Part shown: positions 1 to 64,000 of the stretch, piece by piece
Layout of the letters: each line of letters starts with the position of its first letter
Position numbering within the stretch: position 1 is the first letter of the stretch
Origin: Sphingobium fuliginis
Lineage (GTDB): Bacteria; Pseudomonadota; Alphaproteobacteria; Sphingomonadales; Sphingomonadaceae
DNA: 64,000 nucleotides
Direction of reading: 5' to 3'
NCBI RefSeq assembly: GCF_004152845.1
Contig: NZ_SEON01000001.1
Span: forward strand, 496,001-560,000
Notes under the pieces: generated by a model
Database searches by the model: none
Told to the model about the DNA's origin: nothing
What the model saw: only the letters and a program-made list of their open reading frames with translations
Translations under genes and position numbers: made by a program

Positions 1-473
1 GCAGTGAAGGCGGGCCCGGCCAGGAACGGCCCCCCGAAGCGGGACAACCCCTCCCCCCATAATTCGGTGAGCCGGGCGATGTTGCGGTTCAGGGAGGGAG
101 AAGGCAGGTGCGGTTCCACCCGCACGCCGACATTCATGGGACAATCATTGCGCAGGGCGGCGAAACCGCTGTGCATTTCCGCCACGGCCGATTGCGCCCA
201 CGCCCGCGCGGCTTCTTCCTTCGGCCAGACTTCCGCATGCCTGTCCGCCAGATAGAGCGTGATGCCCAGCGAATCCCAGACGGTCCGGTCCCCGTCGATC
301 AGGGCAGGCACCTGGCCCGTTGGCGAAAATTCGCGGAAGGCAGCGTAGTTTTCAGCGGCGGCGAATGGCGCCATCCGGTCTTCGAAGGCTATGCCCAGCG
401 CCTTCATCAGCACCCAGGGGCGCAGCGACCAGCTCGAATAATTCCGGTTGGCGGTGACGAGGGTGTAGGACAT
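1..473 (-). CDS. Glutathione S-transferase family protein (3' end cut off by window edge)
   Basis: Reading leftward from an ATG at 473 the frame stays open to the window edge, giving about 157 residues. The N-terminus MSYTLVTANRNYSSWSLRPW is the start of a thioredoxin-fold GST domain with the Asn/Ser-rich first turn seen in bacterial YfcF-like GSTs. A cis-Pro segment (GQVPALIDG) follows and then an all-helical region (SLGITLYLADRH, WAQSAVAEMHSGF). Such proteins conjugate glutathione or act as glutathione-dependent peroxidases in the cytosol; the substrate cannot be told from sequence. The C-terminus lies left of the window. A single gene, separated from aceA by that gene's terminator. Confidence 0.88.
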   Translation of the reverse strand, partial: MSYTLVTANRNYSSWSLRPWVLMKALGIAFEDRMAPFAAAENYAAFREFSPTGQVPALIDGDRTVWDSLGITLYLADRHAEVWPKEEAARAWAQSAVAEMHSGFAALRNDCPMNVGVRVEPHLPSPSLNRNIARLTELWGEGLSRFGGPFLAGPAFT

Positions 474-568
474 CGGCTTCTCCCGGTAGAACGGAGCGTC
501 CGGAATAGACCTGCCTGCCGCCCTGCGAAAGCCGGAACGGGACAAGGGTTTCACAGCTGGCCTTATGC

Positions 569-601
569 AAAAAAACGGCCCGGAGCGCGAGGCTCCGGGC
601 C
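569..601 (-). terminator. Rho-independent terminator of aceA
   Basis: Perfect 10-bp stem GGCCCGGAGC (577-586) / GCTCCGGGCC (592-601) with a 5-nt loop. Read on the minus strand it is followed at once by a T-run (A-run 569-575 on the plus strand). It lies about 95 bp beyond the aceA stop codon and so should end the aceA transcript. Two further small GCAGCC-type hairpins sit between it and the gene (about 658-695). Confidence 0.85.
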
Positions 602-695
602 GCCAAGTCCTTCCACCCTGATCACGGGAACTGCACTCCCGCGATCCGGACCGTTCGGCAGCCTTCGGGCTGCAAACTGGTTCCCGCCGCAGCCC

Positions 696-2288
696 TTAGG
701 CTGCGAACTGATTCATCGTGTTGTGTGCGCCGCCGGCCTTCAGCGCCGCTTCACCCGCGAAATATTCCTTATGGTCGTCGCCAATGTCCGAACCGGCCAT
801 GTTCTGATGCTTGACGCAGGCGATACCCTGGCGGATTTCCTTGCGCTGAACACCCTCGACATAGCCGAGCATGCCTGCCTCACCGAAATATTCCCTGGCA
901 AGATTGTCGGTCGACAGAGCGGCAGTGTGATAGGTCGGCAGGGTGATGAGGTGATGGAAGATGCCGGCCCGCGCCGCCGCATCCTTCTGGAAGGTGCGGA
1001 TCTTCTCATCGGCCTCACGGCCGAGGTCCGTCGCGTCGTAATCGGCGCTCATCAGCTTCGCCCGGTCATAGGCGCTGACATCCTTGCCCTCGGCGGTCCA
1101 GGCGTCGAAGACCTGCTGGCGGAAGTTCAGCGTCCAGTTGAACGAGGGCGAGTTGTTGTAGACCAGCTTCGCATTGGGCACGACTTCGCGGATGCGGTCG
1201 ACCATGCCGGCGATCTGCTCGACATGCGGCTTTTCGGTTTCGATCCACAGCAGGTCCGCGCCGTTCTGGAGCGAGGTGATGCAGTCGAGCACGACGCGGT
1301 CCTCGCCGGTTCCGGTGCGGAACTGGAAGAGGTTCGACGGCAGGCGCTTGGGACGGAACAGCTTGCCGCCGCGGGCCAGCACGACATCGCCCCGCAGGCT
1401 GCCCAAGTCGGTGACCTCCTCGACGTCGAGGAAGCTGTTATACTGGTCGCCCAGGTCGCCATCTTCCTTGCTGTAGGCGATCTGCTTGGTGAGGCCGGCG
1501 CCCAGCGAGTCGGTGCGGGCGACGATGATGCCGTCGTCGACGCCCAGCTCCAGGAAGGCGTAGCGGACCGCGCGGATCTTCGCGAGGAAGTCCTCATGCG
1601 GCACGGTGACCTTGCCGTCCTGGTGGCCGCACTGCTTTTCGTCCGAAACCTGATTCTCGATCTGGATGCAGCAGGCGCCCGCCTCGATGAACTTCCTGGC
1701 CAGCAGGTAGGTCGCCTCGGCATTGCCGAAGCCCGCGTCGATGTCCGCGATGATCGGGACGACATGGGTTTCGTAATTGTCGATGTCATGGCTGATCTTC
1801 TGCGCCTTGACTTCGTCGCCGGCTTCACGGGCGGCGTCGAGGTCGCGGAACATCATGCCCAGTTCGCGGGCGTCGGCCTGGCGGAGGAAGGTGTAGAGTT
1901 CCTCGATCAGCGCGGGGACGCTGGTCTTCTCATGCATCGACTGGTCGGGCAGCGGGCCGAATTCGCTGCGCAGCGCGGCGACCATCCAGCCGGAGAGGTA
2001 GAGGTAGCGGCCCTTGGTCGTGCCGAAATGCTTCTTGATGCTGATCATCTTCTGCTGGCCGATGAAGCCGTGCCAGCAGCCCAGCGACTGGGTGTAGTTG
2101 GCCGGATCGGCGTCATAGGCGGCCATGTCGCGGCGCATGATGCCGGCGGTGTAGCGCGCGATGTCGAGGCCGGTGTGGAAACGGTTCTGGAGACGCATGC
2201 GGGCGACCGATTCGGCCGCGATGCCGTCCCAATGGCCCTGACCCCCGATGGTGGCGCCAGCCTTCGTGATTTCCTGTTGGTAGGTCAT
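696..2288 (-). CDS. aceA: Isocitrate lyase
   Basis: Splits isocitrate into glyoxylate and succinate, the first step of the glyoxylate bypass used on acetate, fatty acids and aromatic breakdown products. The 530-residue product has the catalytic loop KQCGH at residues 218-222 (C220 is the general acid/base) and the metal-binding segment ADIDAGFG at 181-188. The length matches the approximately 530-residue proteobacterial subgroup rather than the 430-residue E. coli type. In this subgroup the catalytic motif is often KQCGH instead of KKCGH. The start is an ATG at 2288. It is divergent from the ScfR/RamB-like regulator at 2438, and the 149-bp gap holds matching inverted repeats, so that regulator probably controls it. 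Malate synthase is not in the window. Confidence 0.97.
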   Translation of the reverse strand: MTYQQEITKAGATIGGQGHWDGIAAESVARMRLQNRFHTGLDIARYTAGIMRRDMAAYDADPANYTQSLGCWHGFIGQQKMISIKKHFGTTKGRYLYLSGWMVAALRSEFGPLPDQSMHEKTSVPALIEELYTFLRQADARELGMMFRDLDAAREAGDEVKAQKISHDIDNYETHVVPIIADIDAGFGNAEATYLLARKFIEAGACCIQIENQVSDEKQCGHQDGKVTVPHEDFLAKIRAVRYAFLELGVDDGIIVARTDSLGAGLTKQIAYSKEDGDLGDQYNSFLDVEEVTDLGSLRGDVVLARGGKLFRPKRLPSNLFQFRTGTGEDRVVLDCITSLQNGADLLWIETEKPHVEQIAGMVDRIREVVPNAKLVYNNSPSFNWTLNFRQQVFDAWTAEGKDVSAYDRAKLMSADYDATDLGREADEKIRTFQKDAAARAGIFHHLITLPTYHTAALSTDNLAREYFGEAGMLGYVEGVQRKEIRQGIACVKHQNMAGSDIGDDHKEYFAGEAALKAGGAHNTMNQFAA

Positions 2289-2375
2289 GACAGCTCGATC
2301 CCATGAACGATGTGGTGAATGAATGGCGTTTTTCTAATCGGGCTTTCGCGGGTGCGGCAGGGGGCGTGAAGTTCA

Positions 2376-2414
2376 GTTGTAGAACTTTACAAGAATTGCG
2401 TGTAAAGTTGTAAA
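2376..2414. promoter_or_regulatory. Candidate operator between aceA and its divergent regulator
   Basis: ACTTTACA (2384-2391) and TGTAAAGT (2401-2408) form a perfect inverted repeat separated by 9 bp. A second, wider pair, TTTACAA (2386-2392) and TTGTAAA (2408-2414), is overlaid on it, and GTTGTA occurs as a direct repeat at both ends. The core AACTTTACAA resembles the RamB site described in Corynebacterium (AACTTTGCAAA-like). The AT-rich palindrome stands out in GC-rich DNA and ends just before the regulator's Shine-Dalgarno sequence at 2423-2427, so autoregulation plus aceA control is the simple reading. Confidence 0.7.
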
Positions 2415-2437
2415 GGCTGCACAGGAGCGCTTGACGA

Positions 2438-3835
2438 ATGGCCAAGGATCGACCGGTTTACATGGGGCCGCGGCTGCGCAGGCTGCGGCGCGAACTGGGT
2501 CTGACGCAGGCGGACATGGCGGCGGATCTGGAGATTTCCGCCAGCTATGTGGCGTTGCTGGAGCGCAACCAGCGGCCGCTGACCGCCGACATGCTGTTGC
2601 GCCTTGCCCGCACCTACAAGATGGACATGAGCGAGCTGGCGGGCGACGGCGGCGCCGAGCAGACCGCGCGATTGCAGGCGGTGCTGAGGGACCCGATGTT
2701 CGCGGACATCGACCTGCCGGTGCTGGCGACCGGGGATGTCGCGGTCAATTATCCGGGGATCACAGAGGCTTTGCTGCGGCTGCACACCGCCTATCGCGAG
2801 GAGCAACTGGCGCTGGCGGACCGGGGCGTGGAGCGGGAAGATGCCGCCGAGGCGCCCGATCCGGTGGCCGAATCGCGGCGATTCCTGGGCGCGCGGCGCA
2901 ACAGCTTTCCGCTGCTGGACGATGCGGGGGAAAAGCTGGCGCAGGAGGTGGAGGCGGCGGGGAGCCTGTCGGCATGGCTGAAGGCGAAGCATAATCTGCG
3001 GGTACGGCGCCTGCCGCCCGACGTCATGGCGGGATCGATGCGGCGGCTGGACCGGCACCGCGACGCGGTGCTGCTGGACGACGCGCTGGACGGGGCGAGC
3101 ACCCAGTTCCAACTGGCGTTGCAGATCGCCTATCTGGAGATGCGCCGCGATTTCGACGCGGTGCTGAAGGACGGCCAGTTCGCGAGCGAGAGCGGGCGGC
3201 GGCTGACCCGCAGGGCGCTGGCCAGCTATGGCGCGGCGGCGATCCTGATGCCCTATACGGCGTTCGCCAAGGCGGTGGAGGCGCGGCGTTACGATGTGGA
3301 GGCGCTGGCCCGGCAGTTCGGCGCGAGCTTCGAGCAGACGGCCCACCGCCTCACCACGCTGCAAAAGCCGGGGCAGGAGCGCGTTCCCTTCTTCTTCCTG
3401 CGCGTCGACCATGCGGGCAATGTCAGCAAGCGGCTGGACAGCGCGGGCTTTCCCTTTGCGCGCCATGGCGGCTCCTGCCCGCTCTGGTCGGTGCATCATG
3501 CGTTCGAGCGGCCCAGGGAATTGCTGACGCAATGGCTGGAACTGCCCGACGGGCAGCGATTCTTTTCCATCGCGCGGACGGTGACGGCGGGCGGCGGCGG
3601 CTGGGGCGCGCCGAAGATCGAGCGGGCGATCGCGCTATGCTGCGCGGCGGAGCACGCCCATCGGCTGATCTACACGACTGGCGAGGCCACGCCCGAACCC
3701 ACGCCGATCGGCGTCACCTGCCGCCTGTGCCATCGCAGCCAGTGCATGGCGCGATCCGCCCCGCCCATCGGGCGCGACATGCTGCCGGAGGATTTCCGGC
3801 GAACCCACGCGCCCTTCGGTTTCGCCGACGGGTGA
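2438..3835 (+). CDS. ScfR/RamB-type short-chain fatty acyl regulator (XRE HTH + DUF2083)
   Basis: A 465-residue regulator with an N-terminal XRE helix-turn-helix (residues 10-65, with GLTQADMAADLEIS as turn and recognition helices). A long middle domain follows, then a C-terminal DUF2083-type region rich in paired cysteines (CC near residue 398, CRLC and C further on). The family includes RamB of actinobacteria, a repressor of glyoxylate-cycle genes, and the alphaproteobacterial ScfR regulators that sense acyl-CoA status. Adjacent divergent aceA makes control of isocitrate lyase the obvious role. The ATG at 2438 has AGGAG at 2423-2427. The effector is not visible from sequence. Confidence 0.9.
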   Translation: MAKDRPVYMGPRLRRLRRELGLTQADMAADLEISASYVALLERNQRPLTADMLLRLARTYKMDMSELAGDGGAEQTARLQAVLRDPMFADIDLPVLATGDVAVNYPGITEALLRLHTAYREEQLALADRGVEREDAAEAPDPVAESRRFLGARRNSFPLLDDAGEKLAQEVEAAGSLSAWLKAKHNLRVRRLPPDVMAGSMRRLDRHRDAVLLDDALDGASTQFQLALQIAYLEMRRDFDAVLKDGQFASESGRRLTRRALASYGAAAILMPYTAFAKAVEARRYDVEALARQFGASFEQTAHRLTTLQKPGQERVPFFFLRVDHAGNVSKRLDSAGFPFARHGGSCPLWSVHHAFERPRELLTQWLELPDGQRFFSIARTVTAGGGGWGAPKIERAIALCCAAEHAHRLIYTTGEATPEPTPIGVTCRLCHRSQCMARSAPPIGRDMLPEDFRRTHAPFGFADG

Positions 3836-3902
3836 GCGCGGCGGCGGCGGATCGTGGCGGGTCCGGCTGACCTGCGCCGGACCCGTCCGCCCCTTTTTGG
3901 CT

Positions 3903-4511
3903 TCAGCGCGGATCAGGCCCGCGCACATCGTCCTGCCTCAGCCGCGAGACCGAAGGCGCCATGCGGTGATCGACCGGCTCATGCACCAGATCGTCGAACA
4001 GCGCGCGATAATGGATCATGGCGCGGCGCAGGTCTTCGGTATCCGCGTCGCCCCGCGCATGGCGCAGGGCGATGTCATGGGCCGCGTGATAATTCTGGAC
4101 GACTTCGGGATGGTCCACCGACAGGTCGGCCGAGCGCTGCTCGAAGTCCACGACGGGATAGCCGCGCACCTCCATCACCTCGGCCAGCAGCACGTCGGCC
4201 CGCGAGACCGCGCCCTGCGGATCGTCGACGAACTGCGCCTGCACCCGCACCCAGGCGTCGGTGAAGGCATCGGCCTGTTGCGGCGAAAGCGGACGGATGG
4301 GGAAGGCGGCGACGCGCTTCTCACGCTGTTGCAGTTCCGCCTCCGCCTTGCGCGCGCTGCCGGTCATTTCCACGGTTCGGCCATATTCCGGGCCGAACCG
4401 GGCGCGCAGATCGGCGCGGCGGCGATGGGCGATGGCCATGACGGCGACCGCAACGACAAGAACAAGCGCCAGAAGCGCCAGGCCGACTTCCAGCGGGGTC
4501 AGAGTGACCAT
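3903..4511 (-). CDS. Membrane-anchored protein of unknown function
   Basis: A 202-residue product. After MVTLTPLEV comes one strongly hydrophobic segment (about residues 9-28, GLALLALVLVVAVAVMAIAH) followed by a basic stop-transfer RRR. The rest is a soluble, charged, mostly helical domain. I recognise no family with certainty. The start at 4511 was chosen because GGAGGAGAG lies just upstream on the minus strand; the frame runs open further upstream but without features. It faces the regulator gene tail to tail. Probably a single-pass inner-membrane protein with a cytoplasmic C-terminal domain. Confidence 0.75.
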   Translation of the reverse strand: MVTLTPLEVGLALLALVLVVAVAVMAIAHRRRADLRARFGPEYGRTVEMTGSARKAEAELQQREKRVAAFPIRPLSPQQADAFTDAWVRVQAQFVDDPQGAVSRADVLLAEVMEVRGYPVVDFEQRSADLSVDHPEVVQNYHAAHDIALRHARGDADTEDLRRAMIHYRALFDDLVHEPVDHRMAPSVSRLRQDDVRGPDPR

Positions 4512-4632
4512 GACATCTCTCTCCTCCACGGCCTTCGCAAAGCCGCTGTCGACGCCCGCCGCCTGCACGGGATCAACCTGTTTTGCCGGGCTTTGTTCCG
4601 GGGTCGAGAGAGGCGCCGATGGCCCCGGAAAG

Positions 4633-4836
4633 CTAACCCTCCATAAGATCGAGATAAGCCACCACGTCATTGTCCGTGGCGAGGAAAAGGCCGTCCTGCA
4701 CATCCTGCGGCTGCTGCTCCGCGATGCGCAGGGCTTCGCTCAACGGGCCGTAAAAGAGCGTCGTCGCCGCGCCGCCGCCGTCAGCGTCGCTAAGATGATA
4801 GAGGCGGACGGTGGCCGAGTTGTAGGTGGTGCGCAT
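4633..4836 (-). CDS. Small conserved-looking hypothetical protein (67 aa)
   Basis: MRTTYNSATVRLYHL then an acidic middle and a C-terminal FLATDNDVVAYLDLMEG. The composition is balanced and does not look like an antisense shadow; it fills a gap otherwise without genes and lies codirectionally with its neighbours on both sides. No signal peptide or membrane segment. Function unknown. The segment ALRIAEQQPQ...FLATDNDVVAYL suggests a small alpha/beta fold. Start ATG at 4836. Confidence 0.6.
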   Translation of the reverse strand: MRTTYNSATVRLYHLSDADGGGAATTLFYGPLSEALRIAEQQPQDVQDGLFLATDNDVVAYLDLMEG

Positions 4837-4916
4837 GGGCAGGGATTATCGGCGCGGCGGTCAGGCCATGCAAGTCGGATCGGATGCATTTCGGGGTGAG
4901 AAGCAACCTTTGCTCC

Positions 4917-5333
4917 TCAGTTCGCAACCCGCCAGCCGTCGAGCGGCTGAATGGTGGCGCAGGACGGGCCGTCATCCCTGGCGCGGCCGGGCAAGTGACA
5001 TTCCAGCGCCGCAGGCGGCGCCGCCTGTTCCAGAAGATCATGAGAAATATCGTGAACGTCGATCTTGGCACGGCGGCTCCACGGGGACGCAGGATCGCCG
5101 GCCTGACCGCCGATGGCGATATAGACGAAGCGGCGTTCTGGACCTTCCCGGCGGACGAACTCGCCGCTGAGCTTCGGCCCCGGCGCGAGCTGGACCGGCA
5201 CATCGAAGCGAAGGGCTTCGTTGCGCGCGACCACCGGGCCTACCGGCGCACCCTTTCTGTCTTGCAGGCTATAGGTGACATCCGGAACCGGATTGTCGAT
5301 CACCAGACGGAGAATGATCGTCCGCTTCGCCAT
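4917..5333 (-). CDS. DUF5990 family protein
   Basis: A 138-residue cytosolic protein beginning MAKRTIILRLVIDNPVPDV. The pattern of short beta strands with a conserved IDNP/GV start, a central FDVPVQL strand and RRFVYIAIGGQAGD matches the uncharacterised DUF5990 family. The start at 5333 is preferred over the ATG 36 bp upstream because GGAGGG lies about 9 nt before it. No neighbours give a functional hint. Confidence 0.75.
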   Translation of the reverse strand: MAKRTIILRLVIDNPVPDVTYSLQDRKGAPVGPVVARNEALRFDVPVQLAPGPKLSGEFVRREGPERRFVYIAIGGQAGDPASPWSRRAKIDVHDISHDLLEQAAPPAALECHLPGRARDDGPSCATIQPLDGWRVAN

Positions 5334-5410
5334 GATCGCTTGCCCTCCAATCGCTTCGGAAAGGGTCAAGCTTATAGGAGAATGCGAGCCGATGGCGGAA
5401 TTTGGCGCCG

Positions 5411-6349
5411 TCAGCGGCGATCGGTGATCCTGATGCCGGCTGCCAGACGGTTCGGGCCGATCTTCACCGCGTCGTCGGTGAAATTGGCGACGAAGCTGCT
5501 GTTGCGCTGCAACCCCGGCACGAAGGAGGCGCGGTTGTTCGCGATGGAGAGGTTCGTGCTGTCCTGCTCCCGCCCCTCCGGCGCCACGGTGATGAAGGCG
5601 CTGTAATTGTCCTTGTCGCGGCCCTGCACCATTTCATTGCCGCTGATCGTCCCGCTCGCGCCGTTGGAAAGGTCGATCATATAGTTGGTGAGCCGCCCGC
5701 CGCTGTCGTCGAAGCTGTTGTCGGTGATGGCGACGCGGGGCGTGCGGGTTTTCAGATAATGACCGCCATCGCCCTGGTCGAAGCGGGAGCGGGTGACGGT
5801 CAGGCTGCCGTAACGGCCCGCATAGATGCCGTGGGCGCAGGCGAGGTCGCGGTCGCAGCGCCCCAGATGGCGGAAGGTCGACCTGTCGATGCTGATCGCG
5901 TTGCCCGGCGCGTCGCCCGTCAGAATGCCTTCCTCGCTGTTGCGGAACAGGCTGTTGGCGACGGTCAGGTTGCCGCTTTCCAGCCGGATGCCCGCGCCAT
6001 TGCCATCGGGCACGCGCAGATTCTGGAAGATGAGGCCGTCTATGGTGCTCGACCGGCCGCGCAGCACCAGCGCCGCCTTCTGCTCGCAGGCCACGCCGTC
6101 GAGGATGGCGGTGCCCGGCTTCTGCGCGCGGATGGTGACGTCGCCGCCCTGCTGCACCGCGCATTGCGCATAGCTGCCCGGCGCCACCAGCACCGTGCCG
6201 CGGCCATTGCCGATCGCCCGGATCGCGTCCCCCAGCGTCGCATAGCTTCGCCCGCTTTCCGCCACGGTGAAGGGCGACGTCACCCCCTGCGCCAGCGCGG
6301 TTGCCGTCACGGCGGCGGATACAAGCAGGAGAGTCGAAAAAAGGCGCAT
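5411..6349 (-). CDS. Secreted right-handed parallel beta-helix protein
   Basis: A 312-residue product with an N-terminal signal peptide (MRLFSTLLLVSAAVTATALA, cleavage near residue 20). The mature part is built of repeating beta-helix turns with the usual short strand-plus-Asn/Ser pattern (LTVANSLFRNSEEGIL, AISIDRSTFRHLG, LTVTRSRFDQGDG, VAITDNSFDDSGG, ISGNEM). This is the fold of pectate lyase-like and NosD/CASH-domain proteins, but I see no clear catalytic triad for polysaccharide cleavage. Likely periplasmic or extracellular and carbohydrate- or surface-associated. Start at 6349 chosen because it begins the signal peptide; the frame extends upstream without sense. Confidence 0.82.
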   Translation of the reverse strand: MRLFSTLLLVSAAVTATALAQGVTSPFTVAESGRSYATLGDAIRAIGNGRGTVLVAPGSYAQCAVQQGGDVTIRAQKPGTAILDGVACEQKAALVLRGRSSTIDGLIFQNLRVPDGNGAGIRLESGNLTVANSLFRNSEEGILTGDAPGNAISIDRSTFRHLGRCDRDLACAHGIYAGRYGSLTVTRSRFDQGDGGHYLKTRTPRVAITDNSFDDSGGRLTNYMIDLSNGASGTISGNEMVQGRDKDNYSAFITVAPEGREQDSTNLSIANNRASFVPGLQRNSSFVANFTDDAVKIGPNRLAAGIRITDRR

Positions 6350-6550
6350 ATCCAAGGATATAGAGGAGCGCCTTTCTGCGGCCAATGCGGAGTCATGGTT
6401 AATGAAATATTGTTCCGCTATGGGACAGCGGGAAAACGCCCCCTTGCGCCCGGCATGGTTCCCGCGATTCTGCGGCTTTGGCCGGTCCCCGCACATGCCG
6501 CATCATGACGGTTGGCGCGGGCGCGGTTGCGGGTTAAGCCTTGTCCGGAC

Positions 6551-8065
6551 ATGGTTTCCGCCCCTTCCCGTCCCTTTCCTGCCTGGCTGACCCTTTGCGG
6601 AGCCGCCCTGATGGCGGCGATGACGGGCGGCTGCTCTGACGAGGGGAGCGGACCGGTGACGGTCAGCGTGATCGGCAGCCCCGCCGATTTCGCCACGCCG
6701 CTGGAGAATCTGCCGGACCCCGGATCGAAGCTGTTCCTGGAAACCACCGCGCAGGGGCTGGTGGCGTTCGATGCCGGCGGCGAGATCCTGCCCGCCCTCG
6801 CCCAGCGCTGGATCGTGGAGGACGATGGCCGCAGCTATATCTTCCGCCTGCGCCGCGCCTTCTGGCCCGATGGCAGCAAGGTGCTGGCGAAGGATGTCGG
6901 GCGGCTGTTGACCGCGCGGATAGAGGCGCTGCGCCGGCTGGACCCCGCCGGGCCGCTGGACGCGGTGCAGGACGTGGTGGCGATGACGGGCGAGGTGATC
7001 GAGATCAGGCTGGCGGCGCCGCGCCCCTATGTGTTGCAGATGCTGGCCCAGCCGCAGATGGCGATCCTGTCGCGGGAGGGGGGAACCGGCCCCTACCGGC
7101 GGGAGAAGCGGGGCGGCGTTCCGGGGAAGGCGCTGGTGCTGACGCCGGTGGAGCGGGCCACGAACGAATCCGGCGACGAACTGCCGGTGCCCGCCTGGCA
7201 GACCCGGATCGTCCGGGCGGAGCGGGCGGCGCTCGCCATCACCCGTTTCCAGCAGGGCAAGGCCGCGCTCGTGCTGGGCGGGCGTTTTTCCGACCTGCCG
7301 CTGCTGGTGCCGGCGGGGGTCGACCGCGACGATGTGCGGATCGATCCGGTGCAGGGGCTGCTGGGGCTGGCGGTGACGGGCCGGAGCGGGGCGAGCGGCA
7401 AGCTGCTGGAGGATGACGGCGTGCGGCGGGCGATCAACATGGCGATCGACCGCAGCCGCCTGCCGGTGATGTTCCCCGTCGGCGGCTGGGCCACGACAGA
7501 GCAGATCGTGCCGGGCCAGCTCGACCTGCCCGCGCCGCCCGCCGTGCCGGATTGGTCCCGCCTGTCGCAGGATGAACGCTGGGCGCAGGGACAGGCGGTC
7601 ATGAAACGCTGGCGCAGCGAACATGGCGATCCGCCGGCGTTGCGCGTGGCGCTGCCCAGGGGGCCGGGCTCCACCCTGCTGTTCGGGCTGGTGCGGCATG
7701 ACCTGGGCATGATCGGCCTGGCTGTCGAGCGGGTCGACATGGCGGCCGATGCCGATCTGCGGCTGGTCGACGAGGTTGCGGCCTATGACAGCGCGCTCTG
7801 GTATCTGGGGCGGATCGGCTGCGCCCGGAAGGTGCATTGCTCGGCGGAGGCGGAGGCGCAATTGCAGGCGGCGAGCCTTTCCGCCAGCCTGGACGAGCGC
7901 ATGGCCCGCGTGGCGCAGGCGGAGGCGCTGATGCAGGCGCATAACGGCTTCATCGCGCTGGGCGCGCCGGTGCGCTGGTCGCTGGTGGCGCGGCGGCTGA
8001 CCGGCTTCATGGCGTCGCCCCGGGCGCGGCACCCATTGAACCATCTGTTCAGGAGCACCAACTAG
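6551..8065 (+). CDS. Peptide/opine-type ABC transporter substrate-binding lipoprotein (SBP_bac_5), orphan
   Basis: A 504-residue lipoprotein: signal sequence with lipobox MTGGC (Cys near residue 27), then a family-5 binding-protein fold (GLVAFDAGGEILPALAQRW, YIFRLRRAFWPDGSKVLAKDV, RAINMAIDRSRLP). The 'WPDGS(K)...DV' and 'R.A.n.AIDR' segments are the usual landmarks of DppA/OppA proteins. No permease or ATPase gene is nearby, so it is either an orphan receptor or serves a transporter elsewhere. It is shorter and more divergent than typical DppA. ATG at 6551 chosen as the start of the signal peptide. Followed 29 bp later by the DUF4112 gene in the same direction. Confidence 0.82.
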   Translation: MVSAPSRPFPAWLTLCGAALMAAMTGGCSDEGSGPVTVSVIGSPADFATPLENLPDPGSKLFLETTAQGLVAFDAGGEILPALAQRWIVEDDGRSYIFRLRRAFWPDGSKVLAKDVGRLLTARIEALRRLDPAGPLDAVQDVVAMTGEVIEIRLAAPRPYVLQMLAQPQMAILSREGGTGPYRREKRGGVPGKALVLTPVERATNESGDELPVPAWQTRIVRAERAALAITRFQQGKAALVLGGRFSDLPLLVPAGVDRDDVRIDPVQGLLGLAVTGRSGASGKLLEDDGVRRAINMAIDRSRLPVMFPVGGWATTEQIVPGQLDLPAPPAVPDWSRLSQDERWAQGQAVMKRWRSEHGDPPALRVALPRGPGSTLLFGLVRHDLGMIGLAVERVDMAADADLRLVDEVAAYDSALWYLGRIGCARKVHCSAEAEAQLQAASLSASLDERMARVAQAEALMQAHNGFIALGAPVRWSLVARRLTGFMASPRARHPLNHLFRSTN

Positions 8066-8094
8066 AGCATCGAAAGCCGATGCTTGGAGGACGG

Positions 8095-8520
8095 ATGATG
8101 GCGATTTCGCAGGACCAGTTCGACCGGATCGTGCGCGACATGCCCGGATTCGGCCGCGATCCGGCTTCGGTGCGCAGGCGGATCGAGATGATGGAGGCGA
8201 TGCTGGAGGGGCTGTTCGTCCTTCCCGGCACCAACCGGCGGGTCGGGCTGGACAGTCTGGTCGGGCTGATCCCCGTGGTGGGCGATTTCGCCACGGCCGC
8301 CATGGGAGCGTGGATCGTGTGGGAAGCGCGGAACCTGGGCATGTCGAAATGGCAGCTCACGCGCATGGCGGCCAATGTCGGCTTCGATACGTTGATCGGC
8401 GCCATTCCCTTTGCCGGGGATGTTTTCGATTTCTTCTACAAGTCGAATACGAAGAATCTGCGCATCATCCGCAACCATCTGGACCGGCATCATCCATCGA
8501 CCGTGATCGTCGAGGGTTAG
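8095..8520 (+). CDS. DUF4112 family membrane protein
   Basis: A 141-residue protein. After a charged N-terminal part (FDRIVRDMPGFGRD) come two similar amphipathic/hydrophobic segments, GLDSLVGLIPVVGDFATAAM (about 53-72) and DTLIGAIPFAGDVFDFFYKS (about 103-122). This internal repeat of 'G-L/F-D-x-L-I/V-G-x-I-P-x-x-G-D' defines DUF4112. The product is probably an integral membrane protein; function unknown. The start at 8095 follows GGAGGACGG; an upstream in-frame ATG at 8080 lies ahead of that ribosome site and is unlikely. Confidence 0.85.
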   Translation: MMAISQDQFDRIVRDMPGFGRDPASVRRRIEMMEAMLEGLFVLPGTNRRVGLDSLVGLIPVVGDFATAAMGAWIVWEARNLGMSKWQLTRMAANVGFDTLIGAIPFAGDVFDFFYKSNTKNLRIIRNHLDRHHPSTVIVEG

Positions 8521-8595
8521 GCTGTATCGACATGCAGCCCTGGCGGCCTGCAAATGCGCCCAGCGGCGGGCAAGCGCCGGGGCGCACGCGCGGCC

Positions 8596-9444
8596 TCAGG
8601 CAAAGGCGAAGTCAAGGCCGATGTCGGCGGCGGGGGCCGATTGGGTGAGGCGGCCGACGCTGATATAGGTGACGCCGGTTTCCGCCCTGGCGCGGATGGT
8701 GTCGAGCGTAACGCCGCCCGATGCTTCGGTGGGGACGCGGCCGCCGACCAGCGTGACCGCCCCGCGCAGGGTGGGCGCGTCCATATTGTCGAGCAGGAGG
8801 TGCGTGGCCCCGGCGGCGAGCGCGGGTTCGATCTGGTCGACGCGGTCCACCTCCACGATGATGCTGGCGATTCCGGCGGCGGCGGCGCGGCGGACGGCCT
8901 CCTCCACCGATCCGGCGACGGCGACGTGATTGTCCTTGATCATCGCCGCGTCCCACAGGCCCATGCGGTGATTGGTCGCGCCGCCCATGCGCGTCGCATA
9001 TTTTTCCAGCACGCGAAGGCCCGGAATGGTCTTGCGCGTGTCTAGCAGCGTCGCGCCGGTACCGAGGATCGCGTCGACATAGGCGCGGGTCATGGTCGCG
9101 ATGCCGGTCAGGTGCTGGACGGTGTTGAGGGCGGACCGCTCGGCCGTCAGCATGGCGCGGGCCTTGCCGCGGATGCGCATGATGTCGGTGCCCGCAGGCA
9201 CGCGATCGCCGTCCTCCTTCAGCAGTTCGATCTCCACAGCCGGATCGAGCGCGCGGAAGAAGGCGGCAGCGATCGGCAGGCCCGCCAGCGTCACGGCGTC
9301 GCGGCTGTCCATCACCCCGTCGAAGACCGCGTCGGCGGGGATCACCGCCTCGCTGGTGACGTCGCGGCCATCGGGGCCAAGGTCTTCCGCCAGGGTCGAG
9401 GCGATGAAGGCGTCGAGATCGAAGCCGGGGAGAGCGAAGGTCAT
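8596..9444 (-). CDS. nadC: Nicotinate-nucleotide pyrophosphorylase (carboxylating)
   Basis: Converts quinolinate plus PRPP to nicotinate mononucleotide, CO2 and pyrophosphate in de novo NAD synthesis. The 282-residue protein carries ERSALNTVQHLTGIAT, the PRPP-site segment DTRKTIPGLR, and the C-terminal barrel strands LLLDNMD and EASGGVTLDTI. Its start overlaps the stop of the 61-aa gene upstream (ATGA at 9441-9444), so translation is coupled. Last gene of the leftward nadA operon. NadB is not in the window. Confidence 0.97.
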   Translation of the reverse strand: MTFALPGFDLDAFIASTLAEDLGPDGRDVTSEAVIPADAVFDGVMDSRDAVTLAGLPIAAAFFRALDPAVEIELLKEDGDRVPAGTDIMRIRGKARAMLTAERSALNTVQHLTGIATMTRAYVDAILGTGATLLDTRKTIPGLRVLEKYATRMGGATNHRMGLWDAAMIKDNHVAVAGSVEEAVRRAAAAGIASIIVEVDRVDQIEPALAAGATHLLLDNMDAPTLRGAVTLVGGRVPTEASGGVTLDTIRARAETGVTYISVGRLTQSAPAADIGLDFAFA

Positions 9445-9626
9445 GCTGCCGCCAGCCTTTTTGCGATCATTTCCATCATGGCTTCCTGCTCGCTGCCGGC
9501 CGGGAAGGTCCAGAAGTCATGCTTGCGCCGCGGCCATGGCCAGTCGCGGCGCAGAATGCCGCGCAACCGCTTGTCCGATATATGGTGGCGGCGCGCGACT
9601 TCCACGGCCGTGACCATCCGTTCCAT
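9441..9626 (-). CDS. 61-aa HTH-like protein embedded between nadA and nadC
   Basis: The ATG (9626-9624) overlaps the nadA stop codon as ATGA, and its own stop overlaps the nadC ATG, also as ATGA. The gene fits the gap between nadA and nadC exactly, which is strong evidence that it is translated. The product begins MERMVTAVEVARRHHISDKR and continues with LRGILRRDWPW, then a basic stretch and FWTFPAG, ending in a helix. The pattern 'T.xEVA...IS.KRLR.ILR' followed by an aromatic 'FW.F' strand looks like a small winged-helix or excisionase/Lsr2-C-type DNA-binding fold. Function unknown; an operon-linked regulator is inference only. Confidence 0.8.
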   Translation of the reverse strand: MERMVTAVEVARRHHISDKRLRGILRRDWPWPRRKHDFWTFPAGSEQEAMMEMIAKRLAAA

Positions 9627-10612
9627 CAGCGCGTGCCCAGATCGCCCTGCCCGACCGTGCCGCTCGCCATTTCGAGCATGCGGTCGAGGCTCTTCTTGGC
9701 GGCGAGGCGCAGCCCCTCCTCCATCTCGATGCGCGGCTGGAGGTCGCGCAGCGCCAGATAGAGCTTCTCCATCGTGTTGAGCGCCATATAGGGGCAGATA
9801 TTGCAGTTGCAGTTGCCGTCCGCGCCGGGCGCGCCGATGAAATTCTTTTCCGGCACCGCCTTCTGCATCTGGTGGATGATATGCGGTTCGGTGGCGACGA
9901 TCAGCGTGTCGCCGGGCATGGTCTTGGAAAATTCCAATATGCCGCTGGTCGAGCCGATATAATCGGCATGGTCGACGATATGGGGCGGGCATTCCGGGTG
10001 CGCGGCGACAGGAGCGCCGGGATGCTGGGCCTTGAGCTTCAGCAGTTCCGTCTCGCTGAACGCCTCATGCACGATGCAGACGCCCGGCCAGAGCAGCATG
10101 TCGCGGCCCAGCTTGCGCTTCAGATAGCCGCCCAGATGCTTGTCGGGGCCGAAGATGATCTTCTGATCCTTCGGAATCTGCGCCAGGATCTTTTCCGCCG
10201 AGGAGGAGGTGACGATGATGTCGGAAAGCGCCTTCACCTCCGCCGAGCAGTTGATGTAGCTGAGCGCGATATGGTCGGGATGCGCCTCCCGGAAGGCCTT
10301 GAACTGGGCGGGCGGGCAACTGTCCTCCAGACTGCATCCCGCATCCATGTCCGGCAGCACCACGATCTTTTCCGGCGAGAGGATCTTCGCCGTTTCCGCC
10401 ATGAAGCGCACGCCGCAGAAGGCGATGACATCGGCGTCCGTCTCCGCCGCCTTGCGCGAGAGTTCCAGCGAATCGCCCACGAAATCGGACAGGTCCTGGA
10501 TCTCCGGCTTCTGGTAATAATGGCCGAGGATGACGGCGTTGCGTTCCTTGCGCAGCCGGTCGATCTCCGCGCGCAGGTCGATCCCCTGCGGGATTCCGGT
10601 GATGGCGTTCAT
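9626..10612 (-). CDS. nadA: Quinolinate synthase A
   Basis: Condenses iminoaspartate with dihydroxyacetone phosphate to quinolinate, using a [4Fe-4S] cluster. The 328-residue protein has the three-domain NadA pattern: AVILGHYYQKPEIQDLSDFV near the N-terminus, FCGVRFMAETAKIL with the first cluster cysteine, SLEDSCPP, and the C-terminal NCNCNICPYMALNT with the last cluster cysteine. Other substrate loops include YINCSAEVKALSD and GPDKHLGGY. It starts with ATG at 10612 and lies 41 bp downstream of the DUF4230 gene, so it is probably cotranscribed with it. Its stop overlaps the start of the 61-aa gene. Confidence 0.97.
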   Translation of the reverse strand: MNAITGIPQGIDLRAEIDRLRKERNAVILGHYYQKPEIQDLSDFVGDSLELSRKAAETDADVIAFCGVRFMAETAKILSPEKIVVLPDMDAGCSLEDSCPPAQFKAFREAHPDHIALSYINCSAEVKALSDIIVTSSSAEKILAQIPKDQKIIFGPDKHLGGYLKRKLGRDMLLWPGVCIVHEAFSETELLKLKAQHPGAPVAAHPECPPHIVDHADYIGSTSGILEFSKTMPGDTLIVATEPHIIHQMQKAVPEKNFIGAPGADGNCNCNICPYMALNTMEKLYLALRDLQPRIEMEEGLRLAAKKSLDRMLEMASGTVGQGDLGTR

Positions 10613-10653
10613 GTCCCTACCCTGCTCCTTGAAGGGCCTTCATCCAGCGCCCC

Positions 10654-11373
10654 CTAACGGGCGTTGCGGCTGTTGGCCAGTACATCGTTGATGGGCGTCG
10701 TCACGTCCCATCGATCCCAGTCGCGGTCGGCGCGTTCCGGCGGGAAGGTGACGATCACCCGCGCGTCGCCATAGCCCAGCGCCCCCAGCGGCGCGCCGAG
10801 CAGCCTGCCGAGCGCGGCGCGGCCATAATCGCGCGCCTGCGCCATGCGTTCGGGCGAGCGCGCTTCCCTGTCCGCGCGTCCCTGCGCGTGGAGCGAGGTG
10901 CGGCGGCTGAGTTCCTCCCCCGCCTGCCGGGTCACGAACAGGCCGTTGGTCTGCACCAGCGTCCGGCGGCTTTCGTCGATATTGGGCCGCCCCGGCTTCA
11001 CGTCCGGCGCGTTGACGATGAGCGTCCGGGTCTTTTCATTCCATTCCAGATCGCCGGCGCCGATGCCGCCGACGTCGATGAAATAGGCGACCGAAAAGGG
11101 CATCTTCACCAGCTGGTCCGACTTCAGCAGCCCGAAGCCGCGCACATCCTGCGCCGTGCTCTGTATCGTGCCGGACAGTTCCGACACCTTGAGGCTGGAG
11201 GCGCCCGCGAAACGTTCCGCAATGACCCTGGTGACGGCCGAGCCGTCCTCCTCCACCGTCACCGCATAGTCGCGTTCATAGCGGTGCCAGCCGACCAGCA
11301 TGGCCGCCCCTGCGGCGAGCAGGGCCAGGACGGCCAGGACGGGGCCGGCGAAGCGCTTCAGCGCAACTGCCAT
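10654..11373 (-). CDS. DUF4230 domain membrane-anchored protein
   Basis: A 239-residue protein with one N-terminal membrane anchor (about residues 8-30, GPVLAVLALLAAGAAMLVGW) and an exported domain. Features of the latter include FAGASSLKVSELSG, a FSVAYFIDVGGIG strand pair and the AQARDYGRAALGRLL helix. These match DUF4230, whose members are exported proteins of unknown role. It overlaps the MBL hydrolase gene by 16 bp and precedes nadA closely, so the three are probably one transcript. There is no obvious biochemical link to NAD synthesis. Confidence 0.85.
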   Translation of the reverse strand: MAVALKRFAGPVLAVLALLAAGAAMLVGWHRYERDYAVTVEEDGSAVTRVIAERFAGASSLKVSELSGTIQSTAQDVRGFGLLKSDQLVKMPFSVAYFIDVGGIGAGDLEWNEKTRTLIVNAPDVKPGRPNIDESRRTLVQTNGLFVTRQAGEELSRRTSLHAQGRADREARSPERMAQARDYGRAALGRLLGAPLGALGYGDARVIVTFPPERADRDWDRWDVTTPINDVLANSRNAR

Positions 11374-12236
11374 CGTCCGTCCCCCGTCGCGGCGGCGATG
11401 CCGCGCCCGTCGAGGTCGATGAGATGCGCCAGCACCGAACGCCCCGCGGCGCTGTGCAGCCGGGGATCGACGCCCCTGTACATTTCCGTGACCATGGCGG
11501 GGATTTCCGATGCGCCGTTGCGTTCCAGAAAGCGCAATATCTGGCCTTCGCGCTGCTTTCGGTGGCCCATCATGCCGCGCACCAGCCGCTGCGGATTGTC
11601 GACCGCATCGCCATGGGCCGGATAATAGACCGCGTCGGTCCGGTCGAGCAGCCGCTGCATCGAGGCCATATAGGCGGTCATGTCTCCGTCCGGCGGCGAA
11701 ACCACGCTGGTGGACCAGCCCATCACATGATCGCCGGTGAATAGGGCATTTTCCTCCGCGAGCGCGAAGCAGAGATGGTTGGAGGTATGGCCCGGCGTCG
11801 CAACGGCCGTCAGCGTCCAGTCCCGGCCGCCAAGCTGTTCGCCATCCGCCAGCACCCGGTCCGGACGATAGGCGGCGTCGAAGGCGGCATCGGCGCGGGG
11901 TCCGTCGTCGTCCAGCGTCAGCGGCGCGCAGCCGACGACCGGAGCGCCGGTCCGGGCGCTGAGCGGCGCGGCGGCCGGGCTATGGTCGCGATGGGTGTGG
12001 GTGCAGAGGATCGCGCTGACCGGACGCCCGCCGATCGCGTCGAGCAGCGCGGCCAGATGCGCCGCGTCGTCGGGGCCGGGATCGATGACCGCCACATCCT
12101 GCGCGCCCACCAGATAGGTCTGCGTGCCCGTATAGGTGAAGGGCGAGGGATTGGGCGCGAGCACGCGACCCACCAGCGGAGAAAGCCGCATCAGCGCGCC
12201 GGTGGGCAGGTCGGCCGGATCGAAGGGTGTTGCCAT
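11358..12236 (-). CDS. MBL-fold metallo-hydrolase (LACTB2-like)
   Basis: A 292-residue metallo-beta-lactamase-fold enzyme. The metal-binding signature THTHRDH (H80, H82, D84, H85), the later TPGHTSNH histidine, the TGDHVMG aspartate and the YPAHGD histidine are all in place, so it should be an active dinuclear zinc hydrolase. The C-terminal HRKQREGQIL(R)FL helix is the hallmark of the LACTB2-like branch, which includes nucleases and thioesterases. The substrate is not predictable. Start at 12236 (MATPFDPADL) is preferred to the ATG at 12248, because GGGA lies 6 nt before it. Divergent from xerC, with 65 bp between starts. Confidence 0.9.
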   Translation of the reverse strand: MATPFDPADLPTGALMRLSPLVGRVLAPNPSPFTYTGTQTYLVGAQDVAVIDPGPDDAAHLAALLDAIGGRPVSAILCTHTHRDHSPAAAPLSARTGAPVVGCAPLTLDDDGPRADAAFDAAYRPDRVLADGEQLGGRDWTLTAVATPGHTSNHLCFALAEENALFTGDHVMGWSTSVVSPPDGDMTAYMASMQRLLDRTDAVYYPAHGDAVDNPQRLVRGMMGHRKQREGQILRFLERNGASEIPAMVTEMYRGVDPRLHSAAGRSVLAHLIDLDGRGIAAATGDGRWQLR

Positions 12237-12301
12237 GTCCGATCCCATGTGCCCATTTCCGGGCGGTTTTCAAGGGCGATCCCCTGCCCTATCATGGCGC
12301 C

Positions 12302-13198
12302 ATGGCGGCTTCGGACGATCTTTGCGAACAATGGCGGCGGCATCTGGCGCTGGACCGGCGGCGGTCGGTGCATACGGTGCGCGCCTATGTGGCGACCGCC
12401 GAACGGTTGCTGGCCTTCCTGGAGGAGCATCGCGGCGAAGCGGTGACGGCGGCGATGCTGGCGGGCATCGAACAGGCCGATCTGCGCGCTTTCCTGACGG
12501 TGCGGCGGATGGACGGCATCGGCAACGTCTCGGCGGCGCGGGAATTGTCGGCGGTGCGCGGTTTCCTGCGGTTCGTGGGCGGCGAGGATGCCCGCGTCCC
12601 GATGCTGAAGGGGCCGCGGGTGAAGCGCGGCCTGCCCCGCCCCGTATCGCCCGACGAAGCCGTGGCGCTGGCCGGGGACATAGCCGAAACCGCGCGGGAG
12701 CCGTGGATCGGCGCGCGGGACTGGGCGGTGCTGCTGCTGCTTTACGGGGCGGGACTGCGCATCGGGGAGGCGATGGGATTGACCGGCGCGGTGCTGCCCC
12801 TGGGGGAAACCCTGCGCGTCACGGGCAAGCGGGGCAAGACCCGGATCGTGCCGTTATTGCCGCAGGTGCGGGAGGCGATGGAAGCCTATATGTCGCTCTG
12901 TCCCTTTGGGCAGGAGAAGGACGGGCCGCTGTTCCGGGGCGCGCGGGGCGGGCCGCTTTCGCCGGCGCTGATCCGCCGCGCCGTGCAGGGCGCGAGGGGA
13001 CGGCTGGGCCTGTCGGACCGGACGACGCCCCATGCGCTGCGCCACAGTTTCGCGACGCATCTGCTGGGGCGCGGGGCGGACCTGCGGTCGTTGCAGGAAT
13101 TGCTGGGCCATGCCAGCCTGTCCTCGACGCAGATCTATACGCAGGTCGATGCGGCGCATCTGCTGGATATTTATCGCAACGCCCATCCCCGGGCGTGA
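12302..13198 (+). CDS. xerC: Site-specific tyrosine recombinase XerC
   Basis: A 298-residue tyrosine recombinase with an N-terminal SAM-like DNA-binding domain (residues 1-95) and a catalytic domain with all expected residues: R153 in GLRIGE, K176 in GKRGK, H244 and R247 in HALRHSF, H270 in LLGHAS and nucleophile Y279 in QIYTQV. The C-terminal VDAAHLLDIYRNAHPRA is the XerC-type tail. With XerD it resolves chromosome dimers at dif. No attachment site, cargo or repeats surround it, so it is the housekeeping recombinase rather than a phage or island integrase. Confidence 0.93.
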   Translation: MAASDDLCEQWRRHLALDRRRSVHTVRAYVATAERLLAFLEEHRGEAVTAAMLAGIEQADLRAFLTVRRMDGIGNVSAARELSAVRGFLRFVGGEDARVPMLKGPRVKRGLPRPVSPDEAVALAGDIAETAREPWIGARDWAVLLLLYGAGLRIGEAMGLTGAVLPLGETLRVTGKRGKTRIVPLLPQVREAMEAYMSLCPFGQEKDGPLFRGARGGPLSPALIRRAVQGARGRLGLSDRTTPHALRHSFATHLLGRGADLRSLQELLGHASLSSTQIYTQVDAAHLLDIYRNAHPRA

Positions 13199-13255
13199 AG
13201 CCGTTTCCTCGTCCGAACCGGGTTCCTGCCCGCGCGGGAGCATGACGATCCGGGA

Positions 13256-13855
13256 TCACCCCCTCGGCTTCCAGGTGGCCAGCCGCCAGAGGTAGAAGAG
13301 GACCGCCCCGACCACGCAGGCGGTCGCCACGGGTCCGACATATTTGTCGATGTCGCGGAAATTCTGGCCCAATATATAGCCCGCATAGGCAAGGACGATG
13401 TTCCACACCAGCGCCCCGCCGCTGGTCCAGAGCAGGAAGCGGAAATGCCCCATGCGGAACAGGCCGGCGGGCAGCGAGATCATCGTGCGGAAGGCGGGCA
13501 TGAAGCGGAAGACGAACACCACGATCTGCCCATATTTGCCGAAGATATGATCGAGCGCCTCGACATCCTTCCACTCCAGCGTCGCCCAGCGGCCATAGCG
13601 GTCGACGATCGGCTTCAACCGGCCGAAGCCCAGCCGGTGGCCGATCATATACCAGAAATAATTGCCGATGGTGGTCCCGACGGTGCCCGCGAACAGCAGC
13701 CATCCCATCTCCATCCGGCCCTGCCCGACGCGGATGCCGCCAATGCCCATGATGAGTTCGGACGGGATCGGCGGGAAGACATTTTCCAGCACCATCAGGA
13801 CGAATATGCCCCAATAGCCGCCCGCATCGATCAGGCGGAGGACCCAGTCGGTCAT
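13256..13855 (-). CDS. DedA family membrane protein
   Basis: A 199-residue integral membrane protein with the DedA/VTT signature: FVLMVLENVFPPIPSELIM near the N-terminus, GNYFWYMIGHRLG, and the conserved FRFMPAFRTMISLPAG re-entrant region. DedA proteins act as undecaprenyl-phosphate or phospholipid flippases and affect membrane potential and antimicrobial resistance. Start at 13855 (MTDWVLRL) preferred over the ATG at 13870 because the GGGATGGG stretch sits before it. It is the last gene of the rsmI-yraN-gshB run, 76 bp after gshB. Confidence 0.93.
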   Translation of the reverse strand: MTDWVLRLIDAGGYWGIFVLMVLENVFPPIPSELIMGIGGIRVGQGRMEMGWLLFAGTVGTTIGNYFWYMIGHRLGFGRLKPIVDRYGRWATLEWKDVEALDHIFGKYGQIVVFVFRFMPAFRTMISLPAGLFRMGHFRFLLWTSGGALVWNIVLAYAGYILGQNFRDIDKYVGPVATACVVGAVLFYLWRLATWKPRG

Positions 13856-13931
13856 CCGATCGCCCATCCCTTCGCGCGGTCGGCCCTGCCGCATGGCGTC
13901 CCCGCCCCGGCCGGGATGACGCCATATCGAT

Positions 13932-14909
13932 TCAAGCGGCTGCCCGCGCCGCCAGCCGGGCGTCGATCGCGTCCCAGATCATCCCGCCGGTGTCCGTGCC
14001 GTTGAAGGCGTCGATGGAGACGATGCCGGTCGGGGACGTCACGTTGATTTCCGTCAGCCATTCGCCGCCGATCACGTCGATGCCGACGAACAGCAGGCCG
14101 CGCCGCCTGAGTTCCGGACCCAGCGCTTCGCAGATTTCCAGTTCGCGTTCGGTCAGCACCGTCTTCGCGGCCGAACCGCCCACGGCGAGGTTGGAGCGGA
14201 TCTCGCCCGCGCCGGGAATGCGGTTGACCGCGCCCGCGACTTCGCCGTCGACCAGCACGATCCGCTTGTCGCCTTCCGCGACGCCAGGGATGAAGGCCTG
14301 CACCATGAAGGGTTCGACCCAGGAGGATTTGAACAGTTCCACCAGCGCGGAGAGATTCGCGCCGGACCGCCCGACATGGAAGACGGCATTGCCCGCGTTG
14401 CCGTAGAGCGGCTTCACCACGACTTCGCCATGCTGGGCGAGGAAGGACTTCACCTCCTCCAGGTCGCGGGTGATCATCGTCGGCGGCATGAAGCGCGCAT
14501 AGTCGAGCACGAACAGCTTTTCCGGCGCATTGCGGACGGAGGCGGGATCGTTCACCACCAGCGTTTCTTCCTGCACGCGCTCCAGCAGGTGCGTGGCGGT
14601 GATGTAGCTGAGGTCGAAGGGCGGGTCCTGCCGCATGAGGACCACGTCGACGTCCCGGCCAAGGTCCAGCACCTCCGCCTCCCCGAAGGCGAAATGGTCG
14701 CCCTCCACCTTCTGCACCCTGACCGGGCGCGCCCGCGCCAGCACGCAGCCGTCGCGATAGGTGAGGTCCGGGGCGAGATAATGATAGAGCCGGTGTCCCC
14801 GCGCCTGCGCCGCCAGCATGATGTGGAAGGTCGAATCGCCGCCGATCCTGATGCCCTCCATCGGGTCCATCTGCACGGCGACGGTGAGCGGGTTGAGTTC
14901 GGTCGTCAT
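13932..14909 (-). CDS. gshB: Glutathione synthetase
   Basis: Joins gamma-glutamylcysteine and glycine with ATP. The 325-residue product follows prokaryotic GshB throughout: VAVQMDPMEGIRIGGDSTF at the N-terminus, VVLMRQDPPFDLSYITATHL, PEKLFVLDYARFMPPT, then the ATP-grasp domain (EVVVKPLYGNAGNAVF, GDKRIVLVDGEVAGAVNR) and EINVTSPTGIVSID. Start at 14909 matches the usual N-terminus. Downstream of yraN across a 135-bp gap that carries intergenic repeats. Confidence 0.97.
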   Translation of the reverse strand: MTTELNPLTVAVQMDPMEGIRIGGDSTFHIMLAAQARGHRLYHYLAPDLTYRDGCVLARARPVRVQKVEGDHFAFGEAEVLDLGRDVDVVLMRQDPPFDLSYITATHLLERVQEETLVVNDPASVRNAPEKLFVLDYARFMPPTMITRDLEEVKSFLAQHGEVVVKPLYGNAGNAVFHVGRSGANLSALVELFKSSWVEPFMVQAFIPGVAEGDKRIVLVDGEVAGAVNRIPGAGEIRSNLAVGGSAAKTVLTERELEICEALGPELRRRGLLFVGIDVIGGEWLTEINVTSPTGIVSIDAFNGTDTGGMIWDAIDARLAARAAA

Positions 14910-14931
14910 CGACTTGCTTTTCCTACCGTTC

Positions 14932-15024
14932 GGGATGGGCCTGTCGAAGCCCATCCCTTTCCTGAAGAGAAGTTTCGCCGTTGAGCAAGCTCGGCCCTCG
15001 GGTCGACAGGCTCAGGGCGAACGG
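14932..15024. repeat. Intergenic palindromic repeats between yraN and gshB
   Basis: GGGATGGGC (14932-14940) and GCCCATCCC (14949-14957) form a perfect 9-bp stem with an 8-nt loop. Further on, the sequence GGTCGACAGGCTCAGGGCGA begins at 15001. This belongs to the 'TTCGACAGGCTCAGGGCGAACGG' type of dispersed intergenic repeat that is very common in proteobacterial and sphingomonad genomes. It probably acts as a mRNA-stabilising or REP-like element; there is no T-run for intrinsic termination. Confidence 0.65.
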
Positions 15025-15044
15025 AACGGGAGGATCGGTTCAAC

Positions 15045-15416
15045 CTACCCCCCGTGCCAGACATTGGCCAGATGGCGCGGCGGGCGGCCCGGCGCAAGGA
15101 GCATCACGTCGATTCGCATGTCGTCGCCCGGTTTTGCAAGGTCGTGGAACAGGATTTCCGCCGCCGCCGCGACGCGGGAGAGGCGGCGTTCGTCTATGGC
15201 GAGGTGAAGATCGGCATCCGTCGCCCTTGCCTTGACCTCGACGAAGGCCAGCATCCTGCCGCGCCGGGCGACGAGGTCGACCTCCCCCGCGGGCGTGCGC
15301 AGGCGGCGGCCGACGATCTGCCAGCCCTTGAGCCGCAGCCACCAGCCGGCGATGCGCTCCGCCTGTTTTCCGCGCTTTTCGGCTGCCCGGCGCTTCACCC
15401 CCCGAGTTCCCGTCAC
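15045..15416 (-). CDS. yraN: YraN family (UPF0102) putative endonuclease-fold protein
   Basis: A 123-residue protein. The segment TPAGEVDLVARRGRMLAFVEVKAR carries the E-x-D-L-V ... F-V-E-V-K arrangement of restriction-endonuclease-like folds (D and ExK metal site), and QAERIAGWWLRLKGW is the typical N-terminal helix. The family sits next to rsmI in many bacteria; its biological role is not settled. The start overlaps the rsmI stop by 4 bp (15413-15416). Confidence 0.93.
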   Translation of the reverse strand: MTGTRGVKRRAAEKRGKQAERIAGWWLRLKGWQIVGRRLRTPAGEVDLVARRGRMLAFVEVKARATDADLHLAIDERRLSRVAAAAEILFHDLAKPGDDMRIDVMLLAPGRPPRHLANVWHGG

Positions 15417-16255
15417 CCCCTGAGTTCCAGCGCGCGATCATAGAGGGCGCGGCGGTCGAGACCGAGCTTCTTCGCGACCTCCCCAGCCGCCTTGGACAGG
15501 GGGAGGCGTTCCATCGCCTCCAGCAGCGCCGCGTCGGCATCCTCGGCGCTGGCGGGCGGCGCCTCGCCGGGGGGGCCGACGGTGACGACGATCTCCCCCC
15601 TGGGCGGGGCGTCGGCATAGCGGGCGGAGAGTTCGCTCAGCGTGCCCGTTGCGGTTTCCTCGAAGGCCTTGCTGATCTCCCGCGAGACGGCGGCTTCGCG
15701 GTCGCCCAGATGCTCCGCCATGGCGGCAAGGCTTTCCGACAGGCGCGGGCCGCTTTCGTAGAAGACGAGCGTGGCGCGCAGGGCAGCGACTTCGGCGAGG
15801 ACATCGCCCCGCGCCTTCTGCTTCGACGGCAGGAAGCCCATGAAGAGGAAGCGGTCGGTGGGCAGGCCCGACAGGGTGAGCGCGGCGATGGCGGCGCTGG
15901 GGCCGGGCAGCGTCGTGATCCTGCGTCCGGCGGCGCGGGCGTCGCGCACCAGCTTGTAGCCCGGATCGGAGATCAGCGGGGTGCCCGCGTCCGAGAGAAG
16001 CGCCACCGATTCGCGCGCCATCCGCTCGATCAGGCGGGCCCGCACCCCCTCCGCACTATGGTCGTGATAGGGGACCATCGGCCGGTCGGACCCGGCATGG
16101 CGCAGCAGCCGTGCGCTGACCCGTGTATCTTCCACGGCGATCACATCGGCCAGACGCAGGACTTCGGCCGCGCGGGGGGTTAGGTCTGCAAGGTTGCCGA
16201 TCGGCCCCGCAACGATGTAAAGCCCCGGTTCAAGCCTAGACGGTTCAGTTTCCAT
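15413..16255 (-). CDS. rsmI: 16S rRNA (cytidine(1402)-2'-O)-methyltransferase
   Basis: 2'-O-methylates C1402 in the decoding centre of 16S rRNA. The 280-residue product has the tetrapyrrole-methylase fold of RsmI: GLYIVAGPIGNLADLTPRA at the N-terminus, VIAVEDTRVSARLL, VALLSDAGTPLISDPGYKLV and LPGPSAAIAALTLSGLPTD. The C-terminal segment LSKAAGEVAKKLGLDRRALY is the usual RsmI helix-turn-helix end. It is the first gene of the leftward rsmI-yraN-gshB-dedA run. Only 11 bp separate its start codon from that of the divergent LppC-type gene. Confidence 0.97.
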   Translation of the reverse strand: METEPSRLEPGLYIVAGPIGNLADLTPRAAEVLRLADVIAVEDTRVSARLLRHAGSDRPMVPYHDHSAEGVRARLIERMARESVALLSDAGTPLISDPGYKLVRDARAAGRRITTLPGPSAAIAALTLSGLPTDRFLFMGFLPSKQKARGDVLAEVAALRATLVFYESGPRLSESLAAMAEHLGDREAAVSREISKAFEETATGTLSELSARYADAPPRGEIVVTVGPPGEAPPASAEDADAALLEAMERLPLSKAAGEVAKKLGLDRRALYDRALELRG

Positions 16256-16266
16256 AAGGATGCCAG

Positions 16267-17469
16267 ATGACAGAGACGGATGCCCCCCGGCAAGCGGACT
16301 TGTTCGCTTCGATGCGACGCGCCGGGCGGATTTTGTTCGCCGCGACGGCTTTGCTGGTCGCCGCCTGTCAGTCGATCGTGCCCAAGGGCCCCGGTCCGGC
16401 GCAGCCCAGCGGGCCGGTGCAGACGGGCCCCGACGTCACCGAAGGCCTGCCCACCGACACGCTGCGCCATCGCGTCGCGCTGCTGGTGCCGATGAGCGGT
16501 CCCAATGCCGGGGTCGGCCAGTCGATCGCCAATGCGACCACGCTGGCGCTGCTCGACACCAAGGCCGACAAGGTGCGCATCACCACCTACGACACCGGGG
16601 TCGGCGCGGCGGCGGCGGCGAACAAGGCGCTGGCGGACGGCAACAAGCTGATCCTGGGGCCGTTGCTGGCGGAGGATGCGCGGATCGTCGGCCCCATCGC
16701 GGCGCGGGCCAATGTGCCGGTCATCAGCTTCTCCAACGACACCAGCGTCGCCGGGAACGGCGTCTACGTCATGGGCTACAACCCCAACCAGTCGATCGAA
16801 CGGGTGGTGGAATTCGCCAGGGGCAAGGGCCTGTCCAAATTCGCCGCGCTGGTGCCCAAGGGAACCTATGGCGAGCGGTCGGGCACCGCCCTGTTGCGCG
16901 CGGTCGAGGGTGCGGGCGGAACCGTGGTGTCGATGCAGACCTTCGACCGCAGCCCCGCCTCCATCACGGCGGCGGTCAGGAAATTGCAGGCGTCCTCCAG
17001 CTATGACGCGCTGCTGATCGCGGACAGCGGCCGGGTGGCGGTGCAGGTCGCGCCGATCGTGCGGAAGAATGGCGGCGCGACGGCGCGGCTGCTGGGCACC
17101 GAATTGTGGAATACGGACAGCGGCCTGGCATCCAGCCCGGTGCTGCGCGGCGCCTGGTTCGCCAGCGTGTCGGATGGCCTCTACCGCCAGCTCGCGACCA
17201 AATATCGGGCGCGCTACGGCAATGCGCCGTTCCGGTTGTCGGCGCTCGGCTATGACGCGGTGCTGCTGACCGTGCGGATCGCGCGCGACTGGAAGCCGGG
17301 GACGACCTTCCCGGCGGCGCGGCTGCGCGATGCGGGGGGCTTTGCCGGGATCGACGGCGCGTTCCGCTTCGGCCGGGACGGCATTGCGGAACGGGCGCTG
17401 GAAGTGTCGGAGATCGGCGCGGGCACCTTCACGGTCGTCGCGCCCGCGCCACGCGCCTTTGCCGAATAG
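16267..17469 (+). CDS. Penicillin-binding protein activator (LppC/LpoA-like lipoprotein)
   Basis: A 400-residue lipoprotein: signal peptide ending in the lipobox LLVAAC (Cys near residue 34), a proline-rich linker, then a type-1 periplasmic binding-protein fold (VALLVPMSGPNAGVGQSIAN, ITTYDTGVG, LILGPLLAEDARI, VPVISFSNDTSVAGNG, FAALVPKGTYGERSG). The family includes E. coli LpoA, the outer-membrane activator of PBP1A; the alphaproteobacterial form lacks LpoA's N-terminal TPR domain, as here. Its place back to back with rsmI-yraN is conserved across proteobacteria. AAGGA lies before the ATG. Confidence 0.92.
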   Translation: MTETDAPRQADLFASMRRAGRILFAATALLVAACQSIVPKGPGPAQPSGPVQTGPDVTEGLPTDTLRHRVALLVPMSGPNAGVGQSIANATTLALLDTKADKVRITTYDTGVGAAAAANKALADGNKLILGPLLAEDARIVGPIAARANVPVISFSNDTSVAGNGVYVMGYNPNQSIERVVEFARGKGLSKFAALVPKGTYGERSGTALLRAVEGAGGTVVSMQTFDRSPASITAAVRKLQASSSYDALLIADSGRVAVQVAPIVRKNGGATARLLGTELWNTDSGLASSPVLRGAWFASVSDGLYRQLATKYRARYGNAPFRLSALGYDAVLLTVRIARDWKPGTTFPAARLRDAGGFAGIDGAFRFGRDGIAERALEVSEIGAGTFTVVAPAPRAFAE

Positions 17470-17476
17470 CGTGCCG

Positions 17477-17502
17477 CGTGCTCCTGCAACGGCGGGAGCA
17501 CG
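17477..17502. repeat. Palindromic intergenic repeat, copy 1
   Basis: GTGCTCCTGC, 4-nt loop, GCGGGAGCAC forms a long GC-rich hairpin just after the LppC-type gene and before the tail of the btuD-like gene, where the two transcripts converge. The same palindrome recurs at 19321-19344. It may serve as a bidirectional terminator or a REP-like element; no T-run is present. Confidence 0.65.
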
Positions 17503-17515
17503 CCGCAGATGACGG

Positions 17516-18295
17516 TCAGGACGCGGTCCGCCCGGTCGGCAGGATCAATGGCCAGTCGCCGTCCGTTTCTATGCGCGCCGAAATGCCGTACACTTTGGCG
17601 AGATTCCCCGCCGTCAGCACGTCCAGCGGCGCGCCGTCGGCCACCGGCGAGCCGCGATCCATCAGCACCAGCCGGTCGCAATAGCGCGCCGCCATGCCCA
17701 GGTCGTGCAGCACGGTGACGACCAGCGATCCCGCCCGCGCCTCTGCCCTGAGCAGGTCCATGACGTCGATCTGATGCCCCGGATCGAGCGCGGCCAAGGG
17801 CTCGTCCGCGATCAGCGCGGGCGCGCCGACCGCCAGCGCCCGGGCCAGCAGCACGCGGGCGCGCTCGCCCCCCGACAATTCGGTCGCCACCCTGCCCTTC
17901 AGATGCAGCGCGTCGGCGCGCATCAGGGCGGCGTCGATCAGCGCCTCATCCTCCACGGAAAGGCGGGACAGCGGCCCCAGATGCGGCAGGCGGCCCAGCG
18001 CCACCAGCCGCTCCACCGCCAGCGGCCAGTGCAGCGTCTGTCCCTGCGGCAGATAGGCGATGCGCCGGGCGATCTGCTGCCGGCCGAGCCGCGCGCTATC
18101 GGCGCCGTCGATGAGGACGGAGCCGTTTTCCCGTTTCACAAGGCCCAGCATGGCGCGGATCAGCGTCGACTTCCCTGCGCCATTGGGACCGATGATGCCG
18201 ACCAGCTCGCCCGGCCCGAGCTCAAGATCGACGCCGCTTACCGCCGGATGGCGGCCCAGCCTGACGGAAAGCCCCTGGGCGCGGATCGTCACCAT
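17516..18295 (-). CDS. ABC transporter ATPase, vitamin B12/iron-complex type (BtuD-like)
   Basis: A 259-residue ATPase with Walker A GPNGAGKST (about 36-44), Q-loop region YLPQGQTLHW, signature LSGGERARVLLARALA, Walker B ALIADEPLAALDP and H-loop TVLHDLGMAARY. Sequence and partner type place it in the FepC/BtuD/HmuV group that powers uptake of B12, siderophores or heme. Its start overlaps the permease stop by 7 bp. B12 as the substrate is inferred from the btuB gene with cobalamin riboswitch next door. Confidence 0.88.
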   Translation of the reverse strand: MVTIRAQGLSVRLGRHPAVSGVDLELGPGELVGIIGPNGAGKSTLIRAMLGLVKRENGSVLIDGADSARLGRQQIARRIAYLPQGQTLHWPLAVERLVALGRLPHLGPLSRLSVEDEALIDAALMRADALHLKGRVATELSGGERARVLLARALAVGAPALIADEPLAALDPGHQIDVMDLLRAEARAGSLVVTVLHDLGMAARYCDRLVLMDRGSPVADGAPLDVLTAGNLAKVYGISARIETDGDWPLILPTGRTAS

Positions 18296-19284
18296 AGCCG
18301 CCTCTCCCGCATCAGATGCATCAGGAACACCGGGACACCCAGCAGCGCCGTCAGCACCCCCAACTTGAGTTCGCTGCCGGTCGGTATCAGCCGCACGCCG
18401 ATGTCCGCCAGCGTCAGCAGCGCCGCGCCGCCCAGCATGGAGGGCAGCAATATGGCGGAGGGGGAGCGGTCGGTCAGCGGCCGCACCAGATGCGGCACGA
18501 TCAGGCCGACGAAGCCGATCGCCCCGGACACCGCCACCGCGCCGCCGACGCCGATGGCGACGCCCAGCATCAGGCGGATGCGCGCCCGGCGAAGGTCGAT
18601 GCCGAGCGCCTGCGCCCCATCCTCCCCCAGCGTCAGCGCGTCCAGCGTCCGTCGGTCCGCGATCAGCAGCGCCGCCCCCACCACGACGCAGGGCAGCGCG
18701 ATCCAGACATGGCCGTAGGCGCGGTTTTCCAGGCTGCCCATCAGCCAGCTCATGATCTCCATGGCGGCGAAGGGATTGGGCGACAGGTTCAGCGACAGGC
18801 TGATCCCCGCCCCCGCCAGCGTCGCGATGGCGATGCCGGCGAGGATCAGCGTGAGCGGGCTTTCCGCGGGCCCCGCGAGCAGGAACAGCGCGGCGATGCC
18901 GATCAGGCCGGTCATGATGGCGAGCGCGGGAAGCGCCAGCGGATGCGCCTGCGCCAGCCCGAAATAGAGCGCGCCGACCGCGCCCAGCGCGGCGCAGTTG
19001 GAGGCCCCCAGGACCGAAGGTTCGGCCAGCGGGTTGCGCAGATAGCCCTGAAGCGCCGCGCCCGCCAGCCCGAGCATCGCGCCGACGATCAGGCCAAGCA
19101 GCATGCGGGGCAGGCGCAGGTCGAGAAGGATGGCGCGGGCGACGTCATCGCCGCCGCCGCCGAGGACGGCGAAGATGCGCGCCGGGGAGAGCGGAACCGC
19201 GCCCAGAGTGAGGGAAGCAAGGGCGGCCAGCAGCGCCAGCGCCGTCAGCGTGGGGATCAGCAGCGGATGGCGCCGGGCGCTCAT
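18289..19284 (-). CDS. FecCD-family ABC transporter permease (BtuC-like)
   Basis: A 331-residue membrane protein with about ten hydrophobic segments and FecCD landmarks: DLRLPRMLLGLIVGAMLGLAGAALQGYLRNPLAEPSVLGAS, shortened here to the conserved RLPR and the NPLAEPSVLG motif, then a GFVGLIVPHLVRPL segment before the last helices and LPTGSEL-like RLIPTGSELKLGVLT near the end. It pairs with the overlapping ATPase gene. Transcribed away from the binding-protein gene at 19392. Likely imports cobalamin across the inner membrane. Confidence 0.6.
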   Translation of the reverse strand: MSARRHPLLIPTLTALALLAALASLTLGAVPLSPARIFAVLGGGGDDVARAILLDLRLPRMLLGLIVGAMLGLAGAALQGYLRNPLAEPSVLGASNCAALGAVGALYFGLAQAHPLALPALAIMTGLIGIAALFLLAGPAESPLTLILAGIAIATLAGAGISLSLNLSPNPFAAMEIMSWLMGSLENRAYGHVWIALPCVVVGAALLIADRRTLDALTLGEDGAQALGIDLRRARIRLMLGVAIGVGGAVAVSGAIGFVGLIVPHLVRPLTDRSPSAILLPSMLGGAALLTLADIGVRLIPTGSELKLGVLTALLGVPVFLMHLMRERRLW

Positions 19285-19320
19285 GGCTTGCGCGTCCTTC
19301 CTTGCTTGCTACAGCGTGCC

Positions 19321-19344
19321 GTGCTCCTGCGAAGGCGGGAGCAC
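19321..19344. repeat. Palindromic intergenic repeat, copy 2
   Basis: GTGCTCCTGC, loop GAAG, GCGGGAGCAC: a perfect 10-bp inverted repeat in the divergent gap between the btuC-like and btuF-like genes, identical in its arms to the copy at 17478-17501. Because it lies in a promoter region rather than between converging genes, it cannot simply be a terminator here. Confidence 0.65.
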
Positions 19345-19391
19345 GTTGGTTTGTTGAGGCACGATCCGGGAGCAGCAGCGTGCGGTGCAGA

Positions 19392-20222
19392 ATGATCTTT
19401 ACAACGTTCTGCGCCCTGGCCCTGACCGGCGCGGCGCCCGCCAAACCCCGGCGCATCGTGTCGCTCAACACCTGCGCCGACCAATATGTGCTCGCTCTGG
19501 CGGACCCGGCGCAGATCGCCGCGCTCAGCCCCTATGGGCACGACCCGGAACTGTCGGCGGCGGTCGGCAGGGCCCGCGCCTTCCGCACCCTCAAGCGCCC
19601 GGCGGAGGAAGTGCTGGCGATCCGCCCCGACCTGCTGATCGGCTTTCCTTCCGGCGGCAGCGTCGTCGGCGCGCCGCCGGGCGAGTGGCGGACCCTGGGG
19701 CTGGCGAGCGCGGACAGCTATGCCATGATCCTGACGCAGATCCGGCAGGTGGCGGCGGCGGTCGGCCATCCCGAACGGGGCGAAGCGATGATCGCCCGGA
19801 TGAACCGCGACCTCGCCGCCCAGCCCCCGCCGAAGCGTCGCGGCGTCGCGGCCTATTATCAGCGGCGCGGCTATATGACCGGCACCGGCACGCTGGTCGA
19901 CGACCTGATGCAGCGGGTGGGCCTGATCAATCTGGCCCGCAGGCTGGGCAAGCCGGCGCTGTCGCAACTGTCGCTTGAGGAGATGATCGCCGCCCGTCCG
20001 GACTGGCTGATCGTGGAGAGCGGCAGCGAGAAGGTGGTCGATCAGGGGACGGAAATGCTGCACCACCCCATACTGCGCGCCATCCCGCGCATCCGCGTGC
20101 CGCAGGCGTGGACGGTGTGCGGCGGCCCCGCCTATGTCGAGGCGGCGCGGGGCATCGCAGCGCAGCTTGACGGCGCTGCGCACAAGGGCACGGCGCGGGT
20201 GAACGCCGCGCCGCGCCATTAG
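19392..20222 (+). CDS. ABC transporter substrate-binding protein, B12/metal-chelate type (BtuF-like)
   Basis: A 276-residue periplasmic protein with a short signal peptide (MIFTTFCALALTGAAPA). A helical-backbone metal-receptor fold follows: RRIVSLNTCADQYVLALAD, IAALSPYGHDPEL, EEVLAIRPDLLIG, GYMTGTGTLVDDLMQRVGL and RPDWLIVESG. 'SLN-C-DQ-LAL' with 'GT-x-DD' is the pattern of binding proteins encoded beside btuB in alphaproteobacteria. It faces btuB tail to tail (8 bp apart) and is divergent from the permease and ATPase genes. The start at 19392 begins the signal peptide; longer starts would run into the palindromic repeat. Confidence 0.85.
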   Translation: MIFTTFCALALTGAAPAKPRRIVSLNTCADQYVLALADPAQIAALSPYGHDPELSAAVGRARAFRTLKRPAEEVLAIRPDLLIGFPSGGSVVGAPPGEWRTLGLASADSYAMILTQIRQVAAAVGHPERGEAMIARMNRDLAAQPPPKRRGVAAYYQRRGYMTGTGTLVDDLMQRVGLINLARRLGKPALSQLSLEEMIAARPDWLIVESGSEKVVDQGTEMLHHPILRAIPRIRVPQAWTVCGGPAYVEAARGIAAQLDGAAHKGTARVNAAPRH

Positions 20223-20229
20223 GCTATTT

Positions 20230-22044
20230 TCAGAAGCGCACACGCACGCCGCCGAAGGCCGACCGGCCATAGGTGCCATAGCCATGGACCGTGGCATATT
20301 TCTCATCGGTCAGATTGTCGATGCGGCCGTAGATCTCCAGATTTTCCCGGATCGGGAAGGATGCCCGCACGTCCGTCACGGCATAGCCGTCCAGCCGGAT
20401 CGCGTTGGTCGCATCGTTGAAGCTGTCGCCCACCATCGTCACGGTCGCGCCGGTCGACAGGCCGAAGGGCCAGACATAGTCCGCCGAAACGCTGACCGCA
20501 TCGGCGGCGCGGCGCGGCAGCCGGGCGTCGGTATTGCGGTCGCGCGCATCGACATAGCTGTAGGCGGCGGTGACGGTCAGCGCCTCGACAGGCTTCAGGG
20601 CCAGCATCGCCTCCACCCCCTTGGCGCGGGTGCGGTCGAGATTATTGTAACCGCCGTAAAGACCGATCGAATAATCATAGTTGATCTGGTCTTTGGTGTC
20701 GCGGCGGAAAGCCGTGACGGAGAGGATCGCCCGGTCGCCGTCCAGCCTTTGGTCGAAGCCGATGTCGTAGCTTTTCGACCGCTCCGGGCGCAGGCCCGCA
20801 TTGCCGACGTCGGCGCCGTAAAGCTGGTAGAGCGAGGGGGCCTTGAACCCCTCCCCATAGCTCATGCGGATGTTGGTCGCGCCGGCGTTGGGCGTGTAGT
20901 TCGCATTGGCGCCGAAGGTGGTCGCGCCGCCGAACTGGCTGTGATCGTCATGCCGCGCGCCGGCGGTCAGCGACAGGCCGGCGACCGGCTTCACGATGGC
21001 CAGCGCATAGACGCTGTCCATATCGGCCCGGTGGCTTTCGGTCGAGCCGAAGCCGGAGAAGTCGTAGTCGGGCCGTTCATGTTCATAGCCGAAGACCAGC
21101 TTGGCCTGATCGACCGGCTGATAAACACCCTCATATTCGAAGCGCAGATTGGTGCCCGAATAGCCATAAGGGCCGAATGCGGATGTATAGTCGCGGTCCA
21201 TGCGGAACCAGGTCACGGCCGCCCGGTTGGTGAGCCTGCCGTCGAACAGCGACAGGTTCAGACCGGCATAGCCGACATATTGATCGGATTTCGAGCTGTC
21301 GGCGGTGCTGTCCACCACGCCGTTGTCGGTATCCAGATCGGCATGGATATAATAGCCGCGCAGGTCGAGGCTGAGCGTATCGGTGAAGGCCAGCTTGAGC
21401 TTGGCATTGGCGGCGATATTCTCATACCCGTCCTTTTCCGTGCCGCTGGCGGCGGAGGAAATGCCGTCGGTGTTGAAATAGGCGATGCCGACGCCGCCCG
21501 AAGCGATGCCGCTGCCGCCCGAAACATCCGCCTTGGCGTTCAGCGTATTGCTGTAACCGTAATCGACCGAGGCATTGCCCGCGAAACCGGCGGCAGGCGT
21601 GCCGGTCATGATGTTGACGACGCCGCCTATGGCCTGGCTGCCATAGGCGATGGAGTTGGACCCCCTCAAAATTTCGATTCGCCGGATATTGCCGGTCAGC
21701 AGATTGCCGAAGTCGTACATGTCGCCGATGCCGCTGGTGTCGTTGACCTTGACCCCGTCGATCAGCACCAGCGTCTGCGTCGTTTCCGCCCCGCGCAACG
21801 AAACCCCGGTCACGCCGCCAAGGCTGCCGCTGCGGTTGAAGCGCACCCCCGGCGTGGTGGCCAGCAGGTCGACGACGCTGACGCTCTGGCGGGTGCGGAT
21901 GGTGTCGGCGTCGATGACCGTGACCGCCTGGCCGACCTCGTCGCGCGGCTGTTCGATGCCCAGCGCGGTGACGATGATCTCATCCTCCGCCAGGGCGGGA
22001 GCGGCCGCGAGCAAGGCGGCGATGGAAATGGAAATCCTCAACAT
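20230..22044 (-). CDS. btuB: TonB-dependent vitamin B12 receptor
   Basis: A 604-residue outer-membrane receptor: signal peptide (MLRISISIAALLAAAPALA), TonB box-like EDEIIVTALG, plug domain (TIRTRQSVSVVDLLATTPGV, GVSLRGAETTQTLVLIDGV, IEILRGSNSIAYGSQAIGGV) and a 22-strand barrel ending in aromatic GGVRVRF. The compact size and plug sequence match BtuB. The cobalamin riboswitch in its leader shows that its ligand is B12 or a corrinoid. The ATG at 22044 begins the signal peptide and has AGGGGGA upstream, which is buried in a hairpin. Confidence 0.95.
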   Translation of the reverse strand: MLRISISIAALLAAAPALAEDEIIVTALGIEQPRDEVGQAVTVIDADTIRTRQSVSVVDLLATTPGVRFNRSGSLGGVTGVSLRGAETTQTLVLIDGVKVNDTSGIGDMYDFGNLLTGNIRRIEILRGSNSIAYGSQAIGGVVNIMTGTPAAGFAGNASVDYGYSNTLNAKADVSGGSGIASGGVGIAYFNTDGISSAASGTEKDGYENIAANAKLKLAFTDTLSLDLRGYYIHADLDTDNGVVDSTADSSKSDQYVGYAGLNLSLFDGRLTNRAAVTWFRMDRDYTSAFGPYGYSGTNLRFEYEGVYQPVDQAKLVFGYEHERPDYDFSGFGSTESHRADMDSVYALAIVKPVAGLSLTAGARHDDHSQFGGATTFGANANYTPNAGATNIRMSYGEGFKAPSLYQLYGADVGNAGLRPERSKSYDIGFDQRLDGDRAILSVTAFRRDTKDQINYDYSIGLYGGYNNLDRTRAKGVEAMLALKPVEALTVTAAYSYVDARDRNTDARLPRRAADAVSVSADYVWPFGLSTGATVTMVGDSFNDATNAIRLDGYAVTDVRASFPIRENLEIYGRIDNLTDEKYATVHGYGTYGRSAFGGVRVRF

Positions 22045-22052
22045 GTCTATAT

Positions 22053-22085
22053 TCCCCCTGAGCGCCGGTGCAACATGGCTCAGGG
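22053..22085 (-). promoter_or_regulatory. SD-sequestering hairpin in front of btuB
   Basis: On the mRNA, CCCTGAGC (plus 22078-22085) can pair perfectly over 8 bp with GCTCAGGG (plus 22056-22063), with a 14-nt loop between. The second arm contains the start of the btuB Shine-Dalgarno AGGGGGA (plus 22053-22059), 8 nt before the ATG. This is the likely expression platform: when B12 is bound upstream the hairpin would form and block ribosome entry. Confidence 0.75.
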
Positions 22086-22227
22086 CGTCCGCTCGCGCGG
22101 CCGGACGGGGGAAATGGCCGGCGCCCGTGCCCTCCCCCCGCACCGATGCGGCCCTGCGCCGCTTCGTCGCTCAGACGGAGAACACCGTGCCATGGCCATA
22201 CCCTGGACCAAGGCAAGAGCGACCATG

Positions 22228-22412
22228 CGCCGGCAGGTCTCCTGGCTCGCGGGTCAATGCGGCGATGCACGCCTTCCCGGACTTGCGTCCAGTGGCCGGC
22301 CCCTGGGCCGAAGTGCATCGCGCTCACCGCTTACAGTTGCAGGGACAGCCGCGGAATAGGACGGTTTCCCGTCCGCACCGCATTCCCGTTTTCAGCCCCC
22401 TTCGGGGCACCG
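22228..22412 (-). ncRNA. Cobalamin riboswitch (AdoCbl type) upstream of btuB
   Basis: All conserved parts appear in order on the minus strand. The 5' region has GGGAATGCGGTG (near 22375-22390). The core box GCTGTCCCTGCAACTGTAA follows at 22331-22349, then the CCACTG box at 22290-22295, CGGGAAGGC at about 22272-22280 and the 3' B12 box GAGCCAGGAGACCTGCC at 22232-22248. This is the classic btuB-type aptamer that binds adenosylcobalamin and shuts down expression. About 150 nt separate it from the SD hairpin. Confidence 0.95.
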
Positions 22413-22514
22413 GCGCGATCTTCTTTTTGCGCGCGAAGGCATTGCCCCGCCCGCGTCCCGCGCCATAAGGGAAAGCGGCGGCCATGCCAAGAGGCAGCCA
22501 TGGAAGGAGATTGC

Positions 22515-23498
22515 ATGCCGTTCGCCATCAGCCCCGCCGATGTCGAGGATGCGGCGCGGGTCATCGCCCCTGCCGCCATCCGCACGCCGCTGCTGGAAAA
22601 TGCGGCGCTCAACGCCCGCTGCGGCCGGCGCGTGCTGGTGAAGTTCGAAGGCGCGCAGCACAGCGGATCGTTCAAGTTCCGCGGCGCCTACAACCGGCTG
22701 GCCCGCCTGGACGCGGCGGAGCGGAAGGCGGGGGTCGTCGCCTGGTCTTCGGGCAATCATGCGCAGGGCGTTGCCCTTGCGGCGCGGTTGCTGGGCATGG
22801 CGGCGACGATCGTGATGCCGGCCGACGCGCCCGCGATCAAGACGGCGAATACGCGGGCGCTGGGCGCCGATGTCGTGCCCTATGACCGCTTCACCCAAAG
22901 CCGGGAGGAAATCGCCACGAGGCTGGCGAACGAACGGGGCGCGGTGCTGGTGCCGTCCTTCGACGATCCCTTCATCATGGCCGGCCAGGGGACGATCGGG
23001 CTGGAGATCATGGAACAGGCCGCCGAAGCAGGGGCGGAGATCGGCCAGATCCTCGTCAATTGCGGCGGCGGCGGCATGGTGTCTGGAATTGCGACCGCCG
23101 TGAAGGCGCGCCAGCCCGGCGTCGCGATCCTGGCGGTGGAGCCGGAAGCGTTCGACGATACGGCGCGCTCGCTGGCGAGCGGCGTGCGGGAAAGCGTGTC
23201 GGCCGATGCGCGGTCGATCTGCGACGCCCTGCTGTCTCCCGCGCCGGGGGCGCTGACCTTTCCCATCAACCGGGCCTATCTGGCGGGCGGCCTTGCGGTG
23301 AGCGACGATCAGGTGCGCGACGCGATGCGCTTTGCCTTTTCGGCGCTCAAGCTGGTGGTGGAGCCGGGCGGGGCCGCGTCGCTGGCGGCGATGCTGGCCG
23401 GGCTGGCTCCGGATGCCGAGGGGGCGAGCGTCGTGGTGATCTCCGGCAGCAATGTCGATCCCGACAGCTATGCCCGGATCATCGCGGGCGGCGCATGA
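22515..23498 (+). CDS. Threonine/serine dehydratase (PLP-dependent)
   Basis: A 327-residue fold-type-II PLP enzyme. SGSFKFRGAYNRL carries the Schiff-base lysine, SSGNHAQGVALAA binds the phosphate side, CGGGGMVSGIA is the glycine-rich phosphate loop and VVVISGSNVD the C-terminal cofactor segment. It deaminates threonine (or serine) to 2-oxobutyrate (pyruvate); the lack of an ACT domain suggests the catabolic or serine racemase-like branch. Start at 22515 follows AAGGAG at 22504-22509. mobA overlaps its stop (ATGA). Confidence 0.9.
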   Translation: MPFAISPADVEDAARVIAPAAIRTPLLENAALNARCGRRVLVKFEGAQHSGSFKFRGAYNRLARLDAAERKAGVVAWSSGNHAQGVALAARLLGMAATIVMPADAPAIKTANTRALGADVVPYDRFTQSREEIATRLANERGAVLVPSFDDPFIMAGQGTIGLEIMEQAAEAGAEIGQILVNCGGGGMVSGIATAVKARQPGVAILAVEPEAFDDTARSLASGVRESVSADARSICDALLSPAPGALTFPINRAYLAGGLAVSDDQVRDAMRFAFSALKLVVEPGGAASLAAMLAGLAPDAEGASVVVISGSNVDPDSYARIIAGGA

Positions 23499-24049
23499 TG
23501 CGGCTGATGGGGGCGGTTCTGGCCGGCGGGCGGTCCAGCCGGTTCGGCAGCGACAAGGCGCGGGCGATGCTGGATGGGCGCAGCCTGCTGGAGCATGCGG
23601 TGGCGGCGCTGGGGCGGCAGGTCGAAACCGTGGCGGTCTGCGGCCGGCAGGTGGAGGGGATGATCGGGCTGGCGGATCGGCCGGCTGCGGACATGGGGCC
23701 GCTGGGGGGCCTGAACGCGGCGCTGCATCATGCGCGGGCGCAGGGTTATGACGCGGTGCTGACGACCGGATGCGACGTGCCCGCCTATCCGGACGGGCTG
23801 GCGGAGGCGTTGATCGGACAGGGAGCCGCCATCCTCAAGGGGCAGCAGCTGATCGGCTTCTGGCCTGCTTCGCTGGCTGGCGAGCTGGACGCGCATCTGG
23901 CGGAGGAGAATAACCGGTCGATCCGTGGCTGGCTGGAGCGGGTGGGCGCGCGGATCGTGGAGCGGCCGGAGTTCGTGCTGCCCAACATCAACCGGCCGGA
24001 GGATCTGGAGAGACTCACCCGGCCGGGTCGAGACGGTCGTCAGGCGTGA
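23495..24049 (+). CDS. mobA: Molybdenum cofactor guanylyltransferase
   Basis: A 184-residue enzyme that adds GMP to molybdopterin to make the MGD cofactor. GAVLAGGRSSRFGSDKA is the nucleotide-binding signature (LAGG-x4-R-x-G-x-DKA), followed by ADMGPLGGLNAALH and TTGCDVPAYP, the metal-binding Asp motif. NINRPEDLERL closes the protein. The start overlaps the upstream stop codon. It converges on the nitrate locus (10-bp overlap with cobA). The nearby nitrate reductase NasA needs this cofactor, which makes the placement meaningful. Confidence 0.92.
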   Translation: MMRLMGAVLAGGRSSRFGSDKARAMLDGRSLLEHAVAALGRQVETVAVCGRQVEGMIGLADRPAADMGPLGGLNAALHHARAQGYDAVLTTGCDVPAYPDGLAEALIGQGAAILKGQQLIGFWPASLAGELDAHLAEENNRSIRGWLERVGARIVERPEFVLPNINRPEDLERLTRPGRDGRQA

Positions 24050-24822
24050 AGGCCAACATGCGCGGCGAGGTCGGCAGGCGCATGCGTCCCGGCCACCGCC
24101 TCCCCGATCAGCAGCAGCGTCGGGTCGTCGTCGCTGATCGTCTGCACCAGAAAGGCGAGCGCCGACAGCTTGCCGCGGATCAGGCGTTCATTGGGCAGGG
24201 AGACGTTGACCGCCACCATCACCGGCGTTTCGGGATCGCGTCCGGCGGCGATCAGGCAGCGGCCGATCTCGCCCGCCGCCGCGCGGCCCATATAGATGCC
24301 GAGCGTGCCGCCCGGACGGGCCAGCGCTTCCCAGTCGAGCCGCAGCGGCTCGCCCGCCTTGAGATGCGCCGTCACCAGCGTCAATCCCCGCGCCACCCCG
24401 CGCAGCGTGAGCGAGGCATGCCCGCTCGCCGCCGCCGCGCTGGCCGTGGTGACGCCGGGGCAGATGCGCACGGCAACGCCCGCCTCCGCCAGATGGGCGA
24501 TCTCCTCCGCCGAGCGGCCGAAGACCGAGGGGTCGCCGCCCTTGAGGCGGACGACGCGGCGGTCCGCCCTGGCGGCCGCGAGCAGCAGGTCGTTGATGCT
24601 GCCCTGCGCCTTCGAATGGCGGCCCGAACGCTTGCCGACGCTGACCCGCTCGACGTCTGGGGGGATGAGGTCGATCACGCCTGGCCCGACCAGCGCGTCG
24701 TGGAAGACGACATCCGCCGCCGCGATCAGCCTTTCGGCCTTGCGGGTGAGCAGGTCCGGATCGCCCGGCCCCGCGCCGACCAGCCAGACCTGTCCGGGGG
24801 CGATAAGATCATTCGGCTGCAT
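24040..24822 (-). CDS. cobA: Uroporphyrinogen-III C-methyltransferase
   Basis: Methylates uroporphyrinogen III at C-2 and C-7 to precorrin-2, for siroheme. The 260-residue SUMT has VWLVGAGPGDPDLLTRKAERL, VSVGKRSG, VVRLKGGDPSVFGR, the ICPGVTTASAAAA loop and GIYMGRA. Start at 24822 chosen because it gives the standard N-terminus; it overlaps the nasA stop by 14 bp. As last gene of the nirB-nirD-nasA operon it supplies siroheme for NirB; the missing dehydrogenase/chelatase half is encoded at 42363-43127. Confidence 0.95.
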   Translation of the reverse strand: MQPNDLIAPGQVWLVGAGPGDPDLLTRKAERLIAAADVVFHDALVGPGVIDLIPPDVERVSVGKRSGRHSKAQGSINDLLLAAARADRRVVRLKGGDPSVFGRSAEEIAHLAEAGVAVRICPGVTTASAAAASGHASLTLRGVARGLTLVTAHLKAGEPLRLDWEALARPGGTLGIYMGRAAAGEIGRCLIAAGRDPETPVMVAVNVSLPNERLIRGKLSALAFLVQTISDDDPTLLLIGEAVAGTHAPADLAAHVGLHA

Positions 24823-27430
24823 GAAGCGTCTCCTGCATGTTTTGGGCAAGGATATTGGCGAGCGCGGGCCGGCACGATCCGCAATTGGTGCCCGCGCCCA
24901 GCGCCCTGCCGATGGCGGGCACATCGACCAGTTGCCGGTCGCGGATCGCGGCGACGATCTGGTTGAGGCCGATGTCGAAGCAGACGCAGACGGTCGCGCC
25001 CTTGTCTCCAGCGGCGCCCGGTTCCCGCGCCGCGAGGACGGAGCCGCCCACCCCCTCTGCCTGCAACTGGCCGATCAGCCAGTCGCGCGAGGGCAGCAGG
25101 CCGCTGCGCGTCACGAACAGCACGCCGTTCAGCCTGCCTTCGCCGATGGTCGCGATGCGGCGGGTGCCGCGCGATGCGTCCATCGCCTCGACGCGGTCGC
25201 CCTTCGGAAGAAAGGCGTCGAGGCGGGCGGGGTCGCCATTGCCGGCGATTTCGTAGAGCGCGCCGCCCGGCACGGCGATGCGGGTGGACCAGAGGCAGGG
25301 CAGCTTCACCGGCTGCCCGATCCCTTCCCGATCGCGCAGGATGAGGAAACCGCTCCACTCGGTCGCGACCTTCCCGATGCTGGCCGGGGTGGATTTGAAG
25401 CCGGGCTGGCCCGAATGGGGATCGACCAGCGGACGCGGGAGCAGGCCGGTGCGCCCGCCGCTGGACGTCTGGTCCGTCCAGTGGATCGGGGTGAAGATTT
25501 CGCCGCGCCGCTGGCCTTCGTTCAGGCTGACGCGGAAGATGCTGTTGCCCTGCGCCGTCTCGACGCGAGCAAGGTCGCGGTCGGCAATCCCCAGCGCCGC
25601 CGCGTCCCGCGGGTGGATTTCCACCAGCGGCTCTTCGCGATGGCGGGCGAGTTTCGGGGACAGGCCGGTGCGGCTCATCGTGTGCCACTGGTCGCGATAA
25701 CGGCCGGTGTTGAGCGTCATCGGCCACTGTTTCAGCGGCTCCTGCATGTCCATCTGCTTCGTCAGGACCAGCCGCGCCCGGCCGTCCGGCGTCGGGAAGC
25801 GGCCGTCGGCAAAGGGCGTGCCGCCCCAGCGGAACGGCTCCATGGCGTCATAGGCATCATTGCCGATGGCGGCCCAGGCGCGCAGGTTCAGCACCCGCTG
25901 CCCGTCATTGCCATAAGCGGTGAGCCGCGCATGTTCGCGCCAGATGTCGGCGGGCCGATCATAAGCGAAGGCATTGCGCCACCCCATGCGGCGGGCGACC
26001 TCCTTGACGATCCACCAGTCCGGCTTCGCCTCTCCGGGCAGCGGCAGGAAGGGGCGCTGGCGGCTGATCGTGCGGTCCGAATTGGTGACGGTGCCGTCCT
26101 TTTCCCCCCAGCCGGCGGCGGGCAGGCGGACATGGGCATGCGCGCCCGTATCGGTGTCGGCCATGATGTCCGACATGACGACGAAGGGACAGGCGGCCAG
26201 CGCGTCCCTGACCCGGTTCGCGTCGGGCATGGAGACGGCCGGGTTGGTCGCCATGACCCAGAGCGCCTTGATCCGGCCCTCATCGACGGCGCGGAACAGG
26301 TCGACGGCCTTCAGGCCCGCTTTGGTGGCCATTTTCGGCGCGGCCCAGAAGCGGCCCACCCGCGCCACATTGTCCGGCGCGAAGTCCATATGCGCGGCGA
26401 GCGTCGAGGCGAGGCCGCCGACTTCCCGCCCGCCCATGGCGTTGGGCTGGCCGGTGATCGAGAAGGGCGCCGCGCCCGGCTTGCCGATGCGGCCGGTGGC
26501 GAGGTGGACGTTGATGATCGCGTTCACCTGATCGGTGCCGCGGATCGACTGGTTGATGCCCTGGCTGAACAGCGTCACCGTGCGCGGCGTGGCGGCGAAC
26601 AGCGTGTAGAACTGCTCCAGCAGCGCGGGCGCGACGTCGCAGGTCTTCGCGGTCGTCCAGAGATCGTGCCCGGTGCGGATATGTTCCCAGAAACCCTCGG
26701 GCGCGCTGACATGATCGGCGAGGAAGGCCGGATCGGTGAGCCCCTGCTGCGCTATCCAGGCCAGCAGGCCGTTCATCAGGGCAACGTCGGTGCCGGGCTT
26801 CACCGGCAGATGCAGATCGGCCCCTTCGCAGGTTTCGGTGCGGCGCGGGTCGATGACGACCAGTTTCGTGCCGCGCGCGGCGCGGGCCGCCTGGATGCGC
26901 TGATAGACGATGGGGTGGCACCAGGCGGTGTTGGAACCCACCAGCACGATCAGGTCCGCCTCCTCCAGATCGTCATAGCTGGCGGGCACGACATCCTCGC
27001 CAAAGGCGCGATTGTGCCCGGCGACCGCGCTCGACATGCAGAGGCGGCTGTTGGTGTCGATGTTGGAGGAGCCGATGAAGCCCTTCATCAGCTTGTTGGC
27101 GACATAATAGTCCTCCGTCATGAGCTGACCGGAGACGTAGAAGGCCACGCTGTCCGGGCCATGACGATCGATGGTTTCGCGAAAGCGCCGGGCGACAAGG
27201 TCCAGCGCCTTGTCCCAGCCTGCCCGCCTGTTGCCGATCATCGGGTGCAGCAGGCGGCCGGTCAGCCCTGTCGTCTCGCCCAGATGCGTGCCCTTGGAGC
27301 AGAGGCGGCCGGCATTGGCGGGGTGAGTCTCGTCGCCCCTGATCGTGACCGAGCGGGGGCCGGTCGGCGTCGCGGAGATGCCGCAGCCGACGCCGCAATA
27401 GGCGCAGGTGGTGCGGATGGCGCGCTCCAT
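24809..27430 (-). CDS. nasA: Assimilatory nitrate reductase, catalytic subunit
   Basis: Reduces nitrate to nitrite in the cytoplasm. The 873-residue protein starts with a [4Fe-4S] site C9-x2-C12-x3-C16-x27-C44 (TTCAYCGVGC, RLCSKG). Molybdopterin-oxidoreductase domains follow (YVSGQLMTEDYYVANKLMKG, SRLCMSSAVAGHNRAFG, TLFSQGINQSIRGTDQVNAI, MATNPAVSMPDA) and then a molybdopterin-dinucleotide-binding domain (MTLNTGRYRDQWHTMSRTG). The last ~60 residues form a BFD-like [2Fe-2S] domain (VCVCFD, TNCGSCRPALANIL), as in other NasA/NasC proteins. No Tat signal, so cytosolic. Upstream gap to nirD is 80 bp. Confidence 0.96.
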   Translation of the reverse strand: MERAIRTTCAYCGVGCGISATPTGPRSVTIRGDETHPANAGRLCSKGTHLGETTGLTGRLLHPMIGNRRAGWDKALDLVARRFRETIDRHGPDSVAFYVSGQLMTEDYYVANKLMKGFIGSSNIDTNSRLCMSSAVAGHNRAFGEDVVPASYDDLEEADLIVLVGSNTAWCHPIVYQRIQAARAARGTKLVVIDPRRTETCEGADLHLPVKPGTDVALMNGLLAWIAQQGLTDPAFLADHVSAPEGFWEHIRTGHDLWTTAKTCDVAPALLEQFYTLFAATPRTVTLFSQGINQSIRGTDQVNAIINVHLATGRIGKPGAAPFSITGQPNAMGGREVGGLASTLAAHMDFAPDNVARVGRFWAAPKMATKAGLKAVDLFRAVDEGRIKALWVMATNPAVSMPDANRVRDALAACPFVVMSDIMADTDTGAHAHVRLPAAGWGEKDGTVTNSDRTISRQRPFLPLPGEAKPDWWIVKEVARRMGWRNAFAYDRPADIWREHARLTAYGNDGQRVLNLRAWAAIGNDAYDAMEPFRWGGTPFADGRFPTPDGRARLVLTKQMDMQEPLKQWPMTLNTGRYRDQWHTMSRTGLSPKLARHREEPLVEIHPRDAAALGIADRDLARVETAQGNSIFRVSLNEGQRRGEIFTPIHWTDQTSSGGRTGLLPRPLVDPHSGQPGFKSTPASIGKVATEWSGFLILRDREGIGQPVKLPCLWSTRIAVPGGALYEIAGNGDPARLDAFLPKGDRVEAMDASRGTRRIATIGEGRLNGVLFVTRSGLLPSRDWLIGQLQAEGVGGSVLAAREPGAAGDKGATVCVCFDIGLNQIVAAIRDRQLVDVPAIGRALGAGTNCGSCRPALANILAQNMQETLHAAE

Positions 27431-27510
27431 TCACCCCTCCCCTTCGGGTTCGCCTGTGGAGGCTGCCCCGGCCCCTCCCCTGAAGGGAAGGGAATTTTTG
27501 CTGTTCCGAT

Positions 27511-27846
27511 TCACGCCGCCGCCCTCGCCTGCTCCGGCGGTGCGATCAGGATGCGGTCTCCTTCCATCCGCACCGCTATGGTCGGGGTGCAGCCCTTATC
27601 CCCGCCCTGCGCCTCGCCCGTTCTGAGCGCGATGGTCCAGTTGTGCAGCGGGCAGGCGACGCTGTGGCCATGGACGATGCCCTGACTGAGCGGGCCTTTT
27701 TTGTGCGGGCATTCATTGACCAGCGCGAAGACATGGTCGTCGCCGGTGCGGAACACCGCGATTTCCTTCTCCCCTGCGATCTGCAGGGTACGGGCGCCGC
27801 GCTGGGGAATGTCGGCCAGCGTTCCGATGTCGATCCAGTCGGTCAT
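27511..27846 (-). CDS. nirD: Nitrite reductase (NADH) small subunit
   Basis: A 111-residue Rieske-type protein with CPHKKGPLSQG and CPLHNW, the two Cys-His pairs of the NirD fold. Partner of NirB in NADH-dependent reduction of nitrite to ammonium. Two starts are possible: GTG at 27855 overlapping the nirB stop (GTGA), or ATG at 27846, which has GGAG at the ideal 8-nt distance. The latter is chosen. The last residues (PPEQARAAA) are ordinary. Confidence 0.95.
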   Translation of the reverse strand: MTDWIDIGTLADIPQRGARTLQIAGEKEIAVFRTGDDHVFALVNECPHKKGPLSQGIVHGHSVACPLHNWTIALRTGEAQGGDKGCTPTIAVRMEGDRILIAPPEQARAAA

Positions 27847-27851
27847 GTCGT

Positions 27852-30383
27852 TCACTCCGCAGCGATGGCGCCAAAGGGCATTGGGGGTTCGAGGGGCTGG
27901 TGCAGTTCGCTGTCCGCACCGGCTGCGCGCTGCGCCCAGGGATCATCCTGAGAGAAGCTCTGCGAATAGAGGAAGCGGCTGCGGAGCGCCTCGCGGCCTG
28001 CTTCGTCCTCGACGATCCGGCTCTTCACATAGTCGACGCCGACCCGCTCTATCCACGGCGCGGTGCGCTCCAGATAGCGGGCTTCCTCGCGGTAGAGCTG
28101 GATGAAGGCGGCGCAATGATCGAGCGCCTCCTGCTCGGTCGCGACCTTGCAGAGCAGGTCGGTGGCGCGGACATGGATGCCGCCATTGCCGCCGACATGC
28201 AGTTCATAGCCCGAGTCGACGCAGACCACGCCGAAATCCTTGATCGTTGCTTCGGCGCAGTTGCGGGGGCAGCCCGACGCCGCGATCTTGAACTTGTGGG
28301 GCATCCACGATCCCCAGGTCATCCGCTCGATCCTGACCCCCAAGCCCGTGGAATCCTGCGTGCCGAAGCGGCACCATTCGGACCCGACGCAGGTCTTCAC
28401 CGTGCGCAGCGACTTGCCATAGGCATGGCCCGACACCATGCCGGCGGCGTTGAGATCGGCCCAGACGGCGGGCAGGTCTTCCTTCCTGATGCCGAAGATG
28501 TCGAGCCGCTGGCCGCCCGTCACCTTCACCATCGGGGCGTTGTACTTCTCGACCACGTCGGCGATGGCGCGCAGTTCCCTGGGGCTGGTGAGGCCGCCCC
28601 ACATGCGCGGCACGACCGAATAGGTGCCGTCCTTCTGGATGTTGGCGTGCATCCGTTCGTTGACGAAGCGGCTCTGCTGGTCGTCCCGATATTCGCCGGG
28701 CAGCGCGCAGAGCAGATAATAGTTCAGCGCGGGGCGGCAGGAGGAGCAGCCGTCCGGCGTCGACCAGTGCAGCAGTTGCATGACTTCCGGGATGGAGCGC
28801 ATATTCTGCGCCACGATTTCCCGCCGGACATCGTCATGGGTGAAGCTGGTGCATTTGCACAGGGTCTTCGGGCCGGACTGGACCTCATCGCCCAGCACGA
28901 CGCTCAGCAGATTTTCGACAAGGCCCGTGCAGGAGCCGCAGCTTGCCGACGCCTTGCAGGTGGCGCGCACCGCGTCGAGGCTGCACGCGCCCTTTTCGAT
29001 GCAGGCGACCACCTGGCCCTTGGCTACGCCGTTGCAGCCGCAGATCTCGGCATCGTCCGAGAGCGCCGCAACGGCCGCCTTAGGGTCCAGCGCGCCCCCT
29101 CCCGAGGCGCCAAGGGCGGCATAAGCCTGACCGAAGATCAGCAGGTCGCGAATGCCGCTGACATCCTCCTCGCGCTTCAGCAGGTCGAAATACCAGCCGC
29201 CATCGACCGTGTCGCCATAGAGCACCGCGCCGACGATCCTGTCGTTCCTGACGACGACGCGCTTGTAGATCCCGCGCGAGGCGTCGCGCAGGACGATGTC
29301 CTCGCACCCCTCTCCGCCCGAAAAGTCGCCGGCGGAGAAGACGTCCAGGCCCGCTACCTTGAGCTTGGTGGAGGTGACGGAACCCTTGTAGCCGCTATGC
29401 CGGTCGGTCAGGCCGTCAGCGAGGCTGCGGCACATCTCCCACAGCGGCGCGACGAGGCCGTAGACATTGCCGTCATGCTCGACGCATTCGCCGACAGCGA
29501 GAATATCGGGGTCGCTGGTGACCATATGGTCGTCGACCCTGATGCCGCGATCGACCTCCAGCCCGGCTTCGCGGGCAAGAGCGGTCGAGGGACGGATGCC
29601 CACAGCCATCACCACCAGACTGGCGGGGATTTCGCGGCCGTCCTTCAGCCGGACGCCCTCGACCTTGCCGTCGCCATAGATAGATTCGGTGTTGGCGCCG
29701 GTCAGGATGGTCTGGCCCCGGCCCTCCAGAGCCGACTTCAGCAGCCAGCCCGCCGCTTCGTCGAGCTGCCGCTCCATCAGCGTGTCCATGAGGTGGATGA
29801 CGGTCACCTTCATGCCGCGCAGGGTCAGGCCATGTGCGGCTTCGAGGCCGAGCAGGCCGCCGCCGATCACCACCGCGTCGCCGCCCTTTCCGGCGGCCTC
29901 CAGCATGGCGTCGACATCCTTCATGTCGCGGAAGCTGATGACGCCGGGCAGGTCCTTCCCCGGAACCGGGATGATGAAGGGGTCCGACCCGGTGGCGATG
30001 AGCAGCTTGTCATAGCCGACGGTGCGACCCGATTGGCTCGTGACGGTCTTTCCGGCGCGGTCTATCGCCGTCACCGGATCGCCCGCGATCAGTTCGATAT
30101 TGTTGTCGCTGTACCAGTCGCGGCTGTTGATGATGATGTCGTCGAAGCTCTTTTCCCCGGCCAGAACCGGCGAGAGCATGATGCGGTTGTAATTTACATG
30201 GGGTTCCGCGCCGAAGATGGTGACGCGGTAACGGTCCCTGTCCCGCGCCAGCAGTTCCTCGACCGCGCGGCAGCCGGCCATGCCGTTGCCCACCACCACC
30301 ATATGTTCGCGAACATCGTCCGAAGGCATGAAGAGCGCCTCTTCACTGGCCGTTTCCGGTCCGGCGTTGTTCTGAAAATCCAT
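27852..30383 (-). CDS. nirB: Nitrite reductase (NADH) large subunit
   Basis: An 843-residue siroheme enzyme. It has FAD- and NAD-binding domains (VVVGNGMAGCRAVEELL, VVIGGGLLGLEAAHGL, ILAVGECVEH). One BFD [2Fe-2S] domain is clear (EICGCNGVAKGQVVACI with ATCKASASCGSCTGLV) and a second CXC-type segment follows (LCKCTSF, CSSCRPALNYYL). The nitrite/sulfite reductase half-domains end in CVGSEWCRFG and ASGCPRNCAEA, the four cysteines of the [4Fe-4S]-siroheme centre. ATG at 30383 has GGAG about 9 nt upstream on the minus strand. A 5' leader with ANTAR-type hairpins and a terminator precedes it. Confidence 0.96.
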   Translation of the reverse strand: MDFQNNAGPETASEEALFMPSDDVREHMVVVGNGMAGCRAVEELLARDRDRYRVTIFGAEPHVNYNRIMLSPVLAGEKSFDDIIINSRDWYSDNNIELIAGDPVTAIDRAGKTVTSQSGRTVGYDKLLIATGSDPFIIPVPGKDLPGVISFRDMKDVDAMLEAAGKGGDAVVIGGGLLGLEAAHGLTLRGMKVTVIHLMDTLMERQLDEAAGWLLKSALEGRGQTILTGANTESIYGDGKVEGVRLKDGREIPASLVVMAVGIRPSTALAREAGLEVDRGIRVDDHMVTSDPDILAVGECVEHDGNVYGLVAPLWEMCRSLADGLTDRHSGYKGSVTSTKLKVAGLDVFSAGDFSGGEGCEDIVLRDASRGIYKRVVVRNDRIVGAVLYGDTVDGGWYFDLLKREEDVSGIRDLLIFGQAYAALGASGGGALDPKAAVAALSDDAEICGCNGVAKGQVVACIEKGACSLDAVRATCKASASCGSCTGLVENLLSVVLGDEVQSGPKTLCKCTSFTHDDVRREIVAQNMRSIPEVMQLLHWSTPDGCSSCRPALNYYLLCALPGEYRDDQQSRFVNERMHANIQKDGTYSVVPRMWGGLTSPRELRAIADVVEKYNAPMVKVTGGQRLDIFGIRKEDLPAVWADLNAAGMVSGHAYGKSLRTVKTCVGSEWCRFGTQDSTGLGVRIERMTWGSWMPHKFKIAASGCPRNCAEATIKDFGVVCVDSGYELHVGGNGGIHVRATDLLCKVATEQEALDHCAAFIQLYREEARYLERTAPWIERVGVDYVKSRIVEDEAGREALRSRFLYSQSFSQDDPWAQRAAGADSELHQPLEPPMPFGAIAAE

Positions 30384-30401
30384 CCTTCGACTCCAGAAAA
30401 G

Positions 30402-30456
30402 AAAAAGGCCGCCATCCGGACCCCCGGTCCTGAAACCGGAAGTCTGGATGGCGGCC
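30402..30456 (-). terminator. Leader (attenuator) terminator upstream of nirB
   Basis: Perfect 11-bp stem between GGCCGCCATCC (mRNA 5' arm, plus complement 30446-30456) and GGATGGCGGCC (plus complement 30407-30417), enclosing a second CCGG-type hairpin. On the minus strand it is followed by TTTTTCTTTTC. It lies only 19 bp before the nirB start codon and after the promoter, so it must be overcome for nirB to be transcribed. It is an attenuator, not the end of a gene. Confidence 0.9.
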
Positions 30457-30474
30457 TTGCCATCATAAGCGCCT

Positions 30475-30529
30475 TGATCGTCCGTCTGTGGACCACCGCG
30501 GCTATGGAAGAAGGACAACCCTGTCCCTT
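30475..30529 (-). ncRNA. ANTAR-protein target hairpins in the nirB leader
   Basis: Two stem-loops precede the attenuator. P1 is GGGAC-AGGGUU-GUCCU (plus 30512-30528) and P2 is GUCC-ACAGAC-GGAC (plus 30480-30493, with a lower stem of three pairs after one mismatch). Both have six-base loops with A at position 1 and G at position 4, the defining feature of ANTAR-bound leader RNAs. The NasT antiterminator encoded at 33366-33944 is the natural partner. Confidence 0.8.
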
Positions 30530-30536
30530 GCATTGC

Positions 30537-30564
30537 AGCATATGCTCTTGACGATTCGGGTCAA
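30537..30564 (-). promoter_or_regulatory. Candidate sigma-70 promoter of nirB
   Basis: TTGACC (plus complement 30559-30564), a 16-bp spacer and TATGCT (30537-30542) on the minus strand. The predicted transcript would begin about 7 nt later and run straight into the P1 hairpin. CTTGAC and GTCAAG also form a small inverted repeat around the -35 region. Confidence 0.5.
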
Positions 30565-30625
30565 GCGATTCCTCGCAGCACGATGTATTTTTGTTGCGGC
30601 GCCCCTGCACTTTGCCGCAGGCGCG

Positions 30626-30657
30626 AAAAGGGCGGCGGCCTGTCGTGGGCCGCCGCC
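30626..30657 (-). terminator. Terminator of the nitrate transporter gene
   Basis: GGCGGCGGCC (30631-30640) and GGCCGCCGCC (30648-30657) form a 10-bp perfect stem with a 7-nt loop. On the minus strand CTTTTC follows the hairpin. It lies 24 bp past the transporter stop codon, separating this unit from the nirB promoter. Confidence 0.8.
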
Positions 30658-30680
30658 TCCCTCTCCTTGCCGTAAGCCGA

Positions 30681-31937
30681 TCAGATGCGCGCCGCGCCGG
30701 TCCAGGTCGCGCGCCAGCGGGCGCGGACCAGCGTGATGCCGAGGAAGGCGGCCAGCGCAAGGCCCGCGAAGATCAGGAAGCCGGGCGCGAAGCTGCCGGT
30801 GAACTGCCTGGCGATGCCCAGCGACGAGGCGAGATAGAAGCCGCCAATGCCGCCCGCCATGCCGACCAGCCCGGTCATGACGCCGATTTCCGCCTGAAAG
30901 CGCTGCGGCACGAGCTGGAAGACCGCGCCGTTGCCGACGCCCAGCGCCAGCATCGCGGCGACGAAGAAGCCCAGGGCGGAGAGCAGCGTCGGCGCATAGG
31001 CGACGCCCGCCAGAGCCAGCGCGGCAGCGATATAGACCATCATCAGCGCCTTGACGCCGCCGATCCGGTCGGCCAGCGCGCCGCCCATCGGGCGCACCAG
31101 CGACCCGGCGAAGACGCAGCCGGCGGTGCAATAGCCCGCGACCACCGGGGTAAGGCCAAATTGATCGGTGAAGTAGATCGGCAGCGAGGCGGCCAGTCCC
31201 ACGAAACCGCCGAAGGTCACCGAGTAGAAGCCCATCAGCCACCAGGCGTCGGCGCTTTTCAGCGGATGGAAATAATCGACCAGCCGCTTGGGCGCGGGCG
31301 CATCGGGCGCGTTGCGGGCCATGACCATATAGAGGATGAAGACGATGGTCAGCGGAATGCAGGCAAGGCCCAGCACCGCGTTCCAGCCGAACAGCCTGGC
31401 CAGCATCGGCGCGAACAGCGACGCCAGCACCGTGCCGGAATTGCCCATGCCGGCAAGGCCCATCGCCTTGCCCTGATGTTCGGCGGGATACCAGCGGCTG
31501 GCGAGCGGCAGCGCGATCGCGAAGCTGGCCCCGGCAAAGCCCAGGATCACGCCCAGCGCCAGCGTGCCGCCGAAGCTGTCGACGCCGAGAAGCCATGCCG
31601 TGAAGAGGCCGAGGATGACGATCGCCTGACTGATCGCCCCCGCCTGCTTGCAGCCGATCCGATCGACCAGCAGGCCGTTGACGACCCGCAGCACGGCGCC
31701 CGCCAAAGTCGGGACGGCGACCATCAGCCCCTTTTCGGCCGGCGTCAGGCCCAGGCTTTTGGAGATGGAGGGCGCCAGCGGCCCCAGCAGCACCCACACC
31801 ATGAAGGCAAGGTCGAAATAGAGGAAAGCGGCGATGAGCGTGGGCGTGTGCCCGGCCTTCCAGAAACTGGTCTGGCCGGCTTCTCCTTCAACCCCCGGAG
31901 CCTGGTCCTCCGGACGCTCCCAATATGCAGTTGCCAT
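30681..31937 (-). CDS. Nitrate/nitrite transporter, MFS NNP family
   Basis: A 418-residue, 12-helix permease with nitrate-porter landmarks: LAFMVWVLLGPLAPSISKSL in the first helix, RVVNGLLVDRIG, a GFAGASFAIALPLASRWYPAEHQGKAMG stretch containing the nitrate signature G-x-A-G-x3-A...Y, and GMGNSGTVLASLFAPMLAR. It takes up nitrate for the NasA/NirBD pathway. Start at 31937 (MATAYWERP) with GAGGGACG upstream. It has its own leader with promoter, hairpins and attenuator. Confidence 0.93.
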   Translation of the reverse strand: MATAYWERPEDQAPGVEGEAGQTSFWKAGHTPTLIAAFLYFDLAFMVWVLLGPLAPSISKSLGLTPAEKGLMVAVPTLAGAVLRVVNGLLVDRIGCKQAGAISQAIVILGLFTAWLLGVDSFGGTLALGVILGFAGASFAIALPLASRWYPAEHQGKAMGLAGMGNSGTVLASLFAPMLARLFGWNAVLGLACIPLTIVFILYMVMARNAPDAPAPKRLVDYFHPLKSADAWWLMGFYSVTFGGFVGLAASLPIYFTDQFGLTPVVAGYCTAGCVFAGSLVRPMGGALADRIGGVKALMMVYIAAALALAGVAYAPTLLSALGFFVAAMLALGVGNGAVFQLVPQRFQAEIGVMTGLVGMAGGIGGFYLASSLGIARQFTGSFAPGFLIFAGLALAAFLGITLVRARWRATWTGAARI

Positions 31938-31970
31938 GATGACGTCCCTCGAATCTTGTGAAATGGGCAC

Positions 31971-32021
31971 GAAAAAAGCCGCTTCCGGACCTCGCTCCTG
32001 CGAAATCCGGCCAGCGGCTTT
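31971..32021 (-). terminator. Leader (attenuator) terminator upstream of the nitrate transporter
   Basis: AAGCCGCT (mRNA 5' arm, plus complement 32013-32020) pairs with AGCGGCTT (31976-31983), with an inner CCGGA/TCCGG stem, and is followed on the minus strand by a run of six T (A-run 31972-31977). It lies 34 bp before the transporter start codon, in the same position as the nirB attenuator. Confidence 0.9.
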
Positions 32022-32047
32022 GCTGTATGATCGGAGGGAGAACGCGA

Positions 32048-32094
32048 TCCCGACCTTGGGAAGGGCTCATCCCGGAAAACGCGCCTCGTCGCGC
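32048..32094 (-). ncRNA. ANTAR-type hairpins in the nitrate transporter leader
   Basis: The downstream hairpin is UCCC-AAGGUC-GGGA (plus 32048-32061), a six-base loop with A1 and G4 as expected for ANTAR binding. The upstream one is GCGCG-ACGAGG-CGCGU (plus 32079-32094), also a hexaloop with A1 but with A, not G, at position 4. So P2 fits the rule and P1 only partly; another fold for P1 is possible. Confidence 0.6.
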
Positions 32095-32103
32095 GACTCT
32101 CAT

Positions 32104-32132
32104 CTTATCTCGCGATTCGATCCATGTTGCAA
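32104..32132 (-). promoter_or_regulatory. Candidate promoter of the nitrate transporter
   Basis: TTGCAA (plus 32127-32132), exactly 17 bp spacer, and GATAAG (plus complement 32104-32109) on the minus strand. Transcription would start near 32097, directly before the first leader hairpin, mirroring the nirB arrangement. Confidence 0.5.
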
Positions 32133-32163
32133 GGCACAAATTGGCGAGCGCGAGGGTGGGTTT

Positions 32164-33366
32164 TCAGAAGCTGGCGAGGAAATCCTCGATCCGCTCCGGA
32201 TCGAATATCCGGCCGTCGAAGAAACGGTCCGGCCCCAGCGTCAGTTCGCCCCGTTTCGATCCCACCGCGAGCGGAGAGGCCACCGCCCCTTCCACCTTCA
32301 TGCTGGCGCCCGGCATCGCGACGTCGCTGTCCGCCAGCGCCCGGCGGAAGATGTCCGGCCGGAACACCGACGCGGCCCGGGCGGCATTGTCCGCGCTATG
32401 GTCCACCATCTTCCAGCGGACGAGCTGCGAATAGATCCACAGCGCCTGGCTGCGCCACGGAAAGGGCGTCGCCTCCCGCGAGAAGAGCATGAAATCGGGC
32501 ATGGAGAGCGGCGCCATGTCGATGCGGGGCACGATCCTGCCCGACAGCGCGCGCAGGATCACCTCCGCAGGCTGGTCCACATATTGGGGGCGCGAGAGAA
32601 GATGCGCCAGCGCCTCCTGATTTTCCGGGTCGTCGCACCAGCCCGCCGCCCGCACCAGCGCCCGCAGCAGCCGGTCGACGCTGTCGGGATTCTCCTCCAG
32701 CCAGGGCGTGCGGAAAGCCAGCACCTTCTCCACCCCGCGCCGCCAGATGCGCTCGCCAATGGCCACGGCTTCGGCCAGCCCGGCATCCACGGCCGCGCTG
32801 CCCCAGGGTTCGCCCGCGATGAAGCCGTCAATCTCCCCCGCCCCGATCGCCTCCACCGTCAGCGAGGGGGGAAGCACGCGCAGGATGACGTCGCGATCCG
32901 GATCAACCCCCGCGCTCGCCAGCCAGTAGCGCAGCATGACGGAATGGCTGGAAAAGCGATGGACGACGCCGATCACCGGCTTGCGCTTCCAGAGGCCGAT
33001 GGCCGCCGCGAAATCATGCGCGGTGCCCAGCGGATCGTCCAGCCGCGCCGCTATGTCCGGGTCGAGCGCCTGCGCGAACGCGCTCGCCATCACCAGCATG
33101 TTGCCGTTGACGTTGAGCTTGTAGGGGGCGGCAAGCGGCGCGGCCTGCTGGCTCAACCCCAGGGTCACGGCGACGGCGAGCGGCGCCAGCATATGGGCGG
33201 CCTGCACCTGGCCGAACACCAGCCGGTCGCGCAACGTCGCCCAGCTTGTCGTGCGGACGAGGTCGAGATGCAGCCCCTCCTCCTCCGCGAAGCCCCTTTC
33301 CCGCGCCACCGCCAATACGGCGGCGTCGGTCAGCGGCAGGAAGGCGATGCGCAGTTCGGTCGTCAT
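32164..33366 (-). CDS. nasS: Nitrate sensor protein NasS (NrtA/CmpA-like, cytoplasmic)
   Basis: A 400-residue protein of the nitrate-binding NrtA/CmpA family (ELRIAFLPLTDAAVLAVARE, LVFGQVQAAHMLAPLAVAVTLGL, FSSHSVMLRYWLASAGVDP, GEIDGFIAGEPWGSAAVDAG). It lacks a signal peptide or lipobox, so it is the cytosolic sensor rather than a transporter component. In characterised systems NasS holds NasT inactive until nitrate or nitrite binds. ATG at 33366 overlaps the nasT stop (TGATG) and has GGGAGG upstream; a GTG at 33369 is the alternative. Confidence 0.94.
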   Translation of the reverse strand: MTTELRIAFLPLTDAAVLAVARERGFAEEEGLHLDLVRTTSWATLRDRLVFGQVQAAHMLAPLAVAVTLGLSQQAAPLAAPYKLNVNGNMLVMASAFAQALDPDIAARLDDPLGTAHDFAAAIGLWKRKPVIGVVHRFSSHSVMLRYWLASAGVDPDRDVILRVLPPSLTVEAIGAGEIDGFIAGEPWGSAAVDAGLAEAVAIGERIWRRGVEKVLAFRTPWLEENPDSVDRLLRALVRAAGWCDDPENQEALAHLLSRPQYVDQPAEVILRALSGRIVPRIDMAPLSMPDFMLFSREATPFPWRSQALWIYSQLVRWKMVDHSADNAARAASVFRPDIFRRALADSDVAMPGASMKVEGAVASPLAVGSKRGELTLGPDRFFDGRIFDPERIEDFLASF

Positions 33367-33944
33367 CACATCCCTCCCAACAGGTCGCTGGCGGTGATGA
33401 GGGCCTGGGCGACGTCCACGATCTTCTTTCCCTGATTCATCGCGCTCGACCGCAGCAGCGCATAGGCGTCCGGCTCCGAAAGGCCGCGCTGGCTCATCAG
33501 GATGGACTTGGCGCGATCGACGATCCTGCGGTCGGACAGCGCGGTGCGCGCCTCGTCCAGTTCGGACTGCAATTTCGCGAAGGCGTTGAAGCGACGCACC
33601 GCCAGTTCCAGCACCGGCTTCACCCTCTCCTTCCGCAGCCCGTCGACGACATAGGCGGATACGCCCGCGTCGATGGCCGCGCCGATCATCGCCTCGTCGG
33701 ACTGGTCGACGAACATGGCGATGGGACGGGCGAGCGCCCGGCTGACCGTCAGCATCTCCTCCAGCGTATCGCGGCTGGGGCTGCCCAGGTCCATCAGCAC
33801 GACGTCCGGGGCCATGCGTTCCAGCCGCGCGACGAATCCGCCGCGCGGGGGGACGATATGAATATCGTCATAGCCCGCCTCGCGCAGCCCTTCCTCCAGA
33901 ACCGTCGCGCGCAGGCCGCTGTCGTCGATGATGACGATTCGCAT
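33366..33944 (-). CDS. nasT: ANTAR-domain antiterminator NasT
   Basis: A 192-residue regulator with a receiver-like domain (residues 1-120; D7, D8 and D52 of the acidic pocket are present) and a C-terminal ANTAR RNA-binding domain (about 130-190). The latter contains LSDRRIVDRAKSILMSQRGL and SEPDAYALLRSSAMNQGKKI, whose helices contact hexaloop RNA. It should bind the leader RNAs before the nitrate transporter and nirB and let polymerase pass their terminators when NasS releases it. Start at 33944. Confidence 0.95.
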   Translation of the reverse strand: MRIVIIDDSGLRATVLEEGLREAGYDDIHIVPPRGGFVARLERMAPDVVLMDLGSPSRDTLEEMLTVSRALARPIAMFVDQSDEAMIGAAIDAGVSAYVVDGLRKERVKPVLELAVRRFNAFAKLQSELDEARTALSDRRIVDRAKSILMSQRGLSEPDAYALLRSSAMNQGKKIVDVAQALITASDLLGGM

Positions 33945-34073
33945 GAGACCCCAAGCCTTTTTCGCCACTCAGTGGCCGCGATGTTGCGCCGCGTCAATCG
34001 GGCGCGACCGACGACAATTGCCAAGGATGGCGCGCCGCTGTATGCCCGGTCCCGTTTCCCGGAGGATGACGTC

Positions 34074-34175
34074 ATGGACAACTATCTGATCGCAAAGCCC
34101 AATCGCTCTGCCCTCAGGAAAGTCGCCGTCCATGCCCTCCATCGTCATTTCCCAGCTCGGCTGGTCCGCGCCTGA
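34074..34175 (+). CDS. 33-codon leader ORF overlapping the ABC-F gene
   Basis: ATG at 34074 stands 8 nt after GGAGG (34061-34065), a near-ideal ribosome site and the best in this gap. The peptide MDNYLIAKPNRSALRKVAVH and a basic, His/Arg-rich tail ends with TGA at 34175, inside the ABC-F gene, whose ATG at 34132 lies in another frame. The ABC-F gene itself has only a weak ribosome site. The arrangement suggests translational coupling or a ribosome-sensing leader peptide; this is inference. Confidence 0.5.
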   Translation: MDNYLIAKPNRSALRKVAVHALHRHFPARLVRA

Positions 34176-35709
34176 CGGCACGGCCGTCCTTTCCGGGCTC
34201 GATTTTCGTTTCACCGCCGAACGACTCGGCCTTGTCGGACGCAATGGCGTCGGCAAGTCGACCTTGCTCGCCCTGATCGCCGGGCAACGCGCGCCCGCCA
34301 GCGGCACGATCCGCATCGACGGCGGCATCGCGACGCTGCGCCAGACCGTTCAGGTCGACCCGGAGGAACGCATTGCCGACCTGTTCGGCGCGCGGGAGGC
34401 GCTGGCCCTGCTCGGCAAGGCGGAGCGGGGCGAGGTCGATATGGCGGAGCTGGAGGCCTGCGACTGGACGCTGCCCGGCCGGATCGAGGAAGCGCTGGCC
34501 TCCGTCGGGCTGGCGGCCGATCCCGACACGCCATTGCTGGCCTTGTCCGGCGGCCAGCGCAGCCGCGCCGCGCTGGCCGGAGCGGCCTTTGCCCGGCCCG
34601 ACTTCCTGTTGCTGGACGAGCCGACCAACAATCTGGATGCCGAGGGGCGCGCTGCCCTGTCCGACCTGCTTTCGCGATGGAAGGCCGGCGCGATCGTCGT
34701 CAGCCACGACCGCGCGCTGCTGGAGCAGATGGAGGCGATTGCGGAACTGACGAGCCTTGGCATCCAGCGCTATGGCGGCAACTGGACCGCCTATCGCGAG
34801 CGCAAGGCGGTCGAACTCGCCGCGGCGGGCCAGCAACTGGAACAGGCCGAACGGCGCATGACGGACATCGCCCGCCGGACGCAGATCGCAGCCGAGCGCA
34901 AGCAGCGCCGGGACGCCGCCGGAGCGCGCAAGGGTGCGAAGGGCGACATGCCGCGCATCCTGATCGGCATGCGGAAGAACCGGGCGGAGGGGTCCGGCGG
35001 CGATGCCGCGCGATTGGCCGACCGCCTGCGCCGGGAGGCGGAGGAGGCGGCGCAGGCGGCGCGCAGCCGGATCGAGATCGTCGAAAGCCTGACCGTCGCC
35101 CTGCCCTCGACCGGATTGCAGGCGGACCGGCAGATCGTGCGGATCGACAGGGTGTCGGCGGGCTATCGCGCCGATGCGCCGGTGCTGCGCGACTTCAGCC
35201 TGCGGATCGACGGGCCGGAGCGGATTGCCGTCACCGGGCCCAATGGCGCGGGCAAATCGACGCTGCTGAAGCTGATCGCCGGTCTGATCCCGCCGCTGTC
35301 CGGCACGGTGCAGCTATCGGTCGATTGCGCGCTGCTGGACCAGAGCGTCGGCCTGCTCGACCCGCGGGCCAGCATTGCCGCCAATTTCGCCCGGCTGCAC
35401 CCCCGCGCCACCGAAAATGCCGTGCGCGCGGCATTGGCGCGGTTCCGGTTCCGCGCCGATCTGGCGCTGCAGAGGGTGGGGACGCTCAGCGGCGGGCAGT
35501 TGTTGCGCGCCGGGCTCGCCTGCGTGCTTGGCGGCGACACATTGCCGCCGCTGCTGATGCTGGACGAGCCGACCAATCATCTCGATCTCGATTCCGTCGC
35601 GGCCATCGAGCAGGGGCTTGCCGCCTTCGACGGCGCGTTGATCGTGATCAGCCATGACGCCGCCTTTCTGGAAGCGGTCGGCATCGGCCGGGAGGTCAGC
35701 CTGGAATAG
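34132..35709 (+). CDS. ABC-F family ATPase (ribosome-associated)
   Basis: A 525-residue protein with two ATPase domains and no membrane segments. Domain 1 has GRNGVGKST, LSGGQRSRAALAGAAFA and FLLLDEPTNNLD. Domain 2 has GPNGAGKST, LSGGQLLRAGLACVLGG and LLMLDEPTNHLD. A charged linker of about 90 residues (YGGNWTAYRERKAVELAAAG ... ARRTQIAAERKQRRDA) joins them. ABC-F proteins act on the ribosomal E site, either in translation quality control or antibiotic protection. The short linker and leader ORF are compatible with a resistance-type role but do not prove it. Confidence 0.9.
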   Translation: MPSIVISQLGWSAPDGTAVLSGLDFRFTAERLGLVGRNGVGKSTLLALIAGQRAPASGTIRIDGGIATLRQTVQVDPEERIADLFGAREALALLGKAERGEVDMAELEACDWTLPGRIEEALASVGLAADPDTPLLALSGGQRSRAALAGAAFARPDFLLLDEPTNNLDAEGRAALSDLLSRWKAGAIVVSHDRALLEQMEAIAELTSLGIQRYGGNWTAYRERKAVELAAAGQQLEQAERRMTDIARRTQIAAERKQRRDAAGARKGAKGDMPRILIGMRKNRAEGSGGDAARLADRLRREAEEAAQAARSRIEIVESLTVALPSTGLQADRQIVRIDRVSAGYRADAPVLRDFSLRIDGPERIAVTGPNGAGKSTLLKLIAGLIPPLSGTVQLSVDCALLDQSVGLLDPRASIAANFARLHPRATENAVRAALARFRFRADLALQRVGTLSGGQLLRAGLACVLGGDTLPPLLMLDEPTNHLDLDSVAAIEQGLAAFDGALIVISHDAAFLEAVGIGREVSLE

Positions 35710-35718
35710 GCGCGCCGG

Positions 35719-37248
35719 TCAGTGCGCCGCCGAACGATCGACATTGCCGGTGGGGCGGGGAGCAAGCCACACCACGGCGGCGGCCAGGAACAGCACCAGC
35801 GCGGCGATGAAGAAGACATGGTTCATCGACACCACCTGCGACTGGGCGTCGACCAGATTGCCCACCGTCTGCCGCGCCTGTTCCTGCGTGAAGCCGCGGC
35901 TGGCCAGGTCGGCCATGGTCGCGTCGCCATGCAGCGTCCCGACCACCTCATTGCGCCACACCCGCTGCCCGTTCCCCCAGCCGGTCAGCACGATCGACGT
36001 GGAAATGGCGATGGCCAGCGTGCGCAGGAAATTCTGCATGCCCGCCGCAGAGGCGGTTTCCTCCGGCCGGACCGACCCCAGGGTCAGCGTCGTCAGCGGG
36101 ATCATGAACAGGGGCATGCCGAAACCCTGGGCCAGTTGCGGAAGGGAGATCGTCCAGAAATCCGCATCGGTGGTCCAGTGCGCCCGCCAAAGCGTCATCA
36201 GCCCGATCCAGGCGACGCCGGTCGAAATCATCAGGCGCACGTCGACCTTGCTCACCAGCCGCCCGACAATGGGCGCCACGAGCATGGCGGTCATCGCCGT
36301 GAACGCCGTCGCCAGCCCCGCCCAGGCGGCGGTATAGCCCATCGAAATCTGCAGCCATTGCGGGATGACGACGATACCCGCGAAATAGGCGCCGAAGCAG
36401 AGCGCGAGCGTGAACACCCCGGAGGTGAAGCCGATATGGCGGAACACGCGCAGGTCGACGATGGGATGTTCCTCGGTCAGTTCCCAGATCAGGAAGACGC
36501 AGAAGCCGATGGCCGCCAGCACCGCCAGCGCGACGATCAGCGGATCGCCGAACCAGTCATGGTCGCGCCCGATGTCCAGCATGATCTGAAGGCAGCCGAT
36601 CCAGAAGATGAGCAGCGCAAGGCCGATATAGTCGATGGGCAGCTTCATCCGATCCGTCTCCACCGGGGGCAGCAGCACCATGGCGGCAAAGACGCACAGG
36701 GCCGCGATGGGCAGGTTGATGAAGAAGATCCAGTGCCAGCTCCAGTTGTCGCTGATATAGCCGCCGACGATGGGACCGAGCGCGGGGCCAAGCAGCGTCG
36801 TCATCGCCCACAGCCCCATGACGCGCCCGCGCTGTTCCGGCGGGAAGATGCGCATCAGCAGGGTCTGCGACATCGGCATCAGCGGCCCGCCGCACAGGCC
36901 CTGGCCGATGCGGCAGACGACGATCATGCCCAGCGTCATGGACAGGCCGCACAGCAGGGAGAACAGGCCGAAGCCCAGCATGCCGAAGGTGAACAGCCGC
37001 ACGGCGCCGAAGCGCTGCGCCAGCCAGCCGGTCAGCGGCACGCAGATCGCCTCCGCCACGGCGTAGCTGGTGATGATCCAGGTGCCCTGATCGGCGGAAA
37101 TGCCCAGATTGCCCGCGATATGCGGCACCGAGACATTGGCGATGGTAAGGTCGAGCACGACCATGAAATTGCTGAGCGCCAGCGTCAGCCCCGCCAGCAG
37201 GCGATGACGGGGCGACAGGAGCGTGAAGGTTTCGGCCGGGCGGCTCAC
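35719..37248 (-). CDS. DHA2-family multidrug MFS transporter (EmrB-like)
   Basis: A 509-residue, 14-helix drug:proton antiporter. FMVVLDLTIANVSVPHIAGN is helix 1 with motif D1, GWLAQRFGAVRLF is motif A, and VCRIGQGLCGGPLMPMSQTL and GPALGPIVGGYISDNWSWHW (motif C and following) are typical of EmrB/DHA2. It sits in one operon with the EmrA-like adaptor and outer membrane factor genes, so the three form a tripartite pump. Two GTG codons in a row (37251 and 37248); the second is 6 nt from GGGAGG and is chosen. The adaptor stop lies 11 bp upstream. Confidence 0.93.
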   Translation of the reverse strand: MSRPAETFTLLSPRHRLLAGLTLALSNFMVVLDLTIANVSVPHIAGNLGISADQGTWIITSYAVAEAICVPLTGWLAQRFGAVRLFTFGMLGFGLFSLLCGLSMTLGMIVVCRIGQGLCGGPLMPMSQTLLMRIFPPEQRGRVMGLWAMTTLLGPALGPIVGGYISDNWSWHWIFFINLPIAALCVFAAMVLLPPVETDRMKLPIDYIGLALLIFWIGCLQIMLDIGRDHDWFGDPLIVALAVLAAIGFCVFLIWELTEEHPIVDLRVFRHIGFTSGVFTLALCFGAYFAGIVVIPQWLQISMGYTAAWAGLATAFTAMTAMLVAPIVGRLVSKVDVRLMISTGVAWIGLMTLWRAHWTTDADFWTISLPQLAQGFGMPLFMIPLTTLTLGSVRPEETASAAGMQNFLRTLAIAISTSIVLTGWGNGQRVWRNEVVGTLHGDATMADLASRGFTQEQARQTVGNLVDAQSQVVSMNHVFFIAALVLFLAAAVVWLAPRPTGNVDRSAAH

Positions 37249-37259
37249 CACGGGCCTCC

Positions 37260-38423
37260 CTATTCGCCCGAAAGGTCGATTTCGGCTTCCATGGAAAGCC
37301 CGATGCGCAGGGGATGTTCGGCCAGTTCCCTGGGATCGAGCGCGATGCGCACGGGCAGGCGCTGCACCACCTTGATCCAGTTGCCGGTGGCGTTCTGCGC
37401 CGGGATCAGCGCCATCGACGCGCCGGTGCCGCCGGCGAAGCCGATCACCCTGCCATGATAGACGACGTCGCCGCCATAAAGGTCCGAAGTGACCGTGGCG
37501 GGCATGCCGACCTTCACCCGGCCGAGCTGGCGTTCCTTGAAATTGGCGTCGACATAGACCTGGGCGAGCGGCACGATGCTCATGATCGGGCTGCCCTGCG
37601 CGACGCGCTGGCCGACCTGCACCGACCGCCGGGTCACGACGCCGTCGATCGGGGCGCGGATGATGGAGCGGTCAAGGTCGAGCCGGGCATTGTCCAGCTT
37701 CGCCTTCGCGGCCAGCACGGCGGGATCGGTGTCGACGGTCGACCCGCGCACCAGCGCGTCATTGGCGGCAAGCTGGCCGCTGGCCGCGCCGCGTGTAGCC
37801 TCGGCCGTCGCCACCCCGGCCTTCGCCAGGTCGAGCGCCGCCTGCGCCGCGGCATAGGCCTTGCGCGCGCTGGTCAGTTCCTCGCCCGAGACGGCGCCGT
37901 TGGGGGCCAGCGCCTCCCGCCGACGGAGGTCGATGCGCGCCTTGTCGAAATCGGCCTGCGCCGTCGCGAGCTGGGCCCGCGCCTGGTTGATGTCGGCGCC
38001 GCGCGCCTCCACCTGCGCCGCCAGCGAGCCGCTGGTCGCGAGGGTCTGGCGGAAGCGGCGGCGGGCTTCGGCAAGGTCGGCCTCCGCCTGCGCCACGGCG
38101 ATGCGGGCGTTGGTGGGGTCGAGCTTCACCAATATGTCGCCGCGCTTGACCGCCTGGGTATCCGTCACCAGCACTTCGACCGCCTGGGCGGAAATGAGCG
38201 GCGTCACCTGCGCCACTTCCGCATTCACATAGGCATTGTCGGTGCTGACATGGTTGCGGCCGACCAGCAGGTACCAGAGGGCATAGGCCGCGCCGACGAC
38301 CAATATGACCAGCGCCAGCCGCACGAGCCATTTCCTGCGGGTTTCCATGCGCCGGGCGGCGGCATCGGCCGCATCGTCGGCCTTGCTCGCTTCGGACGTG
38401 AATTCGGGCTTGGCGTCAGCCAT
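37260..38423 (-). CDS. Membrane fusion protein of multidrug pump (EmrA/HlyD-like)
   Basis: A 387-residue periplasmic adaptor. It has one N-terminal membrane anchor (about residues 33-52) followed by NHVSTDNAYVNAEVAQVTPL, the standard start of EmrA lipoyl/barrel domains. A long coiled-coil hairpin follows (AVAQAEADLAEARRRFRQTL ... ARKAYAAAQAALDLAKAGV), then RAPIDGVVTRRSVQVGQRV and VDANFKERQLGRVKVGMPA. Connects the EmrB-like transporter with the outer membrane factor. Start at 38423 overlaps the outer membrane factor gene by 8 bp. Confidence 0.94.
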   Translation of the reverse strand: MADAKPEFTSEASKADDAADAAARRMETRRKWLVRLALVILVVGAAYALWYLLVGRNHVSTDNAYVNAEVAQVTPLISAQAVEVLVTDTQAVKRGDILVKLDPTNARIAVAQAEADLAEARRRFRQTLATSGSLAAQVEARGADINQARAQLATAQADFDKARIDLRRREALAPNGAVSGEELTSARKAYAAAQAALDLAKAGVATAEATRGAASGQLAANDALVRGSTVDTDPAVLAAKAKLDNARLDLDRSIIRAPIDGVVTRRSVQVGQRVAQGSPIMSIVPLAQVYVDANFKERQLGRVKVGMPATVTSDLYGGDVVYHGRVIGFAGGTGASMALIPAQNATGNWIKVVQRLPVRIALDPRELAEHPLRIGLSMEAEIDLSGE

Positions 38424-39960
38424 GGGGCGTATCCTTGGGCAACTGGAGCGGGTTCTGCGCATCGCTGGCGGCAAAGCCGCCGCCCAGCGCGCGGACGAGG
38501 GCGATGTCGAGCGTGAAGGCGCTGGCCTCCAGCTCCGCGACGGTCTGGCGGGCGGCCAGAAGCTGGTCCTCCACGTTCAGCACGTCGAGATAGGTGTTGA
38601 GCCCGCCTTCATAGCGCTGGCGGGCGATGTCATAGGCTTCCTCCGACGCGATCAGCGCCGCGCGGGCATCGGTCAGCCGCTGGTCCAGCGTCCGCCGTCC
38701 GGTCACGGCGTCGGCCACCTGCTGATAGGCGCCGAGGACGGTCCGGTCATAGCTGGCCACCGCCTCTTCATAGGCGGCGCGGACGCCGCGATACTGGCCG
38801 CTGAGCGCGCCGCCATGGAAGATCGGCAGGCTGACCGCCGGCCCCGCATTGCCGAACAGCGAATCCTTCTTGAACAGCGTGTCCGCGAAGGAGCTCGATC
38901 CGCCGGAGAAGGCGCCGTTCTGGAGCACGGTCTGATAGCCGAGCGATTGCACGCCGATCAGCGCGCTCAGGCGAATGGCCGGAAAGAAGTCGGCCCGCGC
39001 CACCTTGATCCGCTTGGCCGCCGCTTCGGTCCGGGCGAGCGCCGCGGCGACATCGGGGCGGCGGGCGACCAGATTGGTGGTGACGTCCGCCGGCAGGCCG
39101 AGCGGACCGGGGCTGCCGAGCCGGGGCCTTGCAATGGCGAGACCCCGGTCGGGTCCGGCGCCGATCAATGCGGCGATCTGATGCTGGCGGACCGCAATCG
39201 CCTGGTCGGCGGCGGCGAGCTGCGCCTTGGCGGAGAATAGGGTGGCGTCGGCCTGCCGCTCGCTGCCGCGCGTTTCCAGCCCGTTGGCGCGGCGGTCCGC
39301 CACCAGCTTCTGGCTGGCGGTGCGGATTTCCAGCGCGCGGGCCTGAATGTCACGCTCGTCATAGAGCCGGGCGAGATCGGCATAGGCATCGGCCACGCCG
39401 GCCGCCAGCGCCAGCCGGGCCTGCCGCGCATCGATCTCCGCCGCGCGGGCTTCCGAAGTCGCCGCCGCCAGCGCCGCCCGGTTCCTGCCCCACAGATCGA
39501 GGTCGAAGCCGAAATCCAGCGCCACCCGGCCGGTACCCAGCCAGCCCTTGGGAACGAATTCCTTGGGCATCCCCATATTATAGCTGGATTTGGTGACGCC
39601 GCTGCTGGCGTCCAGATCGACCGAAGGCAGCAACGGCGCGCCCGCCTGCTGCGCGGCGGCATTGGCCTGGGCGAAGCGGGCGGCGGCGGCGCTGACGTCC
39701 GGCGAACCCTTCAGCCCTTCCTCGATCAGCGCGTCCAGTTGCGGATCGCCATAGCCCTTCCACCAGCCTTCGGACGGCCATTGCGCGGAACCGTCGGCCT
39801 GAAGGCTGCGATCCGCCGCGATGCTGGCGGGCGCGCGCACGACCGGCTGGGGGCCAAGGTCGGGCACCGCCGCACAGGCGGACAGCAGGGCCACGCCCCC
39901 GGCAAGAAGCCCGGCGCGAGCGGAAGGGGGAAAGGGATTTGGAAGGCGACTCACGGGCAT
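38416..39960 (-). CDS. Outer membrane efflux lipoprotein (NodT/OprM family)
   Basis: A 514-residue TolC-type outer membrane factor: signal peptide with lipobox LLSAC (Cys near residue 29), then GEGWW-like SEGWWKGYGDPQLDALIEEG, the usual entry of the NodT family. Two OEP repeats follow, with long helices (AEIDARQARLALAAGVADAY, RVRAAYEEAVASYDRTVLGAY) and YEGGLNTYLDVLNVEDQLL near the end. First gene of the efflux operon; its promoter region contains an operator copy at 39966-39981. Start at 39960 chosen for the signal peptide. Confidence 0.94.
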   Translation of the reverse strand: MPVSRLPNPFPPSARAGLLAGGVALLSACAAVPDLGPQPVVRAPASIAADRSLQADGSAQWPSEGWWKGYGDPQLDALIEEGLKGSPDVSAAAARFAQANAAAQQAGAPLLPSVDLDASSGVTKSSYNMGMPKEFVPKGWLGTGRVALDFGFDLDLWGRNRAALAAATSEARAAEIDARQARLALAAGVADAYADLARLYDERDIQARALEIRTASQKLVADRRANGLETRGSERQADATLFSAKAQLAAADQAIAVRQHQIAALIGAGPDRGLAIARPRLGSPGPLGLPADVTTNLVARRPDVAAALARTEAAAKRIKVARADFFPAIRLSALIGVQSLGYQTVLQNGAFSGGSSSFADTLFKKDSLFGNAGPAVSLPIFHGGALSGQYRGVRAAYEEAVASYDRTVLGAYQQVADAVTGRRTLDQRLTDARAALIASEEAYDIARQRYEGGLNTYLDVLNVEDQLLAARQTVAELEASAFTLDIALVRALGGGFAASDAQNPLQLPKDTPHG

Positions 39961-39965
39961 AAAAC

Positions 39966-39981
39966 CGTACCAAATAGTATG
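39966..39981. promoter_or_regulatory. Putative TetR operator, efflux operon side
   Basis: CGTACCAAATAGTATG, an imperfect palindrome 5 bp upstream of the outer membrane factor start. Read on the opposite strand it aligns with the perfect copy at 40027-40042 (CATACTATTTGGTACG versus CGTACTATATGGTACG, 14 of 16 matching). One copy lies in front of each divergent gene, the usual layout for a local TetR repressor. Confidence 0.75.
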
Positions 39982-40026
39982 AAATGAGCCTTTGCGCCTG
40001 ATGCGAATCCTTGTCAACCAAAATAG

Positions 40027-40042
40027 CGTACTATATGGTACG
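40027..40042. promoter_or_regulatory. Putative TetR operator, tetR side
   Basis: CGTACTATATGGTACG: perfect 5-bp arms around a 6-bp centre, ending 5 bp before the tetR ATG. A TTGTCA at 40012-40017 upstream with TATGGT 17 bp later would place the -10 inside the operator and the transcript start almost at the ATG, so bound repressor would block its own promoter. Confidence 0.75.
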
Positions 40043-40047
40043 ATTTC

Positions 40048-40689
40048 ATGACGGAGCCCATTCCCCCGATCAGCCGCCGCGAAGCGCGGCGCCGCGACCG
40101 GCGCAAGACCATATTGAAGGTCGCGTCGCGTTCCTTCATGGAAAAGGGCTATGCCGCGACGACCATGTCGGGGATCGCCGCGGCGCTGGGCGGATCGAAG
40201 GGCACCCTGTGGAGCTATTTCCCGTCCAAGGAAGAGCTGTTCGCCGCCGTTCTGGACGACGCGACCACCGCTTATCGATCGCGCCTCGCTGAAATCCTCG
40301 ATCCCGACGGCGACCTTGCAGGCACGTTGCGGACCCTGGGCGTCAACCTGCTGACGAAGATCACATCGCCCGAAAGCGTCGCGCTATACAGGCTGGTGGC
40401 GTCGGAAGCGGGCCGCTTTCCCGAAATGGGGGCGATCTTCTACCAACATGCACCGGGCAATACCCGGCGATTGGTGGCCGAATTCCTGGAAAGGGCGATG
40501 GATCGCGGGCTTTTGCGCCGGGCAGACCCCGAACTGGCGGCGCGCACCTTCACGATGCTGATGCTTACGGGCTGTCACCAGTCGCTGGTCTGGGGACAGA
40601 TCGAGCGGGCGACGGCAGAGCAGATCGAGGCCGATGTCGACAATGGGCTGGACTGTTTCCTGCGCGCCTATGCGCCGGAGCCGCGTTAA
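40048..40689 (+). CDS. TetR/AcrR family repressor of the efflux operon
   Basis: A 213-residue regulator. N-terminal HTH (about residues 20-66: KTILKVASRSFMEKGYAATT, MSGIAAALGGSKGTLWSYF, PSKEELFAAVL) and an all-helical ligand domain with the C-terminal part ARTFTMLMLTGCHQSLVWGQ. Divergent from the pump operon with paired operators between, so it very probably represses the pump and itself and is released by a drug-like ligand. No Shine-Dalgarno is present before the ATG. Confidence 0.93.
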   Translation: MTEPIPPISRREARRRDRRKTILKVASRSFMEKGYAATTMSGIAAALGGSKGTLWSYFPSKEELFAAVLDDATTAYRSRLAEILDPDGDLAGTLRTLGVNLLTKITSPESVALYRLVASEAGRFPEMGAIFYQHAPGNTRRLVAEFLERAMDRGLLRRADPELAARTFTMLMLTGCHQSLVWGQIERATAEQIEADVDNGLDCFLRAYAPEPR

Positions 40690-40742
40690 CCATTTCTTTG
40701 CCCGCCGATCCTATGCTGCGCGGTGGCAAGAGGTGGGACGTC

Positions 40743-41366
40743 ATGCAATTCTGGAAACGCGACAGCATCAGCAGGCCGCAACAGGCGCAGGGTCCGGACG
40801 GCGGACGCGCGCCCCGGCGATTGCGCCTTCTGCTGGTCGATGAAGACGCCACGTCCCGCGCCGTCGTGGCCCGGCGGCTGTCGCATCTGGGCTATGACGT
40901 CGCGCTGGCGGAAAGCGGCTTCACCGCGATCAACATGCTGGTCACGCGGCCGGTGGACATCATCCTGATCGACATGGGACTGGCGCTGCTGCCCGGCCTG
41001 ACGACGATGCGGAAGATCCGCGCGGCGGGACTGGCCGAAAATGCCTGTTTCGTCATGATCGGCGGGCGGAACGACAGGGTGTCCGCGGTCGACGCGCTGG
41101 ATGCGGGGGCCGACGACCATGTGGTGAAGCCCTTCGATTTCGACCTGCTGGATGCGCGGCTTCGCCATTTGTGCGCAAGGGCGGAGCAGGTCGGTGCGCT
41201 GGCGCGGCATAATGCGGAACTGGACGCGCGGATCGCCCGCCGCGCGCTGGAACTGGGCGAAACGCGCGATGCGCTGGCGGAGATGCAGGCGGACCGGGCG
41301 CGGCTGGTGTCATCGATCCAGGCGCTGCATGACGAGATCGCCCGGCTCAACGCGGCGCGGAACTAG
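40743..41366 (+). CDS. Stand-alone response regulator with coiled-coil tail
   Basis: A 207-residue protein. Receiver domain at about residues 27-145: acidic pocket D33/E34/D35, phospho-acceptor D77 (IILIDMG), and the K in HVVKPFD. After it comes a helical, coiled-coil-like tail (ELDARIARRALELGETRDAL, EMQADRARLVSSIQALHDEI) with no DNA-binding or enzymatic domain. Probably signals by protein contact. No histidine kinase gene is adjacent. The ATG at 40743 is the only good start. Confidence 0.88.
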   Translation: MQFWKRDSISRPQQAQGPDGGRAPRRLRLLLVDEDATSRAVVARRLSHLGYDVALAESGFTAINMLVTRPVDIILIDMGLALLPGLTTMRKIRAAGLAENACFVMIGGRNDRVSAVDALDAGADDHVVKPFDFDLLDARLRHLCARAEQVGALARHNAELDARIARRALELGETRDALAEMQADRARLVSSIQALHDEIARLNAARN

Positions 41367-41377
41367 GGCCTGAGGCT

Positions 41378-41403
41378 GTCATCCCGGCGCAGGCCGGAAT
41401 GAC
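41378..41403. repeat. Palindromic repeat between converging genes
   Basis: GTCATCCCGG and CCGGAATGAC form a hairpin with one mismatch between the ends of the response regulator gene and zntB. The GTCATCCCGGC...GCCGGAATGAC type is a frequent dispersed intergenic palindrome in sphingomonads. Possible bidirectional transcript end. Confidence 0.6.
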
Positions 41404-41412
41404 GGGCCGGAA

Positions 41413-42366
41413 TCACTTCAGCCACTGCGTCGCCGCGAACCAGCCGGCAATGCCGGCCGCCATGGCCATGCACACACCGACCACGCCCCAAAAGGCCCAG
41501 GGTTCATGGGCATAGGGTATGCCGTCCACATTCATCCCCAGCAGCCCGGTCAGGAAGGTCAGCGGCAGGAACACCAGCGCCACGACCGAGATGATCAGCG
41601 CCTGCCGGTTCATCTGCTCCGCGCGCAGGTCGGTCAGTTCTTCATGGGCGAGCGCCGACCGTTCGCGCACCGCTTCCAGCTCCTCCGCCATGCGGGCGCA
41701 GCGGTCCGCCGCTTCCTGGAGGTGCAACCGGTCGTCGGGTTCCAGCCATGACGCATCGGCGGCGGACAGTCTTTCCAATGCCTGCCGCTGCGGCGCGATG
41801 AAGCGGCGATAGCCGATCGCCGTCGCGCGGATTTCCGACACGCGCCGCCGCGCCTCCGCCGGGCCATGTTCGGTCAGCGCGCTTTCGATCTCGTCCAGGC
41901 CGTCGCCCAGTTCGGCGACTTCCGGGTCGAGCGCTTCGGTGATCTGCTGCGCGAAGGCGGCGATCAGGTCGCCCGGATCGCGGATCAGACCCCGCAGCAT
42001 CTGCTGCATGACGGGCTCCATCGCCGCGAGCGGCCGATAGCTGACGGAAATGACCCGCGCCTCTTCGGCCCAGAGGCGGATCGACACCAGCGGGTCGCCT
42101 CCATCGTCATCCGCCGCGCCAAGCCCGCGCAGGTTCACCAGCGCGCCATGGGCCATCAGCGTGCAGCGCGGCCGGGTCTCCTGCGCCAGCAGCGCGGACA
42201 GCGCCGCTTCGGGCATATGGTCGCAGCGGGACGCGACGTGGCGGGCATCCTCCTTCCAGCCATCGGCATGGACCCAACTGAACGGCGCGTCCTGCGTCCG
42301 CGCGCAGAAATCGTCGAGCGAGATTTCCTGCGCCCGAGCGCCGTCGAAGAGGAAGACCCGGCTTAT
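41413..42366 (-). CDS. zntB: CorA-family zinc/magnesium transporter (ZntB-like), non-standard start
   Basis: About 317 residues. The N-terminal cytosolic funnel domain begins SRVFLFDGARAQEISLDDFC and contains SWVHADGW. Long helices follow, then two C-terminal membrane helices with the selectivity motif GMN in FLTGLLGMNVDGIPY, marking CorA/ZntB. There is no ATG, GTG or TTG in frame near the expected N-terminus. AUA at 42366-42364, overlapping the cysG stop (ATAA) and 8 nt after GGAG, or CUG at 42384 are the only reasonable starts; the next ATG would remove about 60 residues. The coordinates use the AUA. Confidence 0.85.
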   Translation of the reverse strand: MSRVFLFDGARAQEISLDDFCARTQDAPFSWVHADGWKEDARHVASRCDHMPEAALSALLAQETRPRCTLMAHGALVNLRGLGAADDDGGDPLVSIRLWAEEARVISVSYRPLAAMEPVMQQMLRGLIRDPGDLIAAFAQQITEALDPEVAELGDGLDEIESALTEHGPAEARRRVSEIRATAIGYRRFIAPQRQALERLSAADASWLEPDDRLHLQEAADRCARMAEELEAVRERSALAHEELTDLRAEQMNRQALIISVVALVFLPLTFLTGLLGMNVDGIPYAHEPWAFWGVVGVCMAMAAGIAGWFAATQWLK

Positions 42367-43127
42367 GGCGTCATCTCCATCCAGAGCGACAGGCCTGCCC
42401 CCGGATCGTCGGGCGGCGCGTCTGCCAGGATGCGCACGGCATCGGCCCGCGCCCTGTCCAGTATCGCGGCAGGCACGTCCGGCGCGTGATAGACGCGATC
42501 CGCCTCGCCCAGCAGGCGGGCGGCGCGCAGGCTGAGATCGTCGGGATCGCCCGACAGCAGGCGGATGTTTTCCAGCCTGTCGGCCCCGGTCCAGAGCCCG
42601 CCCCCTTCGGAAAGCCAGTGCGGCACGGCGTCCACGGCTTTGTCGGACAGCGGATCGATCAGCCCGCGCACGGCAAGGCCGGCGTCGATCGCCCGCCGCC
42701 TTGCCGCGGCATCGGGCCAGCGCTGGCGGATCGCGGCGCGCGCATCGTGAAGCGCCGTCGCCAGCAGCCCCAGACGGGCCGGCAGCAAAGCTTCGATGCG
42801 TTGCCTGAGCGCCTTGGCGAGACCCGCCGAAGCGCCGCCCGTGCCGATGGCGATCAGCACCGGCTCCCGGTCGACAATGGCGGGCAGGGTGAAGTCGCAA
42901 AGTTCCGGCCTGTCGGTCGCGTTCACCAATATGCCCCGGGCCCGGAGCCGCTGCACGGTCGCCGCATCGCCATCCGAGACGATGGCGAGCGTGGCCTCAG
43001 CCGCCTCGCCCACGATCCGCGCGCCCGCCCGTTCGAGCAGGCGCCGCTTGGCGTCCGCCGCCTCCCCTTCGCCGGTCAGGATGACGGCCCGCCCTTGCAA
43101 CCGCAGGAAAACGGGCAGGCTGTGCAT
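42363..43127 (-). CDS. Precorrin-2 dehydrogenase / sirohydrochlorin ferrochelatase (CysG N-terminal type)
   Basis: A 254-residue protein that should turn precorrin-2 into siroheme. LPVFLRLQGRAVILTGEGEA is the NAD-binding start, followed by ATDRPELCDFTLPAIVDREPVLIAIGTGGAS, shortened here to the hallmark RPELCDFTLPAIVDR and IGTGGASAGLAKALRQ. The SUMT half of E. coli CysG is missing; that activity is encoded separately at 24040-24822. The start (43127) overlaps the lysA stop as ATGA. The C-terminal ~100 residues (SEGGGLWTGADRLENIRLLSG...) look like a remnant of the methylase linker. Confidence 0.9.
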   Translation of the reverse strand: MHSLPVFLRLQGRAVILTGEGEAADAKRRLLERAGARIVGEAAEATLAIVSDGDAATVQRLRARGILVNATDRPELCDFTLPAIVDREPVLIAIGTGGASAGLAKALRQRIEALLPARLGLLATALHDARAAIRQRWPDAAARRRAIDAGLAVRGLIDPLSDKAVDAVPHWLSEGGGLWTGADRLENIRLLSGDPDDLSLRAARLLGEADRVYHAPDVPAAILDRARADAVRILADAPPDDPGAGLSLWMEMTP

Positions 43128-44407
43128 CAGTCCTGCACATCCTTCGACGCTACCCAGGCCGGAATGCTGTCCCCCTCGATCAGCGCCTCGACCGGCGGAC
43201 GGGCGCGGACAACGGCCCATTTGTCGCCCGACACCAGCACTTCGGGCGTCAGCGCGCGGCTGTTATAGGTGCTCGCCATGGTCGCCCCATAGGCCCCGGC
43301 GGTCATGAAGGCGACCAGATCGCCCGCCCCCACCACATCCATGTCGCGGTGCATGGCGAAGGTGTCGCCCGTCTCGCACACCGGGCCCACCACATTGGCG
43401 GCGGCGCGCTCGCCCTTCGGTTGCACGGCGCGGATGTCGTGCCAGGCGTCGTAGAGGCTGGGCCGCAGCAGGTCGTTCATCGCCGCGTCGACGATCACGA
43501 AGGGGGCCTGCGCGCCCTGCTTCACCCGCACCACCTGCGACAGCAGCACGCCCGCATTGCCGACGATCAGGCGGCCCGGCTCGAACATCAGGCGGACGTT
43601 CCAGCCCTGCGTCACCTTCGTCACCATCGCGCCATAGTCGGCGGGGCTGGGCGGCAGCGGCTGCGAGGGATCATAGGGCACGCCCAGCCCGCCGCCGAGA
43701 TCGGCGGTGCGGATGTCATGGCCTTCGCCGCGCAGCCTTTCGATCAGCGCGCCGACCTTGGCGAAGGCGGCTTCCAGGGGCGCGAGATCGGTGAGCTGGC
43801 TGCCGATATGCACCGCCACGCCCTGCACGTCGAGGCCGGGGAGGCCGCGCGCCGCGGCATAGCTGGCCAGCGCCCGGTCATAGGGGATGCCGAACTTGTT
43901 TTCCGACTTGCCGGTCGAGATCTTGGCATGGGTTCCCGCGTCGACATCGGGGTTGATGCGATAGGCGACCGGCGCCCTCTTCCCCATCGACAGGGCCACT
44001 TCGGAGAGCATTTCCGCTTCGGGCTCACTTTCCAGATTGAACTGGTAGATGCCCTTTTCCAGCGCGATGCGCATTTCGTCGGCCGTCTTGCCGACGCCCG
44101 AAAAGACGATGCGGTCCGCCGGAATGCCCGCCGCCATGGCGCGCAGCAATTCGCCCACCGACACGACGTCGGCGCCGAGGCCCAGCTTCGCCAGCGTCGC
44201 CAGCACGGCGGCGTTGGGATTGGCCTTCACCGCGAAGGCGATCAGCGGATCATCAAGCTGCGACAGTCCTTCGCGGAACACGCCGACATGGCGGGTCAGG
44301 GTCGCGGTCGAATAGATGTAGACGGGCGTGCCGACCTGCGCGGCGATCTCCGCCATCGGCACCTGCTCCACCAGCATCGCGCCGTCGACATAGGTAAAAT
44401 GGTCCAA
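43127..44407 (-). CDS. lysA: Diaminopimelate decarboxylase
   Basis: Makes lysine from meso-diaminopimelate. A 426-residue fold-III PLP enzyme: K61 in FAVKANPNAAVL binds PLP, HIGSQLTDL, ADLGGGLGVPY (phosphate loop), EPGRLIVGNAGVLL and VGPVCETGD with the active-site cysteine. Begins with TTG at 44407 after AGGA; no ATG exists in frame nearby. Third gene of the argH operon, 33 bp after the lipoprotein gene, an arrangement common in alphaproteobacteria. Confidence 0.96.
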   Translation of the reverse strand: MDHFTYVDGAMLVEQVPMAEIAAQVGTPVYIYSTATLTRHVGVFREGLSQLDDPLIAFAVKANPNAAVLATLAKLGLGADVVSVGELLRAMAAGIPADRIVFSGVGKTADEMRIALEKGIYQFNLESEPEAEMLSEVALSMGKRAPVAYRINPDVDAGTHAKISTGKSENKFGIPYDRALASYAAARGLPGLDVQGVAVHIGSQLTDLAPLEAAFAKVGALIERLRGEGHDIRTADLGGGLGVPYDPSQPLPPSPADYGAMVTKVTQGWNVRLMFEPGRLIVGNAGVLLSQVVRVKQGAQAPFVIVDAAMNDLLRPSLYDAWHDIRAVQPKGERAAANVVGPVCETGDTFAMHRDMDVVGAGDLVAFMTAGAYGATMASTYNSRALTPEVLVSGDKWAVVRARPPVEALIEGDSIPAWVASKDVQD

Positions 44408-44440
44408 GTCAGTCTATCCTAGAAATCTTATCGCCAAAAA

Positions 44441-44704
44441 TCAGCGGGGGTCGCTTTCGGGCGGCAGGTCGAACGGGTCGTCGCCACGCACCTTCGATTG
44501 GGTCAGCAGTTCGACATTCCGTTCCGGCCGCGCCTGGATCGTGGGCGTGGTGAGCTGCGCTGCGGTGGGCGCCGTCGCCGCCCCCACCGGCACGGCGGGC
44601 AGGCGCTGCCCCTGCACCGGCTTCAGCGGCTGGCGACCGCCGCAGGACGCCAAGGCCAGCGCAAGCGCCGCCAGCGCAACCCCTTTGGCGATCCGTGCCG
44701 TCAT
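44441..44704 (-). CDS. Small lipoprotein between argH and lysA (LptM/YifL-like position)
   Basis: 87 residues: signal peptide [20 protein letters not shown], lipobox LASCGG (Cys at about 21), then a short proline/threonine-rich tail ending FDLPPESDPR. In enterobacteria a tiny lipoprotein (LptM) is encoded next to lysine-pathway genes and helps LptD mature; the size, lipobox and neighbourhood fit, but similarity at this length is weak. ATG 44704 overlaps the argH stop (TGATG); GTG 44707 is possible. Confidence 0.85.
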   Translation of the reverse strand: MTARIAKGVALAALALALASCGGRQPLKPVQGQRLPAVPVGAATAPTAAQLTTPTIQARPERNVELLTQSKVRGDDPFDLPPESDPR

Positions 44705-46083
44705 CACTTCTTCTGCCCTTTCGCGTCGTTCCGGGCCTCAGCGATCCGCGCACGCACCTGATCGGGCGCGGTGCCGCCATGGCTCCTGCGGCTGGCGACC
44801 GAGGCGTCGACCGTCAGCACCGCATAGATACGCTCATCGATCCGCGCATCAATGGCCTTGAGCGTTTCCAGCGGCAGATCGGCAAGCTGCACGCCCGCCG
44901 CCTCCGCCGCCGCGACCGCGCGGCCCGTGATATGATGCGCCTCGCGGAAGGGAATGTCGCCCTCCCGCACCAGCCAGTCGGCGAGGTCGGTGGCGGTCGC
45001 GAAGCCGCTTTCCGCCAGGCCGCGCATCCGGTCGGTGCGGAACGTCACCGTCTCGATCATGCCGGTCATCGCCGCGATGGACAGGCCCAGCAGGTCATGC
45101 GCCTCGAACACCGGCGGCTTGTCGTCCTGCATGTCCTTCGAATAAGCGAGCGGCAGGCCCTTCATCGTGACGCAGAGCGCATTCATGCAGCCCATGATCC
45201 GCCCGGCATGGCCGCGCACCAGTTCGGCGGCGTCGGGATTGCGCTTCTGCGGCATGATCGAGCTGCCGGTCGAATAGGCGTCGGGCAATTTCACGAAGCC
45301 GAAGGGCTGGCTAGCCCAGATGATGAATTCCTCGGCCAGCCGCGAGAGGTGCAGGCTGCACTGGGTCGCCGCCATCAGATAGTCGAGCGCGAAGTCGCGG
45401 TCCGACACGCTGTCGAGGCTGTTGTCGGTCGGCTTGGCGAAACCGAGCGCCGCCGCCGTGGCGTGGCGGTCGATGGGGAAGCCGGTCCCGGCCAGCGCCG
45501 CCGCGCCCAGCGGGCACTCGTTGAGGCGGGCGCGGGCGTCGGCGAAGCGGCTGCGGTCGCGGCGGACCATCTCATGATAGGCCATCAGGTGATGACCGAG
45601 CGTCACCGGCTGCGCGGACTGGAGATGGGTGAAGCCGGGCATCACCGCATCGGCATGCTCCTCTGCGCGGGTGAGCAGCATGGCGGACAGGCCCTGCAGG
45701 CCCGCCTCCACCTCATCGATGGCGTCGCGCACCCAGAGGCGGAAATCGGTCGCCACCTGATCGTTGCGCGAGCGCGCCGTGTGCAGCCGTCCCGCCGCCG
45801 GACCGATCAATTCGGCCAGCCGCGACTCCGTGACCATGTGGATGTCTTCCAGGTCCAGATCGACCGGCACGCCGTCGGCTTCATATTCGGCGGCGATGCG
45901 GTTCAGCCCCTCGGTGATCGCCTGCGCGTCCTCTCCGTCGACGATGCCCTGTTTGGCGAGCATCGCGACATGGGCCTTGGACCCGGCGATGTCCTGCTTC
46001 CACAGGCGCTTGTCGAACGGGATCGACGCATTTATCTCCCGCATGACCGAAGCCGGACCGGCCGCGAAGCGTCCGCCCCACAT
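44704..46083 (-). CDS. argH: Argininosuccinate lyase
   Basis: Cleaves argininosuccinate to arginine and fumarate. The 459-residue protein has the three conserved regions of the fumarase/aspartase superfamily: [13 protein letters not shown] (101-113), [10 protein letters not shown] (151-160, catalytic His) and [11 protein letters not shown] (273-283, catalytic Ser loop). N-terminus [10 protein letters not shown] is standard. First gene of the argH-lipoprotein-lysA-cysG-zntB unit. Its ATG overlaps (as CATG) with a possible ATG of the divergent thioredoxin gene. Confidence 0.97.
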
Positions 46084-46102
46084 GCTGTTGGAGCTTTTCC
46101 CC

Positions 46103-46702
46103 GTGCGATCATCCTTACGCTGCGTAATGACACTGCTCCTGCTGGCCGGCCTTGGCGCGTGCGATAAGCAATCCCCGGCCGCCGGGCAAGGCCCGAACGC
46201 CACCAGCGGCGAGGCGACGGGACCGGCGCAAAGCGGGAAAGGCGCGTTCAGCTACACGCTCGACAGGTCGAAGGCCGGAACCGCTGCCCCCGATTTCACC
46301 TTCCAGAATCCGGACGGCAGCGATGCCAGCCTCAAGGATTTCGCGGGCAAGCCGGTGCTGGTCAACCTCTGGGCGACCTGGTGCGCGCCCTGCGTGGCGG
46401 AAATGCCGACGCTGGATGCCGTGGCGGCGGATTATGGCAGGAAGGGGCTCGCCGTCCTCACCATCTCCCAGGACAGCCAGGGGGAGACGGTGATCAAGCC
46501 CTTCTTCGAGAAACATCCCCTGCCCCATCTGAAGGGCTGGATCGACCCGGAAAACCAGTTCGGCTTCCACTACAACACCGGCATGCTGCCGACGACCGTC
46601 ATCTATGATGCGCAGGGCAAGGAAATGGTCCGGGTGGTCGGCGCGATGGATTGGGCCAGCAGGGAAGGCCGCGCGCTGATCGAAGCGGCGATGGCGAGCT
46701 GA
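46103..46702 (+). CDS. TlpA-like thiol:disulfide oxidoreductase lipoprotein
   Basis: 199 residues: a lipoprotein signal (h-region [10 protein letters not shown], lipobox Cys near residue 20) and a TlpA/ResA-type thioredoxin domain with the redox motif WCAPC ([18 protein letters not shown]) and the cis-Pro in [10 protein letters not shown]. Membrane-anchored thioredoxins of this type reduce periplasmic disulfides, for instance in cytochrome maturation. GTG at 46103 has GGAG 9 nt before it and gives a proper signal; ATG at 46082 (overlapping the argH start) or 46127 are alternatives. Confidence 0.9.
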
Positions 46703-46969
46703 TCCCCTGCTCCCCCTCTCCACTCTTCATGTCGATAGGTTCGGCATGACGAACAGGGGCAAGGTTTTCCTGAAACGAACTTCCGTCAAAAATCCGCCAT
46801 ATGCGCTGCTTGCAAAATGCGGCGCGCCACATGCACCCTAATCAATTGCCATTCTGCCTCATGGCGTCGCAATCTGGTCTGATTTTCCTCCTAGAAATAA
46901 AGAAGAAATATTTAATTTTTCTATTTTTTGTGCGATGCGGTAGAGGTTTCATCCTAAAAGTTCGTTGAT
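46703..46969. other. AT-rich intergenic region upstream of TonB receptor gene
   Basis: With the leader hairpin this is a 304-bp gap. The part at about 46890-46930 is strikingly AT-rich for this genome (runs of A and T such as AAATATTTAATTTTT) and is probably the promoter region of the receptor gene. I see no ORF of note and no clear -35/-10 pair that I would assign with confidence. Confidence 0.5.
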
Positions 46970-47001
46970 CCCCCTGTCATGGATAAATGCAAAACAGGGG
47001 G
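46970..47001 (+). promoter_or_regulatory. SD-masking hairpin before the TonB receptor gene
   Basis: CCCCCTG (46970-46976) can pair perfectly with CAGGGGG (46995-47001) over an 18-nt AU-rich loop. The second arm is the Shine-Dalgarno sequence of the receptor gene (ATG 47007). The same kind of mask sits before btuB, but here no riboswitch aptamer is recognisable upstream. Control by temperature, a small RNA or a protein is possible. Confidence 0.65.
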
Positions 47002-47006
47002 CATAG

Positions 47007-49631
47007 ATGACAAGATTATCCGCTCTTCGCCTTTCATTGGTGCTGGCCTCGTCCTGGTCGGCCTGTGCGATGGCGCAGGAGGCGCAGACCGCGCAAGCCG
47101 ATGATGGCGCCGCCATCATCGTTACCGGCACCCGCGCCGTCGGCATGCAGGCGGCCGAAAGCGCCGCGCCGATCCAGGTGCTGAGCCAGGAGGCGATCAG
47201 CCATGTCGGCCAGCCGAACCTCAACCAGGTCCTGACCCAGATCGTCCCGAGCTTCACCGCCCAGACGCAGGGCACCGACCTTTCCAGCTTCTCGCTCTCC
47301 GCCCGTCTGCGCGGCCTCAGCCCCAACCACACGCTGGTGCTGGTCAACGGCAAGCGCCGCCACGGCAACGGCATCCTCCAGGTGATTTCCGGCGCGTTCC
47401 AGGGTTCGGCGGCGCCCAGCATCGACCTGATCCCGCCGGACGCCATCGCCCGCGTCGAAGTGTTCCAGGAAGGCGCGGCCGCCGTCTATGGCACGGACGC
47501 CATCGCGGGCGTCATCAACTTCATCCTGAAGGACAATAACGAAGGCGGCAGCTTCAAGGTCACGGGCGGCCAATATTATGACAGCGAAGGCGAATTGTTC
47601 TCCGCCTCCGGCAATATGGGCTTCAAGCTGGGCGAGGACGGCTTCTTCAACCTGAGCCTGTTCCACCGCCGCCAGGATTACACCACGGTGGGCACCGGGC
47701 AGGTCCAGATCACCAGGCCGGACGGCACGCTTCAGCCCAACACGCCCGCCCAATGGTCGAACCTGGCGGGCGACGCGCTGTCGGGCATCAACGGCGGCCA
47801 GCCCAAGACCTATCTGACCGAAGCCTTCTACAATATGGGCTATGATTTCGGCGGCATCGAACTCTACAGCTTCGGCGATTATGCCCGCCGCATCGGCTAT
47901 GCCAAGCAGGGCTACCGCCATCCCAAGCGCATCTGCTACGAAACCGGCAATCTGGGCGGCAGCATCACGCCCGCGGCATATAATCCCAATATCTGCTATG
48001 GCGACACCGGCACCTGGGGCATGGTGCCGCTCCAGCATGTGATCGAGGATGAATATAGCTTCACGGTCGGCGCCAAGGGCGATTTCGGCGGCGACTGGAA
48101 TTACGACATCAGCACGACCTACGGCTATCAGAAGGACGACATCTGGACCGAAGCGTCGGCCCATCGCGAAGTCTGGCAGGAAAGCTATGCCGCCTCCCTG
48201 CAGGGCATCGGCAGGCCCAATACGGTGGACAAGGCCTATGACGGCGGCTTCCGCCTGAGCCAGACCACCGTCACCGCCGACATCCGCAAGGAATTCGACG
48301 CCGGCATGGCGGGGCCGCTGACCCTGGCGTTCGGCGGCGAATATCGCCGCGACACCTATGAGATCGTCGCGGGCGATTATTATTCGACCTACAAGACGGG
48401 CGTTCAGTCCTTCCCCGGATACAAGGCGACCGACGCGGGCAAGTTCCGCCGCAGTTCGCGCGCGGGCTACATCAACCTGATCGCGGAGCCGGTTGAAAAC
48501 TGGTCCGTCGACCTTGCCGGCCGTTACGAGGATTATACCGACTTCGGCGACACCACCATCGGCAAGATCACCACGCGCTACGACTTCAGCCCCGCCTTCG
48601 CGATTCGCGGCACGGTCAGCACCGGCTTCCGCGCGCCGACGCTGGCGGAACAGAAATATTCGACCATCAACGTCGGTCCGACCAGCGCCGTCGCGCAGCT
48701 TCCCGCCGGCACGCCTGCCGCCGCGCTGCTGGGCTTCAACTCGCTGAAGCCTGAAAAGTCGAAGAACTTCTCGGCCGGCGTCGTGCTGCGGCCGGTGCCG
48801 AAGCTGGCCATCACGGTCGACGGCTATATCATCAAGATCAAGGACCGCATCACCGGCACGGCGGCCCGCAACGCCGTCCTGAACGGCGTGCCGCAGCCGG
48901 GCGGCGCCGACATCCTGAACGCGCTGAACGCCGCCGGCATCGTCCTGGACAGCGCCCTGTTCACCAACGGCACCATCGGCGTGTCGAGCTTCACCAACGG
49001 CATCGACACCCGCACCTGGGGCATCGATTTCTCGGCCGCCTACCCCGTCGCGCTGGACTTCGGCACGCTGAACCTGTCGCTGACGGCGAATTACAACAAG
49101 ACGAAGATCACCGACAACAAGGTCGGCTACCCCATCTTCAACGCGGCGTCGGAAAGCAACATCGAGCGTTCCAACCCCGACTACAAGATCGTGGCCGGCG
49201 CATTGTTCAAGAGCGGGAAGTTCGCGCTCAACCTGCGTGAGACCTTTTACGGCAAGACCAGCGTGCTTGTCCGCCCGGCCTTCACGCCGTCCGCTGGCTT
49301 CATCCCGAATGGCGGCTTCCTGATCGCGGACGGCGCCATCGTGAACGGGGTGAACGCCAACCAGCTCTACTTCAACGGCGTGGTCAAGGCGACCGCGCTT
49401 ACCGATCTGGAGGCAAGCTACGACTTCACCGATGCCGTCACCTTCTCTGTGGGTGCGAACAACCTGTTCAACAAGCGGCCGGAAGTGCCCGCGCTGATGC
49501 AAGGCGTCACGCCGGGCGCTGGCGTCTCGCCCTATATCAACGGCGCCGGGGCCTATAACAGCTATTATGGCCACGGACCCTACAGCACGTCGGGCGGCTA
49601 TTATTACGCCCGGCTCGACTTCAAATTCTGA
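47007..49631 (+). CDS. TonB-dependent outer membrane receptor, ligand unknown
   Basis: An 874-residue receptor: signal peptide ending AMAQ (about residue 24), TonB-box-like AAIIVTGTRA, and a plug with PNLNQVLTQIVPSFTAQTQG, LRGLSPNHTLVLVNGKRRHG and VEVFQEGAAAVYGTDAIAGV. A large barrel follows, with GGEYRRDTYE and STGFRAPTLAEQKYST, ending in aromatic YYYARLDFKF. Sphingomonads use many such receptors for iron complexes, sugars, peptides or aromatic compounds; nothing here fixes the ligand. Followed by a strong terminator and an exported RidA protein. Confidence 0.93.
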   Translation: MTRLSALRLSLVLASSWSACAMAQEAQTAQADDGAAIIVTGTRAVGMQAAESAAPIQVLSQEAISHVGQPNLNQVLTQIVPSFTAQTQGTDLSSFSLSARLRGLSPNHTLVLVNGKRRHGNGILQVISGAFQGSAAPSIDLIPPDAIARVEVFQEGAAAVYGTDAIAGVINFILKDNNEGGSFKVTGGQYYDSEGELFSASGNMGFKLGEDGFFNLSLFHRRQDYTTVGTGQVQITRPDGTLQPNTPAQWSNLAGDALSGINGGQPKTYLTEAFYNMGYDFGGIELYSFGDYARRIGYAKQGYRHPKRICYETGNLGGSITPAAYNPNICYGDTGTWGMVPLQHVIEDEYSFTVGAKGDFGGDWNYDISTTYGYQKDDIWTEASAHREVWQESYAASLQGIGRPNTVDKAYDGGFRLSQTTVTADIRKEFDAGMAGPLTLAFGGEYRRDTYEIVAGDYYSTYKTGVQSFPGYKATDAGKFRRSSRAGYINLIAEPVENWSVDLAGRYEDYTDFGDTTIGKITTRYDFSPAFAIRGTVSTGFRAPTLAEQKYSTINVGPTSAVAQLPAGTPAAALLGFNSLKPEKSKNFSAGVVLRPVPKLAITVDGYIIKIKDRITGTAARNAVLNGVPQPGGADILNALNAAGIVLDSALFTNGTIGVSSFTNGIDTRTWGIDFSAAYPVALDFGTLNLSLTANYNKTKITDNKVGYPIFNAASESNIERSNPDYKIVAGALFKSGKFALNLRETFYGKTSVLVRPAFTPSAGFIPNGGFLIADGAIVNGVNANQLYFNGVVKATALTDLEASYDFTDAVTFSVGANNLFNKRPEVPALMQGVTPGAGVSPYINGAGAYNSYYGHGPYSTSGGYYYARLDFKF

Positions 49632-49647
49632 CGCGTCACGAAGGAAG

Positions 49648-49676
49648 GGCCGGTCCGCCAAAGGACCGGCCTTTTT
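49648..49676 (+). terminator. Rho-independent terminator after the TonB receptor gene
   Basis: GGCCGGTCC (49648-49656) and GGACCGGCC (49663-49671) form a 9-bp perfect stem with loop GCCAAA, followed by TTTTT. It lies 16 bp past the stop codon. Confidence 0.92.
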
Positions 49677-49695
49677 GCATCGGGGAAATAGGCAT

Positions 49696-50097
49696 ATGAA
49701 GAAATGGTTCGCCCTGGTCCTGGCTGTTGGCGCCACGCCGCTGGCCGCGCAGCAGCCTCCCTTCTCCCCTGCCGTGCGGGCAGGCGATACCCTGTATCTT
49801 TCCGGCCAGATCGGCCGGGTGCCGGATGGCATGGACCCCCATAAGGAGGGCTTCGATGCCGCGGTCCGCAATTCCATGGATTCCATCGGCAAGATCCTGA
49901 AGGACAATGGCCTCGACTTCGGCCATGTCGTCAAATGCACGGTGATGCTGGACGACATGGCGGATTGGCCACGATTCAACGGCACCTATGTCAGCTATTT
50001 CCAGGGCAAGCGGCTGCCCGCCCGAAGCGCGTTCGGCGCGGACGGGCTGGCGATGGGCGCGCCGCTGGAGATCGAATGCATCGCGAGCTTCAAATAG
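49696..50097 (+). CDS. Exported RidA/YjgF family protein
   Basis: 133 residues: signal peptide (MKKWFALVLAVGATPLAAQ) followed by a complete RidA fold (VRAGDTLYLSGQIGRVPDG, VRNSMDSIGKILKDNG, VKCTVMLDDMADWPRFNGTY, ARSAFGADGLAMGAPLEIEC). The conserved RidA arginine in the 'PAR' position (LPARSAF) and the C-terminal IEC are present, so imine deaminase activity is possible. The signal peptide puts it in the periplasm, unlike classical RidA. Codirectional with, but behind the terminator of, the TonB receptor gene. Confidence 0.9.
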   Translation: MKKWFALVLAVGATPLAAQQPPFSPAVRAGDTLYLSGQIGRVPDGMDPHKEGFDAAVRNSMDSIGKILKDNGLDFGHVVKCTVMLDDMADWPRFNGTYVSYFQGKRLPARSAFGADGLAMGAPLEIECIASFK

Positions 50098-50161
50098 GCG
50101 AAGGCCGTCCGGCTTTTGGACCGCGTGGACAAATTGGGAATGTCGGGAAATGGCCAATTCA

Positions 50162-50302
50162 GGACATTCCCCTCCCGTAAACGGGAGGGGTTAGGGGTGG
50201 GCGCGAGCGTAGCGAGCTTCTGACTTAGCCGTTGCAAAACGGCGCAGATGCCGCGCCAGCCCACCCCCTAACCCCCTCCCGCCTGCGGGAGGGGGAATGT
50301 CC
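50162..50302. repeat. 141-bp inverted-repeat element (paired REP-like hairpins)
   Basis: The left arm (50162-50202) and right arm (50259-50302) are near-identical inverted copies: both begin at the outside with GGACATTCCCC, continue with a TCCCG...CGGGAGGGG hairpin and then TTAGGGG(G)TGGGC. Each arm folds on itself and the two can also pair with each other. About 56 bp of unique DNA lies between. This is the architecture of a bacterial interspersed mosaic element or small MITE. It sits in the 275-bp gap between the RidA gene and the paralogous secreted protein genes. Confidence 0.85.
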
Positions 50303-50372
50303 GCAATCCACCCAAATCACTCAGTCCGGCGAGTCTCGAATTTATCCACGCCGCCTAGCGATGGCGCGCCGC

Positions 50373-50768
50373 TCAAGGCTCGCCCCTGGACTCCTGCATC
50401 CGCCGCTCCGCGAACCATTGCTCCAGCGCCTTGGCGGTGCAGCCGGTGAAGCCATTGCTGCCAATGGCGGAGCAACTGCCCGGCAGGGTCTGCCGCTGGA
50501 CCTGCTCCATGGTCGCGACCTGGCTACCCCAGCCGGGGCCGCCCGCCGGTTCAGGCTTTTCGCGCAACTTCTTGGGAATGCGATAGCGTTCGGATTCGGG
50601 CTTGCGGGCGCAGACGATGATCTCGTCGCCCTCGCCCTTTGGGCAAGGATCGTCGCCATAGACGACCAGGTTGAAGATTTTCTGCGGCGGCTCGGCATGG
50701 GCCGCGCCGCCGAAAGTCAGGGGAGCCAGCGCGACGGCGGCGAAGGAAAGGGCAGTGAGGAGACGCAT
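50373..50768 (-). CDS. Secreted protein of unknown function, paralogue A
   Basis: 131 residues with a signal peptide (MRLLTALSFAAVALAPLTFG, cleavage at AHA). The mature part contains VVYGDDPCPKGEGDEIIVCA and RKPESERYRIPKKLR, then a cysteine pair (GSCSAIGSNGFTGC). It shares this arrangement with the next gene upstream. No known domain. Four cysteines suggest disulfides in the periplasm. Confidence 0.85.
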   Translation of the reverse strand: MRLLTALSFAAVALAPLTFGGAAHAEPPQKIFNLVVYGDDPCPKGEGDEIIVCARKPESERYRIPKKLREKPEPAGGPGWGSQVATMEQVQRQTLPGSCSAIGSNGFTGCTAKALEQWFAERRMQESRGEP

Positions 50769-50861
50769 CGATCCATAATCCTTGTTCGTCCCCTGTCCCG
50801 CCGGCCGGATTGCCCGGTTTCCGGCAGCCTTCTTCCAGACGCCGCGCCGCGGCAAATGCCG

Positions 50862-51446
50862 TCACTGCTGCGGCGGCGTTCCCGGTTGCGGTCCCTGCGC
50901 CGGAGCCGGCTGCTGTTGCTGGGCGGCCCGGGCCTTTTCCTCCGCCACGGCCTGCGCCTCGATCGCCTTGCTTTCCGCGTCGATGGTGGAAAGGCGCCGG
51001 GTCCGTTCCGCCTCGACCAGATCCTTCCAGCTTGCATTGTCCGCGGCCTGGCGCTCCGCCTTGGCAAGGCGCGCCAGTTGCGCGAAGCAGCCGGTGGCCC
51101 CGCCGCCGCCCACCGGCGAGCAGCTTTCGGTGCCGCTGCGTCCGACATATTCCATCGACTTCACCCGTTCGCCCCATGCCTGATGGCTGGGCTGGTTCGG
51201 ATCGCCGCGCAACGGCTCGGGAATGCGGTAGCGCTCCTCCTCGCCCTTGCGGGCACAGACGACGATGTCGCTGCCCTGGCTCTGCGGGCAGGGATCGTCG
51301 CCATAGACGATGACCAGATTGACGCGTTCCGACCCCGCCTGCGCGGCGGTGGGCTGGTCCTGCGGAACGCTGGGCCCCTGTTGCGCCATGGCCGGGAAGG
51401 CAGCGCCCAGCGCAAGCATGGCGGCGATCAGGCGGGTCTTCATCAT
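50862..51446 (-). CDS. Secreted protein of unknown function, paralogue B
   Basis: 194 residues: signal peptide (MMKTRLIAAMLALGAAFPAMAQ), then VIVYGDDPCPQSQGSDIVVC, ARKGEEERYRIPEPLRG, a cysteine pair (ESCSPVGGGGATGC) and a long helical, Ala/Gln-rich tail absent from paralogue A. The two are tandem duplicates, 93 bp apart in the same direction. Either ATG of the ATGATG may be used; the second is better spaced from GAGGAG. Confidence 0.87.
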   Translation of the reverse strand: MMKTRLIAAMLALGAAFPAMAQQGPSVPQDQPTAAQAGSERVNLVIVYGDDPCPQSQGSDIVVCARKGEEERYRIPEPLRGDPNQPSHQAWGERVKSMEYVGRSGTESCSPVGGGGATGCFAQLARLAKAERQAADNASWKDLVEAERTRRLSTIDAESKAIEAQAVAEEKARAAQQQQPAPAQGPQPGTPPQQ

Positions 51447-51470
51447 GCTTCTCCTCAGATACGCTTCGCC

Positions 51471-52037
51471 TTAGATATGCTTGGAAAGGGCGATGGCGGC
51501 ACGACAGCCCAATCTGATGACGCCCGACAATAAGGGATAGACCGGAGCTTCCTCCGCGCCATGGGCGATGGCGGCGTCGCGATGCTCCACTTCCTCCGCC
51601 TGAAAATCCGCGATGACGGTGGAGAGTTCCGGATCGTCCTGACCCAATTGCTCGAGCTGCTCGGCATAGTGCCGGTCGATTTCGGTCTCGATCGCGGCGG
51701 TGCACGCCATGGCGGCGCGCGGCCCGATCGCCGCCGTCACCGCGCCCAGGGCGAAACCCGCCACGTTCCAGATCGGCTGCAGCGCCGTCGGACGCACGCC
51801 CCGGCGGGCGATCATCGCGTCGAAATGCTTGCGGTGCCGTTCCTCCTGCGCCGCCATGCCGGCGATGACGCGGGAATCAGGATGGCGGTCGCCCATGACG
51901 GCAAGCTGCCCGGCATAGATGCGGGTCGCACCGAACTCTCCCGCCTGGTCAACGCGCAGCATGGAGGCGCGCTGGGCGTCCGTCACCCGGCGGCCGGGCC
52001 GGGGGAAATCGGGACGCTGAGAATCTTTTGCGCTCAT
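51471..52037 (-). CDS. coq7: Demethoxyubiquinone hydroxylase (COQ7/CAT5 family)
   Basis: A 188-residue di-iron protein for the C6 hydroxylation of demethoxyubiquinone. Carboxylate ligands lie in LRVDQAGEFGATRIYAGQL, AAQEERHRKHFD, ETEIDRHYAEQL and FQAEEVEHRDAA, the E-x6-Y and E-x2-H pairs of the COQ7 four-helix bundle, with IWNVAGFALGAVTAAIG as membrane-contacting helix. Its start overlaps the dsbB stop by 4 bp. Confidence 0.95.
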   Translation of the reverse strand: MSAKDSQRPDFPRPGRRVTDAQRASMLRVDQAGEFGATRIYAGQLAVMGDRHPDSRVIAGMAAQEERHRKHFDAMIARRGVRPTALQPIWNVAGFALGAVTAAIGPRAAMACTAAIETEIDRHYAEQLEQLGQDDPELSTVIADFQAEEVEHRDAAIAHGAEEAPVYPLLSGVIRLGCRAAIALSKHI

Positions 52038-52519
52038 GCCTTGCTCCCTTTCCTGAGCAGCAGCACCAAGATGAGGAGCGCCGCCGCCGCCGACAAGAGG
52101 CCGTTATAGCCCGCCATCGAAATGCCGAACAGGCTCCACGGCGCGACGTCGCAGCGGGTGATCGGCGTCGCCATGATCTGGTTGAGGATGTCCGCCGGAT
52201 TGCCGCCGGCCGGGCTGGTCGAGCAGGCGGTGAGCCCCTGCCACCAGCCATATTCGACGCCCGCATGGAACAGGCCGATGCCGCCACTGAGGCCAATGGC
52301 AAGGCCGGCGAGTCCGGTGAACAGCGCGCTCACGCAGGCCTTGCCGCGCAGCGCATAGGCGATCAGCGCCAGCGGAATGGCCGCCATATGCGCATAACGC
52401 TGCCACCAGCACATTTCGCACGGGTGCAGGCCACCGAGGAACTGGAAGGCATAGGCGCCGCCCAGCATGACCAGCGGGACGATCAGCGCCAGGGCGCGGG
52501 CGAGGGGCAAAGATTTCAT
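52034..52519 (-). CDS. dsbB: Disulfide bond formation protein B
   Basis: A 161-residue, four-helix inner-membrane quinone reductase that re-oxidises DsbA. C34 and C37 in HPCEMCWWQRYAH (second loop motif of DsbB; R41 near the quinone) and a second periplasmic pair C99 and C123. Coupling to coq7 (ATGA overlap) is logical because DsbB uses ubiquinone. No DsbA gene in the window. Confidence 0.93.
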   Translation of the reverse strand: MKSLPLARALALIVPLVMLGGAYAFQFLGGLHPCEMCWWQRYAHMAAIPLALIAYALRGKACVSALFTGLAGLAIGLSGGIGLFHAGVEYGWWQGLTACSTSPAGGNPADILNQIMATPITRCDVAPWSLFGISMAGYNGLLSAAAALLILVLLLRKGSKA

Positions 52520-52758
52520 GTCGCTCGCTTAAACCGTCACGTGGCTTTCGTCATGCTGAACTTGCGGGGTGAAGGGAGCCGGCCTGAGGGCCGCGCGATC
52601 CCCTCACCGAGCTGCGACCAGGCAGCGAGCTGCCAAGTCTGCGCAGCCCTCTTCCTCAAGGGAGAGGGATAAAGCGGGTGTCCGCTTCCCGTCCAACGCA
52701 ATCCGGCAAGTCCCGAACCGGTCCCGCCGGCCGGGCGCGGCACGTCGATCCGCAACGA

Positions 52759-54108
52759 TCAATGCGTCGCCGGCTTGCGGACGGGAGCGGCCTGAGCCAC
52801 CGCCCCGCCCGGCTTTGCCGCCAGACGCGCTATGGTCTTCAGCGCATAGTCGAGCTGGAAATCCTCGATCCCCTTCTTCTTCAGCTCCTCTGCCGTGGCG
52901 GCGAAGCGGGGATCGTCCTTGCTGTCCTCTTCCAGCGCCGCATTGTCGGTCTTGATCTCGTTGATCAGGTGCCGGCGCAGGTCGCTTTCCCGGAATTTCG
53001 GACGATTCTTGTAACCGGGGTCGCTAAGCTGCGGCACCCTGACATCGGGTTCGATCCCGCCTTCCTGCACGGAGCGGCCCGACGGCGTGTAATAGCGCGC
53101 CGTCGTCAGCTTGAGCGCCGTGGTGTTGCTGAGCGGCAGCATGGTCTGGACGCTGCCCTTGCCGAAGCTGCGTTCCCCCATCACCAGCGCGCGATGCTGG
53201 TCCTGCAGCGCGCCCGCGACGATTTCCGATGCGGAGGCGGAGCCCGCGTCCACCAGCACGATCACCGGCAGGCCCCTCGCATCGTCGCCGGGCTTGGCAT
53301 AATAGCGCTCGACATCGCCCTTGTTGCGGCCGCGCTGCGACACGATCTCGCCGCGCTCCAGGAAGGTGTCGCTGACCGACACGGCTTCGTCCAGCAGCCC
53401 GCCCGGGTTGGACCGCAGGTCGAGGATATAGCCGGTGGGCTTGCGGCCCAGCGACTTGTCGATGCTGCGGATCGCCTGGCGCACGTCGGCGCCGGTATTG
53501 GCCGAGAAGCTGACGATGTTGATGACGCCAATGCCGTTCTTCACCTCCCACTTCACCGGCTTCAACTGGATGATCTCACGCGTCAGGGTGAGGTCGATCG
53601 GCTTGTCGCGGCCGGGGCGGACGATGGTCAGCTTGATCTGCGTGCCCGGCGCGCCGCGCATCTTGTCGACCGCCTCGTCCAGCGTGCCGCCATAGATGAG
53701 CTGCCCGTCGAGATGGGTGATATAGTCGCCCGCCTTGATCCCCGCGCGCCAGGCCGGGGTATCCTGCGTCGGCGCGATCACCTTCACCGCGCCGTCCTCC
53801 TGCGTGACGGAAAGGCCGAGGCCGCCATAGCTGCCCTCCGTCTGGGTGCGGAGATTCTGGAAATCGCGGGCGTCGAGGAAGCTCGAATGCGGGTCCAGGC
53901 TGGCGAGCATGCCGTCGATGGCGCCCTTGATCAGCTTTTCGTCGTCGACCTTCTCGACATAGTCGCTGCGGACCTTCTGGAACACGTCCATGAACTCGTC
54001 GAGCGCCTTGTAGCTGCTTGCCTCCCCATCGGCGAGCGCCGCGGTGGTGGCAGGGATGAGCGCGAGCGCGCCAAGGGCGACGGCGCCCCGGAAGAAATTG
54101 GATTTCAT
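52759..54108 (-). CDS. S41 family C-terminal processing peptidase (CtpA-like)
   Basis: 449 residues: signal peptide (ALGALALIPATTAALA), a helical N-terminal part, a PDZ domain (GGLGLSVTQEDGAVKVIAPT, AGDYITHLDGQLIYG) and the S41 catalytic core with ILDLRSNPGGLLDEAV, DAGSASASEIVAGALQ (nucleophile Ser) and GERSFGKGSVQT (general-base Lys). Periplasmic protease acting on C-termini or murein hydrolases. The usual EnvC-like partner is not adjacent. About 240 bp downstream of it (52520-52758) hold no gene. Confidence 0.95.
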   Translation of the reverse strand: MKSNFFRGAVALGALALIPATTAALADGEASSYKALDEFMDVFQKVRSDYVEKVDDEKLIKGAIDGMLASLDPHSSFLDARDFQNLRTQTEGSYGGLGLSVTQEDGAVKVIAPTQDTPAWRAGIKAGDYITHLDGQLIYGGTLDEAVDKMRGAPGTQIKLTIVRPGRDKPIDLTLTREIIQLKPVKWEVKNGIGVINIVSFSANTGADVRQAIRSIDKSLGRKPTGYILDLRSNPGGLLDEAVSVSDTFLERGEIVSQRGRNKGDVERYYAKPGDDARGLPVIVLVDAGSASASEIVAGALQDQHRALVMGERSFGKGSVQTMLPLSNTTALKLTTARYYTPSGRSVQEGGIEPDVRVPQLSDPGYKNRPKFRESDLRRHLINEIKTDNAALEEDSKDDPRFAATAEELKKKGIEDFQLDYALKTIARLAAKPGGAVAQAAPVRKPATH

Positions 54109-54188
54109 GCGTGTCCTGAGTCCTGGCATCGAAGGGGCAATATAGGGCATTTCCGTGCAGACGCAAAAACCTTGGCTGGCGCCCCTTC

Positions 54189-55190
54189 CTAAACAGGCCG
54201 ATGCCCCTTGCGCCATTTGGTGAACAGGTGCCGCGCCAGCATGGCGGGCGGCATTCTGAGCCAGTGGGAGCGCAGGTAGAAGGCGAAACGCAGCAGCCCG
54301 CGCCGTTCCCGTCCCCACCCGTCGCGCGCCAGCAGCCGGGCCTTGACGATCCGGTCCCGGAGCGTGAGCCGCGCCCCTTCGTCCCTCCCTTCGCCATAGA
54401 GCGCCATGGCGAGCCGCCTCGCCTGCCGCACATGGGACAGCAGGCCATGGTGCGCCGCCCGCGCCTCCAGCGCCGTCCCGTCGACGCCGTCGAGCAGGCA
54501 ATATATGTCCCAGAGGTTGCGAAGCCCCCCGGCCAGATCGCCGTCGGCCAGCAGATGCGCCGCCGCGTGGCAGAGCCGGTCCTCGGGCGAGAGCATGGAT
54601 AATTCGTTGGTGAGGGGAACCGCCTGCGCGATCATCGCCGCCGCGTCCGGCGTCTGCCGCGCCGTCAGCGGCAGGACGGTGTGATGCACGTCGATCATGC
54701 GGTCCCGCGCCGCGTGGATCATCGGCGGCAGCTCATGCATCCATCGGCGGTAATAGGCGTCGTCATAAGGGTCGTCCTTGACCCATTCCCATCCCGCGCC
54801 GATCAGCGCCCGTTCCACCCGATCCATCGCATCGCGCGGCACCAATATGTCGAGATCGCCGATGAAGCGCCCCTGCCCGGCGCGCAGCCCCGCCGCCGCA
54901 TAGGCCGTGCCCTTGAGCAGCACGACCGGCACGTCCAGGCCGGCAAGCGCCTCTGCCGCGCGATCCGCCTCCCACAGGGCCTGCCGGGCTTCGCGCGCCG
55001 CATCCAGCCGGGCGTCCGCCAATATCGCGCCCACCGCCGGGGGCACGGGCCGCTCCCCGATTCGCAGGGCGAGCGTGCCGATCAGCCGCTCCGCCCTCGC
55101 CATGGCGATGAGGGCGTTCCACCCGTCCGCATCCAGCGCCGCCACCTCGTCAGGGTCGCGCAAGGCGCGCACCAGCAGCCGGGCGCTCAT
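54189..55190 (-). CDS. Nucleotidyltransferase-fold protein of the HPr-rel-A locus
   Basis: A 333-residue protein of the NTP_transf_5-type: VVLLKGTAYAAAGLRAGQGR and FIGDLDILVPRDAM, with the G-D-x-D metal motif and 'LKG..L' start, then helical parts including IDVHHTVLP and SPEDRLCHAAAHLLADGD. Such proteins occur with HprK-related kinases and lasso-peptide or unknown peptide systems. Its start overlaps the kinase gene stop by 4 bp. Substrate unknown. Confidence 0.85.
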   Translation of the reverse strand: MSARLLVRALRDPDEVAALDADGWNALIAMARAERLIGTLALRIGERPVPPAVGAILADARLDAAREARQALWEADRAAEALAGLDVPVVLLKGTAYAAAGLRAGQGRFIGDLDILVPRDAMDRVERALIGAGWEWVKDDPYDDAYYRRWMHELPPMIHAARDRMIDVHHTVLPLTARQTPDAAAMIAQAVPLTNELSMLSPEDRLCHAAAHLLADGDLAGGLRNLWDIYCLLDGVDGTALEARAAHHGLLSHVRQARRLAMALYGEGRDEGARLTLRDRIVKARLLARDGWGRERRGLLRFAFYLRSHWLRMPPAMLARHLFTKWRKGHRPV

Positions 55191-56050
55191 GCCAGTTCCT
55201 CCCAGAGCCGCTCGACAAGGGCGATGGCCTCGTCGCCCGATGGAAAGTCGATGGCGCGCGCCGGGACATTCCGGACGAAATCGCTCAACGCCGCGAAGCC
55301 CGCTTCGCCCAGGGCGACATAGTTGGTCGATGCCTGGGTCAGCCGCATGAAGACCTCCCCCTGGCCGACCGGGCGCACGTCCGCTTCATGGCCGAAACGC
55401 GGGAACAGCAGCAGCGCGGGCGGCGCGCCCTCCGCCATCCGCCCGATCGCCTCTCTGCGCGGGATCAGGTGGCGAATGTCCCCCTTGGCCGTCCCGGCGA
55501 GCAGCGGCCCCATGCGCTCCGCCGGGGCTTCCGCCGCGAGGACGCCGATGGCGCGGTTCTTGAGCGAGACGAGGCGCGGAAAGGGAAAGATCGCCCCCGT
55601 TTCCAGGTCGAGCAGCGCGAACTCGTCGCCCATCAGCCGCCAGCCCCGCTCCCCCAGTTGCGCGGCCAGCGTCGACTTGCCGGAACCGGACTCGCCGGTC
55701 ATCACCAGCGCTCGCCCGTCCTTTTCGACGCTGGAGGCATGGAGCAGCAGGTGCCGCCGCCAGCCAAGCGCCATTTGCAGGTTCATCCCCATTTCCGCCG
55801 CCAGCAGCCCGTGGGCAAGGCTCATCGGCGCGGCGTCGGCCAGCCCATGATCGCCGGTGATGAAGATCGAGGGCCGGAACCAGCGCCGGAACGGCCCCGC
55901 AGGCTCCAGCCGCACGGTGAAATCGGCTATCGCGCCCGCCGGCATGGGATAATCGGCGTAGAGCCGCGCCAGCGCGTCCACCGGCTGGCGCCAGGCCGAT
56001 CCGATGCGGAAGGTCGCCGGACCGATCTTCAGGGTCAGGGCATGGTTCAC
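55187..56050 (-). CDS. HprK-related kinase A (HPr-rel-A system)
   Basis: A 287-residue P-loop protein. LLLHASSVEKDGRALVMTGE leads into Walker A GESGSGKST (119-127), followed by GWRLMGDEFALLDLETGAIF, matching the HPr kinase/phosphorylase core (conserved His before the P-loop and the Asp after it). The N-terminal HPr-kinase domain is replaced by an unrelated ~100 residues. No HPr gene is nearby. It overlaps both neighbours (PqqD-like upstream, nucleotidyltransferase downstream) by 4 bp, so the three act together. Confidence 0.9.
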   Translation of the reverse strand: MNHALTLKIGPATFRIGSAWRQPVDALARLYADYPMPAGAIADFTVRLEPAGPFRRWFRPSIFITGDHGLADAAPMSLAHGLLAAEMGMNLQMALGWRRHLLLHASSVEKDGRALVMTGESGSGKSTLAAQLGERGWRLMGDEFALLDLETGAIFPFPRLVSLKNRAIGVLAAEAPAERMGPLLAGTAKGDIRHLIPRREAIGRMAEGAPPALLLFPRFGHEADVRPVGQGEVFMRLTQASTNYVALGEAGFAALSDFVRNVPARAIDFPSGDEAIALVERLWEELA

Positions 56051-56328
56051 GCGATGCGGACCAGTCCAAGGGCGGCCAGTTCCGCCAGATGCGCCTCCAC
56101 CAGCGGCAGGGCCTCCTCCGGCTCGCCCAGATCGTAAAGCTGGGCCAACTGCCCTAACAGCTCGCCCGCCGTAAGCGCCGCGCCGTCATCCAGCGTCGCC
56201 AGGATCTCCGGCACCGGGGCGATCGCCATATGGGTCTGTCCCGACGGCCGGTGGTAGAGCAGCACCATATCCTCCAGCACGCAGGATGCGATGGCGTCCG
56301 GGCTGTCCTGGCAATAGCGGGCTGGCAT
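56047..56328 (-). CDS. PqqD-like protein of the HPr-rel-A system
   Basis: 93 residues: MVLLYHRPSGQTHMAIAPVP then two helices (ELLGQLAQLYDLG, VEAHLAELAALGLV). The winged-helix PqqD/RRE fold binds leader peptides of ribosomally made modified peptides. Here it heads the three-gene unit with overlapping codons. A peptide or protein substrate is therefore expected, but none is identified. Confidence 0.85.
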   Translation of the reverse strand: MPARYCQDSPDAIASCVLEDMVLLYHRPSGQTHMAIAPVPEILATLDDGAALTAGELLGQLAQLYDLGEPEEALPLVEAHLAELAALGLVRIA

Positions 56329-56395
56329 GATCGCGAAACCTGGCCTTCGGATGGGAATGTCGCGCCATCCTTAAGACAAAGGGGTAGCCAAGTGC

Positions 56396-57580
56396 CTAAC
56401 GCGACAGGCTATTTTGCGCGACGCCCCGCCACCGCATGCCGCCGGATCGCGCCAGCCGGACAAAGGCCCGCAAATAGGCGTCGAGCGCGCTTTCGACGCC
56501 ATGTTCCTTCACCGCGTCCGCCAGGCGCGCAGCCGGCGCGGGATGGTCGAGCGCCCAGAGGATCGCATCGGCAAAGGCATCGGCGTCGCCCACCGGCACC
56601 GGCGCATGCTGGCCCGCCGCGGCGAGCACCGGGCGGATATTCGGCGTCGAATCGGTTGCGACGACCCCCGTGCCGCAACCGAGCGCTTCGATGAGGGTCG
56701 CGACCAGCCCTTCCCAGCGCGAGGGTTGCAGCAGCAGATCGGCATCCGCCATCAGGGCCGCCAGTTCCGCCGGATCACCGACGAAGCCCGGAAATTCGAC
56801 CCGCCCGGCGATGCCAAGCCGCGTGCAAAGCGCCTCCAGATCGCGGCGCAGCGGCCCCTGCCCGACGATCTTCAGGCGCCAGTCGAGATGCTTCAGCCGG
56901 GCGAGCGCCAGAAGCGCCGTCGCCTGGTCCTTCTGCGCGACCAGCCGCCCGACCATCAGGAAATGCCATGGGCCGCCGCCGGCTCTGGCGGCGCGCTGCC
57001 GCCGCAGCCGTTCCAGCAGCGGCGTGACCGTCGGGCGCGGCAGCAGCGTCACCTGCCGTCCCGCGAGCGGCCCGGCCTGCGTCAGCGTCATCCGGTCCGC
57101 CTCGCCCATCACGATGGTCATGGCGCTGGTCCGGGCGATGGCGCGGAAACGGCTACGCCTGATCCAGGCGGACAGGCCGCGCTGGCCGGGGCGGACGATC
57201 GGGTTGGAAATCCGACCGACCGACCGCGTCGCCGTGCCCAGCGCCGCCAGCGCGCACAGCATGTTGCTCTGATTGCCCGCCGAATAGAGAATATCCGGGC
57301 GGAACCGCCGCACCATGACGGCCAGCGCCGGGAATTGGGCGATCATCGACAGCCGCCGCGAAAAGGGCGGCGCCGGTACGCGACGGACCGGCACGGCGGG
57401 ATGGATGAGGCCCGCCACCGGGCCGTCCGTCCGCGTCATCCACAGTTCCACGTCCACGCCGCGCAGCCGCAGATGGTTGGCGAGCAGGATCGCCACCCGA
57501 TCCAGCCCGCCATCGCCGGGTTCATAGAGGTAGATCGCGACCGAACAATCTTGTTTCACCCAATGGGGTGTATGGAACAT
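56396..57580 (-). CDS. Glycosyltransferase family 4-type
   Basis: 394 residues, GT-B fold: GDGGLDRVAILLANHL in the acceptor domain, FLMVGRLVAQKDQATALLAL and LKIVGQGPLRRDLEALC in the donor domain, and LLQPSRWEGLVATLIEALGCGTGVVATD carrying the E-x7-E motif of retaining enzymes (shown here in part: EGLVATLIEALGCGTGVVA). No signal or membrane helix. ATG 57580 has AGGG 8 nt upstream. Lies 67 bp upstream of the PqqD-like gene, same direction. Confidence 0.93.
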   Translation of the reverse strand: MFHTPHWVKQDCSVAIYLYEPGDGGLDRVAILLANHLRLRGVDVELWMTRTDGPVAGLIHPAVPVRRVPAPPFSRRLSMIAQFPALAVMVRRFRPDILYSAGNQSNMLCALAALGTATRSVGRISNPIVRPGQRGLSAWIRRSRFRAIARTSAMTIVMGEADRMTLTQAGPLAGRQVTLLPRPTVTPLLERLRRQRAARAGGGPWHFLMVGRLVAQKDQATALLALARLKHLDWRLKIVGQGPLRRDLEALCTRLGIAGRVEFPGFVGDPAELAALMADADLLLQPSRWEGLVATLIEALGCGTGVVATDSTPNIRPVLAAAGQHAPVPVGDADAFADAILWALDHPAPAARLADAVKEHGVESALDAYLRAFVRLARSGGMRWRGVAQNSLSR

Positions 57581-57676
57581 GGGGTCGCCCTTGCTGCGCC
57601 TGACCGGATCGTCGAAGGCTCGACGCCGTCAACGCTGGCGAACCGTATAAGTTCGGGTGGAAATAAAGCCCTCGGC

Positions 57677-58093
57677 TCAGCGGGGCATTTGCAGCGATGC
57701 GTAGCAGGTGAAGCCGCTCGTCCCTGACTGAAGCCGCCGGATATAGTTGAGATAGGCCTGGTTCTGCTCATAGCTGGCGCCCGGCAGCCGGCCGCCGCGC
57801 AGCGCCTGCCGGACCTGTTCCCCGCTGAAGTTCTTGCCGGCGGGGAAGGCGCCCTGCGTTCCCGCCGGCACCACCTGCCCGTTGGGCGCGATATAATTGC
57901 CGGCCCGGCCCTGGTCGGGAACGGGTATCGTGCAGTTGAGCACCGACGCGGCCGTGTTCGCCAGCGCCGGCCGGATGGATATGATCGCGGAGGCCGCGAC
58001 GGCGCCGCCCATCAGCAACTGGCGGCGCGACGGCGCGGCAAGGCCGTCGTCCTGCGACTCGGCTTCCTTCTGGGGGGGCAACGGCTCGCTCAT
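57677..58093 (-). CDS. Tat-type exported protein of unknown function
   Basis: 138 residues. After an acidic N-terminal stretch comes SRRQLLMGGAVAASAIISIR, a twin-arginine signal (RR followed by a hydrophobic run, cleavage near ALA). The mature part has two cysteines (VLNCTIPVP and SGFTCYASLQ), a proline/glycine-rich first half (GNYIAPNGQVVPAGTQGAF) and a helical end. First gene of the leftward set that includes the glycosyltransferase and HPr-rel-A genes, and thus a possible substrate or partner; this link is inference. Start at 58093 follows AGGATGAC. Confidence 0.82.
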   Translation of the reverse strand: MSEPLPPQKEAESQDDGLAAPSRRQLLMGGAVAASAIISIRPALANTAASVLNCTIPVPDQGRAGNYIAPNGQVVPAGTQGAFPAGKNFSGEQVRQALRGGRLPGASYEQNQAYLNYIRRLQSGTSGFTCYASLQMPR

Positions 58094-58191
58094 GTCATCC
58101 TGATCCGCTATCGCGCTTGCCAAACTGTAAAAATTGCCGGCTACTGCGGCCCTCTTTGCAGCAAATGCGTCAAATTTCCAGCATGGTAACC

Positions 58192-59448
58192 ATGAATCGC
58201 CTGACCGCCTCCCAGATCACCGCCTCGCTGGCCGTTCTGCTGCTCGGCACCGGGGGCGCGTTGATGATAGGCGCGGGGCCGCTCGACATCCTCCTGCCGG
58301 TGCTGGCGACGCTGCTGGTGCTCGTCATCTGCGCGGCCAGTCCGGACCGTCCGGAACCGGCCGTGTCGCCCCTGCCGGCGGAGGTTCCCGACATCATCGC
58401 CCATCCCGATGCGCGCGGTCTGCTGGAGGGCATAGCCGACCCGCTGATGCTGATCGAACGGGGCCGCATCATCGCCGCCAACCGCGCCGCGCAGCGGCTG
58501 CTGGGCGCGCATATCGAGGGGGAGGACGCCCGCATCGCCATCCGCCATCCCGCCGCTGCCGAACGGCTCGCCAGCCAGGCGCCGCTGGCCGAACCGGTCA
58601 TGATCGAGCTGGTGGGCCTGGGCACCCGCGACCAGCGCTGGCAGATGCGGATCGCGCCGGTGGGGGAGGACGGCCATGTCCGGCGGCTGGTCCATCTGGC
58701 CGATCATAGCGGCGCCCACGCGGCGGAGAAGATGCGCGTCGATTTCGTCGCCAATGCAAGCCATGAACTGCGCACGCCGCTGGCCGGCATATTGGGCTTC
58801 ATCGAGACGCTGGCCGACCCCGACCTGGGCAAGGACGACGAAACGCGGCAGCGCTTCCTGAAGATCATGGACGGCGAGGCGCGGCGGATGCAGCGGCTGA
58901 TCGACGACCTCATCTCCCTTTCCCGCATAGAGGCGGAGAAATATCGCCTGCCCGACAGCGCGGTCGACCTGTCCGGCCTGGTGGCCGAGGTGGTGGGCGT
59001 GTTCCGCACCAGCCATGGCGATCGGGGGCGGGAGGTGGAGATGGAGATCGCGCCCGGCCTGACCGACGTGCAGGGCGACCGCGCCCAACTGTCGCAACTG
59101 CTCCATAATCTGATCGGAAATTCGGTGAAATATGGCCGCGCGGGCACGCCGATCCACGTGTCCCTTTCCGACGGGCCGAGCGGCCTGTTGCGGCTGACCG
59201 TCGCGGATGAGGGCGAAGGCATCGGCCCCGATCACCTGCCGCGCCTCACCGAACGCTTTTACCGCGTCGATTCGGGGCGCAGCCGGGCGGTGGGCGGCAC
59301 GGGACTGGGGCTGGCCATCGTCAAGCATATCGTGGAGCGGCATCGCGGCCGGCTGGACATCGCCAGCGTGCTGGGCAAGGGCACCACCATCTCCATCCTG
59401 CTGCCCCGCTTCGCCGTCGAGGAAAAGGCCGTCGCGGCAAAGGCTTGA
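58192..59448 (+). CDS. phoR: Phosphate regulon sensor histidine kinase
   Basis: 418 residues: two N-terminal membrane helices (within residues 8-48), a PAS-like domain (ADPLMLIERGRIIAANRAAQ, RLVHLADHS), a HisKA domain with the phospho-His in NASHELRTPLAGILGF, and a HATPase domain with the N-box LLHNLIGNSVKYG, DEGEGIG and GGTGLGLAIVKHI. Its place directly before pstSCAB identifies it as PhoR, which phosphorylates PhoB at low phosphate. ATG at 58183 is equally possible; neither has a clear Shine-Dalgarno. Confidence 0.95.
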   Translation: MNRLTASQITASLAVLLLGTGGALMIGAGPLDILLPVLATLLVLVICAASPDRPEPAVSPLPAEVPDIIAHPDARGLLEGIADPLMLIERGRIIAANRAAQRLLGAHIEGEDARIAIRHPAAAERLASQAPLAEPVMIELVGLGTRDQRWQMRIAPVGEDGHVRRLVHLADHSGAHAAEKMRVDFVANASHELRTPLAGILGFIETLADPDLGKDDETRQRFLKIMDGEARRMQRLIDDLISLSRIEAEKYRLPDSAVDLSGLVAEVVGVFRTSHGDRGREVEMEIAPGLTDVQGDRAQLSQLLHNLIGNSVKYGRAGTPIHVSLSDGPSGLLRLTVADEGEGIGPDHLPRLTERFYRVDSGRSRAVGGTGLGLAIVKHIVERHRGRLDIASVLGKGTTISILLPRFAVEEKAVAAKA

Positions 59449-59486
59449 TCAAAAAAAGACAGCGACAGGCCGGGCTTCCGCCGTCA

Positions 59487-59519
59487 ATGTCATAAAAGTG
59501 CAATCCCATTGTCACAAAG
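59487..59519 (+). promoter_or_regulatory. Pho box upstream of pstS
   Basis: Three consecutive 11-bp units, ATGTCATAAAA, GTGCAATCCCA and TTGTCACAAAG. The GTCA cores at 59489 and 59511 are exactly 22 bp apart and a degenerate GCAA lies in between at 59500. 11-bp spaced (C/T)TGTCA repeats are the PhoB binding pattern. It lies 84 bp before the pstS start and makes the operon inducible by phosphate starvation. Confidence 0.8.
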
Positions 59520-59602
59520 GCGCGACGTACCGCGGCTACGGCGCGTGCCCAGAGGGGGGCGGCGAGAAGCGAATCGCGGCCTTTGACGAAGGAGATTACC
59601 CG

Positions 59603-60658
59603 GTGAAGCATTTCGCTCTGATGGCCGCGACCGCCGCGGCGGCACTCACTCTTTCAGGCTGCGGCCAGCAGTCCGGCGGCGGGGCCGGCGGCACCCGCGA
59701 CCAGATCCGCGCGGTCGGCTCCTCCACCGTCTATCCGTTCGCCACCGCGATTGCCGAGATGTTCGTTCAGGGCAATCCCGGCATGAAGTCGCCCATCGTC
59801 GAATCGACCGGCACCGGCGGGGGCATGAAGCTGTTCTGCGCGGGCGTCGGCGCCCAGCATCCGGACATCGCCGACGCCTCCCGCCGCATGAAGAAGTCGG
59901 AATATGAGGACTGCCGGAAGAATGGCGTCAAGGACATCATCGAAATCCAGATCGGCGTCGACGGTCTGGCCTTCGCGGAATCGAAGAACGGTCCGGGCCT
60001 GAAGCTGACCCCGAAGATCGTCTATGAGGCGCTGGCCGCCAATCCCTATGGCAAGGGTCCGAACAAGGCCCAGAGCTGGAAGGATGTCGACCCCAGCCTG
60101 CCCGCCACGCCGATCAGCGTCTTCGGCCCCCCGTCCACCAGCGGCACCCGCGATTCGCTGGCCGAACTGATCCTGACCAAGGGTTGCGAGACCGACCCGG
60201 CGATGGAAGCGCTCAAGAAGAAGAATGAGGACGAGTTCAAGGCCACCTGCACCCGCATCCGCGAGGACGGCAAATATGTGGATTCGGGCGAAAACGACAA
60301 TCTGATCGTCCAGAAGCTGGGCGCCAATCCCAATGCGCTCGGCGTGTTCGGCTACAGCTTCCTGGAGGAAAACAAGGACACGCTGAAGGACGTTTCCATC
60401 AACGGCGTCGAGGCGACCTATGAAACCGTCTCCACCGGCCAATATCCCGGCGCGCGTCCGCTCTTCATCTATGTGAAGAAGGCGCATATGCAGGCCATTC
60501 CGGGCCTTCAGGCCTATCTCAACACCTTCGCCGCGAACTGGGACCCGAACGGCGCGCTGACCAAGCGCGGCATGGTCGCGGCGCCGGAAGGCGTGCGCAA
60601 GGCGAGCGCCGAGACCGTCAAGTCGCTGGCCGTGCTCGACGGTTCGCAGCTCAAATAA
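59603..60658 (+). CDS. pstS: Phosphate ABC transporter substrate-binding protein
   Basis: 351 residues: a signal peptide with lipobox LTLSGC (Cys about 22), followed by the phosphate-binding entry AVGSSTVYPFATAIAEMF, VESTGTGGGMKLFC, IADASRRMKKSE and FGPPSTSGTRDSLAEL. The SSTVYP and TSGTRD loops form the phosphate pocket. GTG at 59603 with AAGGAG 8 nt upstream is the start; earlier in-frame codons overlap phoR and the Pho box. Lies 154 bp after phoR. Confidence 0.96.
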   Translation: MKHFALMAATAAAALTLSGCGQQSGGGAGGTRDQIRAVGSSTVYPFATAIAEMFVQGNPGMKSPIVESTGTGGGMKLFCAGVGAQHPDIADASRRMKKSEYEDCRKNGVKDIIEIQIGVDGLAFAESKNGPGLKLTPKIVYEALAANPYGKGPNKAQSWKDVDPSLPATPISVFGPPSTSGTRDSLAELILTKGCETDPAMEALKKKNEDEFKATCTRIREDGKYVDSGENDNLIVQKLGANPNALGVFGYSFLEENKDTLKDVSINGVEATYETVSTGQYPGARPLFIYVKKAHMQAIPGLQAYLNTFAANWDPNGALTKRGMVAAPEGVRKASAETVKSLAVLDGSQLK

Positions 60659-60668
60659 GACAGGCGAT

Positions 60669-62063
60669 ATGACAGGTCCTGCAATCCTTCTGCTGCTCGC
60701 CGGTCTGGGCGCCATCGCCTGGGTCAGCGCCCGCGCCCGCGCGATGCGGCTGCAAAGCGCCGCGCGGGCTTCGGGCCGCCGCGACGCCGTGCACAGCCTG
60801 CCGGGCTATCACGGCTGGTATGTCGCGCTCTGGACGCTGGTGCCCGCCGGCCTCTTCCTGGCGGTCTGGGCCAATGTCGCGCCCGGTCTCGTCACGCAGG
60901 ACGTGCTGGGCAGTCCGGCGGCGCAGAGCCTGCCCGCCGACGATTTCTCACGCTCCGCCATATTGGGCGAGGCGCGGGCGATCGCCACGGGGATGCAGGC
61001 GGGGGCGTTCAATCCGCTCTCGCAGGGCCTGGTCGAACCCTATAGGGACGCCATCGGCCAATATGGCTTTGCCGGCGCCGCGCTGGCGCTGGTGCTGGCC
61101 TTTGCCGGCGGCGCCTATGCCTTCACCCGCGTGCGCCCGGATTTCCGGGCGCGCACGCGGGTCGAGCGGCTGGTGATGGCGACCCTGCTGATCGCATCGC
61201 TGCTGGCGATCATCACGACGCTGGGGATCGTCGCGTCGCTGCTGTGGGAAAGCTTCCGCTTCTTTTCCATGGTCAGCCCCGTCGATTTCCTGTTCGGCGC
61301 GAAATGGAGCCCGCAATCGGCGGCGCTCGGCTATGGCAATGACGACGCCTTCGGCGCGGTGCCGCTGTTCTGGGGGACCATCTTCATCGGCGCGATCATC
61401 GCCATGGCCGTCGCCATCCCGCTGGGCCTGATGAGCGCCATCTACCTGACCCAATATGCCAGCCCCACCTTCCGCAAGTGGATGAAGCCGATATTGGAGG
61501 TGCTGGCGGGCGTGCCGACCGTCGTCTACGGCTATTTCGCGGCGCTCACCATCGCCCCGGCCCTGCGGGATTTCGCGGTCATGATCGGCATCCACGGCGC
61601 CTCTTCGGAAAGCGCGCTGGCGGCGGGACTTGTGATGGGCGTGATGATCATTCCCTTCGTCTCCTCCATGGCGGACGACAGCATCGCCGCCGTGCCGCAG
61701 TCGATGCGCGACGGCAGCCTGGCCATGGGCGCCACCACCAGCGAGACGATCCGCCGCGTGCTGATCCCCGCGGCGCTGCCCGGCGTGGTCGGCGGCGTGC
61801 TGCTGGCCGTCAGCCGCGCCATCGGCGAGACGATGATCGTGGTGATGGCGGCGGGTCTGGCGGCCAACCTCACCTTGAACCCCTTTGCCAGCGTGACGAC
61901 GGTGACGACGCAGATCGTCCAGCTTCTGACCGGCGACCAGGAATTCGACAGCGCCAAGACGCTGGCGGCCTTTGCTTTGGGGCTGGTGCTGTTCATCGTG
62001 ACGCTGCTGCTCAACATCGTGGCCCTGCGGGTCGTGAAGAAATATCGCGAGGCTTACGAATAA
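60669..62063 (+). CDS. pstC: Phosphate ABC transporter permease PstC
   Basis: 464 residues. The C-terminal ~290 form the permease core ([58 protein letters not shown] with the EAA-type coupling helix). The N-terminal ~170 residues with three extra hydrophobic segments are an extension common in alphaproteobacterial PstC and absent from the 319-residue E. coli protein. Ten bp after pstS; stop overlaps the pstA start (TAATG). Confidence 0.95.
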
Positions 62064-63307
62064 TGAGTGCCGAACGCCTTCCCACCGACTGGAAGTCGGA
62101 CGCGATGCGCCGGCGGATCGCCCGTCGCTATGCATCGGAACGCCGCTTCAAGGCGGCGGGTCTGCTCGCCGTCGCGCTCTCCGCCGCGTTCCTCGCCTTC
62201 CTGCTGTTCAGCATGCTGGGCAACGGCCTGCGCGGCTTCACCCGGACGGAAATCGCGGTGAAGGTCGACTTCTCCGCCTCCCCGCTGCTGCTCGACCCCA
62301 ATGCCATCACGGATCAGGCGCTCGCCAATGCGAACCTGCCGATGGTGACGGGGGCGGTCGTGAAGAAGGCGCTGGGCGCGGATGCCGAGGAATGGGTGTC
62401 GCCCACCGCCTGGACCGTGCTGCGCGACGCTATCAAGGCCGATCCGAAGATCCTCGCCCGGACCGTGACGGTCAAGCTGCCCGCCGCCACCGCCATCGAC
62501 CTTGCCGCCAAGAGCAACGGTTCGCCCGAGGCGGAAGCGGCGGTAGCGCGGCTCGACAAGGCGGGCCTGCTGACTACCGGCATCAACTGGGGATTCCTGA
62601 CCGCGAGCGACGGCACCGATCCGACGCAGGTCGGCATCTGGGGCGCGTTCAAGGGATCGCTGCTGACCATGCTGGTGACGCTGGCGCTGAGCTTCCCGGT
62701 GGGGGTCGCGACGGCCGTCTATCTGGAGGAATATGCGCGCAAGAACTGGCTGACCGACATCATCGAAGTGTCGATCAACAATCTGGCCGCCGTCCCCTCC
62801 ATCATCTTCGGCCTGCTGGGCCTGTCGATCTTCCTGAACTTCCTGCACCTGCCGCGTTCGGCGGCGCTGGTCGGCGGCATGACGCTGGCGCTGATGACCA
62901 TGCCGGTCATCGTCATCGCGGGCCGCAACGCCATCAAGTCGGTGCCGCCCAGCATCCGAGACGCGGCGCTGGGCATCGGCGCCAGCCCGGTGCAGGTGGT
63001 GTTCCACCATGTCCTGCCGCTGGCCCTGCCCGGCATCCTGACCGGCACCATCATCGGCATGGCCCGCGCGCTGGGCGAGACCGCCCCGCTGCTGATGATC
63101 GGCATGCGCGCCTTCATCGCCACGCCGCCGGGGGGGATCACCGATCCGGCGACCGTGCTGCCGGTGCAGATTTTCCTCTGGTCCGACGAAGTCTCCAGGG
63201 GCTTCGTCGAAAAGACTTCCGCCGCCATCATCGTCCTGCTGGTCTTCCTGCTCGCGATGAACGGCATCGCCATCTACCTGCGCAACAAGTTCGAAAGGCG
63301 GTGGTGA
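62063..63307 (+). CDS. pstA: Phosphate ABC transporter permease PstA
   Basis: 414 residues. After one membrane helix (about 34-54) a ~140-residue periplasmic insertion ([20 protein letters not shown] ... [19 protein letters not shown], the DUF3333 region) precedes the core permease ([73 protein letters not shown]). The enlarged form is usual in this class. Followed at once by pstB. Confidence 0.95.
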
Positions 63308-63312
63308 CCGCG

Positions 63313-64000
63313 ATGACAGCCATGATGCATGAACAACAGACGCTGACCCCTGCGGGCGAAACCAGGATGCCGGAAACGAAGATGACAGAAACCAAGATGA
63401 CGGCCCGCGACGTCAAGGTCTTCTATGGCGAGAAGCAGGCGATCAAGGGCGTGTCGATCGATGTCGACATGGACAATGTCACCGCCTTCATCGGCCCGTC
63501 GGGTTGCGGCAAGTCGACCTTCCTGCGGACGCTCAATCGCATGAACGATACGGTCGCCTCCGCGCGGGTGGAAGGCACGATCACGCTGGACGGCGAGGAC
63601 ATCTACGCCCCCAGCATGGACGTGGTGCAACTGCGCGCCCGCGTCGGCATGGTGTTCCAGAAACCCAATCCCTTCCCCAAGTCGATCTATGAAAATATCG
63701 CCTATGGCCCGCGCATCCATGGCCTGGCCCATGCGAAGGCGGACCTGGACGTGATCGTCGAGAAATCGCTGCGCCGCGCCGGCCTGTGGGACGAGGTGAA
63801 GGACCGGCTGCATGACAGCGGCACCGCGCTTTCGGGCGGGCAGCAGCAGCGCCTGTGCATCGGCCGCGCCATCGCCGTCGAACCGGAAGTGATCCTGATG
63901 GACGAGCCCTGCTCGGCGCTGGACCCCATCGCGACGGCGAAGATCGAGGAACTGATCCACGAACTGCGCGGCCGCTACGCCATCGTGATCGTGACCCACA
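63313..64000 (+). CDS. pstB: Phosphate ABC transporter ATPase PstB (3' end beyond window)
   Basis: At least 229 residues: a 30-residue Met/Thr-rich N-terminal extension, then [20 protein letters not shown] (Walker A), [20 protein letters not shown] (Q-loop, typical of PstB), [17 protein letters not shown] (signature) and [20 protein letters not shown] (Walker B); the frame leaves the window at the H-loop IVTH. ATG at 63313 chosen; a GTG at 63304 overlaps the pstA stop, and several internal ATGs offer shorter starts. Confidence 0.96.

Follow-up and report, generated by a model that had tools for sequence, protein, structure and literature searches.

A twin-arginine-signal protein encoded beside HPr-rel-A genes as a likely target of these enzymes

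A protein with a twin-arginine (RR) signal, encoded near the HPr-rel-A genes of Sphingobium fuliginis, is likely an unrecognised target of the enzymes that these genes specify, judging by sequence comparison across genomes. The DNA analysed, here called the window, is a stretch of 64,000 nucleotides. The locus within it is read as a RiPP-like pathway in which the Tat-like signal would double as a leader, and the Ser of a C-terminal CxxS motif would be phosphorylated, and perhaps capped, before export; the probability of this reading is put at roughly 0.58. NCBIfam already names the enzymes, and what is new is a candidate substrate family for them. As only a single target residue is predicted, the system is directly testable. 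If the reading is true, RiPP-type tailoring would be linked to Tat export of whole proteins; a tie to exopolysaccharide biology is suggested in many Pseudomonadota.

The locus and its enzymes

All five ORFs of the locus are carried by the minus strand (Table 1). An earlier note on this DNA had described a kinase, a PqqD-like protein and an NTP_transf_5 protein (NTP5) encoded with 4-bp overlaps, and, upstream and codirectional, a GT4 glycosyltransferase and a 138-aa twin-arginine protein with two cysteines. This description is confirmed; the overlaps lie at 56047-56050 (PqqD/HprK) and 55187-55190 (HprK/NTP5), and the profile scores agree. The kinase (HprK_A) reaches 238 bits against TIGR04352 (cut-off 200), the PqqD protein 74 bits against TIGR04353 (cut-off 35) and NTP5 176 bits against PF14907 (cut-off 31). 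Residues H104, K125, D142 and E143 of HprK_A are conserved in 171-172 of 172 sequences, while K93, G94, R108, D112 and D114 of NTP5 are present in all 153 sequences compared.

Table 1. Features of the RR-protein locus in the window
Feature	Position	Strand	Basis
RR-signal protein, 138 aa; proposed precursor/substrate	57677..58093	-	relatives adjoin core genes in other loci
Tat-like signal R23-A45, RRQLLMGGAVAASAIISIRPALA; proposed leader for PqqD/RRE	57959..58027	-	alignment A1; conserved stretch
C-terminal motif T129-C130-Y131-A132-S133-L134; S133 (57695-57697) proposed phosphorylation site	57692..57709	-	query without the C-terminal end
GT4 glycosyltransferase; accessory insertion, part of Sphingobium group	56396..57580	-	PF00534; locus survey
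PqqD_rel_X protein, RRE-fold	56047..56328	-	TIGR04353; predicted model; Foldseek
HprK-related kinase A, GTG start	55187..56050	-	TIGR04352; residues conserved
NTP_transf_5 nucleotidyltransferase-fold protein	54189..55190	-	PF14907; residues conserved
Divergent intergenic stretch between RR-protein operon and phoR-type sensor kinase gene	58094..58182	.	presumed promoter role

The PqqD protein has, in its predicted model (pLDDT 91.8), the RRE fold, a PqqD-like winged helix with N-terminal strands. The top Foldseek matches of this model are the lasso B1 RREs 5v1u, 5v1v and 6jx3 (E 5e-4, TM 0.69), and lasso B1 RREs are likewise the first match of the PqqD sequence profile.

HprK and NTP5 are also found within a single frame of 708 aa, a point in favour of the pathway proposed below. 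No PqqD was recognised in nine of the 60 wide loci, six of which have a small unassigned ORF in its place. NTP5 is undetected within the examined stretch in 9 of the 60, two of these stretches being shorter than 5 kb, and lies 2-3.3 kb distant in four more; capping by NTP5 may therefore not be general. The 394-aa GT4 protein (PF00534, 101 bits) had been counted as a component of the system. This is not borne out, as its gene lies between those of the RR protein and PqqD in only 22 of 78 named loci that have PqqD (80 were tallied, two having no PqqD on the contig). GT4 is an accessory in part of the Sphingobium group.

Linkage of the RR protein to the core genes

The RR protein is encoded just upstream of the core genes, or of PqqD where that gene stands apart, in 106 of the 110 genomes with HprK_A over the cut-off; it lies elsewhere in one genome and none was found in three. 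The 106 comprise 83 CxxS proteins and 14 other RR proteins found by script, together with nine CxxS proteins assigned by hand (G384, G509 and seven from loci too short for the script, namely G017, G029, G030, G028, G015, G034 and G005, the last with signal and C-terminal end in different frames). The script had returned 15 'other' proteins, of which the G417 candidate was false. In G541 the RR protein is about 160 kb from the core, and near the genes of G067 and G417 no RR protein was found. Co-occurrence had been set beforehand as a refutation test. Within the window's family, kinase and RR protein occur together in 44 genomes, both are absent from 10, the RR protein alone is seen in one (at a contig edge) and the kinase alone in none; the association extends to other families. 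In the sphingomonad loci examined, relatives of the RR protein stand beside the core genes (about 3.6 kb away in L082), and in other Pseudomonadota similarly built RR proteins adjoin the core. An iterated RR-protein profile reached the distant loci once but failed to do so when repeated with more loci; the wide tallies therefore depend on position, RR signal and motif and not on the profile.

Across 38 loci, divergence of the mature part of the RR protein tracks that of HprK once PqqD and NTP5 are allowed for (partial r 0.44, 0 of 1000 permutations). Divergence of the leader does track HprK (partial r 0.165) and NTP5 (0.226); its relation to PqqD specifically is not significant (partial r 0.064, p 0.083), which counts against the pathway proposed below.

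A rival reading casts the RR protein as a partner that is exported to act as receptor, carrier or regulator, with another peptide or protein being what the enzymes modify. The single genome with an unlinked RR gene speaks for such a partner, as do the 14 of 106 linked RR proteins that are missing the C-terminal motif. Against it, the RR protein stays beside PqqD, which presumably binds the leader, in five of six genomes that have PqqD inverted or on another contig than the kinase, and by eye no other conserved short ORF is evident in the loci inspected. A partner role is considered unlikely.

Signal, C-terminal motif and build of the RR protein

The RR protein of the window matches no Pfam or NCBIfam family above cut-off, nor do those of ten further loci. 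It has an RR-x-h-h motif, a hydrophobic stretch and an A-x-A-like site, the last present in 41 of 42 non-redundant members, a set chosen for the RR signal from which three false positives (L093, L105, L149) had been dropped. A [PSG]-x-h-h-[TS]-h stretch occurs in the signal of 41 of the 42 non-redundant CxxS members. The signal passes none of the curated Tat-signal models (best score 15.2 bits against the formate_TAT cut-off of 48) and has no Pfam match. TatC, a necessary condition only, was found in all 14 genomes tested. A PEP-CTERM sorting signal is absent from the RR protein, which ends in TCYASLQMPR with, by eye, no TM-Arg tail, and no such model matched. The predicted model of the protein is poor (pLDDT 66), and a fold search with it returned no PDB match at E <= 0.001.

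The leader and the C-terminal end are conserved, while the middle varies from 9 to 171 aa. Invariance of the motif in alignment A1 is circular, 38 of its 40 rows having been selected by the same motif, and Cys and Ser are constant by construction in any motif-selected set. Four non-circular tests are available. Among the 106 linked RR proteins, taken by position and signal, [ST]-C-x-x-S-hydrophobic lies within 30 residues of the end in 92; its absence from the other 14 means that the site is not universal. The motif occurs three times among some 947 RR ORFs that lie apart from the core. ORFs selected by the leader alone carry CxxS in 53 of 72 cases; one has CxxT, and its frame appears to be non-coding. 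Finally, a query without the C-terminal end (residues 20-122) retrieved 91 distinct relatives; the motif is present in 90, and the remaining one is a cut frame.

The last test bears on which residue would be modified. In sphingomonad relatives found without using the C-terminal end, Cys is as constant as Ser, as would suit an RR protein that is the substrate but is modified on the motif Cys, or on another residue, instead of Ser. Each of the 42 non-redundant members has an even number of cysteines, which suggests disulfides, and the HprK-like tailoring kinases described so far act on Ser, phosphorylating one such residue of lasso precursors and of LppA (PMC9266682, PMC13381572). Modification of the Cys, or of another residue in place of the Ser, is quite unlikely. 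The CxxS motif could also be structural, its Cys probably engaged in a disulfide.

Genomic context

The sphingomonad operon runs divergently from phoR and pst genes. This arrangement, and the HprK ancestry of the kinase, would fit a kinase that controls an HPr-like or phosphate-signalling protein of the cytosol, its neighbours being incidental. Of 20 neighbours picked by hand from other loci, none passes a phoR or pst cut-off, and the position of the RR protein is kept across families. Control through a Pho box from the divergent phoR was rejected as well, the pattern being no commoner in the window than in shuffles; upstream in 70 relatives the best site about equals that of shuffled sequence and none has fewer than three mismatches. 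Such a regulatory role for the kinase appears very improbable.

Outside sphingomonads, several Pseudomonadota loci sit among XrtA exopolysaccharide genes. Two counts weigh against the pathway proposed below: 36 of 61 HprK_A genomes have no XrtA over the cut-off, and XrtA occurs without HprK_A in five genomes of the window's family.

Proposed pathway

In the RiPP-like reading, the RR protein would be the substrate and its signal peptide also the leader bound by the PqqD/RRE protein. The latter would present the RR protein to the kinase and may delay export until modification is complete. HprK_A would phosphorylate the motif Ser near the C-terminus ([ST]-C-x-x-S; S133 in the window protein), and NTP5 may then add a sugar or nucleotide to the phosphate, as proposed for PsmN. 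Tat would then export the product, the general signal peptidase would cut it at A-x-A, and disulfides would close it. For many other Pseudomonadota, a role in an exopolysaccharide matrix of the XrtA type is proposed. We infer this course of leader binding, chemistry, export and matrix function from gene linkage, conserved motifs and catalytic residues, the modelled RRE fold and the XrtA association. A more elaborate version is tentative and on balance doubtful: the Tat signal as RiPP leader, the PqqD/RRE protein as an export-proofreading chaperone, the CxxS Ser carrying a phosphate with a sugar or nucleotide cap, and the extracellular protein attached through the phosphate to an XrtA-type exopolysaccharide.

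Comparison with known systems

The locus belongs with the HPr-rel-A system (TIGR04352/TIGR04353), as kinase and PqqD protein of the window pass both cut-offs and a nucleotidyltransferase gene is next to them. The adjacent nucleotidyltransferase (PF14907) is presumably the third member of that system. The difference is that the NCBIfam names cover the enzymes, while the RR protein is matched by no Pfam or NCBIfam model above cut-off. In the collection of papers searched, none was found under the HPr-rel-A names. The earlier note had proposed the Tat protein as substrate and had called the chemistry undescribed; genomic linkage does make the protein a cognate partner and probable substrate, but for near relatives some chemistry is known, namely Ser phosphorylation (PMC9266682, PMC13381572).

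Precedents for kinase tailoring are PadeK, PsmK/PsmN and LppK. Paeninodin, pseudomycoidin and LPP peptides are tailored by a kinase, an RRE and a nucleotidyltransferase, and PsmN is linked to hexoses on the Ser phosphate (PMC9266682, PMC13381572). Paeninodin and pseudomycoidin resemble the present locus in their HprK-like kinase (PadeK, PsmK), B1-type RRE and nucleotidyltransferase (PsmN). In these peptides the phosphorylated Ser is at the C-terminus (PMC9266682), whereas the proposed Ser of the RR protein is not the last residue, and the proposed substrate here is a protein with an RR signal. Neither a macrolactam cyclase nor a B2 leader peptidase was found among the ten window proteins scanned.

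The LPP system (LppA/K/B/S/D/N) shares a discrete RRE, an HprK kinase and an NTP transferase, as well as precursors of 35-200 aa with a conserved N-terminus and a variable C-terminus, and is found in polysaccharide loci (PMC13381572). In contrast, LPP has its own SipW-like peptidase and MsbA-like exporter (PMC13381572), while the window offers a Tat-like signal, with no SpI-like peptidase or MsbA-like exporter among the ten window proteins scanned. The LPP leader motif YxxPxVLxHQxIxFETxxS (PMC13381572) is by eye absent from the window leader, RRQLLMGGAVAASAIISIRPALA, and the conserved Ser of the RR protein differs in lying near the C-terminus. Deletion of lppN had no effect in the LPP expression system, a point against the proposed pathway, and the main text of the LPP paper makes no mention of Pseudomonadota, Proteobacteria or twin-arginine (PMC13381572).

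Like HPr kinase/phosphorylase, HprK_A is a P-loop kinase, and its best PDB match by sequence is to HprK structures (1jb1, 2qmh), though weak (E 0.005). No HPr was found among the ten window proteins scanned. The conserved His, Lys and Asp of HprK_A are taken by us to be the catalytic positions of HprK; unlike HprK, it has Glu at the second acidic position in all 172 sequences.

The Locus and Its Enzymes

The locus is filed as an HPr-rel-A system. The kinase (HprK_A) scores above the curated cut-off of TIGR04352 and the PqqD-like protein above that of TIGR04353; the product of the last gene, NTP_transf_5 (NTP5), exceeds the cut-off of PF14907. These three core genes overlap successively by 4 bp each, and a glycosyltransferase gene (GT4) and the gene for a 138-aa protein with a twin-arginine, Tat-like signal (RR protein) lie upstream; gene calls and family cut-offs thus bear out the content ascribed to the locus in an earlier note. 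The RR protein matched no Pfam or NCBIfam model above cut-off, and a profile search found no second copy in the genome. A limited literature search by system name, family names and accessions found no paper. Nearby, two tandem hypothetical proteins (window 50373-50855 and 50862-51446) share a CARK-x-E-x-ERYRIP stretch and match no family.

The enzymes look active, judging from residue conservation in the kinase and NTP5. Kinase residues H104, K125, D142 and E143 are conserved in 171-172 of 172 ORF strings, which are distinct but in part derive from overlapping regions of the same genome, and NTP5 residues K93, G94, R108, D112 and D114 are invariant (153/153 strings). Lasso-tailoring kinases reportedly require a His-Lys-Asp-Asp set (review excerpt, PMC9266682), and therefore the last Asp would be Glu (E143) in HprK_A. 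HPr kinases were the top, weak PDB matches of the window kinase (E 0.005); NTP5 retrieved no PDB sequence at E <= 1. For the predicted PqqD model (pLDDT 91.8), the top six PDB structure matches are chains of the leader-bound lasso B1 RiPP recognition elements (RREs) TbiB1 and TfuB1, which also led a PDB-sequence profile search (E about 0.003). In one genome (G513, loci L177/L237) the kinase and NTP5 form a single 708-aa open frame, supporting joint action, while NTP5 and PqqD each went undetected in 9 of 60 wide loci, which counts against a uniform trio.

Linkage of the RR Protein to the Core

The RR protein belongs to the HPr-rel-A system. Three samples supplied 110 genomes whose HprK_A exceeds the cut-off (45 + 7 + 58), and all were scored for linkage, a script accepting an RR-signal ORF upstream of the core on the same strand, with a GT4 gene or (in genome G556) a 459-base gap allowed between them. 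The script recovered a protein with the C-terminal motif [ST]-C-x-x-S-hydrophobic (CxxS type; S133 in the window's protein) in 83 genomes, all checked by eye, and another RR protein in 14; nine genomes that it missed were settled by hand. The final tally is 92 CxxS, 14 other, one in which the gene lies away from the core (G541) and three in which none was found (G067, G417 and G517, whose contig stops there). Among eight genomes re-examined for PqqD, six have it inverted or on a different contig from HprK, and the RR protein adjoins the displaced or inverted PqqD in five of these (G365, G457, G406, G594, G468), not in G417. PqqD accompanies the kinase in G541 and G067, with no adjoining RR protein.

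In 44 genomes of the window's family the kinase occurs together with the RR protein, and 10 lack both (one of these is only 60% complete); the one remaining genome has no kinase, its RR protein lying at a contig edge (Fisher p 4e-10, kinship ignored). The partnership with the three-gene core suggested in the earlier note passes this co-occurrence check. Two CxxS proteins flank PqqD in G039 (L003/L227), one per side, and in G005 (L285) signal and C-terminal end lie in separate frames through a frameshift or assembly error.

By eye, several of the 14 RR proteins lacking the CxxS end show an SPG-aromatic stretch as well as C-x-x-S-G close to the start of the mature protein. In six of these 14 genomes the PqqD model is unmatched, and an ORF of 73-93 aa without assigned family fills its place. 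A Vibrio alfacsensis plasmid (L277) has a similar arrangement; there an unannotated 84-aa ORF (11712-11966) occupies the PqqD position between RR protein and HprK. Below-cut-off HprK relatives occur in other Alphaproteobacteria (L134, 3-341; L135, 685-921; L136; L140). A PqqD domain is fused in frame to two of them, N-terminally in L136 and C-terminally in L140, and small Gly/Asn-rich RR proteins, their leader again with Pro, lie near those of L134 and L135.

Leader and C-Terminal Motif

A query omitting the C-terminal end (residues 20-122 of the window protein) retrieved 91 distinct sphingomonad relatives, 90 with T-C-[YF]-A-S-[LI] near the end; the remaining one is a cut frame. The motif consensus over 42 non-redundant CxxS members, which share <60% identity and were chosen for having both signal and motif, is [ST]-C-[WLYF mostly]-x-S-[FLI mostly]. 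Between 1 and 24 residues (median 5) follow the Ser, and the middle region spans 9-171 aa, shortest in G509 (L181). All 42 have 2, 4 or 6 cysteines in the mature part, which fits an exported, disulfide-bonded protein; TatC was found in 14/14 genomes tested.

The signal contains P-x-h-h-[TS]-h in 39 of these members, or 41 if S or G may replace P. Of 142 distinct RR ORFs adjoining the core, a set that takes in spurious frames and sphingomonads with S in the leader, 50 have a similar pattern, versus 6/978 away from it. Selection by leader only gave 72 distinct ORFs, 53 with CxxS near the end. The other 19 comprise three system-linked proteins (L126, L186, L199), small RR proteins of a different kind (L036, L134), one ORF overlapping NTP5 and others that mostly resemble non-coding frames; no CxxT was seen among leader-selected members that look real. 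Away from the core the motif appears in 34/978 RR ORFs. Of these, 31 belong to the RR protein family itself, either as second copies or cut off from the core by GT4 or the end of a contig; discounting them gives 3/947. The L036 ORF (12671-12985, leader RRSFLKTCGRFAASVPPAMTILVS) lies downstream of the core on the opposite strand and resembles the L134 protein.

Genomic Setting

Twenty neighbor proteins, hand-picked from 183 listed, were scanned in 17 loci outside the sphingomonad family. Eight, from eight loci, exceed the cut-off of an XrtA/PEP-CTERM family; the other 12, including three phosphoglycolate-phosphatase-like proteins and one RND permease, fall below.

Features of the window locus and XrtA/PEP-CTERM neighbors of other loci
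Feature	Location	Strand	Status
RR protein (138 aa), GT4, PqqD-like, HprK-related kinase, NTP_transf_5	58093 to 54189	minus	five-gene locus
XrtA amidotransferase	L195, L218, L224		over family cut-off
XrtA/PEP-CTERM export protein	L217		over family cut-off
PrsT	L219		over family cut-off
PrsK	L194, L196		over family cut-off
EpsB_2	L185		over family cut-off

The three amidotransferases (TIGR03108) are related to lasso cyclases, matching NF033535 below its cut-off (E 1e-70 to 1e-86), so that their loci come close to holding a lasso-type gene set. Across 398 genomes, HprK_A occurs in 61 and XrtA in 35, with both in 25 versus 5.4 expected (odds ratio 22.7, Fisher p 2e-15, kinship ignored). XrtA over cut-off is missing from 36 HprK_A genomes; among the 26 whose listed completeness is 99.99-100%, one (G380) lacks it. 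The XrtA gene of the window's genome sits on a different contig. A limited search found no paper combining three of exosortase, PEP-CTERM, HprK and PqqD.

In the sphingomonad loci read, the operon diverges from a phoR-type sensor kinase gene across a short common intergenic region (58094-58182 in the window, within the stretch 58094-59448), in which no Pho box was found. On a named plasmid (L276) it diverges from pst genes too.

Comparison With Known Tailoring Systems

Mature-part divergence, compared over 38 loci by partial correlations with shared ancestry retained, tracks HprK once PqqD and NTP5 are accounted for (partial r 0.44), and NTP5 slightly (0.17, p 0.013). Leader divergence tracks HprK (0.165) and NTP5 (0.226) but not PqqD specifically (0.064, p 0.083).

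Excerpts of two papers describe related chemistry. In paeninodin-type lasso clusters the C-terminal Ser receives a phosphate from an HprK-like kinase. In pseudomycoidin this phosphate carries hexoses, for which PsmN is needed, a host glycosyltransferase not being excluded (PMC9266682). LPP clusters of Bacillota use a discrete RRE, an HprK kinase and an NTP transferase on a linear precursor, of which LppK phosphorylates a single Ser; the S3T and S3Y variants are not substrates, and lppN loss leaves the LPP system unchanged (PMC13381572). By analogy with these pathways, the RR protein would be the precursor, its signal the leader and the Ser of the CxxS motif the modification site. The locus may work in the manner of both the LPP and the paeninodin tailoring sets, but it is a member of neither.
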